Source: Chryseobacterium gleum
Lineage (GTDB): Bacteria; Bacteroidota; Bacteroidia; Flavobacteriales; Flavobacteriaceae
Length of the DNA stretch: 64,000 nt
Direction of reading: 5' to 3'
NCBI GenBank assembly: GCA_945897915.1
Contig: CAMDGB010000004.1
Span: 1 to 64,000, forward strand
Each line of letters opens with the position of its first letter. Within the stretch, counting starts at the first letter, position 1. Both the position numbers and the translations under genes were made by a program. Positions 1 to 64,000 of this stretch are shown here, in pieces. The notes below the pieces were generated by a model that did no database searches, was not told the DNA's origin, and saw only the letters and a program-made list of their open reading frames with translations.

Positions 1-20
1 CGTTAAATATTTTTAACAAT

Positions 21-800
21 ATGGCAAATACAAAAGAACTAAGCGTAGAAGAAAAGTTAAGAGCAATTTATGCCTTACAATTAATTGATTCTAAAATTGA
101 CGAAATAAGAAACGTACGAGGAGAATTACCTTTAGAAGTAGAAGATTTAGAAGATGAAGTAGCTGGATTATCAAAACGTTTAGATAAATTAAACGACGAT
201 TTAAACAACATTGATCATCAAGCAAAAGAAAAAAAGAACAATATTGATGACCACAAAACAGCAATAAAAAAATATACAGATCAACAAAAAAATGTTCGTA
301 ACAATAGAGAATTTAATTCTTTATCAAAAGAAATTGAGTTTCAAGAATTAGAAATTCAATTGGCTGAAAAGAACATTAAAGAGATGAAAGTTACGTTTGA
401 AAACAAAAAAGAAATTGTTAATCAAACAAAAGACAAACTAGAAAGCAAAGAAAATCACTTAAAACACAAAAAAGCTGAATTAAGTGCTATTATGGCAGAA
501 ACCGAAAAAGACGAAAACTTTTTAATTGAAAAATCTAATGATTTTAGAAGTAAGATTGAAACGCGTTTGTTAGCGGCGTATGACAGAATTAGAAATAGTG
601 TTATTAATGGATTAGCAGTAGTTTCTATCGAACGAGGGGCGTCAGCTGGATCTTTCTTTACTATCCCACCACAGACTCAAATGGAAATAGCGGGAAGAAA
701 GAAAATTTTAACCGATGAGCACAGTGGACGTATTCTAGTAGACACTGATTTAGCTGACGAAGAAAAAGAAAAAATGGAGAAAATTTTCGCCAAAATGTAA
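21..800 (+). CDS. C4-type zinc-ribbon family (COG1579/DUF164-like) coiled-coil protein, zinc-ligand cysteines not retained
   Basis: Long coiled-coil N-terminus plus C-terminal GSFFTIPPQ...DEHSGRILVD resembling the zinc-ribbon family C-terminus. Confidence 0.8.
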   Translation: MANTKELSVEEKLRAIYALQLIDSKIDEIRNVRGELPLEVEDLEDEVAGLSKRLDKLNDDLNNIDHQAKEKKNNIDDHKTAIKKYTDQQKNVRNNREFNSLSKEIEFQELEIQLAEKNIKEMKVTFENKKEIVNQTKDKLESKENHLKHKKAELSAIMAETEKDENFLIEKSNDFRSKIETRLLAAYDRIRNSVINGLAVVSIERGASAGSFFTIPPQTQMEIAGRKKILTDEHSGRILVDTDLADEEKEKMEKIFAKM

Positions 801-845
801 TATAATTAGTCTGAAAGTCGAAAAAATTAGACAATAACATACTAT

Positions 846-879
846 AAAAAAAATCCCAATGAAAATTGGGATTTTTTTA
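846..879 (+). terminator. Rho-independent terminator
   Basis: aaaatcccaat-gaaa-attgggattttttt hairpin with T-run. Confidence 0.8.
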
Positions 880-940
880 TACAACATCCTAAACAAATAA
901 ACGATACAAACATCTAAACTAAAAATACTACCTTTGCGAA

Positions 941-1729
941 ATGGAAGAACAATTAGTACGCATTAATAAATATTTGTCAGAATCCGGATTTTGCTCTCGT
1001 AGAGAAGCTGATCGGTTATTGGAAGAAGGTAGAATTACCATCAACGGACAATCTCCAGAATTAGGCACAAAAGTAGCCTCAGGAGACGAAGTTCGTGTGA
1101 ATGGTGAATTAGTTACCAACGCAAATAAAAAAGCCATTTATTTGTCCTTCCACAAGCCAGCGGGAATTGAATGCACCACTAATTTAAACATTCCAGACAA
1201 TATTGTAGATTACATCAATTATCCCGAACGTGTTTTTCCTATCGGAAGATTAGATAAAGGAAGTGAAGGTTTGATTTTTATGACCAATGATGGCGATATT
1301 GTAAACAAAATTTTACGCGCTAGAAACAATCACGAAAAAGAATATATTGTTACTGTTGACAAACCAATTACAGAAACTTTCATTAAGCAAATGAGTAACG
1401 GCTTACCTATTTTAGACACTATTACTAAAAAATGTAAGGTAGAAAAAATGAGTCAGTTTGTATTTAAAATTGTTTTAACGCAAGGTTTAAACCGTCAAAT
1501 TCGTCGTATGTGCGAGTATTTAGATTACGAAGTAACTTCGCTTAAACGCATCCGAATTATCAATATCACTTTAGATGTTCCGGTTGGAAAATACCGACCA
1601 TTAACCGATAAAGAAATCGTAGAATTAAATACACTTATTGAACCTTCCAGTAAAACCGAAGACGCGAGTATTTTACGCGATAAAAAAACCAATTACGGTA
1701 GCAGAAATTACGATAAAAGAAATAGATAA
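941..1729 (+). CDS. rluF: 23S rRNA pseudouridine synthase, RluF-like (S4 domain + RsuA family)
   Basis: S4 motif RINKYLSESGFCSRREADRLLEEGRITING, catalytic GRLDKGSEGLIFMTNDG, LTQGLNRQIRRMCEYL. Confidence 0.88.
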   Translation: MEEQLVRINKYLSESGFCSRREADRLLEEGRITINGQSPELGTKVASGDEVRVNGELVTNANKKAIYLSFHKPAGIECTTNLNIPDNIVDYINYPERVFPIGRLDKGSEGLIFMTNDGDIVNKILRARNNHEKEYIVTVDKPITETFIKQMSNGLPILDTITKKCKVEKMSQFVFKIVLTQGLNRQIRRMCEYLDYEVTSLKRIRIINITLDVPVGKYRPLTDKEIVELNTLIEPSSKTEDASILRDKKTNYGSRNYDKRNR

Positions 1730-1735
1730 TATTTT

Positions 1736-1822
1736 GGGCGTTCCCTTTCAGGTCGTGTCTTCAGCTATATTCCCGAGAAAATCGGGAGTTGTCACTACAA
1801 CCACTAACGCAAACCCGTTTGC
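1736..1822. repeat. Compact palindromic intergenic element
   Basis: gggcgtt...aacgc ends, internal tcccga-gaaaa-tcggga hairpin and terminal gcaaac-cc-gtttgc hairpin; resembles dispersed Flavobacterium intergenic repeats as recalled. Confidence 0.5.
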
Positions 1823-1823
1823 A

Positions 1824-2333
1824 TTAGAAAATTAATTCCATAACGTAATCATCCATAACGAAGCCGTTTCCAATATCTATTACTTCCTCTTTAACAATAG
1901 TAAAACCAACTTTCTCATAGAAAAATTTAGCTATATTGTATTTGTTAACATTTAAATAGATGCCTTTCTGATTATTGCTTTTGGCAATTATAATGACTTC
2001 ATCAATCATAGATTTTCCAAAACCTTTACCTTGCGTTTCTGGTAACAAATAAATCTTGTGAATTTTTAACAATTTAGTTTCTTTGCAATTTAATTCGTAA
2101 GCAACAAATCCAATTACTTTGGTATCTTCAAGCAGCAATTCAAATATTTGACCTGAAATCATTTGCTTTTCTAAATTGCCAATAGAATAAAAAGTATCTA
2201 ACATATAATCTAATTGCGCTTCAGATAGTATTTTACCATATGAAGAAGGCCAAATAGTATAAGCTAAATCACGAACTATTGAAAGTTGTTCTCTATTACA
2301 AACGGTCATTTTCATGTGGCTAAAATAAAACAA
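1824..2333 (-). CDS. GNAT family N-acetyltransferase
   Basis: GNAT motif A: IHKIYLLPETQGKGFGKSMIDEVI ... LNVNKYNIAKFFYEKVGFTIV. Confidence 0.88.
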   Translation of the reverse strand: MFYFSHMKMTVCNREQLSIVRDLAYTIWPSSYGKILSEAQLDYMLDTFYSIGNLEKQMISGQIFELLLEDTKVIGFVAYELNCKETKLLKIHKIYLLPETQGKGFGKSMIDEVIIIAKSNNQKGIYLNVNKYNIAKFFYEKVGFTIVKEEVIDIGNGFVMDDYVMELIF

Positions 2334-2368
2334 AAAGGGTCAATCTGTAACAGATTGACCCTTTTTTT
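2332..2368 (-). terminator. Bidirectional-looking terminator downstream of the giant secreted protein gene
   Basis: aaaaagggtcaatctg-taa-cagattgaccctttttt. Confidence 0.85.
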
Positions 2369-2384
2369 ATTTATGAAATAGTTT

Positions 2385-5300
2385 CTATTTTTTAACTACT
2401 TTAAATTCACTTGAAGTGTCATTAGCAAAAACTTTTACTACATAAACTGATGTAGCTAAATCAGATAAATCAACAGTAACTAAATTACTATTTGGACTTA
2501 TGTTTCTAATTTGTCTTCCACTAATATCGTACACTTGAACTGAAGTAATTTCACTAGAATAACTAATAGTTAAAATATCATTAACAGGGTTTGGATAGAA
2601 TTTTAAAGATTTGACATCAAAACTTTCGTTTTCTAATACTACTACAACAGTAACAGCTAATGCTGTACTTCTACAAGTTCCTACAACTGAAACTGCATAA
2701 TATGTAGTTCCATCTACTAATTGAGTTCCTGCTGGAATTGCATTTGTACCTGCTGCTGCATCAGCTGCAGTTGGATACCAAATAACATTGGTTCCAGATA
2801 CAGAAATATCTTCAATTGTAGCATCTGGTCCCACACCTCCAAAAATAGTTTGTGTAGTAGCACCCGTTGGAGTGGCTGGTGAAGATATCGTAACATTGAC
2901 AGCTGTTCTTGTACTTTCACAACCATTAACTGTTTGTGATACATAATAGATTCCACTTGACAGTGCAGTAGTAGTAGCTATTGGTGAACCACTTGTAGGT
3001 GTTGAATACCATTGTAAACTAGAACCTGCTGCCACTAAATCTGCTACCGTTCCAGCAGAACAAAACGTTTGTGCTGTTGCTGATGGTGCTGTTGTTGCAT
3101 TTACAGTAACAGAAACTGATGTTCTAGTACTTTCACAACCATTAATGGTTTGAGATACAAAATAAGTACCCGTAGCTAAAGCTGTTGAAGCACTTAAAGC
3201 AGATCCACTTGTTGAAGCTGAATACCATTGTAAACCAGTTCCGGTAGCAGATAAATTAGCTACTATAGCACTATTACAAAATGTTTGTGCAGAAGCTGTA
3301 GGTGCAGTTGTAGTATTTATTGTAACTGTAACTGAAGTTCTTGTACTTTCACAACCATTAACCGTTTGAGATACATAATATGTTCCTGAAGATACAGAAG
3401 CTGATGATACAACAACATTTCCAGCCGTTGCAGCATCATACCAAGTATAAGCTGAACCGTTTGGCAATAAATCAGAAACTAAAGCTGCATTACAAAAAGT
3501 TTGAGCAGATGCATTAGGTGCTGTAGGAATTGGATTCACAACAGCTGTTACTGCAAATCTAGTTGTACTTTCACAACCATTAACTGTTTGTGAAGCATAA
3601 TATATAGTTCCATTTGTTAACCCAACTAAAGGCAATAATGAAGCAGGGTATTCTGTACCACCTGTAGCAGCATTGTACCATTTAATATTACTACCCGTAG
3701 CAACTAATTGCGATAAATTAGCCGAACCACAGAATGCTTGAGAAGCAGTTCCTGTTGGTGTATTTGCAACATTAATTGTTACCGTTACAGGCATAATTTT
3801 TTCACAGCCATTTGCATTATTAACTGCTTTGATGTAATATGTTCCAGAAGTGGTTACCGCACTAGCTGTCGTTAAAGCAGTAGTTGCCGTACTATCTGAC
3901 CAATACGATAATGTTATTCCTGTATCCGAACCAGCTGTAATTGCATTTGCTGTAATATCTATAGTAGATGGACTACAAACCGAAGCTGGATTAGTAATTG
4001 TTAATACCGGTTGTGGATTAATAGTTACTGTAACTGGAATTATAACTGAACATCCATTAGTATTTGTACCTTTAATATAATAGGTACCTGAGGTGCTAAC
4101 AGCACTTGGTAAAGTTAAAGCAGTAGTAGCCGCTAAATCCGTAAAGTATGTAAATGTTAATCCTGAATCAGAACCTGTTGTTACCCCTGATGCTGTAAGA
4201 TTTACAGTAGTTGGCGCACAAACCGTTGTTGGGTTTACACTTACTACATTTGGTAAAGCATTTACTGTTACTATTACTGATGCCATTGCAACACAACCAT
4301 TAGAATTTGTACCTTTAATATAATACGTTCCAGAACTTGCAACTGCATTTGGATTTGCCAATACTGTTGTAGCTGAAGCATCTGTGAAATAACTATAGGT
4401 TAAACCTGCAGTTGAACCAGTTGTTACAGCAGTAGCTGTTAAGTCTACAGTAGAACCATTACATACTGCACTTGGAGCATTTGCAACAACCACTGGTAAT
4501 GGGTTAGCTGTTACAGTAAATGTAGCCGTATTAACACATTGTCCTCCAGAAGTTTGGTTTGCAGTTAATGTATACGTTGTAGTTGCTGTTGGATTAAATA
4601 CCCAACCATTTGTACTATCGCCTGAAATACCTAATAAAGGTGACCAAACATAAGTATCAAAATCTAATAAAGTAGATGTTACAGTTACAGGAACAGTAGT
4701 AACTACTCCTGCACAAATTGTTGTACTTGCGCTACTTAACGTTAACGCTGGTGCCGGGTTAACAGTTACTGGAACTGCAACTCTTGGAGAAGCACAAACT
4801 GTTGGAATTGTTAAGTTCATTTTATGAATAAATCTTAGGTCTGTAAGGTACGATGTTGCCGAAGACCAACCGTATCCACCGGTTATTGAAACCCCAGTTG
4901 TAGTAAATGGATAAGCACCAGTTTGATAATACCAGATTAAACCAGTCCCTAAAGAAGAACAAATTAATCTATAACCTGCCCCTGCTGTTGGAACAACAAA
5001 AGTTGATGGTAAAGTAATATTTGTTAGTGCAGTATCTGATCCCGTAAATCCAGTCACAGTTGTTGAAGCAATATCTACACCATTTGAATCTTGTAAATTA
5101 ATGGTTAAGTCACCAGAACCTGAAACCAAAACATCAATACTATTAATCACAACATTATTTGTAGTAGTTGTAAATAACATCCCTCCATTTGTGGAGCCTG
5201 TTGTTAATGCAGTACTAATAGCAGCAGTAGACCCTAAAGAAACTGTTGAATTGGCAATGGTTTCTGCACTAGCATAGTAAGTAGCCGAAGTACTTAATTG

Positions 5301-8300
5301 TGGCGTAACAAATGGCGAACCAGTTCCTACAGAAGTACCACCTGTTGCAGTTGTATACCATTTAATTGTTGATCCAGTGTTAGCTGTAGCTTGAATACTC
5401 GCGGTACCTGTTCCACATCGAGTAGCCGGTATTGTTGTAGTAATGTTATTGTTAAATACTACTGAAGCTATACTTGAATATCCAGGAGTTCCTCCACAAG
5501 CAACAATCTTACAACGATATTGAGTGGCAACAGCTGGTGTAACTGTTATTGTTGTAGCTGTTGCAGATGCAACATCTTGCCATGAACCTCCATTGTCAAT
5601 ACTAGATTGCCATTGGAAAGCTAAACCATCATTACTTCCTGTGTAATCGATACTTAAGTTTACGCTAGTACCCAAACAAATTGTAGTAGCACTAGCTATT
5701 GTGTTTACACCTGTAGGTGGAGTATTATTTAAAATATTCATTAATACTTGAGCCGAACCTGGGGCATTTGTACAACCCGTAGTTTGATTCGTATAAGAAA
5801 TAGAATACGTTGTAGTAATTGCTGGCGCTACAGATTGAGAGAAAATGTTTGTTCCAGTTGCAATTGTAGTTGTACCATTGACATTAGTAGCCGTCCATGT
5901 TGTATTGTAATTTGCTGGTGGTGAAAATCTCCAAGCTAAAGGAGTAGTTATTTCATTCGATACACCATTCCAGAAATTTGCTGCATTTGTTGTGCAGTTT
6001 GGAGCAGTTGCACCAATTGTTTTAGTTGGATCCTGAAGACCAATATATTTATTTCTTGAATCAGGATTAAAACCACAAGATGCTAAAACTTGATTTGTTG
6101 CATTTATAACTCTAATTTCAATAATTCCAGTTGTTTCATATAATACCAATTCCGCAGAATTTCTTCCATCTGTAGCATTAGCAGAACAGTATAATGGCGC
6201 ATTTGCATATTGTACTACAAATCTTCTGTTAGGAGCAATTCCTTCTGTCCAATATGCTATTTTTCCTTTATCAGTACCAACTGTACTGTTATCAAATTTT
6301 AAATCTCTAGCACATACAGCAATAGTACTCGCCGGATTAGCTGTATTAGGAAAACCTCCAGTAAAAGAATATAAAGTAGAACCAGTTGCGCCAAAGTTAA
6401 CTGTTCCATTAGTTGCAATATTTAAAGTAGTATAAATAGTTCCAAAAAAGTTAAAGTTAAAGCCTATTGGCTTCGCATTCCAATAACCATCATCAATACC
6501 TGATACATTACCTGTACCAGCAACAGCTACTCCATTTTCGCATAATACTACACCATTAGAAGGAATAGTACTTAATGCAGTTGGTGCTGTTATACAAGTA
6601 GCGGTAAAATTCCCTGCACTTAAACCTGAATCGATAGTTGCACTAGTTCCTGGACATACTCCACTAGCTGTTGTGGTAACCGTAGCAGTAGGTAAAGGAT
6701 ACACACCTACAGAAATAAACGCCACTGAAGGACATCCACCATTATTTGGTGTTCCAGTTACTTTAAAATCAGTAGTAGCAGAAATAGTAGCCGTAATTGA
6801 AGCTCCTGTTGTAGTGGTTAGGGTTGTTCCACTTGTTAATGATTCCCAAGTGTAAACTACACCTATAATTGAAGAACTTGCAGTTAATGTAACGTCACCA
6901 CCTGTACCACAAAAATTAGGAACTGAAGGGGTTATTGTAATAATATCATTACTAAATCCTTCATCTGTGTAAGAAACACCTGCTTGATTTTTATTTAATG
7001 AATTAGAATCAGTAGCTGTAACCGACCAAGTTACCGTAGCGTTAGACGGAGTAACAGTTGGTATAACACCTGACCAATCATTACCTGATGTATTAGTCAT
7101 AGTGATTGGTGTTTGTGCTGTTCCATTAATACTATAATTAATTACAACACTAGCAATAGTTCCAGAAACTGGAGTAACAGTAACAGTAACTGTTCTTGCT
7201 ATATTTGGGCAAAATTTACCCATTGGTGTCATCAATAAATTTGATAGAGCTGGACTTGGTGAAATCGCATCAAATTCCCAAGCACCTATGTCATAACCTG
7301 TTCCTGTACCTCCTGGACGTGTAACACCAGTAAAATCTGGACTTGTTACAGTAATTGAATTACCACCACCTTCAGCTTGCGTTGTAATACCAGCAGCTGG
7401 TTTTAAGAAAGTAGCATCTGATCCTGTTGTAGAAGTAAAGAAAGTTGCTGGAACAAAAGCTGTTTCAGTGAATGAATTTGCATCACGAGGCGCTATTGTA
7501 CCTGCAGTAAATACTCCTGCAATATATTGTGCCATAGTTTGTGCACCCATTGTTCCGTCACTGTAAATTAAATTACTAGCACCCGGAGTTCCTGCATAAA
7601 ATAAATTCTTGTTTGATGTTGCTGCATAATTTGCTAATGTAGAAGCAATTCCACTAGTTCTTCTAAAAGCGACAGCTAAACCTGTACCAACTGGCGTAAG
7701 ATTATTGAAAATCATATTATTTTGTAAATCTAACGAAGCAGTTGTAGCCGTTGTACTTGTGGTATGTAAAATACCTGTACCTCCAAAGTTTGCTCCACCA
7801 CTACCTGCTAAATAAACCGAGTTGTTATACACTTTTTGTGTTGAAGTAGTAGCAGAAGAAGAAACAGATATACCGTGGATAGCATCTGGTAAACTTGCAT
7901 TTGGTGCTGTTAAACTACCAATAATATTATTATAAGTACTCACAGTTGTTCCTCCTGACAATAAAATACCTTTTACAGGATTGACTGTAAGTAAAGTATT
8001 AGTAATTGCACCACTTTGAGATAAACCATATACTTTATTTCTGTACATATTTACAGCGGTTCCACCAGAAACTTGCATACCATGTACTAAAGGAGATGTA
8101 GCTCCAGAACCAGATAAAGTATGAATTGTATTTTGGAATGCATTTGTTAAGGTCGCTCCTGTAACAGCTAAACCTAACACAGTTGATGAAGCACCTGATG
8201 ATGATAATGTATTAATAGTATTAGCATTAATATTAACAACCGGTGATGTATTTGCACAAGTTAAACCTGTAACTGAACCACCTGTTCCTGTAGATGATAA

Positions 8301-11300
8301 ACCTGTAATGGTATTATTTGCAATATTTAAAGGGTTGGCTAAGTTACCAGATGCTCCAATAGTTATACCTGTAATAGTACTTTGCCCTGTTAAATTAGTA
8401 ACCGTATTATTTGATAATGAAGAAGTTCCTCCAAAATAACCAAAGTTCATCCCTGTAATAGTGCCTGCACCTGTTGTCCAGTTATTAAGTGTATTACCTG
8501 TAACAGTTCGTGTTGCACCAGAACTAGAACCGTCAGTATTATTAATACCTGTTATAGCTGTAGCGCCTGTTGTAGTAATATTTGATAAATTATTATTTGT
8601 AATAGTACTTATAGCACCTGTAGCTGAAGACGATCCAGATGTTAATCCTGTAATTGTTCCACCTGCACCAGGCTTATTAAATGCCGTTACAATAGTATTA
8701 TTAGTAATATTTTGAGTACCTGTTGCCGCAACAGCATAACTATGAGAAATAAACGTTACTGAACCTGCAGTATTCACATTTAAATTAGTAAATGTATTAC
8801 CAGAAACGGTAGCAATATTATTAACTGCTGTAGCTCCAGTAAGGTTTATATATGTGTGAGAGTGTGTACCTGCAACAGCATGAGTAATTCCTTGAAAATC
8901 ATTATTAGTGATATTGTGCGTTGTTGCAAGAGTATTCGCTACACTTAAACCTGTTAAGGTTCCTGAATTTGCAAAGACATATCTTACAAATCCAAGAGCA
9001 GATGTACCGATACTGTTTGTAGAAACATTAACTGAAGGCGTTATTCCTGTCATTGATCCAGACGTAATAATACCTGTAACAGCAGTTGATGTGCCCGAAA
9101 CAGCTATACCACGAATGGTATTGTTTGATACGACTAAAGTATTTCCTGATGCCGTACTTCTAATTCCTAATGCTATTGCAGTTGCACCCGATGTTGAAGT
9201 AAGTACTCCCGATGAATTTGAAAGAGGAGTTGCAGTAATATTAAATGTATAACCCGTTCTAATATTATCAGTAGTTGTGTTTCCTATAGTATTATTACTA
9301 ATATTAAATACACCAGCTGTTCCAGCTGTATCAATTCCTGTAAATCCACCACTAAGAGTCGCAGTAGTTCCCACAGCATCAATAGCACCTATAGTATTGT
9401 TTTGAATAGTTACAGTTCCTGTGCTTGTAGCGTAAATACCTACTACCTGACCACCAGTTGTTGTACAAGCTGCATAAACCGATGAGTTTCCTGTAGTTGA
9501 TCCAATTGTGTTACTTGTAGTAGTACCAATATTTGCATTTCCAGAAGTTACGTTAATACCTGCCCATATACCATTAGTTGTATTTGCACCACTTGAAGTA
9601 AATAATGCAAAACCAGCAATAGTATTTCCTTGAATATTAGAAACTGTAGCTCCAGCCGTAAAACCTAACGTCATACCTGTATAACGAGTTGCAGTTGGTG
9701 TCCCTGCAGTAGCATACGAAGAAGGAAAACCAGCAAGAAGAAGCGAGTTACCTATTAAATTTGTTGTTCCAGTTCCAGATGCATTAGCATAACCAATAGT
9801 GTTACCTGTAATGGTATAACCACCTCCTGAACCAATATTAATACCATTGTGTGTATTAGCTGTAGTATATAAACGGGTTGCGGTTTGGAACAATTTGTTA
9901 TTGGTAATTGTCCAAGTAGCGTTACCAGATGTGGCAAGTGCAATACCATTGGTTGCACTAAGTGGACTATAGTAATCAGAAATTTGATTGTTATCTATTG
10001 TGTTTCCACTGTTATCTACCGCAGCACTTGTACCTATTGAATAGATAGCATTCGCTGGGAAGTTAGTTAGTGTTAATGCAGTTGATGCAACTGTTGCAGA
10101 TGCATTTACTGTATACGTTCCATTTCCACCTGTCCCTGTTCCTGCGACCGTGATAATTGTACCTGCAGTAACACCTGTTCCTAAAACAGTAGCTCCCGGA
10201 ACCACAAAACCACTAGTAACTGCAGTTACAGTTATAGCAGTTGTCGTCTGAGAACCTGTAACCACAGCCGTTGCAGCATTTGCTGTAAAGGTACAGTTAT
10301 TGATAGTATTGTTGTCATTACCTGAAAACAATCCAGCACCAAAATACACTGAACCTCCTGTTGTAGAAAGGTTGGCACTTTTAATATCTAGATATTTTAA
10401 GGTATTGTTATTGGCATCATTAGTAAACATAATAGCATTTGCACCTCCAGTAGAGGTTCCTGTTAAGGCAATTGCAGATACATTATTAGTACTGTTGTTT
10501 AGCGTGTATGTTCCAGCGCCTCCCGTTCCAGTTCCATATCCTGTAATTACAGTACCTGGAAGCACACCTGTTCCTGAAAGTGTCTGACCAATTAAAAATG
10601 GCCCTGAACCTGCTGTTAATGTTCCCACAGTAAATGTTGATGCTGCAATAGAAGAACCTGTTGCTGTAGTTGATGCTGTAGCTCCACCTGGCGCTAAGTT
10701 AGCAATTGTCATAACAGAAGTTGTACCTGTTTGATTTACACGTCCATCAATTGTTAATTTTGCTGTGCTATTTAAATCAAAAATAGAAGATGATGTAGCA
10801 TTGGAAATAGTTAATGGTGTAGCTACAGTTGTAGGATAGACATTAATAGTGTATCCTGCTCCTGCTCCACCATTAGGTCCTACTATAGGAAATGTTTCTG
10901 GTGTTACTGGATAACCTGTAATTAATTCTAGATTAACATTACCTACTAATCCGCTTGAATTGATAGCAGCAAAAGCAGTAGTTAAATTTGCATAATCTCC
11001 ACCCGTACCAACAGTTTTTGTTCCCGTAAGAGTACCTGCTGGAGTAGCTTGAGTGCCTTCTAAATTTGCACTAACCGCACCTTCAGTAAATGCTGCAACT
11101 CTCCAATAATATGTAGCACCAAAAGTAAGACCTGATGCCGCATAAGTAGTTGCATTAGCGAGTGTTGTATTTACTAAAGTATATGTAATACCATCCGTTG
11201 AACGGTACACAAAATAACCTAATTCATTAGTAGCATTATCTGTCCAGTTTAGAGTAGTAGTTCCACCTGTTACTCCGCTAAATGTTAATGCACTTGGTGC

Positions 11301-12116
11301 TAAAGCCACCGGTGGTGTAAAGGTATAAAAAGTATTAGCTAAATTAGCTATTTGTACACTAGCAGCAAACGTATTGGCTGTGGGAGTTGTCGTAGTAGTA
11401 TTTTGAGTTGATGGAACACCAACAGTAATAAAATCTGATGAATAAGCAATATTACTTGAACTATGAAAAATAGATCTAGTTTGACTTGAAGTACTTGAAT
11501 TTAATATACTTCCATACAAAAACTCAAAAACACCAGTGTTTTCATTTAAAACCAATTGCATATTACCAGAAGTAGTATTATCAGTATAAAATACGTAAAA
11601 TTGATTCCATTCAATTATTAATTTTCTATTTGGTGCTGAACCAACAACCAAATAAGACATCCCATTATTAACTTCATTATCTCCAGCCATAGGAGCTAAT
11701 GTAACAGTTGAAGCAGCATATCCCGTAACAGCGGTAGCTCCTAATGCAGTAGCTGAACCATTAGTATGTAACCTTGCTTGACCGTTACTATTAACACTTA
11801 TATGAGAATAATTATTTCCCATATAAACGAAATTAAACCCAATTGGAAATACAGAACTTCCCCAGGTATCATTATTACCTGTAACTAAAGATGTTGCACC
11901 CGTCATCGAGTTTAAAGTACTAACACCTGATGTAAAAGAATAATTGGCAGATGATGATTGCCCTTGAACAAAAACAAAAGAAAGTAATGCTACAAACACT
12001 GTTACAAATGAAAGCCAGTTTCGTTTTGTAGCCGTGTACGATGTGTTTTCTTGTTTTTGAGAACTAGCTGCTCCTTTAGTAACAAGGGTAGCAACCGAAT
12101 CGTAAATGTTTATCAT
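2385..12116 (-). CDS. Giant (3243 aa) secreted mosaic protein: FnIII-like, right-handed beta-helix, tandem Ig-like repeats, T9SS type A C-terminal sorting domain
   Basis: N-terminal hydrophobic segment [20 protein letters not shown]; FnIII-like [34 protein letters not shown]; repeated NNTI/NITNN beta-helix rungs; tandem C..NGCESTRT Ig-like units; C-terminal [30 protein letters not shown]...[18 protein letters not shown]. Confidence 0.9.
2875..3590 (-). repeat. Tandem Ig-like coding repeats with 216-bp period
   Basis: The gtactttcacaaccatta...gtttg anchor recurs with its preceding gtt(c) near 2905, 3121 and 3337 (exact 216-bp spacing) and again ~222 bp further on. Confidence 0.85.
3770..4510 (-). 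repeat. Second tandem Ig-like coding repeat array with 243-bp period
   Basis: Anchor ataat(a)nGTnCC recurs at about 3841, 4084 and 4327 (243-bp spacing); protein units ...[14 protein letters not shown]..., ...[14 protein letters not shown]..., ...[15 protein letters not shown]... Confidence 0.85.
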
Positions 12117-12148
12117 AATAAGTAATTTAGTTTAATAAGTGTAATTCA

Positions 12149-12156
12149 CAAATATA
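12149..12156 (-). promoter_or_regulatory. Candidate -7 element (TATATTTG) upstream of the giant secreted protein
   Basis: caaatata on + strand = TATATTTG on - strand, matching TAnnTTTG; no clear -33 TTTG. Confidence 0.4.
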
Positions 12157-12246
12157 TTTATTTTTTTAAATATATAGTAACATTCACTCACTTTTTTTTA
12201 ATTCTCAACAAATTATAAGCAAACAATGTAAATTATCAATAAAAAA

Positions 12247-12279
12247 AGAAAAACTTCCCATTTTTTTGAGAAGTTTCTA
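12247..12279 (-). terminator. Terminator of the DUF3467 gene
   Basis: aaaaacttc ... gaagtttct hairpin next to poly-A/T tracts. Confidence 0.55.
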
Positions 12280-12282
12280 TAT

Positions 12283-12591
12283 TTATGCTTGACCGGTTGG
12301 TCCGAAATTTAGTGGAATGGGTGGATGTTCTTCCTCTTTTATCTGTCCGTGTGCGTTTTCAAAACGATGAATGTTTTCATTTAATGCTTTTAACAAACGT
12401 TTGGCATGTTGCGGCGTTAATATAATTCTCGATTTTACTTTTGCTTTTGGTACGCCTGGCATTAAAGATATAAAATCCAATACAAATTCTGTATTAGAAT
12501 GATTGATTATCGCCAAATTGGAATAGGTTCCTTCTGCTATTTTTTCGTCTAGTTCAATATTGATTTGACCTTCTGGGTTGTTGTTTTCCAT
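12283..12591 (-). CDS. DUF3467 domain protein (start trimmed to MENNNPEGQINIELDEK)
   Basis: QINIELDEKIAEGTYSNLAIINHSNTEFVLDFISLMPGVPKAKVKSRIILTPQHAKRLLKALNENI matches DUF3467 as recalled; the upstream 31 aa of the ORF are non-family-like. Confidence 0.85.
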   Translation of the reverse strand: MENNNPEGQINIELDEKIAEGTYSNLAIINHSNTEFVLDFISLMPGVPKAKVKSRIILTPQHAKRLLKALNENIHRFENAHGQIKEEEHPPIPLNFGPTGQA

Positions 12592-12698
12592 GATTTCCAG
12601 GTTTAAGGAGTTGGGTGTTGGGTATAAGGCAATGGATAATTGATAATTTACCACTTTGACCATTTGATTGATGCAAGTATACAAAACCTTTTGATAAA

Positions 12699-12737
12699 AA
12701 AAAAACCTAACAGAAAAAAATCTGTTAGGCCTTTTTA
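12699..12737 (-). terminator. Terminator downstream of rpoC
   Basis: aaaacctaacag-aaaaaaat-ctgttaggccttttt. Confidence 0.8.
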
Positions 12738-12755
12738 GTATATTAAGAATAAGAA

Positions 12756-15700
12756 TTAGTAATTAAATTCTTCTTTTCCAGCCATTAATTCGCTGTATTC
12801 TTCTTTAGAACCTACAATAATATTATCGTAATCTCTCATTCCTGTACCAGCAGGAATTCTGTGACCTACGATTACATTTTCTTTCAATCCTTCTAACGTA
12901 TCAATTTTACCAGCAACAGCTGCTTCGTTTAATACTTTAGTAGTTTCCTGGAACGATGCCGCAGAAATGAATGATTTCGTTTGTAACGATGCTCTTGTAA
13001 TACCTTGTAAAACAGGTGTTGCAGTAGCTGTAATTACATCTCTAGCGGTAACTAAGTTTTTATCTTCACGTTTTAATAATGAATTTTCATCTCTTAGATC
13101 TCTTGGAGAAATAATTTGTCCTGGTTTTAAGCTTGAAGAATCACCGGCTTCTTCTACAACTTTCATTCCGTATAACTTGTCGTTTTCTAGAATGAAGTCT
13201 GAAGTATGTGCCAATTGGTCTTCTAAGAATAACGTATCTCCTGGATCTTGGATTCTTACTTTTCTCATCATTTGACGAATCACTACTTCGAAGTGCTTGT
13301 CATTGATTTTTACTCCTTGTAAACGGTAAACCTCTTGAATTTCATTTACCAAGTACTGTTGTACAGCAGATGGGCCTTGAATTCTTAAGATATCTTCTGG
13401 AGTAATTGCTCCGTCTGATAATGGCGTTCCGGCTCTTACGAAGTCATTTTCTTGAACTAAGATTTGCGCTGAAAGTTTTACCAAATATTTCTTAACATCT
13501 CCGAATTTAGATTCAATTGACAACTCACGATTCCCTCTTTTCACTTTTCCGAAAGTAACTACACCATCAATTTCAGTAACTACTGCAGGGTTTGAAGGAT
13601 TACGAGCTTCTAACAACTCGGTAATTCTTGGTAAACCTCCTGTAATATCACTTGCTTTAGAAGAGCGACGTGGAATTTTCACAAGAATTTTTCCTGCTTT
13701 AATTTTCTCGCCATTGTCTACCATAAGGTGTGCACCCACTGGTAAATTGTATGATCTAATTAACTCCCCATCTTTACCATAAATATGTAAGGTTGGAATT
13801 AATTTTTTATTACGACCTTCAGAAATTACTTTCTCTTGGAAACCAGTTTGCTCATCAATTTCAACCATGAATGATTGTCCTTGTTCTAAATCTTCATAAG
13901 CAATTTTACCTGTAAATTCAGATACAATTACTCCATTATATGGATCCCACTTACAAATTGATGCTCCTTTTTCCACTTTGTCTCCATCTTTTACAAAAAT
14001 GGTAGAACCGTAAGGAATATTATGCGTGCTTAATAAAATACCTGTATTAACATCAAGTAATTTTAATTCGGTAGAACGAGAAATCACGATATCGATTGGT
14101 TTCCCATCTGCATCTTCTCCTTTTACTGTTTTTAAATCTTCGATTTCAAGTTTTCCTGTAAAACGAGCTGAAATTCCAGCTTCTTCAGAAATACCTCCTG
14201 CTACCCCTCCAACGTGGAAGGTACGAAGTGTTAACTGAGTTCCTGGCTCTCCAATTGACTGCGCAGCGATTACTCCGACAGCTTCACCTCTTTGTGCCAT
14301 TTTACCAGTTGCTAAATTACGACCGTAACATTTTGTACAGATACCTTTTTTAGCTTCACAAGTTAATGCAGAACGTACTTCTACTTTTTCAATTGGCGAA
14401 GCTTCAACAGCTTTAACAATTGCTTCAGTAATGTGTTCACCGGCTTGAATTAAAACTTCAGAGTTGAATGGATTTATAACGTCTTGTAAGGCAACACGTC
14501 CTAAAATTCTTTCTCCTAATGTTTCAACAATTTCTTCATTTTTCTTTAATGCTGAAACTTCTACACCTCTTAAGGTACCACAGTCAACAGAATTAATAAT
14601 AACATCTTGAGATACATCATGTAATCTACGAGTTAAATATCCTGCATCGGCAGTTTTAAGTGCTGTATCCGCTAATCCTTTACGTGCACCGTGAGTAGAA
14701 ATGAAGTACTCCAAAATTGATAGACCTTCCTTAAAGTTAGAAAGAATAGGGTTTTCAATAATTTCACCACCACCTGCAGTTGATTTTTTCGGCTTAGCCA
14801 TTAATCCACGCATACCAGTTAACTGACGAATTTGTTCTTTAGAACCCCTTGCACCAGAATCAAGCATCATATATACCGAGTTGAAACCTTGTTGGTCTTC
14901 ACGGATATTTTTCATTGCTAATTCTGTTAATTGTGCATTGGCAGAAGTCCAAATATCAATTACCTGATTGTAACGTTCATTATTTGTGATAAGCCCCATG
15001 TTATAGTTCATAGAAATACCTTCTACTTGCACACGAGCATCAGCAATTAATTGTGTTTTTTGTTCTGGAATACGAATATCACCTAAACTGAATGACAAAC
15101 CACCTTTGAAAGCGAATTTGTAACCCATGTCTTTCATATCATCTAAGAAAGCAGCTGTTGTAGGCACACTAGTAACCGATAAAATTTTACCAATAATATC
15201 TCTTAACGATTTTTTTGTTAAAACTTCATTGATATATCCTGCAGCTTCAGGTACTACTTCATTAAATAATACTCTACCTGCTGTAGTTTGAATAATTTGA
15301 TTTACTAACTCGCCATTTTCATTAAAATCTCTTGCTCTAATTTTCACTCTAGCATTTAATTCTAATCTTCCTTCGTTTAAAGCAATGTTTACTTCTTCCG
15401 CAGAATAGAAAGTTAATCCTTCTCCTAAAATAGTATGTTCAGGAGTTGATAAACGCTCTTTGGTCATGTAATACAGACCCAATACCATGTCTTGAGAAGG
15501 AACCGTAATAGGTGCACCATTCGCAGGATTCAAGATGTTATGAGACGCTAACATTAATAATTGTGCTTCCAAAATAGCTTCTGGACCTAAAGGTAAGTGA
15601 ACCGCCATCTGGTCACCATCGAAATCGGCGTTGAATGCCGTACATACTAATGGGTGTAACTGGATTGCTTTTCCTTCAATTAACTTGGGTTGGAACGCTT

Positions 15701-17066
15701 GGATACCTAAACGGTGAAGTGTAGGCGCACGGTTAAGTAATACTGGATGTCCTTTGATAACATTTTCTAAGATATCCCATACTACTGGTTCTTTTTTGTC
15801 GATAATTTTCTTAGCCGACTTTACTGTTTTAACAATTCCTCTTTCGATTAATTTACGAATAACGAATGGTTTGTATAATTCAGCAGCCATATCTTTTGGC
15901 AATCCACATTCGAACAATTTCATTTCTGGTCCAACAACAATTACGGAACGCGCAGAATAATCGACACGTTTTCCTAATAAGTTTTGACGGAAACGACCTT
16001 GTTTTCCTTTTAATGAATCGGATAAAGATTTTAATGGTCTGTTTGATTCTGTTTTAACTGCAGAAGCTTTTCTTGTATTATCGAAAAGTGAATCAACCGC
16101 TTCTTGCAACATACGTTTTTCATTACGTAAGATTACTTCAGGCGCTTTAATTTCAACTAATCTTTTTAAACGATTGTTACGAATAATTACTCTTCTGTAT
16201 AAATCATTTAAATCTGAAGTTGCAAAACGACCACCATCTAAAGGCACAAGAGGACGTAATTCTGGTGGAATAACCGGAATTACTTTTAAAATCATCCATT
16301 CTGGACGGTTTTCTCTGTTTTTATTAGATTCACGGAAAGATTCAACAACATTCAATCTTTTTAATGCTTCTGTTTTTCTTTGTTTAGACGTTTCATTATT
16401 AGCTTTATGGCGTAAATCATAAGACAAAGCGTCTAAATCTGTTCGTGCTAATAAATCCATGATACATTCAGCACCCATTTTGGCGATGAATTTATTTGGA
16501 TCGTTATCATCTAAATATTGGTTTTCCATTGGTAAGGTGTCTACAATATTTAAATATTCTTCTTCCGTTAAGAAGTCAAGTCTATTTAAATCTTCACCTT
16601 CTGGACCTTTAGCAATACCAGCTTGGATTACTACATATCTTTCGTAGTAAATAATCATATCTAATTTCTTAGACGGTAATCCTAAAACGTAACCAATTTT
16701 ATTTGGAAGCGAACGGAAATACCAGATATGAGCAATTGGCACTACAAGATTGATGTGTCCTACTCTGTCTCTACGTACTTTTTTCTCAGTAACTTCCACA
16801 CCACATCGGTCACAAACGATTCCTTTGTAGCGAATTCTTTTATATTTTCCACAAGCACATTCGAAATCTTTTACTGGTCCGAAAATTCGTTCACAGAAAA
16901 GCCCATCTCTTTCTGGTTTGTGTGTACGATAGTTGATAGTTTCCGGTTTTAATACCTCACCTCTTGATTCACCTAACATGGCTTCTGGCGATGCCAAACC
17001 AATTGTTATTCTGTTAAATCTTTTAACTCCTGTACTTTTGTCTTTGTTATTTCTATTATTCATCAT
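12756..17066 (-). CDS. rpoC: DNA-directed RNA polymerase subunit beta'
   Basis: [12 protein letters not shown] catalytic motif and full-length RpoC signatures. Confidence 0.99.
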
Positions 17067-17254
17067 AGTTTTTACTATTGATTTATGTGCAATTTAAAAT
17101 TGATTCTTGTTTTCGTCTAAAGTGCTACTTTTGACTTAAACGCTACCTCGGCTTACTTCTCTAAACTTCAACATTAGTGTTGGAAGTGCTAGTTATATTT
17201 CTATAAAAAATCGGAACGGTTTACGGGTATAAATCCTAAAAACTCTTATAATAA

Positions 17255-17286
17255 GTAACCAGTCCCAATTTAATGGAACTGATTAC
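17255..17286 (-). other. Strong hairpin just downstream of rpoB in the rpoB-rpoC spacer
   Basis: On the - strand GTAATCAGTTCC-attaaatt-GGGACTGGTTAC, 12-bp stem with G-U pairs. Confidence 0.7.
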
Positions 17287-17294
17287 AATTTTTT

Positions 17295-20200
17295 TTATTC
17301 TTCTAATCTGATATCTAAACCAAGACCTTTTAATTCATGCATTAATACATTGAATGATTCAGGTAATCCTGGTTCTGGCATAGTTTCTCCTTTAACGATT
17401 GCTTCGTAGGTTTTCGCTCTACCATTAACGTCATCAGATTTAACCGTTAAGATTTCTCTTAAAGTACTTGACGCACCATATGCTTCAAGTGCCCAAACCT
17501 CCATCTCTCCGAAACGTTGTCCTCCAAATTGCGCTTTACCTCCTAAAGGTTGTTGCGTAATTAATGAGTATGGTCCGATAGAACGTGCGTGCATTTTATC
17601 ATCAACCATATGCCCTAATTTAAGCATATAAATTACACCTACAGTTGCTGGTTGATGGAAACGCTCTCCTGTTCCACCGTCGTACAAGTAAGTATGACCG
17701 AATCTTGGAATGCCAGCTTCGTCAGTATATCCATTAATTTGATCTAATGAAGCGCCGTCAAAGATAGGGGTTGCAAACTTTTTACCAGTTCTTAAACCTG
17801 CCCAACCTAATACAGTTTCATAAATCTGTCCAATGTTCATACGAGAAGGTACTCCTAATGGATTTAATACGATATCTACTGGTGTTCCGTCTTCTAAGAA
17901 AGGCATGTCTTCCTGACGAACGATTTTAGCAACAATACCTTTGTTACCGTGACGTCCTGCCATTTTATCCCCTACTTTTAATTTACGTTTTTTAGCAATA
18001 TATACTTTAGCTAATTTTAAAATTCCAGCAGGTAATTCATCTCCAACAGAAATTGTAAATTTCTCTCTTCTTAATACACCTTGTAAATCATTTAATTTGA
18101 TTTTATAGTTGTGTAGTAAATCGTTAATTAATGAATTGGTATGTTCGTCTGTAGTCCATTGTCCTTTTGTTAAGTGAGCAAAATCTTCTACAGCTTGTAA
18201 CATTTTTTTGGTGAATTTTTTACCTTTTGGTAGTACTTCTTCACCTAAATCATTAATTACACCTTGAGATGTTTTTCCGTCTACGATTAAGAATAATTTT
18301 TCAATTAACCTGTCTTTTAATTCCGTGAATTTCACTTCGAATTCCATTTCAAGTTTGTCTAAATCTTCTTTATCTTTAGAACGCTTGCGCTTATCTTTAA
18401 CTGCTTTAGCAAATAATTTTTTATCTAAAACAACACCATGTAATGATGGAGACGCTTTTAATGAAGCATCTTTTACATCACCTGCTTTATCACCAAAGAT
18501 AGCACGTAATAATTTTTCTTCTGGAGTTGGATCTGATTCCCCTTTAGGTGTAATTTTTCCGATAAGAATGTCGCCAGGTTTTACCTCTGCTCCAATTCGT
18601 ATCATTCCATTTTCATCTAAATCCTTAGTTGCCTCTTCCGAAACATTAGGAATATCATTAGTTAACTCTTCGTTACCTAATTTTGTATCTCTAACTTCTA
18701 ATGAATAATCATCTACGTGGATAGAAGTAAAAATATCATCTCTTACTACTTTTTCAGAAATTACAATTGCATCCTCAAAGTTATATCCTTTCCAAGGCAT
18801 GAAGGCAACTTGTAGGTTTCTACCTAAAGCTAATTCTCCGTTTTGAGTTGCATATCCTTCACAAAGTACTTGACCTTTTTCAACTCTAGACCCTTTTCTT
18901 ACGATAGGTTTTAAGTTGATAGTTGTGCTTTGATTGGTTTTTCTGAATTTAATTAAGTTGTACGTTTTTTCATCATCATCAAAACTAACCATTCTTTGTT
19001 CGTCAGTACGATCGTATTTAATTGTCACTTTGTTCGCGTCAACATAAGTAACAATACCAGCACCTTCTGCATTGATAAGTACACGAGAATCAGACGCCAC
19101 TTGTCTTTCTAAACCAGTTCCTACAATAGGAGCTTCTGGTCTTAATAAAGGTACTGCCTGACGCATCATGTTAGATCCCATAAGGGCTCTATTCGCATCA
19201 TCATGCTCTAAGAATGGAATTAACGAAGCTGAAATAGAAGCGATTTGATTTGGTGCTACATCCGTATAATGTACTGCAGATGGAGAAACCACTGGGAAAT
19301 CTCCTTCTTCACGAGCAATTACATTATCCGCAAGAATTTTACCTTTTGCATCCATTTCAATGTTTGCTTGCGCAATCATTTTTCCTTCTTCTTCTTCTGC
19401 GCTTAAATAAACTGGTGTAGAAACTAAGTCTACTACACCATCTGTAACTTTTCGGTAAGGTGTTTCGATGAATCCCATTCCGTTTACTTTAGCATATACA
19501 CCAAGGGAAGAAATCAAACCAATGTTTGGTCCCTCAGGCGTTTCAATAGGACATAAACGTCCGTAATGTGTATAGTGAACGTCACGAACCTCGAATCCTG
19601 CTCTTTCTCTAGATAAACCTCCAGGTCCAAGTGCTGATAAACGACGTTTGTGAGTTATTTCTGCTAATGGATTGGTTTGATCCATGAACTGAGATAACTG
19701 GTTGGTACCAAAGAATGAATTAATTACAGATGATAACGTTTTGGCGTTGATCAAATCTATAGGTGTAAACACTTCGTTATCACGAACATTCATTCTTTCA
19801 CGAATAGTACGAGCCATACGAGCTAAACCTACACCAAACTGTGCTGATAATTGTTCACCAACTGTTCTAACACGACGGTTTGATAAGTGGTCAATATCAT
19901 CAATCTCAGCTTTTGAGTTGATTAATTCAATTAAGTATTTTACAATCGTAATGATATCTTCTTTAGTTAAAACTTGTTTATCCATTGGGATATCTAAGTT
20001 TAACTTTTTATTCATTCTGTAACGACCTACATCACCTAAGTTGTAACGTTGATCTGAGAAGAATAATTTATCGATAATACCACGAGCCGTTTCTTCATCA
20101 GGCGGTTCGGCATTACGTAATTGTCTATATATATGTTCTACGGCTTCTTTTTCAGAATTCGTAGGGTCTTTTTGCAAAGTATTGTGAATAATAGCAAAAT

Positions 20201-21110
20201 CGGCTTGATTGCTATCTTCTTTGTGTAATAAAATTACTTTAACATCTGCTTCAATAATTTCTTCTACGTTTTCTTTATCCAAAACCGTATCGCGATCTAA
20301 GATAATTTCGTTACGTTCAATAGAAACTACTTCGCCAGTGTCTTCATCAACAAAATCTTCATGCCATGTATTTAATACACGAGCAGCAAGTCTTCTTCCG
20401 ATGAATTTTTTAATTCCAGTTTTAGACACTTTGATTTCTTCAGCAAGGTCGAAAATTTCAAGGATATCCTTGTCTCTTTCAAAACCAATAGCACGGAAAA
20501 GCGTAGTAACTGGTAATTTTTTCTTTCTATCAATGTACGCATACATTACGTTGTTGATATCAGTTGCAAATTCAATCCAAGAACCTTTAAAAGGAATTAC
20601 TCGGGCAGAATATAATTTAGTTCCGTTTGCGTGGAAAGATTGACCAAAGAAAACCCCTGGCGATCTGTGTAATTGAGAAACTACAACACGTTCTGCACCA
20701 TTGATAACGAAAGTTCCGCTAGGTGCCATGTATGGGATAGTTCCTAAATATACATCTTGTACGATTGTTTCAAAATCCTCGTGTTCAGGATCTGTACAAT
20801 ACAACTTTAAACGTGCTTTTAATGGAACGCTATACGTTAAACCTCTATCAATACATTCTTCGATTGTATATCTTGGTGGGTCAATAAAGTAATCTAGGAA
20901 CTCAAGTACAAATTGGTTTCTAGTATCTGTTATTGGGAAGTTTTCCATGAAGGTGTTATAAAGACCTTCGTTACCTCTTTCGTCTGATTTAGTTTCTAAT
21001 TGAAAAAAATCTTGAAATGACTTAACCTGAATATCTAGAAAATCCGGATAATTCGGTATGTTTTTTGTCGAGGCAAAATTGATTCTTTCTGTTTGATTAG
21101 CAATCATCAA
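17295..21110 (-). CDS. rpoB: DNA-directed RNA polymerase subunit beta
   Basis: RpoB signatures: [42 protein letters not shown]. Confidence 0.99.
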
Positions 21111-21250
21111 TGGATAATATTTTTAGTTAAAAAAAAGTAATTTTTGTGATAACACAACATTTATAAAATATTTTATACTTTTTTTTACAACCAATACATC
21201 TTTAAAAACAAATGAACTTTATTTTTTTTCTTCGTATTGATTTAAAAAAA

Positions 21251-21340
21251 CATTTTTCGTATTACATATTTTCTATTATTAAAAAATTATTATACGAAAA
21301 ATGGTTTAGGTCGTTGGAAACGATTTCCAAGACCTAAACC
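21251..21340 (-). promoter_or_regulatory. Structured rplL-rpoB intergenic region (candidate attenuator/processing site)
   Basis: ggtttaggtc-g-ttggaaa-cga-tttccaa-gacctaaacc hairpin (21303-21340) plus inverted repeat catttttcgtat / atacgaaaaatg (21251-21303). Confidence 0.65.
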
Positions 21341-21361
21341 TGTATTAAAAACTGTGTGAGA

Positions 21362-21733
21362 TTATTTCAACTCAACAACAGCTCCTGCTTCTTCTAAAGC
21401 TTTCTTAAGCCCTTCAGCCTCATCTTTAGAAACACCTTCTTTGATATTAGATGGCGCTGCATCTACTAAATCTTTTGCTTCTTTAAGACCTAAACCAGTT
21501 AATTCTTTAACTGCTTTAACTACTCCTAATTTAGAAGCACCAGCTTCTTTTAATACTACTGTAAATTCTGATTGCTCAGCAGCACCACCAGCATCACCAC
21601 CACCAGCAGCAACTACAACGGCTGAAGCAGCAGGTTCGATACCATACTCATTTTTTAATATTGTTGCTAATTCGTTAACTTCTTTTACTGTTAAATTAAC
21701 TAATTGCTCTGCGAATTGTTTTAAATCTGCCAT
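21362..21733 (-). CDS. rplL: 50S ribosomal protein L7/L12
   Basis: [39 protein letters not shown]. Confidence 0.99.
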
Positions 21734-21789
21734 TTTTTCTATCTTTAATGTGTTTAAAATATGTAATTTATTAAGTGCGTTATTTTTTG

Positions 21790-22290
21790 TTATTCTGCGG
21801 CTTGACCTTTAGTTCCAGCATGGTTTAATAAAGCTGAAAGTAAACGTTTAGCTGGAGATTGTAATAATCCGATGATTTCACCGATAACTTCTTCTCTAGA
21901 TTTAATAGCTACTAAGCTATCTAAAAGTTCGTCACCAATGTAAACTTCTTGATTAATGTATGCTCCTTTTAAAACCGGTTTTGTTCCTTTTTTACGGAAT
22001 TCTTTAATAATTTTCGCAGGACCATTAGCGGTATCTGCAATCATTATAGAAGTATTTCCTTTTAAAGTTGATGATAAATCTCCATAGTCGTTTGTAGAAA
22101 CCTCCATAGCTTTTGCTAATAAAGTGTTTTTTATAACTTCTAATTTGATTCCTGCTTTAAAACAAGCTCTTCTTAAGTCTGAAGTAGTCCCTGCATCAAG
22201 TCCAGAAATGTCTGCTAAATACACAACATTCACATCTGCTAACTGTGCAGTTAAATCTTCAATAGCAATTGATTTTTCTTCTCTAGTCAT
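21790..22290 (-). CDS. rplJ: 50S ribosomal protein L10
   Basis: L10 family sequence and position between rplA and rplL. Confidence 0.98.
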
Positions 22291-22312
22291 ACTAAATATA
22301 TTTAACTACCAA

Positions 22313-23002
22313 TTATACTGCTTTAGGATCTAAAGCGATAGCAGGACTCATAGTACTTGTTAAGTGAATTGACTTAATGTAAGTACCTTTCGCTGCAGTT
22401 GGTTTTAATTTGATTAATGTTTGAACATTTTCGTGTGCATTGTCATAGATTTTATCAGCATCAAAAGACACTCTACCTATTCCTGCATGAACGATACCAG
22501 TTTTATCAACTTTAAAGTCAATTTTACCAGCTTTTACTTCTTGAATTGCTTTAGCAACATCCATTGTTACTGTTCCTGTTTTAGGATTTGGCATTAAGCC
22601 TCTTGGTCCTAAAACACGTCCTAATGGACCTAGTTTACCCATAACAGCTGGCATAGTGATGATGACATCAATATCTGTCCAACCGTCTTTGATTTTTTGA
22701 AGGTAGTCATCTAAACCAACGTGGTCTGCACCTGCTGCTTTAGCTTCCGCTTCTTTATCTGGAGTAACTAAGGCTAAAACTCTTACATCTTTACCTGTAC
22801 CGTGCGGTAATGCTACCACACCTCTTACCATTTGATTTGCTTTTCTTGGATCTACTCCCAATCTAACAGAAATATCAACTGATTCATCAAACTTTGCAAA
22901 AGCAATTTGTTTGATTAACACTGAAGCATCTTTTAAAGAATATAATTTATTCTTTTCAATTTTTGCTGCAGCTTCTTTTTGCTTTTTTGTCAATTTTGCC
23001 AT
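22313..23002 (-). CDS. rplA: 50S ribosomal protein L1
   Basis: [10 protein letters not shown] motif, [11 protein letters not shown]. Confidence 0.99.
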
Positions 23003-23007
23003 ATCTC

Positions 23008-23448
23008 TTATTTTATAGGAGAATCTCCAGTTACAGTTATTCCCATAGATCTGGCTGTTCCAGCAATCATGCTCATTGCAGCTTCCATTGTGAATGCGTT
23101 TAAATCTGCCATTTTATCTTCAGCGATAACCTTAATCTGATCCCAAGTAACGTTTGCTACTTTTTTACGATTAGGCTCTCCTGAACCTGACTTTAATTTT
23201 GCAGCATCCATTAATTGAACTGCAGCTGGTGGAGTTTTTACAACGAAGTCAAAAGACTTGTCTTTATATACAGTAATTTGTACTGGACATATTTTGCCGG
23301 GTTTATCTTGTGTTCTAGCATTAAATTGCTTACAGAACTCCATGATGTTAACTCCAGCAGCTCCCAAAGCAGGTCCAACCGGTGGCGACGGGTTCGCAGC
23401 ACCTCCCTTAACTTGTAGTTTAACTACTTTACTAACTTCTTTAGCCAT
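23008..23448 (-). CDS. rplK: 50S ribosomal protein L11
   Basis: [35 protein letters not shown]. Confidence 0.99.
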
Positions 23449-23462
23449 TTTTAAAAATTTTA

Positions 23463-23487
23463 CATTAATCAGTGGAAGCGATTAATG
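23463..23487 (-). other. Perfect inverted repeat immediately upstream of rplK
   Basis: cattaatc-agtggaagc-gattaatg, 8-bp perfect stem with 9-nt loop. Confidence 0.55.
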
Positions 23488-23512
23488 CGGGTTTATATAT
23501 ATGTAACAAAAA

Positions 23513-24064
23513 TTATACTTTTTCAACTTGCATAAAACTTAGTTCTAAAGGTGTTTTTCTTCCGAAAATTTTCACCATTACTTCAAGTTTACGCTTTTCT
23601 TCATTTATTTTTTCAATAGTTCCATTGAAACCGTTGAAAGGCCCATCAATAACTTTAACTGTTTCATCAATTGTAAAAGGAATTATGATATTTTCTGTTG
23701 TTACAGATAATTCATCAACCTTACCTAACATTCTGTTTACTTCAGCTTGTCTTAATGGAACTGCTTCCCCACCTTTAGTTTCACCTAAAAAACCGATAAC
23801 TCCGGTAATAGATTTAATAATATGTGGAATTTCACCTGTTAAGTTAGCTTCTATCATAACATAACCTGGGAAATAAACTCTTTCTTTTGATATTTTTTTA
23901 CCGTCTTTGACTTGTACTACCTTTTCTGTAGGCACAAGAACTTGAGAGACATAATCAGCCATTCCAACACGATTAACTTCATGCTCAATATAAGCTTTAA
24001 TCTTGTTTTCTTGTCCGCTTACCGCTCTAACGACATACCACTTCTTTAAGTTATTATCAGCCAT
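23513..24064 (-). CDS. nusG: Transcription termination/antitermination protein NusG
   Basis: KKWYVVRAVSGQENKIKAYIE; FPGYVMIEANL; KOW motif FNGFNGTIEKINEEKRKLEV. Confidence 0.97.
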   Translation of the reverse strand: MADNNLKKWYVVRAVSGQENKIKAYIEHEVNRVGMADYVSQVLVPTEKVVQVKDGKKISKERVYFPGYVMIEANLTGEIPHIIKSITGVIGFLGETKGGEAVPLRQAEVNRMLGKVDELSVTTENIIIPFTIDETVKVIDGPFNGFNGTIEKINEEKRKLEVMVKIFGRKTPLELSFMQVEKV

Positions 24065-24070
24065 TTTGTA

Positions 24071-24259
24071 TTAACCTTTTAATAAATTAAAGAAACCGTT
24101 TAATACTTTTGTAAAAGTCAAATCAATACCCCAAGTTGCCAAAGCAAATATTACTGAAAATAATGCTACAACGATAGTGTATTTTTGTACTTCTGCCCAT
24201 TCTGGCCAAGTTACATTTGATTTTAATTCTTCGAATGCTTCTGAGAAATATTTTAACAT
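24071..24259 (-). CDS. secE: Preprotein translocase subunit SecE (start trimmed to MLKYFSEAF)
   Basis: Single-TM SecE with ELKSNVTWPEWAEVQKYTIVV; longer ORF start lies inside tRNA-Trp. Confidence 0.95.
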   Translation of the reverse strand: MLKYFSEAFEELKSNVTWPEWAEVQKYTIVVALFSVIFALATWGIDLTFTKVLNGFFNLLKG

Positions 24260-24277
24260 GATATTTACATTATTTTG

Positions 24278-24348
24278 CACGAGCGGAGGGATTCGAACCC
24301 CCATCAATGGTTTTGGAGACCACTATTCTGCCCTTGAACTACGCTCGT
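24278..24348 (-). tRNA. tRNA-Trp(CCA)
   Basis: Reverse complement ACGAGCG...GTGGT-CTCCAAA-ACCAT...GGTTCGAATCC...CGCTCGTG folds as cloverleaf; anticodon CCA. Confidence 0.93.
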
Positions 24349-24407
24349 ATATTAAAATCAGTACCGATTGCTCGATACTGATTTAAAATTTATTATTTGA
24401 CTTAAAA

Positions 24408-25595
24408 TTAGTCTAAAATTTCAGTTACCTGTCCAGCACCTACTGTTCTACCACCTTCACGGATAGCGAAACGTAAACCTATAGACAATGCAATTGGAGA
24501 TAATAATTCAACATCAATAGTTAAGTTATCGCCTGGCATAACCATTTCTCTTCCTTGTGGTAACATAATAGTACCTGTTACGTCAGTTGTACGTACATAA
24601 AACTGAGGACGGTAGTTATTATGAAATGGAGTATGACGTCCACCTTCTTCTTTTTTCAAGATATAAACCTCTGCTTTAAATTTAGCGTGTGGTTTTACTG
24701 AACCTGGCTTAACAATAACCATACCTCTTTTGATATCAGCTTTATCGATACCTCTTAAAAGTAAACCTACGTTATCTCCAGCTTCACCTCTATCTAATAT
24801 TTTACGGAACATTTCAACTCCAGTAATAGTAGAAGTTAATTTTTCAGCACCCATACCGATAATTTCAACTGCGTCTCCTGTATTAGCAATACCAGTTTCG
24901 ATACGACCTGTAGCAACAGTTCCACGACCAGTAATTGTAAATGAATCCTCAACTGGCATTAAGAATGGTTTTTCAATATCACGAACTGGTAATTCAATCC
25001 ATGTATCAACTGCGTCCATTAATTCCATAATAGTAGCTACCCATTTTGGATCTCCATTCAAACCTCCTAAAGCAGAACCTTGAATTACTGGACCATTGTC
25101 TCCATCATATTGATAGAAAGATAATAAGTCTCTGATTTCCATCTCAACTAACTCTAATAATTCTTCATCATCAACCATATCCACTTTGTTCATGAATACT
25201 ACCATTCTTGGCACACCTACTTGGCGACCTAAAAGGATGTGCTCACGAGTTTGTGGCATTGGACCATCTGTAGCAGCAACTACTAAGATAGCTCCGTCCA
25301 TTTGTGCGGCACCTGTAACCATGTTCTTAACGTAATCCGCGTGACCTGGACAGTCAACGTGAGCGTAGTGACGTTTAGCAGTTGAATACTCAACGTGCGA
25401 TGTGTTAATTGTAATACCTCTTTCTTTTTCTTCAGGTGCATTATCAATTTGATCAAATGACTTACCTTCACATAAACCAGCATCTGACAATACTTTTGTA
25501 ATTGCTGCAGTTAATGTAGTTTTACCGTGATCTACGTGACCGATAGTACCAATATTTAAATGGGGCTTCGAACGGTCGAATGTTTCCTTTGCCAT
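24408..25595 (-). CDS. tuf: Elongation factor Tu
   Basis: [57 protein letters not shown]. Confidence 0.99.
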
Positions 25596-25651
25596 GATTT
25601 TAAAATTTAATCTTAGTTATTTATTAGTGTTCAAAAATTATTTCTATTTTG

Positions 25652-25723
25652 AGCCAATGTCGGGAATTGAACCCGAGACCTCTTCCTTACCAAGGAAGCA
25701 CTCTACCCCTGAGCTACACCGGC
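25652..25723 (-). tRNA. tRNA-Thr(GGT)
   Basis: GCCGGTGTAGCTCAGGGGTAGAGTGCTTCCTTGGTAAGGAAGAGGTCTCGGGTTCAATTCCCGACATTGGCT cloverleaf. Confidence 0.93.
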
Positions 25724-25834
25724 TTTTGTGAGTTCAGAAGTTAAAAACAAACCTAAATTTATTTTTAATTCTTTTATTCAATTTTAAAGATTTTACTTAA
25801 AAATAGTTTAAATAAATTCATTTAAAAAAATTTG

Positions 25835-25915
25835 TGGGGAGAGCAGGATTCGAACCTGCGAAGTTTTCACAGCAGATTTACAGTCTGCCCTCGTTGGCCG
25901 CTTGAGTATCTCCCC
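25835..25915 (-). tRNA. tRNA-Tyr(GTA)
   Basis: GGGGAGATACTCAAGCGGCCAACGAGGGCAGACTGTAAATCTGCTGT...GCAGGTTCGAATCCTGCTCTCCCCA, long variable arm. Confidence 0.93.
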
Positions 25916-26009
25916 TAACCTTACTTAAAAATCAAAAAAAACAAATTATAATTTCTAAATATATGATAGAAAAATGCATTTATTTATTTTAATTAACATA
26001 ATTTCAAAG

Positions 26010-26083
26010 AGCCAGTGGAGGGACTCGAACCCACGACCTGCTGATTACAAATCAGCTGCTCTAGCCAGCTGAGCTACACCGGC
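26010..26083 (-). tRNA. tRNA-Thr(TGT)
   Basis: GCCGGTGTAGCTCAGCTGGCTAGAGCAGCTGATTTGTAATCAGCAGGTCGTGGGTTCGAGTCCCTCCACTGGCT. Confidence 0.93.
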
Positions 26084-26095
26084 ATTTTATGCATA

Positions 26096-26126
26096 AAAAA
26101 AGTCCGCTATTTCTAACGGACTGCAA
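26096..26126 (-). terminator. Terminator downstream of hpf
   Basis: On - strand agtccgt-tagaaatag-cggactttttt. Confidence 0.75.
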
Positions 26127-26176
26127 ATGTATGTAATTTATTTATTAATCAAAACTTTTTTAAATCTTTTTTTCAA

Positions 26177-26479
26177 TTAACTATGCGCTCTTAATTTTTC
26201 TTTTCTCTTTACTAGTAATCGTTCTAAAGATTCAACTGCTAAATCTGCTGCTTCTTCAAAACTTTTACTGTGCTTTTTTACAATAAAATCATCACCAGGA
26301 ACTAATACCTTTAATTCAATTGTTTTGTTTTCCTTTTCGCTTATATTCTCAACTTTTAAAAAAGCATCCGAAGAAATTACTTTATCGTAATATTTTTCTA
26401 ATTTAGTCATTCTTTCATCAATAAAATCGACTAATTTTCTGTCGATATTAAAATTAACTGCATGGACATTCACTTTCAT
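26177..26479 (-). CDS. hpf: Ribosome hibernation-promoting factor, HPF/YfiA family
   Basis: VHAVNFNIDRKLVDFIDERMTKLEKYYDKV ... SFEEAADLAVESLERLLVKRKEK. Confidence 0.92.
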   Translation of the reverse strand: MKVNVHAVNFNIDRKLVDFIDERMTKLEKYYDKVISSDAFLKVENISEKENKTIELKVLVPGDDFIVKKHSKSFEEAADLAVESLERLLVKRKEKLRAHS

Positions 26480-26504
26480 ATAATTATAGGTATTTAATTA
26501 AACA

Positions 26505-27398
26505 TTACTTGTTTCTTGGGTGTGCATTGCTGTATACTTTTTTTAACTCTGATAAACTACTGTGCGTATAAATCTGAGTAGATGACAAACTGGCATGACC
26601 AAGCAATTCTTTAACTGAATTTAAATCTGCACCGTTATTTAACAAATGTGTTGCGAACGAATGCCTAAGAACGTGGGGGCTTCTTTTTACCTTTTCAGAT
26701 ATAGTACTAAAGTAGTCATTTATTAATCGATACACAAATGTTTCGCTTATTTTATTTCCTTTTTTAGATAAAATTAACTTTTCGGGAGCACTAATAGTAT
26801 CAAGCTCTTTTCGTTTTGTTAAATATAATTTTATTATATCTGAAGTGGATGTTAATAAAGGTATAATTCTTTCTTTATTACGTTTTCCTAACACTTTTAT
26901 GGTGCTATTATAAAAATCAATCGCATGTATCTCTAAATTAATTAGCTCTGCTCTTCGCATTCCAGTTGCATATAACAATTCTACCACCAACCTATTTCGC
27001 AAGCTATCAAAATCGGTTTCTAAAAAATGTAATTCAAATAAAGTTTTAATTTCTTTTTCAGAAAACGGAATCTGAACTTGCTTAGGTGTTTTTAACGATT
27101 TGTGTTTTACAAAAGGATTAGTATCTATTTGCTTTGTTTTTAAAAGAAATTTGTAAAACGACTTTAAAGAAGCCATTTTTCTATTAATTGAAGAAGCCGC
27201 GATTTTTGCATCTGACAATTGAACAATCCAGCTTCGAATTAACGGATAATTTACTTCTTCTAGCAAACATCCATCGTGATTTTTATTTAGGAACAGTTGA
27301 AATGATAAAATATCTTTTTGATATGCGTTCACAGTTAGTGGTGAATACTTTTTTTCTTTTTCTAGATATTCTAAATGAGAGTGTAAATTATTGCGCAT
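26505..27398 (-). CDS. xerC: Tyrosine recombinase XerC/XerD family
   Basis: YATGMRRAELINL; PHVLRHSFATHLLNNGADLNSVKELLGHASLSSTQIYTH. Confidence 0.92.
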   Translation of the reverse strand: MRNNLHSHLEYLEKEKKYSPLTVNAYQKDILSFQLFLNKNHDGCLLEEVNYPLIRSWIVQLSDAKIAASSINRKMASLKSFYKFLLKTKQIDTNPFVKHKSLKTPKQVQIPFSEKEIKTLFELHFLETDFDSLRNRLVVELLYATGMRRAELINLEIHAIDFYNSTIKVLGKRNKERIIPLLTSTSDIIKLYLTKRKELDTISAPEKLILSKKGNKISETFVYRLINDYFSTISEKVKRSPHVLRHSFATHLLNNGADLNSVKELLGHASLSSTQIYTHSSLSELKKVYSNAHPRNK

Positions 27399-27442
27399 AA
27401 AAAAACCGTTAGATACAAATTTATAATTTATAATCTAACGGT
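27399..27442 (-). terminator. Terminator downstream of rpsU
   Basis: aaccgttagat ... atctaacggtt stem followed on - strand by T-run. Confidence 0.75.
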
Positions 27443-27469
27443 TAAAGTATTTAATCAAAAAATGATGGA

Positions 27470-27664
27470 TTAACTTTCTAAGTTGTCTCTCATGTTTTGG
27501 ATGTAAGCTGCTTTTTGAATTTTAATTCTATTTGTCACAGAAGGCTTAATGAAAGCTTGACGTGCACGTAACTGACGAACAGTTCCTGTTTTATCAAATT
27601 TTCTTTTGTAGCGCTTTAATGCTCTATCGATATTTTCTCCGTCTTTAATTGGTATAATTAACAT
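27470..27664 (-). CDS. rpsU: 30S ribosomal protein S21 (bS21)
   Basis: IPIKDGENIDRALKRYKRKFDKTGTVRQLRARQAFIKPSVTNR. Confidence 0.97.
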   Translation of the reverse strand: MLIIPIKDGENIDRALKRYKRKFDKTGTVRQLRARQAFIKPSVTNRIKIQKAAYIQNMRDNLES

Positions 27665-27671
27665 AATATTG

Positions 27672-27683
27672 ACACCTCCTCTC
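27672..27683 (-). promoter_or_regulatory. Strong Shine-Dalgarno sequence of rpsU
   Basis: - strand GAGAGGAGGTGT with 9-nt spacing from AGGAGGT to ATG. Confidence 0.85.
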
Positions 27684-27752
27684 GTTAAGGGTGCAAATTT
27701 AAATAAAAATTATGAATTATGAATTACGAATTGTAAATTTTTTTAAAAACAA

Positions 27753-28922
27753 CTATTTAACGGCTGGTTTGTAATTTTGCTTATCAATAATCATTTTTGA
27801 TAAAATTTCTTTCAAAATTTCTGAAGTACCTCCGCCTATAGGCCCTAAACGACTATCTCTTAATAATCTTGCTAGCGGATATTCTTCCATATATCCGTAA
27901 CCTCCAAGCATTTGCATGCAATCATATATAGCCAAATCGGCTACTTTTGTAGATTTCAATTTTGCCATTGTAGCTTCTTTTACAACATATTCGCCATTGT
28001 TTAATCTAGCTACCGCTGCGTAATTGAATATTTTGCAATGTTCCACTTCGGTAGCATGTTCCACCATTGTATGACGTAAGGCTTGAAATTTATTAATAGT
28101 AGTGCCAAATGCCTCGCGTTGCGACATATATTCTATAGTGTAATCAATAGCATATTCCGCTCGAGCGTGGGCATTAACCGCCATTATTAATCTTTCAAAT
28201 GCAAAATGCTGCATGATATAAGGAAATCCTTTTCCTTCTTCTCCCATTAAATTTTCTACTGGAATTTCAACATTATCAAATGCAATTTCAGCAGTATCGG
28301 AAGCTCTCCAACCTAGTTTATCTAATTTTGTTGCAGAAATACCTTTTAAGTTTGTATCAACTAAAAAAATACTAATTCCTTTATTTCCTAATTCTGGATT
28401 TGTTTTTGCAGCTACTATGTAATAATCAGCATATACACCATTAGTAATAAATGTTTTAGATCCGTTAATAACAAAGTTATCACCTTTTTTTACTGCCGTG
28501 GTACGCATTCCTGCCACATCACTTCCTCCAAAAGGTTCGGTAACACATAATGCGCCTATTTTTTCGCCTAATATACTTGGTGCTAAATAATTTTGTTTGA
28601 TATTTTCACTTCCTTCTGCATTTAAATGCGTCATTGCCAAATAAGCATGTGCCCAAATAGCTGCGGCAAAACCAGAGGATTTAATTTTTTGAAGTTCTTC
28701 TAAAAATACAACGCTATAAAACAAATCTAAATTTAATCCACCATAAACTTCAGGATAATTAATACCGAAAAAGCCCATTTCACCAAATTTTTTCCAAATA
28801 AAGCGTTCAATTGTACCGGTTTTTTCCCATTTTTCAATGTGTGGCACTACTTCTTTTTGCAAAAAATCTTGTAAACTTTTTCTAAATAATTCGTGTTCTT
28901 CTGTAAAATATAATGAATTCAT
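27753..28922 (-). CDS. Acyl-CoA dehydrogenase
   Basis: CVTEPFGGSDVAGMRTTA; QMLGGYGYMEEYPLARLLRDSRLGPIGGGTSEI. Confidence 0.95.
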   Translation of the reverse strand: MNSLYFTEEHELFRKSLQDFLQKEVVPHIEKWEKTGTIERFIWKKFGEMGFFGINYPEVYGGLNLDLFYSVVFLEELQKIKSSGFAAAIWAHAYLAMTHLNAEGSENIKQNYLAPSILGEKIGALCVTEPFGGSDVAGMRTTAVKKGDNFVINGSKTFITNGVYADYYIVAAKTNPELGNKGISIFLVDTNLKGISATKLDKLGWRASDTAEIAFDNVEIPVENLMGEEGKGFPYIMQHFAFERLIMAVNAHARAEYAIDYTIEYMSQREAFGTTINKFQALRHTMVEHATEVEHCKIFNYAAVARLNNGEYVVKEATMAKLKSTKVADLAIYDCMQMLGGYGYMEEYPLARLLRDSRLGPIGGGTSEILKEILSKMIIDKQNYKPAVK

Positions 28923-28946
28923 TAATTAGATTTTATTGGTTTGTTT

Positions 28947-29825
28947 TTAGAATTCCAAATATAAGGCTATTATTTTTAATTTTTCAAGTGGAAATTGCTT
29001 AACATTTGTTAAATCTTCACTCTTTTTAAAATCGCCATTCATACTTCTAAAAGTTACTATATTCTTAGCCATAGTGTAATTAAAATAAGGAAATTGTTGC
29101 AATTCTTTGATTGTAAAAGTGTTAATATTTATCTTTTTTAAGTTTCCTGTAGATTTGATTTGGAATTTTTTATTCAAATCCGAAATTGCTTCTGGTGAAA
29201 TTCCCCAAATAAAACCCAACTGATCCATTGAAACGAAATTTCCAAATTTTTCTCTTTCAAAAATGATTCTAATTGCTAATTTTTCGCCAATCATATAGGC
29301 TTTTTCTAATGCAATCTGATCAGCAGTATTTAAATCCTGTACGACAATTTTAGTTTCTTTTTTATCAAATTTTTGATACGTATTTTCGAACTTTGATTTG
29401 TGATTTTTATTAGTTCTATTAGTTACCCAATCTGGAAATTTGAAATATATTGCATATTGTTTCATCCATTCATTTGAAACACCAGTAAGTTTTTGAAATT
29501 CATATTTGGAATTTACATATTTATTTTGCTTTCTTAATTGATGTAGCTTATCAATTTGAGCTTCTGTCATACCAAGTTTGTATCCTTTATAGTCTGAAAT
29601 AAAATTTGGATTGAATGGATAAATTTTATTTGAATTTTCCTGATTTACTTCTTTTATACTATCAATTTCATTTTGAGCAAAAAGCCAATTTTTTTCATCT
29701 TGAGATAAAACCAAAGACGCTGTGTCTTTTTGGTTATTAAACCAATATATAAAAAGTTGCAACAAGCCAATGCTACAAATCAAAATTGCAATTCCGAAAT
29801 AATGTCCTTTAGAAAATCGTAACAT
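28947..29825 (-). CDS. Helix-hairpin-helix (ComEA-like) membrane protein
   Basis: N-terminal TM; DLNTADQIALEKAYMIGEKLAIRII and ININTFTIKELQQFPYFNYTMAKNIVTFR HhH motifs. Confidence 0.82.
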   Translation of the reverse strand: MLRFSKGHYFGIAILICSIGLLQLFIYWFNNQKDTASLVLSQDEKNWLFAQNEIDSIKEVNQENSNKIYPFNPNFISDYKGYKLGMTEAQIDKLHQLRKQNKYVNSKYEFQKLTGVSNEWMKQYAIYFKFPDWVTNRTNKNHKSKFENTYQKFDKKETKIVVQDLNTADQIALEKAYMIGEKLAIRIIFEREKFGNFVSMDQLGFIWGISPEAISDLNKKFQIKSTGNLKKININTFTIKELQQFPYFNYTMAKNIVTFRSMNGDFKKSEDLTNVKQFPLEKLKIIALYLEF

Positions 29826-29833
29826 AGCTTATT

Positions 29834-30052
29834 TTATAAATCAAAAACCGAACTCCTCTTTGTATAAATTAAATCTTTTAGTTTTAAAATAAAAGCCAGT
29901 GTTAAATAAAAACCAAAACCCAAACCAACAGTTATGAAAGAAATATACACAAAAAACAACCGCACTTGAGTAGCGCGCATTCCCAATCGGTCAGCTAAAC
30001 GAGACGCGACAAAAAAACCGTTTTTTTCGAAGAAATGAAGTATGTTGTACAT
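29834..30052 (-). CDS. PspC domain protein
   Basis: GFFVASRLADRLGMRATQVRLFFVYISFITVGLGFGFYLTLAFIL. Confidence 0.8.
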   Translation of the reverse strand: MYNILHFFEKNGFFVASRLADRLGMRATQVRLFFVYISFITVGLGFGFYLTLAFILKLKDLIYTKRSSVFDL

Positions 30053-30099
30053 GAATTAAATCAAATTATTAGTAGTAAACATATAAAGTATAAAGATAC

Positions 30100-31368
30100 T
30101 TAGTTTTTTAACAATTGCAAACCAACAGCACAGTTAAGACATTTATTTTTATTACAATATTCATTTTTAAGTTCTAATAATGATTGCGATTGAAAAGCAG
30201 TCTTTGTTTTAATATTAAATTCGGAAAATTTTTTAAGAATAGCATTTTTCTCTGCTGGCATTTCTTCTAAAAGACATGTTAATTCTTCAATATTTAATTT
30301 TCCTTGATTTTTAGCATAACAAAATTTAATTGGAATTACTGTATTAATTATAATCAAATCAATAAATTGAGTAGTTAATACTTTACTTTTTATTTTACTT
30401 GTTTTTGAAAAATTATAATGACTTTTCCAATATTCTGAAGTTTCACTTTTTAATAATTGCTTTATTTGAGAATAGGAATTGGCATGAATCAATTGAGAAA
30501 ACAAGTTTTGATTATTACAAAGCAGACCAACCAACTGGGATAAACGTATGGTTGGAAAATTGTCAGGGCGCAATTTAAAAAATTGTGGATACAAACCATA
30601 TTCTGACTCTAAGTTGTATTTAATTTTGAGATACTTCCAATGCGATGCAAGTTTTATATGATATTCATCTTCTAAATGTTCATTTAATAAATTCAATTTT
30701 CCAAAAAACAAGGCTTCCAAATTTTCTACATCAAAACTTTCTTTTCTAACAACTGAAAAAGGAATAGATTTGGCTACTTGCAAAAAGCAATCGCCATTTG
30801 AATTAAGACCAAAGTTTTTGCATAACATTTCAAAAAAAACTACTTCCCAATTAGTATTTGTTTCCATTAATCGCTTATCGATAATTTCAGATTTTCTTTC
30901 TAATCTATTTAAAAACGTGCTTTCCAACCAATTCTCCCAAATAAAATCATCAATTTCCGCAATTTGATTTTCGCAATTTATCCAAGATTTTGAAGTTATA
31001 AGTGATTTATACTGGTTTATTTCAGAAAGCGAAGCATACTTTTTTAGTTCTAACGTAGGTATTTCCGAATTGTCTTTCCTGAAAATTGGAGCATCATTTT
31101 CCCAAACTACGTGAAGAATTACGTTATCATAATTGGCGTCATTTTCATGATTATGTAAATACCAATCGGAAGATTTTACATGAATTTCAATATTTCCAGC
31201 CCATTTTTGTTGGTTGATTGAAATTTGCGCATTGAAAATATCTGGTCCCGCATTTTGTAAATACTGTCCAAAATGAATGATTTCTAAATCTTCATTAAGA
31301 TGAGTTTTGAGTTGGGTAAATGGTAGTTTCTTATTTACCCATAAATAATGGAGAAATTCTTCTTGCAT
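30100..31368 (-). CDS. DUF2851 family protein
   Basis: MQEEFLHYLWVNKKLPFTQLKT ... GPDIFNAQISINQQKWAGNIEIHVKSSDWYLHNHENDANYDNVILHVVWEND. Confidence 0.88.
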   Translation of the reverse strand: MQEEFLHYLWVNKKLPFTQLKTHLNEDLEIIHFGQYLQNAGPDIFNAQISINQQKWAGNIEIHVKSSDWYLHNHENDANYDNVILHVVWENDAPIFRKDNSEIPTLELKKYASLSEINQYKSLITSKSWINCENQIAEIDDFIWENWLESTFLNRLERKSEIIDKRLMETNTNWEVVFFEMLCKNFGLNSNGDCFLQVAKSIPFSVVRKESFDVENLEALFFGKLNLLNEHLEDEYHIKLASHWKYLKIKYNLESEYGLYPQFFKLRPDNFPTIRLSQLVGLLCNNQNLFSQLIHANSYSQIKQLLKSETSEYWKSHYNFSKTSKIKSKVLTTQFIDLIIINTVIPIKFCYAKNQGKLNIEELTCLLEEMPAEKNAILKKFSEFNIKTKTAFQSQSLLELKNEYCNKNKCLNCAVGLQLLKN

Positions 31369-31408
31369 GGCGTGTATTTTTTAATTGGCTTATATAAAAA
31401 CAAATATA

Positions 31409-31442
31409 AAAAAAACGGATAACATTTTGCTATCCGTTTTAA
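31409..31442 (-). terminator. Terminator downstream of cystathionine beta-synthase-like gene
   Basis: aaaacggata-acattttgc-tatccgtttt. Confidence 0.75.
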
Positions 31443-31461
31443 AAATATTTATTTAGTTTAT

Positions 31462-32823
31462 CTATTTAATTGAACTAATTATATCGTGTTTGGTAATTAT
31501 GTGATATTTTCCGTTTCCTAAATCTACTAAAACCGCTTGATTGTCTTTATTAATTAATTTAGAAACTTCATCAATCGAAGCTGAAGCCAAAACAATTGGA
31601 AAAGGTTTGCCCATTACTTCTTTTATTGGCAAATCTGCAATGTCTTTATTTTCAAAATAACTTCTAAATAAATCCGATTCATCTAAACTCCCGACAAAGC
31701 CAGTGGTATCAATTACTGGAATTTGAGAAATTTTGTATTTTTTCAATCTTTCAATAGCATGAGAAACCAATTCTTCTGTTCTCACGATGATTAAAGGTTT
31801 ATCTTTATGATCTTTGATTAAATCCTCGGCCTTTGTAATGTCTTCTTCCAAAAATCCACGTTCACGCATCCATTCGTCGTTATACATTTTACCAACATAT
31901 CTACTTCCAGAATCGTGAAATAAAACTACCACCACGTCTTCTGGTTTAAAATGTTCTTTTAATTGCAAAACACCTTTAACAGCTGCACCAGCTGAATTTC
32001 CGCAAAACATTCCTTCTTCTAAAGCCAGTTTTCTGGTATAAACTGCAGCGTCTTTATCAGTCACTTTTGTAAAACCGTCAATTAAAGAAAAGTCAACATT
32101 TAAAGGTAAAATATCTTCGCCGATTCCTTCTGTTATGTAAGAATAAATTTCATTTTCATCAAAAATACCTGTTTCGTGGTATTTTTTAAATACAGACCCA
32201 TACGTATCAATTCCCCAAATTTTTATATTTGGATTTTTTTCTTTCAAATATTTTGCAACTCCTGAAATTGTACCTCCAGTTCCTACTCCAACCACAAAAT
32301 GTGTAATTTTTCCATCAGTTTGTTCCCAAATTTCTGGTCCGGTTTGTTCATAATGTGCAATGGCATTACTAGGGTTGTCATATTGATTTACATACCAAGA
32401 ATTTGGAATTTCATCACCTAAACGTTTTGAAACGGAATAATACGAACGTGGGTCGGTTGGTTCTACATCTGTAGGACAAACAATAACTTTTGCGCCTACT
32501 GCGCGTAAAATATCCGACTTCTCTTTTGATTGCTTGTCTGAAATTACGAAAATACATTTGTAACCTTTAACTATAGCTGCTAAAGCCAAACCCATGCCTG
32601 TATTTCCAGAAGTTCCTTCGATAATTGTTCCGCCTGGTTTTAATCTACCATCTGCTTCGGCATCTTCCACCATTTTTACGGCCATTCTGTCTTTAACAGA
32701 ATTTCCAGGATTGAAGGTTTCTAATTTTCCAAGAACCAAACAAGGTATTTCGGCTGTAATTTTATTTAATTTTACAATTGGCGTATTACCAATTGTTTCT
32801 AATATATTTTTTGCGTATTTCAT
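31462..32823 (-). CDS. Cystathionine beta-synthase-like PLP enzyme with C-terminal CBS domains (start trimmed to MKYAKN)
   Basis: [41 protein letters not shown]-terminal CBS pair. Confidence 0.9.
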   Translation of the reverse strand: MKYAKNILETIGNTPIVKLNKITAEIPCLVLGKLETFNPGNSVKDRMAVKMVEDAEADGRLKPGGTIIEGTSGNTGMGLALAAIVKGYKCIFVISDKQSKEKSDILRAVGAKVIVCPTDVEPTDPRSYYSVSKRLGDEIPNSWYVNQYDNPSNAIAHYEQTGPEIWEQTDGKITHFVVGVGTGGTISGVAKYLKEKNPNIKIWGIDTYGSVFKKYHETGIFDENEIYSYITEGIGEDILPLNVDFSLIDGFTKVTDKDAAVYTRKLALEEGMFCGNSAGAAVKGVLQLKEHFKPEDVVVVLFHDSGSRYVGKMYNDEWMRERGFLEEDITKAEDLIKDHKDKPLIIVRTEELVSHAIERLKKYKISQIPVIDTTGFVGSLDESDLFRSYFENKDIADLPIKEVMGKPFPIVLASASIDEVSKLINKDNQAVLVDLGNGKYHIITKHDIISSIK

Positions 32824-32841
32824 AAAAGTTATTTGTGATGA

Positions 32842-32872
32842 CAAAGTTACATGTTCTTATATGATTTACAAA
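32842..32872 (-). promoter_or_regulatory. Bacteroidetes-type promoter for the CBS-like gene
   Basis: - strand TTTG-N19-TAACTTTG ahead of ATG at 32823. Confidence 0.75.
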
Positions 32873-32898
32873 AAATAACTTCAATTGGTCGATTCAAT

Positions 32899-34767
32899 CT
32901 ATTTAAAGAAATTCCATTCTAAACCAAAACGGATATGAAAGTCACGAAATGGCGAATTTGGCGTATTAAAGTAATCGACTTTATTAGTAAACAAAGCATT
33001 AAAATGTTCTGCTTTCAAGTAAATTCTACATTGTTGCACACGAGCATTCAAAAAGAAATCTAAAACTGGAAATCCTCCCACTTTTACTTTATCTTGTACA
33101 AAAAATTCCCCTAGGACGCCGATATAATCATTGGCGTAATGTTTCGTAAAGTAATTTAGCGTAACACCTGTTTGCAACAACATCGCTTTCTTAAAAACTG
33201 GTTTGGTATAATACAATGTGTTTCGTAAAACAATATTTGGTAAATTTAAAATTTTTGCATCTTGTTGCACTTCTTGAAATTTTACTCTATTATCTAATGC
33301 CCAATTTCTAAATTTGATTTCTTTGGCTACTTCTGCACTCACATACTGAATAGATTTACTGTATTGAAATGGTTTTACAACCAAAATATCTAATCGTTGT
33401 GTGGTATTATAAAAATACAAATGATCATTTAAATTAGATAATTGAATAGTAGCATCAACCCATTTGTTTTTAGTTTCCACTTTAATAACGCTGATTTTTT
33501 CGTTTTTAAATGACGTATTCCAGTTGTAATTATCATAATCACTTTTATTAAAAACAAATATATTGTCTGGAACTTTACTAACTTGTTGTGCTGTTATTTT
33601 TACAAAATTATCTTTTGAAAAAGTATATTTGGCGTAAGCTTCAATATTTGATGCTGGTTGATTGGAAATGGCATTTTGCAATAAAATATTAAAATTCCAT
33701 TTGTTTCTATCAAATTCATATTGCCCCCCAACTGACGTTACGCGATTGTGCAGATTGAATTTATCATTTGCATTGTATGATATATTTTCTGGAATAACAT
33801 AAAATTGATTGTACGAATAATTATCCATAAAAAAATTAAGTTCACCTAACGTTTTTGTTTTAAAACTAACACCAACTTTATTATAAAACACATCAAAACG
33901 CGTTTTATTATTTATAAACGAAGAAATTGCAGTACCTAGCCGATCACTTTTAGTCCCTTGAATATATTCATAAAACTTATTTTCATAATACGTTTGATGT
34001 TTTAAAACCAAAGAATTACCTTTAGAAAATTGATACGATTGATCTATAAAATAGCGGTTTCCTTTTAATTTAGAAGAAGCATCAGTAAAATATACGTCAA
34101 CACGTTCTCGTTGGCTAAATGAAGGATTTGTACCGTCTAATTGTTCTAACGTTGTAATACCTCCGTTTTCTTGATTAAAAATATCTTGACCAATAAAATT
34201 AGCTTTCAAAAAATATTTTTTATTTATCGAATGATAATTAGTTATAAATCTGAAATGACCCGAACTTGTTAAATTATTAAAATAATCACCAACAGAACGA
34301 ATTGATTTATAAGCAATCGTAAAATTTAAATTTGGTTTTGTATTTACAGATAATAAAGCATCTAAACTTTGCCCTTGACGCATAACTGTTTTAAAATAGA
34401 TATCAGTTAAGGGTGTTGGTACCGAATAATAATAAATATCATTAGTATTTAAATACGAAACATGTTTCGCATTAAAACCAAATTGAGGAAAAGCACCAGA
34501 AGCCTTTTTAGAAAAATCTAATTGACTATATAAATACCCTTCATTTGAAAAGGAAAATAATCCAAAATTATCTTTTCTTAAGTAATTGTATTTATATTCA
34601 TCTTGAATGGTCAAAGAAGTATCAATATAAACGGTGTCTTTTTGAGTATTGAAGGTTTTATAGAGTTTAATATCTGCTTTTAATTCTACAACATTAGTAG
34701 TATCTCTTTCTTGTGAGTAGGAAGAAAATGACAAAGCAAAAAACAATAATATAAGTAGGGTTCTCAT
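32899..34767 (-). CDS. Putative porin (outer-membrane beta-barrel)
   Basis: Signal peptide LLILLFFALSFSSYS; alternating beta-strand pattern; ends FGLEWNFFK. Confidence 0.75.
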   Translation of the reverse strand: MRTLLILLFFALSFSSYSQERDTTNVVELKADIKLYKTFNTQKDTVYIDTSLTIQDEYKYNYLRKDNFGLFSFSNEGYLYSQLDFSKKASGAFPQFGFNAKHVSYLNTNDIYYYSVPTPLTDIYFKTVMRQGQSLDALLSVNTKPNLNFTIAYKSIRSVGDYFNNLTSSGHFRFITNYHSINKKYFLKANFIGQDIFNQENGGITTLEQLDGTNPSFSQRERVDVYFTDASSKLKGNRYFIDQSYQFSKGNSLVLKHQTYYENKFYEYIQGTKSDRLGTAISSFINNKTRFDVFYNKVGVSFKTKTLGELNFFMDNYSYNQFYVIPENISYNANDKFNLHNRVTSVGGQYEFDRNKWNFNILLQNAISNQPASNIEAYAKYTFSKDNFVKITAQQVSKVPDNIFVFNKSDYDNYNWNTSFKNEKISVIKVETKNKWVDATIQLSNLNDHLYFYNTTQRLDILVVKPFQYSKSIQYVSAEVAKEIKFRNWALDNRVKFQEVQQDAKILNLPNIVLRNTLYYTKPVFKKAMLLQTGVTLNYFTKHYANDYIGVLGEFFVQDKVKVGGFPVLDFFLNARVQQCRIYLKAEHFNALFTNKVDYFNTPNSPFRDFHIRFGLEWNFFK

Positions 34768-34810
34768 CTATACAAGTTAAAGGGCAAATGTACTGAGAAT
34801 TTGTTGTAAA

Positions 34811-34836
34811 AAAAAACCCCGATAAAATCGGGGTTT
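34811..34836 (-). terminator. Terminator downstream of SusD-like gene
   Basis: aaaccccgat-aaa-atcggggttt. Confidence 0.75.
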
Positions 34837-34856
34837 ATTATATAAAAATCGGTTAA

Positions 34857-36299
34857 TTAATAACCAGGATTTTGTTGCAAATTAGGATTATAGTTAATTT
34901 CTTCTAATGGAATTGGAAATTGCCATCTGAAATCGCCAGCTGGAAGCGATAATGCTTCAGCAGGTGTACCAGTTCCGTCAGCAAAATGTCCATTAGTAGC
35001 ACTTCTTACAACAGGTAAACCTAATCTCTTAAGAGTATAGAACCTATCCATTTCAAATGCTAATTCTAAACGTCTTTCTTTTAAAATTGAAGCTAAAAGA
35101 GCAGTTCCTGTTTCTGCTGGGGAAACAAAACTTGAATACCTTTTAGATCTTAGTGCATCTAAAGTTGCAAGGCCTGAACCATTTAATCTATACTCTGCTT
35201 CAGCTTTGTTTAAATAAACTTCTTCTAATCTTAGAACTTTTATATCAACTAAATTTCTAGTACCAGTACCTCTACCATCATACTTTACAATATGGTTGTA
35301 ATTATTACCTGCAAATAATCCAGTTTTTATGTAAGCTAATTTTCTGATATCCGTTGATGTATATAAGTCAAATAATTCTTTAGAAACAACATATTCAGAT
35401 CTTATAGTTGAACCAACAGCTTGAGAATAAGCTACCCCAGGAACTGTTCCATCAACAAGATCAATTCTAGCTTTAAATAAAACACCAGCAACATTTGAAT
35501 CTTCCCATAACCCTGAAGTAGCAGAAGTATATACCTGAGCACTAGTAGCTAAAGTAATTGATGGGATACTAGAAATTGCTAAATTTGAACTATCTATACA
35601 ATTTTGATATTGACCTAAATATAAGTAAACTCTTGACAACAATGCATAAACAGCGGATCTATTTGATCTTCCATTTACATAAGTAGCTGAAATTAAACCT
35701 TTTGCAGTATTTAAATCCGATAAAACTTTAGAATAACCATCTTGAACTGTAGATCTTGAAGGTCTTAAAGCAACATCAGGCTCGGTTATATATGCTACAC
35801 CTAAAGACGACATTGCGTCAGAAGATTGTGTTGGTATTTTAGCATAGTTTCTCAATAATTCTAAGTGATTTAATGCTCTAATAAACAAAGCTTCACCAAC
35901 TATATTATCTCTTCCTGAACCTGCAGGAAGTTTATAAATCTGTTCTAAAACTAAATTTGCCATATAAGTAGATCTATATGCAGAATTATAAAAATCAAAA
36001 TGTGAATTACTTGAAGTAGATGTATATCTAAAACCATCTCTGTTAGATAATCTACCTTGTAGATTTAAAATTACATTATCAGTAGCTACTTCTGAATCAA
36101 TTAATAATTCTTGACCATAACCACTACCTCCTCCTCTTTTAACCAAGTAGGCATAAGCACCTGAGATTGCATTTTTGAAATCAGCTTCTGTATTAAAAAC
36201 TGTTTCTTCGGTAATAGCATTGTAAGGTGAAAAAGTAATGTCTTTCTCGTCACATGAAAATAATGACAATACAATGGCTAATAAAAATATTTTTTTCAT
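34857..36299 (-). CDS. RagB/SusD family nutrient-uptake outer membrane lipoprotein
   Basis: Lipobox LSLFSC; RALNHLELLRNYAKIP; C-terminal RRLELAFEMDRFYTLKRLG...WQFPIPLEEINYNPNLQQNPGY. Confidence 0.93.
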   Translation of the reverse strand: MKKIFLLAIVLSLFSCDEKDITFSPYNAITEETVFNTEADFKNAISGAYAYLVKRGGGSGYGQELLIDSEVATDNVILNLQGRLSNRDGFRYTSTSSNSHFDFYNSAYRSTYMANLVLEQIYKLPAGSGRDNIVGEALFIRALNHLELLRNYAKIPTQSSDAMSSLGVAYITEPDVALRPSRSTVQDGYSKVLSDLNTAKGLISATYVNGRSNRSAVYALLSRVYLYLGQYQNCIDSSNLAISSIPSITLATSAQVYTSATSGLWEDSNVAGVLFKARIDLVDGTVPGVAYSQAVGSTIRSEYVVSKELFDLYTSTDIRKLAYIKTGLFAGNNYNHIVKYDGRGTGTRNLVDIKVLRLEEVYLNKAEAEYRLNGSGLATLDALRSKRYSSFVSPAETGTALLASILKERRLELAFEMDRFYTLKRLGLPVVRSATNGHFADGTGTPAEALSLPAGDFRWQFPIPLEEINYNPNLQQNPGY

Positions 36300-36310
36300 A
36301 ATTATATAAA

Positions 36311-39300
36311 TTAAAATTTAACATTTATACCAAACAAGAATGATTTGGTATTTGAATAAGAATAACCGTTATATTGACCTGGTATAACTGTACCAGACTC
36401 AGCAGTACCGATACCAACTTCTGGGTCTCCATTAAACTTGGTCCAAGTATATAAATTTTGAACTTGAGTATAAACTCTAACACTCTCTAAAGGAAAATCT
36501 TTAAACGTTTTTTTACTAAAAGTATATCCTAAATTTAAATTTCTAAATCTTATATAACTACCATCTTCTAACCAACGGTCTGAAGTTTGATTGGTATCAA
36601 CACCACCATTTAACTGAATTGGAGCAGGTAAAGAAGCATTAGTATTAGTAGGAGTCCAGTAATCTAAAGCTTCAACAGATTGGTTATCTGCTACAGCAAC
36701 TCCATCAGATAATAAATCTGCGCGTCTAAGGTTATAAATATAATTTCCTTGTTTAAAAACAAAATCAGTTCCAATATCAAATCCTCTGTAATCAAATTGC
36801 ATACCAAAACCACCTTCATATTTAGCATAAGGGGTTTTACCTTCTAACAATACTCTATCATTTGCAGAATACACATTAGTTTTATTACCATTAATATCAT
36901 AATACAAAGCATCACCATTAGTAGGATCAACCCCAGCATATCTAACCAAGAAATAAGTGTCTGGTGAATATCCAATAATATTCTTTTGAAATCCTCTGAT
37001 AATCTCATTAGTAAATGGTGGATTCAATTGATCTAAGGTTCTATCAAAAGTTGCCGCATTTACATAAAAGCTTAAATTCAAATTCTCCTTCTTTATTGCA
37101 AAAGCTTTAATTTCTGTTTCAAACCCTTTAGAAGTCCAAGCACCAACATTTCTAGTTGTAGAAAAACCTGCGCCATCTCCTGTAAAATCACCATATAAGA
37201 AATTATTTCTTTCATCTTGGAAGTAAGAAAATGATAATAAAATATTGTTATTTAATAATCTAGATTCAAAACCTAAATCTATTTTCTCAACTTGCTCGAA
37301 CTGTAAATTTGGGTTAGCAATATTATCGCCAGTTGGTAAAGTACCTAAACTGCCCGCATAATTAGATGTACCAAAAGTTGAAATATTTTGATATAACCCT
37401 AAACCTGATGTAGCATTTAACTGACCCCAAGAAGCTCTTAATTTTAAAAAACTAAGTGTTTTTGAACTCTGAAGTATATCTTTAGTAACAACCCAGGCTA
37501 AAGCCCCACCCTTTGCAATTGCAGAATTATTACTATATCCTAATAAGGAAGACCAATCTTTTCTTGCATAAGCAGATAAAATATATTTTCCATTATAATC
37601 ATAATCAAGAACTCCTGCTAATCCAAATAAAGCTTGTTGTGATCTTGAAGAACTTGCAGCCGTAGGTGTAGTACCACCTGTTGGATAATCTCCAGCGAAA
37701 CCTGTTCTAGTATTAGAATTTGATCTAAAATTGAAATATTGATAATCATATACAATTCTAGAATCAAAATTATGATTATCACCTAAAGTGAAAGTGTAAT
37801 TTAACGAGTTTGTCCATTGAGTATCTAAATTAGTCCACATTTGATCCGTTTTGGAACCTGGAGAACTAGGATTACCTACGTAACCATCTAATACAGAATT
37901 TGGTTTATTAAAATACTCTCTTTCTCTTGTTTCAAAGTTATAAGAAAGTTTTGTGTCAAAAATTAAATTCTTTAAAATTTTATATTCTAAAGTAGGTCTA
38001 GCATAACCTCTAAAAAATCTAGTTTCTTCTGGATTATTTATTAATGCTTCAGCTATAGGGAAACCTGTGTGTGTAAGGTTGTATGTTGGTTTACCATTAG
38101 CATCAAGAATTATTTCACCAGTATTAATATCTCTATTATAAACTGACTCATAAGGATTATACCACATAATAGCAGCAAAAGGATTTTGAGTATTATATCT
38201 ATCTCTAGGTAAAGTATTTCTCTCATAAGCACCACGTGCACTGAAGCCAATCATCAATTTATCATTAGCTTTGTACCGAGAATTATAAGAAGCCGTTAAC
38301 CTATTATAACCATCAATTCTATCAATAATACCAGAATCTCTATTTAAACCAACTGATAAAAAATTATTAAATTTTTCATTACCACCAGACATTGTAAAAG
38401 TTACATTACGTTGAGTTGATTTTCTTAATAATTCAGCTTCCCAATCAATTGCATTTCTTCTTAAAACATCAATTTGAGCAGGAGTATAACCATTAGTAAC
38501 TATAGGACCATCACCTAAAGCTTGTTCATATGCAATTTTTTCATCAACATTCATCAATCTGAATGGATCTTTTAATCGCTGAGCAAAACCAAAAGAAGAA
38601 TTAATTTCAAATTCTGTTTTTGTATTTTTTCCTTTTCTAGTTGTAATAACAACAACTCCATTACCACCTCTCGCTCCGTAAATTGCAGCAGAAGCACCAT
38701 CCTTAAGAACAGTTAATGTTTCGATATCTTGAGGAGCAATTGCTGTAGCTTCATTTTCAGATACAAATGCACCATCTACTACATAAGCTGCACCAGCATA
38801 ACCACCAGTAATACTTACAACACCTCTAATCGTTACATAACCACCTTGCCCTGGTCTACCGTTAGCAGCTGTAACCTGAACCCCTGCAGCTTTTCCTTGT
38901 AAAGCATTTTGAAATGATAAAGCAGGGTTTTGCTTAACAAATTCCTCACCTGTTACAACAGAAACCGCAGTAGCTGTTTTGTTTGCGTTTTTTTTATACA
39001 AACCGTAATCATTAATTACAACCTCATCAATAACATTCTGAGTTGTTGCTATAGTTACATTAATCACATTACCAGCACCAACAGTTACGGTTTTAGTATC
39101 TTTTCCTAAAAAAGAAACTTCTAAAACATCACCTTGAGCTGCTTTAATTGAGAATTTACCATTCTCATCCGTTTGAGTACCTTGTTGTGTACCCGAAATA
39201 CTTACAGTAGCACCTGGCAATTTTGCGCCATCACTTGTTACTGTACCTGTAACAGTTTTCTGTTGTGCGAAAGAAAACTGCATTGTAAACGCTACTAAAA

Positions 39301-39331
39301 GCGTAAAAATCCATTTGAACTTCGATCTCAT
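36311..39331 (-). CDS. SusC/RagA family TonB-linked outer membrane protein
   Basis: CarboxypepD_reg-like VTGTVTSDGAKLPGATVSISGTQQGTQTDENGKFSI; plug YVVDGAFVSENEATAIAPQDIETLTVLKDGASAAIYGARGGNGVVVITTRKGK. Confidence 0.96.
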   Translation of the reverse strand: MRSKFKWIFTLLVAFTMQFSFAQQKTVTGTVTSDGAKLPGATVSISGTQQGTQTDENGKFSIKAAQGDVLEVSFLGKDTKTVTVGAGNVINVTIATTQNVIDEVVINDYGLYKKNANKTATAVSVVTGEEFVKQNPALSFQNALQGKAAGVQVTAANGRPGQGGYVTIRGVVSITGGYAGAAYVVDGAFVSENEATAIAPQDIETLTVLKDGASAAIYGARGGNGVVVITTRKGKNTKTEFEINSSFGFAQRLKDPFRLMNVDEKIAYEQALGDGPIVTNGYTPAQIDVLRRNAIDWEAELLRKSTQRNVTFTMSGGNEKFNNFLSVGLNRDSGIIDRIDGYNRLTASYNSRYKANDKLMIGFSARGAYERNTLPRDRYNTQNPFAAIMWYNPYESVYNRDINTGEIILDANGKPTYNLTHTGFPIAEALINNPEETRFFRGYARPTLEYKILKNLIFDTKLSYNFETREREYFNKPNSVLDGYVGNPSSPGSKTDQMWTNLDTQWTNSLNYTFTLGDNHNFDSRIVYDYQYFNFRSNSNTRTGFAGDYPTGGTTPTAASSSRSQQALFGLAGVLDYDYNGKYILSAYARKDWSSLLGYSNNSAIAKGGALAWVVTKDILQSSKTLSFLKLRASWGQLNATSGLGLYQNISTFGTSNYAGSLGTLPTGDNIANPNLQFEQVEKIDLGFESRLLNNNILLSFSYFQDERNNFLYGDFTGDGAGFSTTRNVGAWTSKGFETEIKAFAIKKENLNLSFYVNAATFDRTLDQLNPPFTNEIIRGFQKNIIGYSPDTYFLVRYAGVDPTNGDALYYDINGNKTNVYSANDRVLLEGKTPYAKYEGGFGMQFDYRGFDIGTDFVFKQGNYIYNLRRADLLSDGVAVADNQSVEALDYWTPTNTNASLPAPIQLNGGVDTNQTSDRWLEDGSYIRFRNLNLGYTFSKKTFKDFPLESVRVYTQVQNLYTWTKFNGDPEVGIGTAESGTVIPGQYNGYSYSNTKSFLFGINVKF

Positions 39332-39528
39332 ATTAATTTTATTTGAGTTAGTTATTCAGCAAACTTCTTAATAATTTCTTAAATAAACAAATAATACATT
39401 AAAAAATTGTTATTTTTTTTGTGTTAAAATTTTTATCCAAAATAAATGCATCCTAGAAGCCACGATATAATAGACCTGAATAAATGTTAAATGTTATTTT
39501 AATTTATTTATTTTTGTAAAAAAAATTT

Positions 39529-40224
39529 ATGTTAAATAAATGTTATAGTACTTTAAATATTGAGTGTGGAACGGATGAAGCTGGTAGAGGATGCCTTGCT
39601 GGTCCCGTTACCGCAGCTGCAATTATTTTACAATCACCTAACATTAACCTAACAAAAGTTCAAAAAAAACAAGAACACCTTTTGTTTCAAGCTATAAATG
39701 ACTCCAAACAGTTGACAGAAAAAAAACGTTTTGAGTTGAGACCTATAATTGAAAGTCTATTTGATTTTTCAGTTACACATATATATAATGAAGAAATTGA
39801 TGAAATAAATATTCTAAACGCATCAATGAAAGCGATGCAAGAAAGCATTTTGAAGTTAGAAACCATGCCGGAATATATTATTGTAGATGGCAATCGCCCT
39901 TTAAATGGAAAATTGGGCTTGAAGCAAACAACAGGAAAAATTTTTAGTGCAAAAGAAATCGAAATTTTAACTGCAATTCCAAACACTTCTATAATTAAAG
40001 GTGATGCAAAATTTTTGAGTATTGCAGCCGCTTCTATATTAGCAAAAACGTATCGAGATGATTTTATGGATAAAATTCATGAAGAATTTCCTATGTATAA
40101 TTGGAAAAAAAATAAAGGATATCCTACAAAGGAGCATCGAGAAGCAATTAGAAAATATGGGATTACTAAATATCATCGAAAAACTTTTAGGTTATTACCA
40201 GAACAATTAATATTAGAATTCTAA
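39529..40224 (+). CDS. rnhB: Ribonuclease HII
   Basis: [51 protein letters not shown]. Confidence 0.95.
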
Positions 40225-40913
40225 ATAAAAGAAGTTTCAAATAAAACAGAAAAATGTTTTAGAATTTTTTCTTTTACTTCTTCTTCATTCACTTCCCTTC
40301 CCAACTCAACATGCATTGAAGTTACTGCCTTACCACGAATACCACAAGGGATAATATTGTCAAAATAGCCTAAATCGGCATTTACATTTAATGCAAAACC
40401 ATGCATGGTTACCCAACGAGAAGCACGAACACCCAAAGCACAAATTTTTCGAGCAAAAGGAGTGCCAATATCAAACCACACCCCTGTTTCTCCAGGACTA
40501 CGTTCTGTTTTTAATCCGTATTCTGCTAAAGTTAAAATAATGGCTTCTTCTAAAAATCGAAGGTATTTATGAATATCGGTAAAAAAATTTTCTAAATCTA
40601 AAATCGGATAACCCACAATTTGCCCAGGACCGTGATAGGTAATGTCTCCTCCTCTATTTATTTTGTAAAAAGTAGCGCGTTTTTCTATAAGTTGTTTTTC
40701 AGAAAGCAATAAATTTGATAAATCGCCACTTTTTCCTAAGGTATAAACATGAGGATGTGTTACATAAAGAAAAAAATTAGGTGTAGGAAGTGGAGAAGGT
40801 AAATTTCGATTTTGAATTTTTAAATCCACAATTTTTTTAAACAATTCTTCTTGAAATTCCCAAGTTGCTTTGTAATCTTTATCACCTAAATCAAGAAGTT
40901 GGATTTGTTTCAT
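40221..40913 (-). CDS. lipB: Octanoyltransferase (lipoate biosynthesis)
   Basis: [52 protein letters not shown]. Confidence 0.95.
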
Positions 40914-40935
40914 GTATGAAATTAGATTTATTTGT

Positions 40936-40943
40936 CAAAGATA
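40936..40943 (-). promoter_or_regulatory. Candidate -7 element of lipB (TATCTTTG)
   Basis: caaagata on + strand; divergent from the lysS promoter. Confidence 0.5.
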
Positions 40944-40977
40944 CAATTTTGAAATCATTCTGCTAAAAAATTCTGAC

Positions 40978-41008
40978 TTTGAAACTATATTTCTATTACC
41001 TATCTTTG
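40978..41008 (+). promoter_or_regulatory. Bacteroidetes-type promoter of lysS
   Basis: TTTG-N19-TATCTTTG, ATG at 41031. Confidence 0.78.
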
Positions 41009-41030
41009 TCTTCTTAAAATATAATCTATT

Positions 41031-42725
41031 ATGCAACTTTCCGAACAAGAAATCATTAGAAGAGAGAAATTACAAGCCCTTAGAAACTTGGGAATTAATC
41101 CTTATCCTGCAGATTTATATCCTGTAAAGGATACTTCAAAAGCTATAAAGGATAATTTTGAAGAAGGAAAAAAGGTGGTAATTGCTGGGCGCTTAATGAG
41201 TGTGAGAGATCAAGGAAAAGCTGCTTTTGCTGAAATTCAGGATAGCGAAGGCAGAATGCAAGTATATTTTAACAGAGATTTTATTTGCCAAGGGGAAGAC
41301 AAAACCTTATACAACCAAGTTTTTAAGAAATTAACCGATTTAGGTGATTTTTTAGGAATTGAAGGTGAATTATTTACCACACAAGTAGGTGCAAAATGCA
41401 TAAGAGTAGATCATTTTACTTTTTTAAGCAAAACATTGCGTCCGTTGCCATTTCCAAAAACTGATGAAGATGGAAATGTACATGATGCTTTTAATGATGC
41501 TGAATTGCGTTACCGAATGCGTTACGTAGATTTAGTAGTAAATCCGCAAGTGAAAGAAGTGTTTGTAAAAAGAACAAAATTATTTACTGCGATGCGAACT
41601 TTCTTTAACGAAAGTGGTTATATGGAAGTCGAAACGCCTATCTTACAATCAATTCCAGGAGGTGCAGCAGCGCGTCCGTTTATGACGCATCACAACAGTT
41701 TAGACATTCCTTTATACATGCGAATTGCAAACGAATTATATTTGAAACGATTAATTGTAGGTGGTTTTGATGGTGTGTACGAATTTTCTAAAAACTTCCG
41801 TAACGAAGGTATGGACAGAACACACAATCCAGAATTTACGGCAATGGAAATATATGTAGCGTACAAAGATTACAATTGGATGATGGTATTTACCGAAAAC
41901 CTTTTGGAATATTGTGCTAGAAAAGTGAACGATACGACTGAAGCTACTTTTGGCGAACATAAAATTAGTTTTAAAGCGCCTTATGCTAGAGTCACCATGA
42001 CGCAATCTATCATTGACTTTACGGGATTTGATATTTCTGGAAAAACGGAAGCTGAATTATTTGAAGCAGCAAAAAGCATGGGAATTGATGTAAATGAAAC
42101 CATGGGGAAAGGCAAATTAATTGATGAAATTTTTGGTGCAAAATGCGAAGGAAATTACATTCAACCGACATTCATTACGGATTATCCGAAAGAAATGAGT
42201 CCGCTGTGTAAACAACACCGAAGCAATCCAGAATTAACGGAGCGTTTTGAATTAATGGTTTGTGGAAAAGAAATTGCAAATGCCTATTCGGAATTAAATG
42301 ACCCTATTGACCAAAGAGAACGTTTTGAAGCACAAATGGCTTTAGCAGAAAAAGGTGACGATGAAGCCAACGGAATAATTGATGAAGACTTCTTACGTGC
42401 TTTAGAATACGGAATGCCGCCAACTTCTGGTTTAGGAATAGGAATGGACCGTTTAATTATGTTCTTAACAAATAATGCTTCTATTCAAGAAGTACTATTT
42501 TTCCCACAGATGCGACCAGAGAAAAAAGTAACTTATGAATTAACAGAAGATGAAAAATTTATAGTTAGTTTATTAGAAAAAGAAAACAAACAACCTATCG
42601 GAACGTTAAAAGAAAAAACAGCTTTAAGCGGAAAAAAATGGGATGCTGCTATGAAAGGTTTAGCCAAACATGGTTTAACTAAAGTAGTCGTTGACGGAGA
42701 AAATAAATTGGTGGTTTTAGGGTAA
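41031..42725 (+). CDS. lysS: Lysyl-tRNA synthetase, class II, with C-terminal extension
   Basis: FRNEGMDRTHNPEFTAMEIYVAY; EDFLRALEYGMPPTSGLGIGMDRLIMFLTN. Confidence 0.97.
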   Translation: MQLSEQEIIRREKLQALRNLGINPYPADLYPVKDTSKAIKDNFEEGKKVVIAGRLMSVRDQGKAAFAEIQDSEGRMQVYFNRDFICQGEDKTLYNQVFKKLTDLGDFLGIEGELFTTQVGAKCIRVDHFTFLSKTLRPLPFPKTDEDGNVHDAFNDAELRYRMRYVDLVVNPQVKEVFVKRTKLFTAMRTFFNESGYMEVETPILQSIPGGAAARPFMTHHNSLDIPLYMRIANELYLKRLIVGGFDGVYEFSKNFRNEGMDRTHNPEFTAMEIYVAYKDYNWMMVFTENLLEYCARKVNDTTEATFGEHKISFKAPYARVTMTQSIIDFTGFDISGKTEAELFEAAKSMGIDVNETMGKGKLIDEIFGAKCEGNYIQPTFITDYPKEMSPLCKQHRSNPELTERFELMVCGKEIANAYSELNDPIDQRERFEAQMALAEKGDDEANGIIDEDFLRALEYGMPPTSGLGIGMDRLIMFLTNNASIQEVLFFPQMRPEKKVTYELTEDEKFIVSLLEKENKQPIGTLKEKTALSGKKWDAAMKGLAKHGLTKVVVDGENKLVVLG

Positions 42726-42767
42726 AATTACGAAAAGTAAAAGAAAGAAAAACAAAATATTAAATAC

Positions 42768-42804
42768 AAAAAACCTCGAAACTATAAATTTTCGAGGTTT
42801 TTTT
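42768..42804. terminator. Bidirectional terminator between lysS and DUF5686 gene
   Basis: aaaaaacctcgaaa...ttttcgaggttttttt. Confidence 0.8.
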
Positions 42805-42844
42805 ATATCTAGGGATTTGGAATTTTTTTATTGGGTTTTTTTAT

Positions 42845-45310
42845 TTAAAATCTCAAACCAAACATAAATCCTTGTCCGAAATTGTTTCCTTGGAAACTTC
42901 TAACATAATCTACTCGGAAAATTTTAAGTTTTCCAAAACCAATTCGGTCTAAACCAACAGTGACTTCTTGATAAGGTCTATTGATAGGAGTAACTAATTG
43001 ATGAAATCCTCCAACTAAATTCCATCCTAATTTATTTATTAGCGGTATTTTATTCATAAAATAACCATTGTCATTATAATTTGCATGCAATTCAAAATAC
43101 TGATTATTAGTAGATTGCGAATAATATGGCAACAAATTAAAACTTGTGTTGTATTGCCCATCAATTCGAACATGCGTTTGGTTTCCGTTAAAATGTTTGT
43201 AATCTACAAATGAAATATTTTCGGCACCAAAAAACTTTCCTGCTTTCAAATTCAATTCCAAATCACCTTTGTTGGCTAAAGTTTTGTTATAATTTAAACG
43301 TGCTTCTAAAAAGTCATATTCATACGCTTTTGAAGTAGCTAAAAATGCTTTTGAATAAGTAAAACCAATCCTTGGATATTTGCCCTCATTCATGTTCATT
43401 TTACCATCTGGTCTGGTGATGTATTTTTGACCAAACACAATACGAGAACTCAAACTGAACTTGGTAACATGATGTTCGTTAAATACTGGAAAAACATCAG
43501 AATTTGGTTGTAATGGATTATTTGAACTGTATACATCATACGTTTTATTTATAGCAAAATCGGTAGTATTATACAATGGCTTTCTGTTTTCATAGGCAAC
43601 AATCGCATTTAAAAACAAACCGTTTATGACTTCTCTACCTGCTCCAATTTCAATAAATTCTTTTTCATATAATTTCATGAAATTATTCTTAAAAACCAAA
43701 GAACTTATTGAGTTTTCAATTTTAGAAATGGGCTCTGAACTATTAAATTGATTGACTTTATTCCCTCCAATAAGACGAATATAAGCATCATTTGTATTAT
43801 TAAATTTATGATAAAAAGAAGCCGTAGGCCGGATGCGTTTATCTGAAAATCCGTATTGAAAATCACTATTTATTATGGTTCGTTTTTGTTTTTCTTCATT
43901 ATAACTTGTGTACGAAAAACCAGAACCAAGATGGTAACCCTGAACGGTATTAAAATTAAACGAAGACAAATTAAATAGCCCTTGATAATTAAATCTTTTG
44001 TTTTTGAAACTGTTTTTAAGTGAATAACCGGTAATTAACTTAATTGCCTTAAATTTATTTGAAACCGCATCAACAGAATCCATGTACACTTGAGAATTTC
44101 TAATTTTATAAACGCTATCTTTTTTTACATAATTTGTAGTCTCTTCCTCTGTTAAAGGCACGGGACGATTTTCTAACCAATAAGAATCTTCCTTTTTATT
44201 TGATCTTTCAGCAAACGTAACCACTTCACTTCCAAAGGTTTTCTTCTCAAAATTAGACACAAAATTATAATTACTAAACACATGCGTAAATTTTCCATTG
44301 AATTTCATCATAAAAACACCTGCTTTAAAATCGAAAGACTGTAAACTTTTTACCCACATTTTAGAATCTGGATTGTAACTAAAATTTTGCACCACTTTAA
44401 AGGTTTCTAAAAACTCTTGTTGGGCTCTGTATCCTTTAATGTCTAAATCGGCAGCATAAATAGCAAACGTATCATCGACAATATAAATATAACCTTCAAA
44501 AACAGGTTCTTTATCGCGTTTTGGGGTTACTTTTAGTTTGTATATATAATTATTGTAACTATCTGTAAAAGAATCTTCTATTTTATATTTATAGTACGTA
44601 AATGCATTTGAAGCAATTGGAGAAATCATAGGGATATTGAAACCAACAGTATTCTGATATAAATCATAATTGGTATTTAAAGCTGTATTAAAGCTAAATC
44701 CATTATCGTTTCCTGCCACTTTACTAGCTATTATTTCTTCTTTTAGATTATTTGGTTTTTCAAACTTAATTTTAGAAACCGTTTCCGATTGATAAATAAT
44801 TCCAGCACCTGTAGAATCAACATTTCCATCTAAATCGCCAATTTCAATTCCCATAAATTTCTTAGGAATATCTTTTACTCTAAAAATTCCTCTTGAGTAA
44901 AAATCGGCTTCATATTTATCGGTTTTATCTGTATTTTTTTTGCGATTGGCTATTGCATTTCTGATAATCGCATTTGCAGGATTTTCGCCGCTTTTTACTA
45001 CAATTTCTTCAATAGAATATTGTTCATCAGATAAAGAAGCATTAATTACTACTGGAAAAGTACTAATATTTTGCGATATGGTTTTCGTTTTATAACCTAA
45101 TATCTTAAAAACCAATGTATAATTACCTGGTTTTTTTATGCTTAGTTCGTACTCTCCGTTTTCATTGGTGGAAGTTCCAATATAAGTTTTTTCAATCGTT
45201 ACACTTGCATATGGCAAAGCGTTTCCTTTAGAATCTGTAACTTTTCCTTTTATTTGTGCAACTGAAAAACAGGAAAAAAGTAATAGTAAAATTGAGGTTT
45301 GGAGCTTCAT
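42845..45310 (-). CDS. DUF5686 / carboxypeptidase-like regulatory domain outer membrane protein
   Basis: IKGKVTDSKGNALPYASVTIEKTYIGTSTNENGEYEL; IEEIVVKSGENPANAIIRNAIANRKKN; C-terminal barrel ...GFMFGLRF. Confidence 0.9.
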   Translation of the reverse strand: MKLQTSILLLLFSCFSVAQIKGKVTDSKGNALPYASVTIEKTYIGTSTNENGEYELSIKKPGNYTLVFKILGYKTKTISQNISTFPVVINASLSDEQYSIEEIVVKSGENPANAIIRNAIANRKKNTDKTDKYEADFYSRGIFRVKDIPKKFMGIEIGDLDGNVDSTGAGIIYQSETVSKIKFEKPNNLKEEIIASKVAGNDNGFSFNTALNTNYDLYQNTVGFNIPMISPIASNAFTYYKYKIEDSFTDSYNNYIYKLKVTPKRDKEPVFEGYIYIVDDTFAIYAADLDIKGYRAQQEFLETFKVVQNFSYNPDSKMWVKSLQSFDFKAGVFMMKFNGKFTHVFSNYNFVSNFEKKTFGSEVVTFAERSNKKEDSYWLENRPVPLTEEETTNYVKKDSVYKIRNSQVYMDSVDAVSNKFKAIKLITGYSLKNSFKNKRFNYQGLFNLSSFNFNTVQGYHLGSGFSYTSYNEEKQKRTIINSDFQYGFSDKRIRPTASFYHKFNNTNDAYIRLIGGNKVNQFNSSEPISKIENSISSLVFKNNFMKLYEKEFIEIGAGREVINGLFLNAIVAYENRKPLYNTTDFAINKTYDVYSSNNPLQPNSDVFPVFNEHHVTKFSLSSRIVFGQKYITRPDGKMNMNEGKYPRIGFTYSKAFLATSKAYEYDFLEARLNYNKTLANKGDLELNLKAGKFFGAENISFVDYKHFNGNQTHVRIDGQYNTSFNLLPYYSQSTNNQYFELHANYNDNGYFMNKIPLINKLGWNLVGGFHQLVTPINRPYQEVTVGLDRIGFGKLKIFRVDYVRSFQGNNFGQGFMFGLRF

Positions 45311-45313
45311 AAA

Positions 45314-46066
45314 TTATTTTATTTGTTCTACAGAGCCAGATGTGCTCTCAGTGATTTTTACTTTTTCTAATTTTCCATAATAATTTATTAAGGCGCTTGT
45401 AGAAGCTGTTGCATCAAGTTCTTTTAATGCGAGAACATGCACATCTGAGGAAGTACTTGCAGACACTTGTGCCACATTTGAAAACAACTCTTTTGCATCG
45501 CAATCGGCTGAACTTGATGCATCGATTGCTAAATTATCTGTTTTGCCTTTTAACGTTACGCTTGAACTGCTAGATAAACTAACCGCAATGTCATCTGTAG
45601 CCATATTTAAAGCCACATTTGAACTTGAAGAAGCATCAATAAAAATAGAATTACATGTTACTGTTCCTGAAAAATCAGCACTTGAAGAGGTGTTAATTTT
45701 TAATAAACTTACGTTTAAATTATTTTTGATAGAAAACGTGGCCGAGGAACTCACCGTTACGCTCCCAATTCCTGGATTTGAAACGGTTACAAGCAATTTG
45801 CTAGTATCCATTTTTTTATAGTAGTTAGTGTTTTCAATAAAAATTTTTAGGATATTATTTTTAGTTTCAACTTTTAAAAACTTCATTAAATCTTTTTCCC
45901 AAGTCACCTCAACATTTTGCACAGGACCTTGAGTATAGATAACATTAACGCCAGATGAAGCTTTAATTGCTGTGAAATTTCCTACACCTCTGTTTTCTTT
46001 AACTTGTCCAAAAGAAGCTGAAAGCATTGCGAAAAAAGGAAGAATAAATACCGTGATGTTTTTCAT
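45314..46066 (-). CDS. GIN domain (DUF2807) exported protein
   Basis: Signal peptide; NFTAIKASSGVNVIYTQGPVQNVEVTWEKDLMKFLKVETKNNILKIFIEN; serine ladder SSSADFSG...SSSSSVTLKG. Confidence 0.88.
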   Translation of the reverse strand: MKNITVFILPFFAMLSASFGQVKENRGVGNFTAIKASSGVNVIYTQGPVQNVEVTWEKDLMKFLKVETKNNILKIFIENTNYYKKMDTSKLLVTVSNPGIGSVTVSSSATFSIKNNLNVSLLKINTSSSADFSGTVTCNSIFIDASSSSNVALNMATDDIAVSLSSSSSVTLKGKTDNLAIDASSSADCDAKELFSNVAQVSASTSSDVHVLALKELDATASTSALINYYGKLEKVKITESTSGSVEQIK

Positions 46067-46130
46067 TTTTAATATAGATATTTAGGATGTATAGTTATAG
46101 ACGTTTTTATTTACTAAAATGTTGCTTTAT

Positions 46131-46544
46131 TTACAAAAAACTTTGAATCGCAAGAGAATAACTTTTTAAACCAAAACCAATAATTACACCTTTTGCATTT
46201 GGAGAAATATAAGATTGGTGACGAAAAGTTTCTCTAGAAAAAGTATTTGAAATATGCACTTCAACTACTGGTGATTTAATCGCAATTACACAATCGGAAA
46301 TGGCTATAGAAGTATGAGTATAGGCGCCTGCATTCAAAATAATCCCGTCGTATGAAAAACCAACTTCTTGCAGTTTGTTGATAATTTCACCTTCCACATT
46401 TGACTGAAAATAATCTAATTGTACTGATGAAAACTGCAATTTTAATTCCTCAAAATAAGAATCAAAACTTTGATGACCGTAAACTTCTGGTTCGCGTTGT
46501 CCTAATAAATTTAAATTAGGGCCGTTTAAAATTAACAAATGCAT
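46131..46544 (-). CDS. aroQ: 3-dehydroquinate dehydratase type II
   Basis: LILNGPNLNLLGQREPEVYG; IILNAGAYTHTSIAISDCV; VEVHISN. Confidence 0.96.
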   Translation of the reverse strand: MHLLILNGPNLNLLGQREPEVYGHQSFDSYFEELKLQFSSVQLDYFQSNVEGEIINKLQEVGFSYDGIILNAGAYTHTSIAISDCVIAIKSPVVEVHISNTFSRETFRHQSYISPNAKGVIIGFGLKSYSLAIQSFL

Positions 46545-47584
46545 TATTTTCCGTCTTTATCAACTACAATTCTATTTTCTCTATTGGCCAATTCCCAAGC
46601 TAAAGTAAAAGCCAATTTAACTCGCATGGCTAATAAATCGTACTCAATTTTATCAGCTGTATCATTTGGCCCATGATAATCTTCATGTACACCATTGAAA
46701 AAGAAAATCGAAGGAATACCTTTTTTAGCAAAGTTGTAATGATCAGAACGGAAATAAAATCTATTTGGATCGTTTCTTGCGTTGAACGTGTAGTCTAAAT
46801 TTAAACCCACATATTTTGTATTCATTTCTTCGTTTATGGTATGTAATTCTGAACTTAATCTGTCTGAACCAATTACATAAACATATTTTCCGTTTTCCTT
46901 ATGATTTCCAAGTGTATCTCTACGTCCCACCATATCAATATTTATATCTGCAATAGTATTTTTTATAGGAAATAATGGATTTTCAGAATAGTATCTCGAA
47001 CCATGTAACCCGTGTTCTTCACCCGTAACATGTAAAAATAAAATAGAACGTTTTGGAGTAAAACCGTCTTTTTTTGCTTCTGAAAATGCTTTGGCAATTT
47101 CAATTAAAGAAACTGTTCCAGAACCATCATCATCTGCACCGTTAAAAACCTCGCCATTTTTCATACCTACATGGTCGTAATGCGCAGAAATAACAAGTAC
47201 TTCTTCTGGTTTTTCAGAACCAGGTATGAAAGCCCAAATATTTTCAGAATCTCCTAATTTTGGCGAAAAACCTTTTTTCATAAATTCGGAAGAAACTTTT
47301 TGATAAAAATCAGTAGAACCTGGAGGATTTGATATGCCTAAAGCTTTGTATTGTTCAATAAGATATAAACCAGCTTTTTTCTGTCCTGGTTCTCCAGTAT
47401 TTCTGCCTTCCATTTCATCGGAAGCGATAACATGAAGGTTTTTAGACAAACTGGCTTCATTAATTGTATTCATGTATTTTGCAACATCTACAATTTTTTT
47501 TGTAGAGTTGGCAACAACAACTTTTTTTGTAGAACAACTAAGGCAAAATGCAGTTGATACAACAAGTATAAATATCTTTTTCAT
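46544..47584 (-). CDS. M28 family metallopeptidase lipoprotein (start trimmed to MKKIFILV)
   Basis: Lipobox FCLSC; VLVISAHYDHVGMKNGEVFNGADDDGSGTVSLIEIA; LHVTGEEHGLHGSRYY. Confidence 0.93.
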   Translation of the reverse strand: MKKIFILVVSTAFCLSCSTKKVVVANSTKKIVDVAKYMNTINEASLSKNLHVIASDEMEGRNTGEPGQKKAGLYLIEQYKALGISNPPGSTDFYQKVSSEFMKKGFSPKLGDSENIWAFIPGSEKPEEVLVISAHYDHVGMKNGEVFNGADDDGSGTVSLIEIAKAFSEAKKDGFTPKRSILFLHVTGEEHGLHGSRYYSENPLFPIKNTIADINIDMVGRRDTLGNHKENGKYVYVIGSDRLSSELHTINEEMNTKYVGLNLDYTFNARNDPNRFYFRSDHYNFAKKGIPSIFFFNGVHEDYHGPNDTADKIEYDLLAMRVKLAFTLAWELANRENRIVVDKDGK

Positions 47585-47678
47585 TTGAATTGGTTTTAAA
47601 CAATACAAATCTAATTTAAAAAATTTTGATACCAATAATTTTTATAAAAATTTTAAGAAGAGAAGTAAATTAAAAAAT

Positions 47679-47772
47679 GGCAAGCGACCTACATCGCACC
47701 GCTACAACCACATACCTTTGCTGCGTTCCCACCCTGGAGGATTTTGAGGGAGCTGGTCGTGTAGGACTTGCC
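47679..47772 (-). ncRNA. ffs: Signal recognition particle RNA, small bacterial type
   Basis: Reverse complement ggcaagtcctacacgaccagctccctcaaaatcctccagggtgggaacgcagcaaaggtatgtggttgtagcggtgcgatgtaggtcgcttgcc contains the conserved SRP apical motif and closes as a long hairpin. Confidence 0.93.
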
Positions 47773-47776
47773 AGTG

Positions 47777-47807
47777 CAAATATACAATCTTTTATTATTT
47801 CTACAAA
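47777..47807 (-). promoter_or_regulatory. Bacteroidetes-type promoter of SRP RNA
   Basis: - strand TTTG-N19-TATATTTG, 4 nt between the final G and the SRP RNA 5' end. Confidence 0.78.
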
Positions 47808-47860
47808 TCAAAAATTAGTTTAAAATAAATTGTAATATTGTAATATAAAATAATTTGAAT

Positions 47861-48910
47861 ATGAAAAAAATTAACTTACTTATAATCACAACATTAAGTG
47901 TTTTTTTATATAATTGTAGTGAAACAAAAGACCTATTTTCTATTGCTACAAAAGACTTAAAACAGGTTTATAAACCAACTGAAACTGTGAATTTAAGCAT
48001 TGAAAATACGGGAAATGCTAAAATTGATTCGGTAATTTATTTTTCAAACGATATAAAATTAGGTAAATCAACTGAAAATGCAGTTTTTAATTTAAGATTA
48101 GAAAAATTACAATTTGGTATTCAAGACATAAAAGCAATTGTGCATTCTGAAGGTGAAAAAACAGAGTGTATAACATCTTTTGAATTGGTTTCGAATATCA
48201 CACCAAAATTGTATGAAACGAAAGATTATACAATTTTTAATACGTATAATCACGACAGCAATGCGTATACACAAGGGTTAGAATTTTACAATGGCGTTTT
48301 ATTTGAAGGAACTGGTCAGAATGGCGAATCAACCCTAAGAAAAACAGATTATAAATCAGGATATGTTTCAAAATCTGTACCTTTATCACCTGATTATTTT
48401 GGAGAAGGGATTACGTTTTTTAATGGAAAAATTTACCAATTGACATGGAAAAATAAAGTCGGATTTATTTATAATGCCGCAACTTTAGAGCAAGAAAAAA
48501 CATTTGATTATTTTTCAGACATTGAAGGTTGGGGCTTAACGCACAATGAAAAACATTTGATAATGAGCGACGGAACGAATAAAATTTATTTTCTAAATCC
48601 TGAATCTCAAAAAATGGAACGCTTCATTAATGTTTATTCTGATGCAAATGCTATTGCAGAAATTAACGAGTTAGAATGGATTGACGGAAAAATTTGGGCT
48701 AACATTTATCAGAAAGATGTAATAGTTATTCTCAATCCAGAAAATGGAGCTGTAGAAAGTGCCATCGATTTTTCAGAGTTAAAATCAAAAAACACAAAAA
48801 CACTTTTAGATGGTGAGGTTTTAAACGGAATTGCTTTTAACCCATTAACAAAAACTGTGTTTATTACTGGTAAAAATTGGGATAAAATGTTCGAAATTAA
48901 ATTGAAATAA
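47861..48910 (+). CDS. Glutaminyl-peptide cyclotransferase (glutamine cyclotransferase) lipoprotein; ATG start at 47861 (ORF track starts at a TTG)
   Basis: Lipobox LYNC; HDSNAYTQGLEFYNGVLFEGTGQNGESTLRK; NELEWIDGKIWANIYQKDVIVILNPENG; LNGIAFNPLTKTVFITGKNWDKMFEI. Confidence 0.92.
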   Translation: MKKINLLIITTLSVFLYNCSETKDLFSIATKDLKQVYKPTETVNLSIENTGNAKIDSVIYFSNDIKLGKSTENAVFNLRLEKLQFGIQDIKAIVHSEGEKTECITSFELVSNITPKLYETKDYTIFNTYNHDSNAYTQGLEFYNGVLFEGTGQNGESTLRKTDYKSGYVSKSVPLSPDYFGEGITFFNGKIYQLTWKNKVGFIYNAATLEQEKTFDYFSDIEGWGLTHNEKHLIMSDGTNKIYFLNPESQKMERFINVYSDANAIAEINELEWIDGKIWANIYQKDVIVILNPENGAVESAIDFSELKSKNTKTLLDGEVLNGIAFNPLTKTVFITGKNWDKMFEIKLK

Positions 48911-48934
48911 TTATCAAATAAAATATTAAAAACT

Positions 48935-51067
48935 ATGAAAAAAATTATCATTACATCAATAATTTTGATATTTAGCGTACAAATACATTCACAAAATCAA
49001 AAAAACAAAATGAATACAATTCAACAACCAATTGCAAAAATAATTCCAAAAAAATTAGAAAAGCACGGAGATGTAAGAACCGACAATTACTATTGGTTAA
49101 ACGAAAGAGAAAATCCAGAAGTAATTGATTATTTGAATAAAGAAAACGAATATTACCAAAAATCTACTGCGCATACCAAACAATTGCAAGACGATTTGTT
49201 TGCTGAAATGAAATCCAGAATTAAAGAAGACGACAGTACAGTGCCATATTTTTATAACGAATATTGGTACATCACGCGGTTTGAAACGGGTAAGGATTAT
49301 CCAATTTATGCAAGAAAAAAAGGAAGTTTAGATGCCAAAGAAGAAATTTTATTTGATTGCAATGAAATGGCAAAAGGACAATCCTATTTCAATTTAAACG
49401 GCATGAGTGTGAGTGGCGACAACAAATTAGTAGCTTTTGGATTAGATTTGGTTTCAAGAAGACAATATACCATTCAAATTAAAAACCTAGAAACAGGTGA
49501 AATTCTTTCAGACAAAATTGAAAATACAACAGGCGGTTCTAGCTGGTCAACCGACAACAAAACGCTTTTTTATACCGGAAAAGACGCACAAACCTTACGT
49601 TCTGATAAAATTTTCAAACATAAATTAGGCACAAATGCATCCGAAGACGTTTTAGTTTTTCACGAAAAAGACGATACTTACAATACGTTTGTGTATAAAG
49701 AAAAATCAAAAAAATACATCATAATTGGTTCTGGAAGTACTCTTACAACCGAATATCAAATCTTAGAAGCAAGTAATCCTGATGGACAATTCAGAGTATT
49801 TCAACCCAGAACACGTGGTTTAGAATATGCTATTTCTTTCTATAAAGATAAATTTTTCATCTTAACGAATGCCGATAAAGCGACTAATTTCAAATTAATG
49901 ACTTCGCCTGAAAATACTACAGGAAAAGAAAATTGGTCCGATTTAATTCCGCATAGAAAAGAAGTTTTATTGGAAGGTATAGAGATTTTTAAAAACTATT
50001 TAGTCGTGGAAGAACGTTCAAACGGATTAAATAAAATTCAAATTAAACCTTGGGATGGTTCTGGCGATTATTATTTGCCCTTCGATAGCGAAACGTATAC
50101 GTGCTACACCACTTCTAATGTTGATTTCAATACCGATATTTTACGTTATGGTTATCAATCTATGGCCACGCCTTCTTCAGTGATAGATTTCAATATGAAA
50201 ACAAAAGAAAAAACCATCTTGAAAGAGCAAGCCGTTTTAGGTGGAAAGTTTGACAAAAATAATTATATTGAAGAAAGAATTTGGGCTACTGCAAAAGACG
50301 GAACAAAAATCCCTATGAGTATTGTGTATAAAAAAGGCATCAAAAAAGATGGTGAAAATCCTTTGCTACAATATGCTTATGGTTCATACGGTTCTTCAAT
50401 GGATCCTTATTTTTCAAGTACTAGATTGAGTTTAATGGACAGAGGATTCATCTACGTTATTGCACACATTAGAGGTGGAGAAGATTTGGGAAGAGAATGG
50501 TACGAAAATGGAAAATTATTAAAAAAGAAAAACACATTTACGGATTTTATCGATTGTAGTAAGTTCTTAATCTCAGAAAAATATACTACTGCAGCACATT
50601 TATATGCCGAAGGTGGTTCTGCTGGTGGTTTATTAATGGGTGCAATAGTCAATTTGGCTCCAGAATTATACAATGGTGTCATTGCACAAGTGCCTTTTGT
50701 AGACGTGATTACAACCATGCTTGATGACACTATCCCATTGACAACAGGAGAATACGACGAATGGGGAAATCCGAATGAAAAAAAATATTATGATTACATG
50801 CTATCGTATTCGCCTTACGATCAAGTAAAAGCACAAGCTTATCCAAATATGTATGTGTCAACAGGTTTACACGATTCGCAAGTGCAATATTTCGAACCTG
50901 CAAAATGGGTTGCAAAATTAAGAGTTTTGAAAACCAACAAGAATCAATTGTTTTTAGACACAAATATGGATGCCGGACACGGAGGAGCTTCAGGTAGATT
51001 TGAAGCATTAAAAGAATTAGCCAAAGAGTTTGCTTTCTTGTTTGATTTAGAAAACATTAAAAAATAA
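48935..51067 (+). CDS. S9 family peptidase (oligopeptidase B / prolyl oligopeptidase-like)
   Basis: HGDVRTDNYYWLNERENPEVIDYL; AEGGSAGGLLMGAIVNLAPELYNGVIAQVPFVDV; DAGHGGASGRFE. Confidence 0.95.
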   Translation: MKKIIITSIILIFSVQIHSQNQKNKMNTIQQPIAKIIPKKLEKHGDVRTDNYYWLNERENPEVIDYLNKENEYYQKSTAHTKQLQDDLFAEMKSRIKEDDSTVPYFYNEYWYITRFETGKDYPIYARKKGSLDAKEEILFDCNEMAKGQSYFNLNGMSVSGDNKLVAFGLDLVSRRQYTIQIKNLETGEILSDKIENTTGGSSWSTDNKTLFYTGKDAQTLRSDKIFKHKLGTNASEDVLVFHEKDDTYNTFVYKEKSKKYIIIGSGSTLTTEYQILEASNPDGQFRVFQPRTRGLEYAISFYKDKFFILTNADKATNFKLMTSPENTTGKENWSDLIPHRKEVLLEGIEIFKNYLVVEERSNGLNKIQIKPWDGSGDYYLPFDSETYTCYTTSNVDFNTDILRYGYQSMATPSSVIDFNMKTKEKTILKEQAVLGGKFDKNNYIEERIWATAKDGTKIPMSIVYKKGIKKDGENPLLQYAYGSYGSSMDPYFSSTRLSLMDRGFIYVIAHIRGGEDLGREWYENGKLLKKKNTFTDFIDCSKFLISEKYTTAAHLYAEGGSAGGLLMGAIVNLAPELYNGVIAQVPFVDVITTMLDDTIPLTTGEYDEWGNPNEKKYYDYMLSYSPYDQVKAQAYPNMYVSTGLHDSQVQYFEPAKWVAKLRVLKTNKNQLFLDTNMDAGHGGASGRFEALKELAKEFAFLFDLENIKK

Positions 51068-51123
51068 ATTATTGAAAAGTTTTGTTTGTCAATTTGAACA
51101 ACTTTAAATACATAATATTGAAA

Positions 51124-52173
51124 ATGAAAAATGAAATAAACGCCTACAACAATGTTTTGGAATTAGTTGGAAACACGCCAATTATAAAATTGAATAAAAT
51201 TGTAGCTGGATTAACTGGAAATTTTTATGCTAAAATGGAAGCTTTTAATCCAGGACATTCATCTAAAGACAGAATTGCTTTACATATTATAAATTGCGCT
51301 GAAGAAAAAGGAATTTTAAAACCTGGAGCAACTATAGTAGAAACAACTTCTGGAAATACCGGTTTTAGTTTGGCTATGATAAGTATTATTAAAGGATATA
51401 AGTGCATCTTGGCAGTGAGTGATAAATCGTCGCCAGACAAAATTGACATGCTAAAAAGCATGGGTGCAAAAGTATTTGTTTGCCCCGCTAATGTAGCAGC
51501 TAACGATCCGCGGAGTTATTATGAAGTAGCTAAAAAAATTCATGAAGAAACGCCAAATTCTATTTACATCAATCAATACTTTAATGATCTAAACATTGAG
51601 GCACATTATTGCAGTACAGGAAAAGAAATTTGGGATCAAACAAATGGATTGGTGACTCATGTTGTGGTTTGCAGTGGGACAGGTGGTACTATTTCTGGTA
51701 TAGGAAGATATCTAAAAGAAAAAAAACCGTCTATAAAAGTTTTAGGAGTAGATGCTTATGGTTCTGCTATAAAAAAATACCACGAAACCAAAGAATTTGA
51801 CGAAAAAGAAATTTATTCTTACAAAATTGAAGGTTTGGGTAAAAACTTAATTCCAACAGCTACCGATTTTGATATTATTGATAAATATATAAAAGTTACC
51901 GATAAGGAAAGTGCTCTTATGGCAAGAGAAATATCGAAAACAGAAGGTTTATTTGTAGGATATACATCTGGCGCTGCATTTCAAGCAGTAAAACAATATG
52001 CTGCTTTAGGTGAATTTAACGAAGATAGTAATGTAGTCATTGTTTTTCCAGACCACGGTTCCCGTTATATGAGTAAAATTTATTGTGATGAATGGATGCA
52101 AGAACAAGGTTTTTTAGATGCGGAAAACATTGATGATTCAATGAAAATTGAAGTAATAAATAAGTTTATTTAA
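51124..52173 (+). CDS. Cysteine synthase/CBS-like PLP enzyme lacking CBS domains (start trimmed to MKNEINAYN)
   Basis: [45 protein letters not shown]. Confidence 0.88.
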
Positions 52174-52215
52174 AATAAAAAGCACCCTAAAAAAATAATT
52201 ATTTGTAAAAAAGGC

Positions 52216-52244
52216 TTTGATATTGAAAATATTTTTTAATTTTG
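52216..52244 (+). promoter_or_regulatory. Bacteroidetes-type promoter of small exported protein
   Basis: TTTG-N17-TAATTTTG, ATG at 52269. Confidence 0.78.
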
Positions 52245-52268
52245 ATAAAACAATTAAAAAAAATAACA

Positions 52269-52598
52269 ATGAAAAATTTATTAGGCGCTCTTGTTTTGAT
52301 TTTAGCTTTCACAGTAAATGCTAATGCTCAAGAAACATTTAAAAAAGTAGACGAGAAAATTGAAGCTAAAAATAATATGTCGGCCCTTGCTGAAGCAATA
52401 ACCGTAGAAGGAACTTTAAGCGAAGATTTAACAAGATTATTTGAATACAAATTCAGAAATTTAAACGAAAATCTTTCAGCTGAAAGAAAAGTTGAATTAG
52501 CAAGAGTAATTGAAGCAAAATTAAGAGCTACACTTTCTCAAACACAAATGGAAAGTATTGAAAGTAAACAAGGTTTGTTGAAAATATTAACAAACTAA
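52269..52598 (+). CDS. Small exported helical protein of unknown function
   Basis: MKNLLGALVLILAFTVNANAQ signal peptide, promoter upstream, terminator downstream. Confidence 0.75.
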   Translation: MKNLLGALVLILAFTVNANAQETFKKVDEKIEAKNNMSALAEAITVEGTLSEDLTRLFEYKFRNLNENLSAERKVELARVIEAKLRATLSQTQMESIESKQGLLKILTN

Positions 52599-52615
52599 AA
52601 ATAAATTACTTTTTA

Positions 52616-52648
52616 AAAAGCCCGTTTAGTATACTAAACGGGCTTTTT
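52616..52648. terminator. Bidirectional terminator
   Basis: aaaaagcccgtttagtatactaaacgggcttttttt perfect palindrome. Confidence 0.88.
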
Positions 52649-53935
52649 TTATAATATTTTTGCCACTTCTTGAATTGACTGAATCGTATAATCTAAATCT
52701 TCATAGCATAAAGCATCGGTAATAAACCACGTTTCATATGCTGAGGGGGCAATATAAATGCCGCGTTTCAATAATTCATGAAAGAATTTCTTAAATCTTT
52801 CGTTATCTCCATTTTTTGCAGTTTCAAAATCATATACTTCATTTTTATCAAAATGCACTGAAATCATTGACCCGACTCTGTTTGTAGTAAACTCAATATT
52901 ATTTTCCGACAAAACTCTTTGGATTCCCTTTTCTAAATAAGCCGTTTTGTCTTCTAATCTATTAAAAATTTCAGGGTCTGAATTTAATTCCAACAGCATT
53001 TGATACCCTGCCGCCATAGCTAACGGGTTTCCAGATAACGTTCCAGCTTGATAAACAGGACCTATTGGCGACAACAAGTTCATAATTTCATTTCTTGCTG
53101 CAAAAGCGCCTACTGGCAAACCTCCGCCAATTACTTTGCCAAAACAAACAATATCAGCCGCAACTTTATACAATTCTTGTGCACCACCTTTTGAAAGACG
53201 AAAACCCGTCATAACTTCATCAAAAACCAACAATGCTCCATTTTCTTCACAAAGTTGCTTTAAACCTGATAAAAAACCATCTTTTGGAGGGATACACCCC
53301 ATATTTCCTGCAACAGGTTCTACAATAATTGCAGCAATTTCATTTTTATTAGCATCAAAAAGAGCTTTTACATTTTCTAAATTATTGTAGTTTGCTAATA
53401 AAGTATCTTTTGCTGTGCCAGCTGTTACACCAGGACTATTAGGTACTCCAAACGTACTTAATCCACTTCCTGCAGCAATTAAAAACGAATCGGAATGACC
53501 ATGATAACATCCTGAAAATTTTATTATTTTATCACGTTTTGTGTAGCCTCGCGCCAAGCGAATTGCACTCATACATGCTTCTGTACCCGAATTAACGAAA
53601 CGAATTTTATCAATATTTGGAACCATTGAAATGGCCAATTGAGCAATTTTTGTTTCTAACTCTGTTGGCGCGCCAAAAGAGGTGCCTTTTTTTGCTTTTT
53701 CAATAATAGCTTGTACAACTGGCTCGTGTGCATGACCTAAAATCATAGGTCCCCAGGAATTAATATAGTCTATGTATCTATTTCCATCTTCATCATATAA
53801 ATAGGCACCTTTTGCTTCTTTTATAAAAATAGGAAAACCTCCAACACCTTTAAATGCTCTGACTGGAGAATTAACTCCACCTGGAATCACTTCATTAGCT
53901 TCAACGAACAACTCACTGCTTCTTTGATATAACAT
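52649..53935 (-). CDS. hemL: Glutamate-1-semialdehyde 2,1-aminomutase
   Basis: [62 protein letters not shown]. Confidence 0.97.
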
Positions 53936-54780
53936 TACTTTTTTACTATTAATTTTTGACCGATTGAAATTCCAGATTCTGAAATACTATTTAAACTTTT
54001 TAACTCATCAACAGAAATATTATATTTTTTTGACAATGAATATAAAGTATCTCCTTTTTCAACGATATGTTCATTAGAAGTTTGGGCAACAACTCTTGGT
54101 TTAGGTACAAAATTTCTTCCCAAAACTTCGTTGTCAATTTTATATAATTCGTAGCGTTCAATAATACCAATTAATTTTGATGGATATAGCGTATCTGTTG
54201 CGTAACCTGCTTGTTTTAAACCATTTGCCCACGATTCATAATCGCCTTTGTCTAGTTTAAACAAACTTTCATAACGTTTTCTAGAAGATAAAAAAGCAGA
54301 ATGATCTTTATACGATTCTGTTGGGTCTTTATATTTTCTAAAACACTCTTGTTCAGCGTCGTCATCATATTTTACAGATTCACCAGTCCAACCTGTGTGA
54401 CATTTTATTCCGAAATGATTGTTCGCTTCTTTGGCTAAAGATCCAAAACCTGCTCCTGATTCTAAAATACCCTGTGCCATAGTGATACTTGCGGGAATAC
54501 CATGAACCTTCATGTTGTTTTTAGAAGTTTCTTTAAAATCTTCAATATATTTTTTCACATCTTCTGTAGTCGCTTTTACTTTTGATGTTGCCACTAAAAT
54601 TTCACTTCCAGAAGGATTTTCTTTAGTAGGCGATTTTGTAACAGACGTTGATTTTTCAGTTGACTTCCTAGCTACAGGATAACTTTTATTACTTGATTTC
54701 TTTTTTGATGTGAGAATTTTAGAGCCCCCACAACTTGTTAAAAGAATCGCAAAAAAAAGTGTTAAAATTTTATTCATCAT
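53935..54780 (-). CDS. Glucosaminidase domain + LysM lipoprotein (peptidoglycan hydrolase)
   Basis: Lipobox [40 protein letters not shown]-terminal Lys[28 protein letters not shown]. Confidence 0.92.
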
Positions 54781-55676
54781 ATCATTATCTTTGTTTTTCC
54801 TAATTTTTCTAATTTCATATTCATACCTGCAATACCCTGTAAACCACCTGTATGGATGGCTAAAATCTTTGATTTTGGAGGAAAATAACTATTTTGTATT
54901 AAATCAAAAATGCCAAACATCATTTTTCCGGTGTAAATTGGATCTAAAGGAATAGCGTGTTCTAAATAAAATGAATTCATAAATTCAATTAACTCATTTG
55001 TTACTTTTCCATAACCTCCAAAATGATACTCACAATTTACAGACCAATTATTTTGAGTTGCAAATTTAGTAATATCATTTTGTAAAAAATCACCTTTTAA
55101 GGAAGAAAATCCAATAATATTTTGGTTGAAACTAGAACTATTAATAATTCCAGAAATTGTACCACCAGTTCCTATTGATGAACAAATATGTGTAAACTCA
55201 AAATCTCCATCAGATAAAATTTCTTCACAACCTTTTATAGCTAATTCATTTGTCCCGCCTTCTGGTAGCAAATAAAAATCACCAAATTGAGATTGCAATT
55301 CCTCTATAAATTTAGGCGTATCTTTTAACCTATATTTTTCTCTCGAAACAAAAAAAAATTTCATTCCTAATTGTTTCGCGACTGCTAAACTTGGGTTTTC
55401 ACTTATTTTTTCTTGTAATTCTTCGCCTCTAATTATTCCAATAGTTTCAAAACCAAATTCTTTTCCTGCGCCTGCTACGGCCACAATATGATTAGAAAAA
55501 GCCCCTCCAAACGTTAGTAAAATCTTTTTGGTCTGGTGTTTGGCAGCACTTAAATTGTATTTTAATTTTCTGAATTTATTTCCAGAAATTATGGGATGCA
55601 ATTCATCTTCTCTTTTGATAAAAAGCTCAATTCCATTAGGAAAATGCATTGCTATTTTTTGGTTGCTTGATTTCAT
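54777..55676 (-). CDS. 1-aminocyclopropane-1-carboxylate deaminase / D-cysteine desulfhydrase family PLP enzyme
   Basis: [53 protein letters not shown]. Confidence 0.9.
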   Translation of the reverse strand: MKSSNQKIAMHFPNGIELFIKREDELHPIISGNKFRKLKYNLSAAKHQTKKILLTFGGAFSNHIVAVAGAGKEFGFETIGIIRGEELQEKISENPSLAVAKQLGMKFFFVSREKYRLKDTPKFIEELQSQFGDFYLLPEGGTNELAIKGCEEILSDGDFEFTHICSSIGTGGTISGIINSSSFNQNIIGFSSLKGDFLQNDITKFATQNNWSVNCEYHFGGYGKVTNELIEFMNSFYLEHAIPLDPIYTGKMMFGIFDLIQNSYFPPKSKILAIHTGGLQGIAGMNMKLEKLGKTKIMI

Positions 55677-55757
55677 AAATAAAAAATAATTGTTTCGCTA
55701 CTTAAATATTTTAAAACTAATACAATCATTTGCTGCAAAGTTCCTAAATTTGCGATT

Positions 55758-55934
55758 ATGAACAATGAAATAAATCCAAAAAATTTAAAAGAAGGAGAAG
55801 ATTTTTATTTTACTCCAGAAGGATATAAATGTTTTACAGAAAAGCATCACCTAAAACGAGGCTATTGCTGCAAAAGTGGTTGCCGACATTGTCCATATGG
55901 TTACGATAAAAAAACAGGGACAAATAAAAAATAG
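55758..55934 (+). CDS. Small cysteine-rich protein, DUF5522-like (58 aa; below ORF-track cutoff)
   Basis: MNNEINPKNLKEGEDFYFTPEGYKCFTEKHHLKRGYCCKSGCRHCPYGYDKKTGTNKK; conserved CC..GCRHCPYG motif. Confidence 0.85.
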   Translation: MNNEINPKNLKEGEDFYFTPEGYKCFTEKHHLKRGYCCKSGCRHCPYGYDKKTGTNKK

Positions 55935-55997
55935 CTTTTAGATAAACGATAATCAAACATTAATTTCTGAATATCTAAAAATTCAAAATTTAATAAA

Positions 55998-57977
55998 ATG
56001 ACTTTTAAAGAACAAATACAGCAAGGAATTCCAGATATTTTACCACCACAAAAACCGTATGACGTTGCTATAAATCATGCACCAAAGCGAAAAGAGATTC
56101 TTTCACCAGAAGAAAAAAAATTGGCTTTAAAAAACGCTTTACGCTATTTTGATGCCAAACATCATGCAACTTTGCTTCCTGAATTTAGAGCCGAATTGGA
56201 AAAATATGGCCGTATTTATATGTATCGTTTCCGTCCAGATTACGAGATGAAAGCCAGACCTATTTCTGAATATCCAGGAAATTCAGAGCAAGCCAATGCT
56301 ATTATGTTGATGATACAAAATAATTTAGATTATGCAGTAGCACAACATCCTCATGAATTAATTACATATGGAGGAAATGGTGCGGTTTTTCAAAATTGGG
56401 CACAATATTTACTTACTATGAAATATTTGTCTGAAATGACAGATGAACAAACATTATCTATGTATTCTGGTCATCCAATGGGATTATTTCCTTCTCATAA
56501 AGAGGCACCAAGGGTAGTTGTTACCAACGGAATGGTTATACCAAACTACTCTAAAACAGATGATTTGGAAAGAATGAATGCGTTAGGTGTGTCGCAATAC
56601 GGACAAATGACTGCAGGAAGTTATATGTATATTGGACCTCAAGGCATTGTTCATGGAACTACTATTACAGTTTTAAATGGTTTTCGGAAAATAAAAAAAT
56701 CACCAAAAGGAGGTTTATTCGTAACTTCTGGATTAGGTGGTATGTCTGGGGCGCAACCAAAAGCTGGAAATATAGCAGGTTGTGTAACTGTTTGTGCGGA
56801 AGTAAATCCTAAAATTACGAATATTCGTCATTCGCAAGGATGGATAAACGAAGTAATTGACGATATTACGCTTTTAGTAGGCAGAGTTAGAAAAGCATTG
56901 GAAACTAAAGAAGTAGTTTCTATTGCTTATTTAGGAAATATAGTAGATGTTTGGGAACGATTTGATGAAGAAAATTTACATATCGATTTAGGTTCTGACC
57001 AAACTTCGCTCCACAATCCTTGGGCAGGTGGCTACTACCCTATCGGATTTTCATTTGACGAGTCTAATGAAATGATGGCCAACAATCCTGAAAAATTTAA
57101 AGAAGAAGTACAAAAAACATTGCGTCGTCATGCATTGGCAATTAATAAACATACTGAAAAAGGTACTTATTTTTTCGACTATGGAAATGCATTTTTATTA
57201 GAAGCCTCAAGAGCTGGAGCGGATGTGTTTGCAGATAATCATATCGATTTTAAATACAATAGTTACGTACAAGACATTATGGGTCCAATGTGTTTTGATT
57301 ATGGATTTGGCCCTTTTCGTTGGGTTTGCGCTTCTGGAAATCCAGAAGATTTAGCCAAAACAGATAAAATCGCATGTGCCGTTTTAGAAGAAATGATGAA
57401 AACTTCTCCAGAAGAAATTCAGCAACAAATGGCCGATAATATTCAGTGGATAAAAGGCGCTCAAGAGAACAAATTAGTTGTAGGATCGCAAGCTCGTATT
57501 TTATACGCTGACTCTGAAGGACGGATAAAAATCGCCGAAGCATTCAATCAAGCTATAGCTCGTGGCGATATTGGAATGATAATTTTAGGTAGAGACCATC
57601 ATGATGTTTCTGGCACCGATTCGCCATACAGAGAAACGTCTAATATTTATGACGGCTCGCGTTTCACAGCAGATATGGCCATTCAGAATGTAATTGGTGA
57701 CAGTTTCCGAGGAGCCACTTGGGTTTCTATTCATAACGGAGGTGGTGTTGGCTGGGGCGAAGTCATAAACGGTGGTTTTGGCATGCTTCTTGATGGAACT
57801 AAAGAAGCATCTAAACGTTTAGAAATGATGCTGTTTTGGGATGTAAACAACGGAATATCCAGAAGAAATTGGGCACGTAATGAAGGTGCAATATTTGCCA
57901 TAAAACGCGCAATGGAAGCACAACCTTTATTAAAAGTTACACTTCCAAACCTAGTCGACGAAAATTTATTAAACTAA
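55998..57977 (+). CDS. hutU: Urocanate hydratase
   Basis: YGGNGAVFQNWAQYLLTMKYL; SGLGGMSGAQPKAGNIAGCVTVCAEVNP; IGRDHHDVSGTDSPYRETSNI-like region. Confidence 0.95.
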   Translation: MTFKEQIQQGIPDILPPQKPYDVAINHAPKRKEILSPEEKKLALKNALRYFDAKHHATLLPEFRAELEKYGRIYMYRFRPDYEMKARPISEYPGNSEQANAIMLMIQNNLDYAVAQHPHELITYGGNGAVFQNWAQYLLTMKYLSEMTDEQTLSMYSGHPMGLFPSHKEAPRVVVTNGMVIPNYSKTDDLERMNALGVSQYGQMTAGSYMYIGPQGIVHGTTITVLNGFRKIKKSPKGGLFVTSGLGGMSGAQPKAGNIAGCVTVCAEVNPKITNIRHSQGWINEVIDDITLLVGRVRKALETKEVVSIAYLGNIVDVWERFDEENLHIDLGSDQTSLHNPWAGGYYPIGFSFDESNEMMANNPEKFKEEVQKTLRRHALAINKHTEKGTYFFDYGNAFLLEASRAGADVFADNHIDFKYNSYVQDIMGPMCFDYGFGPFRWVCASGNPEDLAKTDKIACAVLEEMMKTSPEEIQQQMADNIQWIKGAQENKLVVGSQARILYADSEGRIKIAEAFNQAIARGDIGMIILGRDHHDVSGTDSPYRETSNIYDGSRFTADMAIQNVIGDSFRGATWVSIHNGGGVGWGEVINGGFGMLLDGTKEASKRLEMMLFWDVNNGISRRNWARNEGAIFAIKRAMEAQPLLKVTLPNLVDENLLN

Positions 57978-57987
57978 ATATTATAAT

Positions 57988-58518
57988 ATGAAATTAATTA
58001 AACTACTTTCGGTTTTAGGATTTTTTATCCTTACTTCTTGTTCATCTGTATATGTAAATACAGATTATGACAAAAAGGCAAATTTTGAAAACTACAAAAC
58101 TTATGCTTATAATAAAATTAGCATAGATAAATTAGAAATTTCAGATTTAGACAAAAAACGTATTTTGTATGCACTTGACGCTGCCATGCCTACAAAAGGA
58201 TTCTCAAAATCTGAAAATCCAGATGTATTAATCAATATTTTTACCAAAGAACGAGAACGTGTTAACGTATATAACAACATGGGCTGGGGTCCAGGTTGGG
58301 GCTGGGGAATGGGCTGGGGAATGGGAATGGGCTTCACGCAAACAACCACAACTCCGGAAGGCACTTTGTACATTGATATTGTTGATGCTAAAACAAAAGA
58401 ATTAGTATGGCAAGGAATTGGAACGGGTTATTTAACCACAAACTTTGAAAAAAAAGACGAAAGAATTGCTGAATTTGTTTCAAAAATTTTAGAAAAATAT
58501 CCGCCAATTGTAAAATAG
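57988..58518 (+). CDS. DUF4136 lipoprotein with Gly/Trp/Met-rich loop
   Basis: Lipobox FILTSC; YKTYAYNKI; NPDVLINIF; GWGPGWGWGMGWGMGMGF. Confidence 0.87.
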   Translation: MKLIKLLSVLGFFILTSCSSVYVNTDYDKKANFENYKTYAYNKISIDKLEISDLDKKRILYALDAAMPTKGFSKSENPDVLINIFTKERERVNVYNNMGWGPGWGWGMGWGMGMGFTQTTTTPEGTLYIDIVDAKTKELVWQGIGTGYLTTNFEKKDERIAEFVSKILEKYPPIVK

Positions 58519-58534
58519 GCACATTATTATAATT

Positions 58535-58576
58535 AAAAAAATCCTGATTCGTTTGATAAACTGTCAGGATTTTTTA
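58535..58576 (+). terminator. Terminator downstream of DUF4136 gene
   Basis: aaaaaaatcctga ... ctgtcaggatttttt. Confidence 0.7.
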
Positions 58577-58646
58577 TTTGTATGACAAAAATCATAATTT
58601 GATTTAAAATTTATTGTAATTTTACTGAAACATCACAAACACCATT

Positions 58647-60386
58647 ATGGAAACAAATTTTGAAAGTAACCCACTGATAGACAGGTTACCTAAACATTTA
58701 AAACAATTCATAATCCCACAAGATTATACAGACTACACACCTATAAATCAAGCAGTTTGGAGATATGTAATGCGTAAAAACGTAAATTATTTATCCAAAG
58801 TTGCACATAATTCTTATTTAGAAGGGTTAGAAAAAACTGGGTTAGAAATTGATAATATTCCAAACATGTATGGCATGAACCGTATTTTAAAAGAAATTGG
58901 ATGGGCTGCTGTAGCGGTTGACGGATTTATTCCACCAAGTGCTTTTATGGAATTTCAAGCATATAATGTTTTAGTTATTGCTTGTGATATTCGACAATTA
59001 GAACATATTGAATATACACCCGCTCCAGATATCATCCATGAAGGTGCGGGTCATGCGCCTATTATTGCTAATCCTGAATATGGCGAATATTTACGTCGTT
59101 TTGGCGAAATTGGTTGCAAAGCAATTTCATCTTCAAGAGATTATGAATTATATGAAGCCGTTCGATTATTATCTATAGTCAAAGAAGCAGAAGGTACTCC
59201 AGAATCAGAAATTAAAGCTGCAGAAGACCAAGTTGAATTTTTACAAAACAACATGGGTGAATTGTCAGAAATGTCTAAAATTAGAAATTTACATTGGTGG
59301 ACAGTTGAATATGGTTTAATTGGAACGGTCGAAAACCCGAAAATATATGGCGCAGGATTGTTGTCATCAATTGGAGAAAGTGCCTGGTGCATGACAGATG
59401 AAGTGAAAAAAATACCATACGATATTTCAGCAGCAGATCAAAGTTTCGACATCACTAAACCGCAACCGCAACTTTATGTAACGCCAGATTTTGCTAAATT
59501 AAGTTCTGTCTTAGAAGAATTTGCTAATAAAATGGCGTTGCGAACAGGCGGTTTTTCTGGAATTCAAAAATTAATAACCTCCAAAGCAATGGGTACTGCA
59601 GAATTAAGTACCGGTTTACAAATTTCTGGTATTTTTACCAACGTAATTGAAAATGAAGGGAAACCAGTATACATTCAAACCACTGGAAAAACAGCTTTAT
59701 CTTATAGAGAAAAAGAATTAGTTGGTCACGGAACTGAATCGCATCCAGATGGTTTTGGTTCGCCAATTGGAATGCTAAAAGGCATCAACTTGGCAATTGA
59801 AGATATGGGCCCGAGAGATTTACGTGCATATGATATTTATGAAGGAGAACAAATTACTTTAGAATTTGAAGGAAACATTAAAGTTTCAGGTGAAATTATA
59901 ACTGGAACAAGAAATTTACAAGGTGAAATTTTACTAATTAAGTTCAAAAATTGTACGGTTACTCATGGCGAAACTATATTATTTGCACCTGAATGGGGAA
60001 TTTATGATATGGCTGTAGGTAAAAAAATAACAGCTGCCTTTTCAGGACCTGCAGATGTTTCAAGTTTTGATATGATTAACCATGTTCCTTCTTCGCATAC
60101 TATAAAACAAAAAAAATCAAGCAAACGAGAAGAACTAGAAAATTTATACCTAAATATTAGAAAATTAAGAGAAAAAAAACCTGCTGAGATTACTCTAAAA
60201 GAAGCATTTGGTGCCGTAACCGCTAATCATGAAAATGATTGGTTGCTTTCTGTAGAAATTGCCGAACTTGCAAAAAAAGAAAATTATTCTGATTTAATTG
60301 ACAAAGTTTTAAATCATTTAGAAAAACTTAAATCAAAACGTCCAGAAATTGCTCACTTAATTAAAGGTGGCCTAGAATTAATATAA
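58647..60386 (+). CDS. Aromatic amino acid hydroxylase (phenylalanine 4-hydroxylase-like) with long C-terminal extension
   Basis: PAPDIIHEGAGHAPIIANPEYGEYLRRFGEIG iron-ligand motif; WWTVEYGLIG. Confidence 0.93.
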   Translation: METNFESNPLIDRLPKHLKQFIIPQDYTDYTPINQAVWRYVMRKNVNYLSKVAHNSYLEGLEKTGLEIDNIPNMYGMNRILKEIGWAAVAVDGFIPPSAFMEFQAYNVLVIACDIRQLEHIEYTPAPDIIHEGAGHAPIIANPEYGEYLRRFGEIGCKAISSSRDYELYEAVRLLSIVKEAEGTPESEIKAAEDQVEFLQNNMGELSEMSKIRNLHWWTVEYGLIGTVENPKIYGAGLLSSIGESAWCMTDEVKKIPYDISAADQSFDITKPQPQLYVTPDFAKLSSVLEEFANKMALRTGGFSGIQKLITSKAMGTAELSTGLQISGIFTNVIENEGKPVYIQTTGKTALSYREKELVGHGTESHPDGFGSPIGMLKGINLAIEDMGPRDLRAYDIYEGEQITLEFEGNIKVSGEIITGTRNLQGEILLIKFKNCTVTHGETILFAPEWGIYDMAVGKKITAAFSGPADVSSFDMINHVPSSHTIKQKKSSKREELENLYLNIRKLREKKPAEITLKEAFGAVTANHENDWLLSVEIAELAKKENYSDLIDKVLNHLEKLKSKRPEIAHLIKGGLELI

Positions 60387-60470
60387 AAAAAAGAAAAACA
60401 TACTACACATTGTAACATTTATTACATTTTAATTATAAGATTCCTATATATTTGCTAAAAACAAAACAAT

Positions 60471-60779
60471 ATGGGAATTTTAGATTTTTTAGGATTTGGT
60501 AATAAATCCGTTCAAATTGCAGAATTTAAAGAAAAAAATGCAATAATCATTGATGTTAGAACGTACGAAGAATTTGCTGGTGGACACATTCAAAATTCAA
60601 AAAATATTCCTTTACAAATTATCGAATCGAAAATTAGTGACATAAAAAAGCTAAACAAACCGGTTATTACTTGTTGCAGAAGTGGTAACAGAAGCGGTAT
60701 GGCAACAAGAATACTAAAACTAAACGGTATTGAATGCGTCAATGGTGGAAGCTGGCAAAGTTTACAAAGTAAATTATAA
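60471..60779 (+). CDS. Rhodanese-like domain protein
   Basis: IIIDVRTYEEFAGGHIQNSKNIPL; active loop CCRSGNRSGMA. Confidence 0.93.
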   Translation: MGILDFLGFGNKSVQIAEFKEKNAIIIDVRTYEEFAGGHIQNSKNIPLQIIESKISDIKKLNKPVITCCRSGNRSGMATRILKLNGIECVNGGSWQSLQSKL

Positions 60780-60787
60780 TTGTTCCT

Positions 60788-61738
60788 TTAAAATTTCATT
60801 TCAGGATATTTAGCTACAATTGTATTTATTTTCTGTTTTAAATTATCTTGAAATTTTAAATAACTTTCAGAATTAGGATTGAAAGGTCTGTGGTTTAATG
60901 ATTTTTGAATTTCTGAAACGTGTTGCATCGTTTCAAATTCGGTTTCATTTATATAATTTTCCGAAAATTTCATCCAAATATAATCAATTGCCGTTTGATT
61001 TGGATGTAACATATCTTCCGCATAAAATCGGTAATCACGTAACTCGTCCATCATAATTTCATAGCTGGGAAAATAAGCCGCTGCAAAAGTTGAAACTGAC
61101 AAAATATTGTAAATAGCAGTAATTAAATGTGCTTTGCTTACGCTATTTTCAACAAAACCATCTTTAATATGCCGCACTGGCGACACCGTAAAAATAAACT
61201 TAGCATTCGGATTTATACTTTGAATTTCTGAAATGATATTGTTTATACTCGCTTCAATCTCAGATACAGAAAGCAACTTTTTTACAAAATATTTTTGTGG
61301 CACTTTATGGCAATTGGCAACTATCTCATCGCTTTCAATATGTTTGTACACCCAAGATGTTCCTAAAGCAATCAAACAATGTGTCAATTTTTCAGTATGA
61401 ACATTTGTGGTATCAATCAATTGATTTAAAGAAGTAAGAAATTCCTCTTTATCAGGATTTGAAAGCTCGGAATGCACTTCGTAACAATGCCAAGCTTCAT
61501 TATAATAAAAAATATCATTCTCTGTGAAATACTTTTTATGAATACTTCTAAGAATTATTTTTTCTAATGAATTTGGATTAAAAATAATTCCAAACGGATT
61601 AGTAAGCGTTGAAAATTTAAAATAGTCAAACTTATCACCCATATTCTCAGCAAAACAGGAACCAAAAGAAACTAATTTGGAAGAATAATCAATTAAAAAA
61701 TCAGATTTTTGTATGGGAATGGAAGTTTGAAATGTCAT
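60788..61738 (-). CDS. GSCFA domain protein
   Basis: SKLVSFGSCFAENMGDKF; NPFGIIFNPNSLEKII; ALGTSWVY; FTVSPVRHIKDG. Confidence 0.93.
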   Translation of the reverse strand: MTFQTSIPIQKSDFLIDYSSKLVSFGSCFAENMGDKFDYFKFSTLTNPFGIIFNPNSLEKIILRSIHKKYFTENDIFYYNEAWHCYEVHSELSNPDKEEFLTSLNQLIDTTNVHTEKLTHCLIALGTSWVYKHIESDEIVANCHKVPQKYFVKKLLSVSEIEASINNIISEIQSINPNAKFIFTVSPVRHIKDGFVENSVSKAHLITAIYNILSVSTFAAAYFPSYEIMMDELRDYRFYAEDMLHPNQTAIDYIWMKFSENYINETEFETMQHVSEIQKSLNHRPFNPNSESYLKFQDNLKQKINTIVAKYPEMKF

Positions 61739-61842
61739 AACTTTATTTATCGAGTTTCAAAAATACAAAAACAAGTTAAATAGTTGTAAAAAAATATCTA
61801 AAGACTTTTAAATGCTTACTTTTGCAACTTAAATTTTTATAC

Positions 61843-63588
61843 ATGAAATTGCTTTATAAGTATTTACAAAAACACAAATTACTGCTTTTTTTCGCACTTT
61901 TGATGGCAACCATAAACATTTGCTTTAGTTTATCAGATTCGATTATTACGGGTAAATTAATGCAAGATTGTGGTGTTGGAATCGCAAAATACAAGGGAAA
62001 TGAAATCGGTTTCATAAAATCAGTTGGCTTTTGGTTGGGACTTTCGCTTACCGCAGCCATGATTTCTCGTATCACAAAAAACTTTCAAGATTACTTTACC
62101 AATATTGTGATTCAAAGAACTGGTGCTGAAATGTATACAGATGGTATAAAAAAGTCGTTAGATTTACCTTATGAAGATTTTGAAGATCAAAGTAGTGGCG
62201 AAACATTAAGTAAATTGCAAAAAGCCAGAACCGATTCTGAAAAGCTAATTACACTTTCTATTTCCTTGATTTTTCAAACCATAATTGGATTCATTTTTGT
62301 AATTGTTTATATTTCTCGAATTGATTATAGAATTGCATTTGTTTTTGTTTTAACTGCGCCCATTATTGCCTTTATAAGTTCAGTTTTAGGAAAAAAAATA
62401 AAAGCCGTATCACGAAATATCGTTTCACAAACCAATTCCTTGGCAGGTTCTACCACAGAAAGTTTACGAAATATCGAATTGGTGAAAAGTTTGGGCTTAA
62501 CCAATCAAGAAGAAAACAGACTAAATTCAAATACACTCAAAATTTTACAACTTGAAATTCAGAAAATTCGTTTTATTAGAAGTTTGAGTTTCATACAAGG
62601 TACAACGGTGCATTTTATGCGAACTTGCGTAATTTTCGGTTTGTATTATTTCTTATTTAGCGATAAAATTGTAGTTGGCGATTTATTAACAATGGTATTT
62701 TTTACCTTTTTTATTTTTAACCCTTTGCAAGAATTAAGCGCTTTTATCATCGCTAAAAATGAGACAAAAGTTTCTATGGAAAATTTTGAGAAATTGTTAA
62801 AAGCCAAATCTGAACACCGCCCAGAAGAACCAGAAAATTTTGGAAAAATAAGTTCTTTGGTATTTACAGATGTGAGTTTCAAACACAAAACTGCCAAACA
62901 ATTTGCAGTTGAAAATATAAACTTTTCTATTAAACAAGGCGAAACTGTTGCATTCGTTGGGCCATCTGGATCCGGAAAAACTACTTTAGTCAAATTATTA
63001 GTTGGTTTGTATCCGCCAGCAATTGGTCATGTTTTGTATAACGGTATCGATTCTAAAAATATTGATATTTTAAAATTGAGAAAACAATTAGGATTCGTAA
63101 CTCAAGATGCCCAATTGTTTTCTGGAACAATTAGAGAAAATTTATTGTTTGTGAAACCAAAAGCAACAGACGAAGAAATAATAAATGCTTTGCAAAGGGC
63201 AAGTTGTGGCAAACTTTTAGATCGTGCCGAAAATGGTTTAGATTCGACAATTGGTGAAGGCGGAATTAAAATTTCTGGTGGCGAAAAACAACGTTTATCT
63301 ATAGCAAGAGCCATTTTGAGACAGCCCAATTTATTAATTTTTGATGAAGCAACTTCTGCTTTAGATTCAATTACCGAAGAAGAAATTAATAGTACAATTA
63401 GAAATATTTCTGATGAAAACCGAATTACTATTTTAATCGCTCACCGATTATCAACTATTATGCACGCCGATAAAATTTTCGTATTAGAACAAGGAAAAAT
63501 TATCGAACAAGGAAAACACGATGATTTATTGGTTGAAAAAGGATTGTATTATGCCATGTGGCGCCAACAAATTGGGGAGAGAAAATAA
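61843..63588 (+). CDS. ABC transporter, fused permease/ATP-binding (start trimmed to MKLLYK)
   Basis: Six-TM region; Walker A GPSGSGKTT; ISGGEKQRLSIARAILRQPNLLIFDEATSALDS. Confidence 0.95.
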   Translation: MKLLYKYLQKHKLLLFFALLMATINICFSLSDSIITGKLMQDCGVGIAKYKGNEIGFIKSVGFWLGLSLTAAMISRITKNFQDYFTNIVIQRTGAEMYTDGIKKSLDLPYEDFEDQSSGETLSKLQKARTDSEKLITLSISLIFQTIIGFIFVIVYISRIDYRIAFVFVLTAPIIAFISSVLGKKIKAVSRNIVSQTNSLAGSTTESLRNIELVKSLGLTNQEENRLNSNTLKILQLEIQKIRFIRSLSFIQGTTVHFMRTCVIFGLYYFLFSDKIVVGDLLTMVFFTFFIFNPLQELSAFIIAKNETKVSMENFEKLLKAKSEHRPEEPENFGKISSLVFTDVSFKHKTAKQFAVENINFSIKQGETVAFVGPSGSGKTTLVKLLVGLYPPAIGHVLYNGIDSKNIDILKLRKQLGFVTQDAQLFSGTIRENLLFVKPKATDEEIINALQRASCGKLLDRAENGLDSTIGEGGIKISGGEKQRLSIARAILRQPNLLIFDEATSALDSITEEEINSTIRNISDENRITILIAHRLSTIMHADKIFVLEQGKIIEQGKHDDLLVEKGLYYAMWRQQIGERK

Positions 63589-63592
63589 AAAT

Positions 63593-63721
63593 AGGGTGTC
63601 CAAAAAGTTTTAATTTTGTCAAGCTGAACTCGTTTCAGCTTCTGTAAATATCTGATATTCATATACTTTTAGATTCCGAAATAAATTCGGAATGACAAAA
63701 CACTTAGTTTTTAAACACCCT
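63593..63721. repeat. 129-bp element with terminal inverted repeats and two internal hairpins (MITE/BIME-like)
   Basis: agggtgtccaaaaagttttaattttgtca ... tgacaaaacacttagtttttaaacaccct (imperfect ~28-bp TIR); internal aagctgaa-ctcgt-ttcagctt and attccga-aataaat-tcggaat. Confidence 0.7.
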
Positions 63722-63739
63722 TTAAATAAAATTGGCTAT

Positions 63740-64000
63740 TTATTTCACAAAACTAACGGCATTTTCTAAAACTTCAGCAATTCCTTTAGCATTTTTGCCT
63801 TTACCCGAAGCGAAGAACGGTTGTCCGCCGCCGTTACCATCAATATATTTTCCTAATTCACGGATAACATTTCCAGCGTTTAAACCTTTATTTGCTACTA
63901 ATTCTTTAGCAATATAACAGTGAATATTTGGTAAACTGTCTTCAATTGAAGCCAACACAACAAATGTATTTGGCTTCGAAGCTCCAATGGCTTGCGTTAA
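63740..64000 (-). CDS. alaS: Alanyl-tRNA synthetase, C-terminal portion (truncated by window edge)
   Basis: LTQAIGASKPNTFVVLASIEDSLPNIHCYIAKELVANKGLNAGNVIRELGKYIDGNGGGQPFFASGKGKNAKGIAEVLENAVSFVK, DHHA1-type C-terminus. Confidence 0.9.
   Translation of the reverse strand, partial: LTQAIGASKPNTFVVLASIEDSLPNIHCYIAKELVANKGLNAGNVIRELGKYIDGNGGGQPFFASGKGKNAKGIAEVLENAVSFVK

Follow-up and report, generated by a model that had tools for sequence, protein, structure and literature searches.

A 129-bp inverted-repeat element lies between an ABC transporter gene and alaS, two genes which converge on it near the end of the window (by which we mean the whole 64,000-nucleotide stretch of DNA that was analysed). 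The locus raises three questions: what kind of sequence this is, how it came to be there, and what it does for its neighbours. An earlier note on the same DNA proposed a non-autonomous mobile or REP/BIME-type element which may act as a bidirectional terminator. We consider it probable that the element is a MITE of the IS1182 type which replaced the intrinsic terminator of the ABC/alaS gap and is now a bidirectional terminator itself. The IS1182 family, terminator-hairpin replacement as the likely mode of insertion, and the evidence for paired arms are all new relative to that first reading. The features of the element and its surroundings are as follows.

63593-63721, no strand assigned: the whole element, an IS1182-type MITE of class A (defined below), core in the CTGAA-first orientation
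63593-63621, plus strand: left TIR and inner arm, AGGGTGTCCAAAAAGTTTTAATTTTGTCA
63693-63721, minus strand: right TIR and inner arm, AGGGTGTTTAAAAACTAAGTGTTTTGTCA (read on the minus strand), with TTTAAAT outside it
63614-63620, plus strand: TTTGTCA, the 5' half of the core-closing stem, paired in folds of both strands
63694-63700, plus strand: TGACAAA, the 3' half of the core-closing stem, paired in folds of both strands
63621-63641, plus strand: hairpin 1, AAGCTGAA-CTCGT-TTCAGCTT, with a perfect 8-bp stem (63621-63628/63634-63641)
63673-63693, plus strand: hairpin 2, ATTCCGAA-ATAAA-TTCGGAAT, with a perfect 8-bp stem (63673-63680/63686-63693)
63642-63672, plus strand: the weak central stem-loop of the cloverleaf, found in minimum-free-energy folds and absent from the alignment consensus
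63617-63642, plus strand: a REP-like unit (TGTCA plus palindrome), found elsewhere in the host genome (G000) alone or paired
63585-63592, plus strand: an A-rich flank, which on the minus strand reads as a U-tract (ATTTTTATTT) after the stem and is kept in the closest relative (G062)
61822-63588, plus strand: the ABC transporter gene (context), which stops 4 bases 5' of the element
63740-64000, minus strand: the 3' part of alaS (context), convergent to the ABC gene and in synteny with alaS in many Flavobacterium

Since the ABC reading frame ends at 63588 and the alaS frame, on the minus strand, ends at 63740, almost all of the convergent gap (129 of 151 bases) is taken up by the element. Its left arm (63593-63621) matches the reverse complement of its right arm (63693-63721) at 21 of 29 positions, which bears out the imperfect terminal inverted repeats of about 28 bp described earlier; both inner hairpins are indeed perfect, and the third stem is weaker. 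A cloverleaf is predicted from both strands, with a fold of -37.4 kcal/mol for the plus strand and -46.2 kcal/mol for the minus strand, and none of 200 shuffles is as stable on either strand (z -6.27 and -6.21). Each strand has a stable stem and then a U-tract, ATTTTTATTT on the minus strand and the weaker, short TTTAAAT on the plus strand. A terminator scanner finds no second terminator-like site in the gap, in agreement with the earlier note; it accepts only loops of 3-8 bases, so the element itself goes unreported. The closest named relatives of the ABC gene are from Flavobacterium, and the host is a member of this genus. Three MAG records in the GTDB collection (L064, L065 and L115) contain the gene at 84%, 84% and 68% identity under the titles Bifidobacterium breve, Rhizobium sp. 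and Chitinophaga pinensis, of which at least the first two look mis-titled.

The element is a dispersed repeat, as had been suspected. The host genome is a draft (57 contigs, 2.14 Mb) with seven long copies that have full arms (the window copy and L002-L007), a shorter pair (L008) and many fragments. The inner hairpin unit occurs about 48 times, and searching G000 with the unit TGTCANNCTGAACNNGTTTCAG gives 44 matches at up to one mismatch and 60 at up to three, versus 2 for a reversed control pattern. We distinguish two classes: class A (long) copies have outer arms and an asymmetric core (about 80 bp) with one CTGAA and one CCGAA hairpin, and class B consists of hairpin pairs without outer arms, plus singles. 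Of 250 genomes from the genus, 56 contain matches to a class A covariance model; the weaker matches include class B. The window element is the top match of the class model R1 across the 250 genomes, R1 having been built partly from it. Long copies are present in related species too (e.g., about 15 in G114). With a length of 129 bp, no transposase gene and several copies per genome, the element has the properties of a MITE. The stems of the unit hairpins covary among 53 distinct units: one stem position is T-A in 26, A-T in 23 and C-G in 3, i.e., paired in 52 of the 53 units versus at most 36 in shuffles. The TGTC/GACA of the core-closing stem is retained in nearly all of 18 copies, across which hairpin 2 is near-invariant. 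The element is thus multicopy, is shared with relatives and shows compensatory changes.

Several variants of the unit and the arms were seen along the way. One unit hairpin carries a loop insert of about TTTGCTTCGCCTGTTCGCnATCGCTCGGGTCAG at several loci and in several species (L336, L337, L407 and L412), and there are further loop-insert variants at L342, L344, L345 and L228 (near 6.4 kb); the insert recurs as if hairpin loops were insertion targets. In L355 (G126:C114:1138-1275), a compact terminator hairpin (GGCTGTTC-GTGA-GAACAGCC) and a run of T's stand in place of the right arm, which was perhaps taken over by a hairpin. Around the Y1 transposase genes of the genus, no cluster of GTCA, GTAG or GTGG hairpins was seen within 1.5 kb.

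The family of the element follows from its ends. We searched twelve genomes with a TIR pattern built from the elements (GAGGNTGTCTNAAAAGTC), and G022 had 23 matches versus 1 for the control. Most of these form inverted pairs about 1.77 kb apart and are the ends of a 1.78-kb IS, the transposase of which (561 aa) belongs to IS1182 (NF033551, E 7.8e-140; Pfam DUF772 and DDE_Tnp_1_6). Against the family TIR GAGGNTGTCYNAAAAGTC, the best 18-mer of the window element has 2 mismatches in the left arm and 4 in the right, and only 0.1% of random 45-nt stretches come within 4 mismatches. Young-looking copies in G114 have a clear arm consensus, AAAGAGGGTGTCTAAAAAGTCTTATTCTTGTCA (read by eye), which was the source of the search pattern. 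The candidate for the matching transposase which the earlier note had advised looking for is that of an autonomous IS1182-family IS with TIRs in common with the element, and it is found in a congener (G022), not in the host genome.

The IS of G022 (TIR GAGGCTGTCCAAAAAGTT / GAGGCTGTCCAAAAAGGC) resembles the element in its TIR, its placement after stop codons and its A/T-tract flanks; it differs in being 1.78 kb long with a transposase, and its interior is unrelated. Its copies are mostly close after stop codons and between A- and T-runs, with none in a divergent gap. Searches for an IS1182 transposase found none in G000, G062, G023, G129, G263, G084, G137 or G222, and the scanned IS1182 copies of G027, G156 and G032, some of them cut by contig ends, have no matching TIR. 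Given that no IS1182 gene was found in the host draft, its copies of the element may be relics; alternatively, the drafts may lack the partner. The G022 IS (L395-L399) has an inward hairpin and T-run (GGCTGTCC...GGGCAGCC-TTTTTTT) at both of its ends, so each end may itself be a terminator. One plain-looking hairpin in G022 (L152) was considered as a terminator with element arms and rejected, because it is the end of an IS1182 IS. In G129, many contigs (C22, C25, C33, C38, C46, C51, C62, C67, C68, C70 and C75) terminate shortly past GAGGCTGTCTAAAAAGGT; this MITE-like TIR belongs to a multi-copy repeat which the assembly probably could not resolve.

How the element entered the gap can be judged from the same site in relatives. 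In G062, the closest relative, the gap contains an A-tract, the hairpin CCCTCCAAGAGT-ATGAA-ACTCTTGGAGGG (also given as ACCCTCCAAGAGT-ATGAA-ACTCTTGGAGGGT) and a T-tract, together a bidirectional terminator of -29 to -30 kcal/mol. This plain terminator occupies the exact place of the element and is unrelated to it in sequence, and the flanks are 89-96% identical. At the site of L002, G062 has TTTAAAATCTCATCTTGATTGGTCAAGATGAGATTTTTTATTT and G000 has the element, with shared A and T runs, so the window copy (L001) and L002 are insertion polymorphisms between element and plain hairpin. These are the only two swap sites from close relatives; comparisons for G114 involve more distant relatives, and there 4 of 7 comparable sites (L325, L327, L330 and L331) are a plain terminator in at least one relative. 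The plain terminator is absent at L332 and L334 in the relatives examined and in G001 at L325 and L330, and site L328 is rearranged. Plain hairpins also occupy the ABC/alaS gap in G092 and L088, so the plain state is probably ancestral, and these outgroups suggest that the change ran from plain hairpin to element. Target-site duplications, another sign of mobility raised in the earlier note, were not seen in classic form; the two close swap sites fit hairpin replacement instead and more distant sites agree, but at other sites the relatives show no hairpin. In other Flavobacterium species, what follows this ABC gene in the gap is another long inverted repeat, TTTGTCATTTCGACGAAGGAGAAATC...GATTTCTCCTTCGTCGAAATGACA, with the same GTCA head as the element unit and a different palindrome; it lies just past the ABC stop at L067, L073, L074, L075, L076, L079, L084, L117 and L124.

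Two properties of the copies bear on function: where they lie and how their arms pair. All 45 class A copies whose neighbours could be classified are at gene 3' ends (31 convergent, 14 tandem, 0 divergent; neighbour genes called from simple ORFs, not annotation), compared with 26 convergent, 85 tandem and 31 divergent among 142 baseline gaps. The convergent excess has p 7e-10 and the divergent deficit p 1e-4, and both values are optimistic, as is the significance of arm pairing, because some copies are orthologues (G000/G062, G027/G129 and G156/G144) and therefore not all independent. In 46 copies, cognate arms pair at -17.6 kcal/mol versus -12.0 kcal/mol for non-cognate arms, a difference not attained in any of 50,000 permutations; class B shows no cognate-pairing effect (p 0.81). 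We used this test instead of RNAalifold, which did not recover the outer stem from a MAFFT alignment, since the arms of different copies are not in register there. Arms could also stay alike via template-switch correction. Taken together, the placement, the arm pairing, the swap and the lack of another terminator in the gap support a bidirectional terminator, and termination by the element is likely.

A known mode of transposition offers a mechanism. In staphylococci, IS1272 and TnSha1 (IS1182 family) recognise stem-loops and delete them with no target duplication and no target sequence consensus, a mode named "inverted-repeat-replacing" transposition; several of their target stem-loops are terminators, as confirmed by RNA-seq (PMC4923244, PMC5678879). 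They share with the element the IS1182 family and, to judge from the swap sites, probably also the removal of a target stem-loop (often a terminator) that has no sequence consensus, and the lack of target duplication. However, they are kilobase-sized and encode a transposase, whereas the element is 129 bp, non-autonomous and found in Bacteroidota, and by folding it provides a new terminator-like hairpin itself. Applied to the window, the TIRs of the element would be recognised in trans by an IS1182-family transposase, which would target stem-loops and replace them without target duplication, and in this way the element would have displaced the intrinsic terminator of the ABC/alaS gap. Once inserted, it would fold as a new hairpin, because the A- and T-rich tracts left from the old terminator lie on either side of its long inverted repeat, and would serve both converging genes as a bidirectional terminator. 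We infer the IS1182 transposase as the mover from the ends which the element shares with the G022 IS.

The other known small repeats are less similar. Bacterial MITEs are likewise small, non-autonomous and intergenic with inverted ends, and one of them, SPRITE, is a repeat of Streptococcus pneumoniae with a fold like that of a rho-independent terminator; the text of a MITE review (PMC10969869) mentions neither IS1182 nor Flavobacterium, and no description of terminator replacement was seen in it. Literature searches on Bacteroidetes REP, Flavobacterium repeats and IS1182 MITEs returned nothing closer than the IS1272 papers, and the core unit sequence was absent from the relevant literature searched.

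Of the first reading, the mobile, terminator-like limb stands, at the level of sequence, on the dispersed copies, the IS1182 TIRs, presence/absence in relatives and placement at gene 3' ends; the REP/RAYT limb does not. If the element were a REP/BIME (REPIN), a REP-associated tyrosine transposase (RAYT) would move the pair of GTCA-tagged hairpins as a unit, and the outer arms would be secondary. The inner unit does resemble such repeats (PMC3733652, PMC6006769), being an intergenic palindrome with a 5' tetranucleotide which occurs as singles and inverted pairs with covarying stems, and Y1 transposases (PF01797) are widespread in Flavobacterium, with 108 of 150 genomes having them. Yet neither G000 nor G062 has a Y1 transposase, the flanks of 30 Y1 genes are not enriched in GTCA hairpins (2 in 98.8 kb versus 3 in the 64-kb window), the tag is GTCA and not the canonical GTAG/GTGG or CGTC, and the long copies are bounded by TIRs which pair-only copies lack. 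We therefore regard this as quite improbable for the element, though RAYT mobility may still hold for the arm-less pairs and singles. It is very improbable that the arms are instead the stem of a pre-existing terminator, into the loop of which the hairpin pair was inserted. The arms do vary between loci, pair with their own partners and end in A/T tracts as plain terminators do, but their consensus is common to many loci and species and matches the ends of an IS1182 IS, and at both close swap sites the relative's plain stem is unrelated to them; these last points count against loop insertion.

Two further readings concern function more than origin. The element could be an old, inert MITE relic with no terminator role, its arms alike via template-switch correction or conversion: quasi-palindrome correction is a known mutational process, some host TIRs are degraded (L003 and L007), and the transposase was not found in the host. 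An inert relic does not account well for placement exclusively at gene 3' ends, nor for plain terminators having been replaced rather than joined by the element in a gap with no other terminator, and we think it rather unlikely. That the cloverleaf is a structured non-coding RNA with its own function is barely credible. The fold is stable and multi-branched with a conserved core, but Rfam has no family above threshold for the element, ARAGORN finds no tRNA, and both the near-symmetric fold on the two strands and the existence of copies in both orientations (among them the inverted orthologues L004 and L199) argue against one sense strand and so against an RNA gene.

The orthologues just mentioned, L004 (G000:C45:6354-6474) and L199 (G062:C6:42180-42277), have cores which are 98% identical, conserved flanks and inverted interiors, with the break within the arms, and provide one clear inversion between species. 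Recombination between the arms, or cruciform flipping, would explain it. L005 and L198 also differ in orientation and were set aside as a case of the same kind: the core of L005 is nearer to L200 (90%) than to L198 (86%), so this pair may reflect an independent replacement.

Returning to the preferred reading of a MITE in place of a terminator, we tentatively suggest a broader version of it, which we hold to be possible and somewhat short of an even chance: a transposon family which spreads by exchanging terminator for terminator, with the TIRs as terminator stem, arms that drift compensatorily and an interior that can be flipped. The transposase would remove a host terminator hairpin and the element of about 130 bp would take over its job; because the host needs a hairpin there, the TIR would drift with compensatory changes, and the asymmetric interior would be able to flip between the arms.

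IS1182-type insertions which destroy terminators should harm the host, but where the element comes with a terminator of its own, its insertion is nearly neutral. If true, this would explain how one small repeat family fills convergent gaps of Flavobacterium genomes, and hairpin-replacing transposition, described in staphylococci, would then also apply to Bacteroidota and to elements that are non-autonomous. It would also provide natural genome pairs, with the element and a plain terminator at the same site, for measuring the effect of terminator replacement, and it would warn annotators that some terminators in Flavobacterium are transposons.
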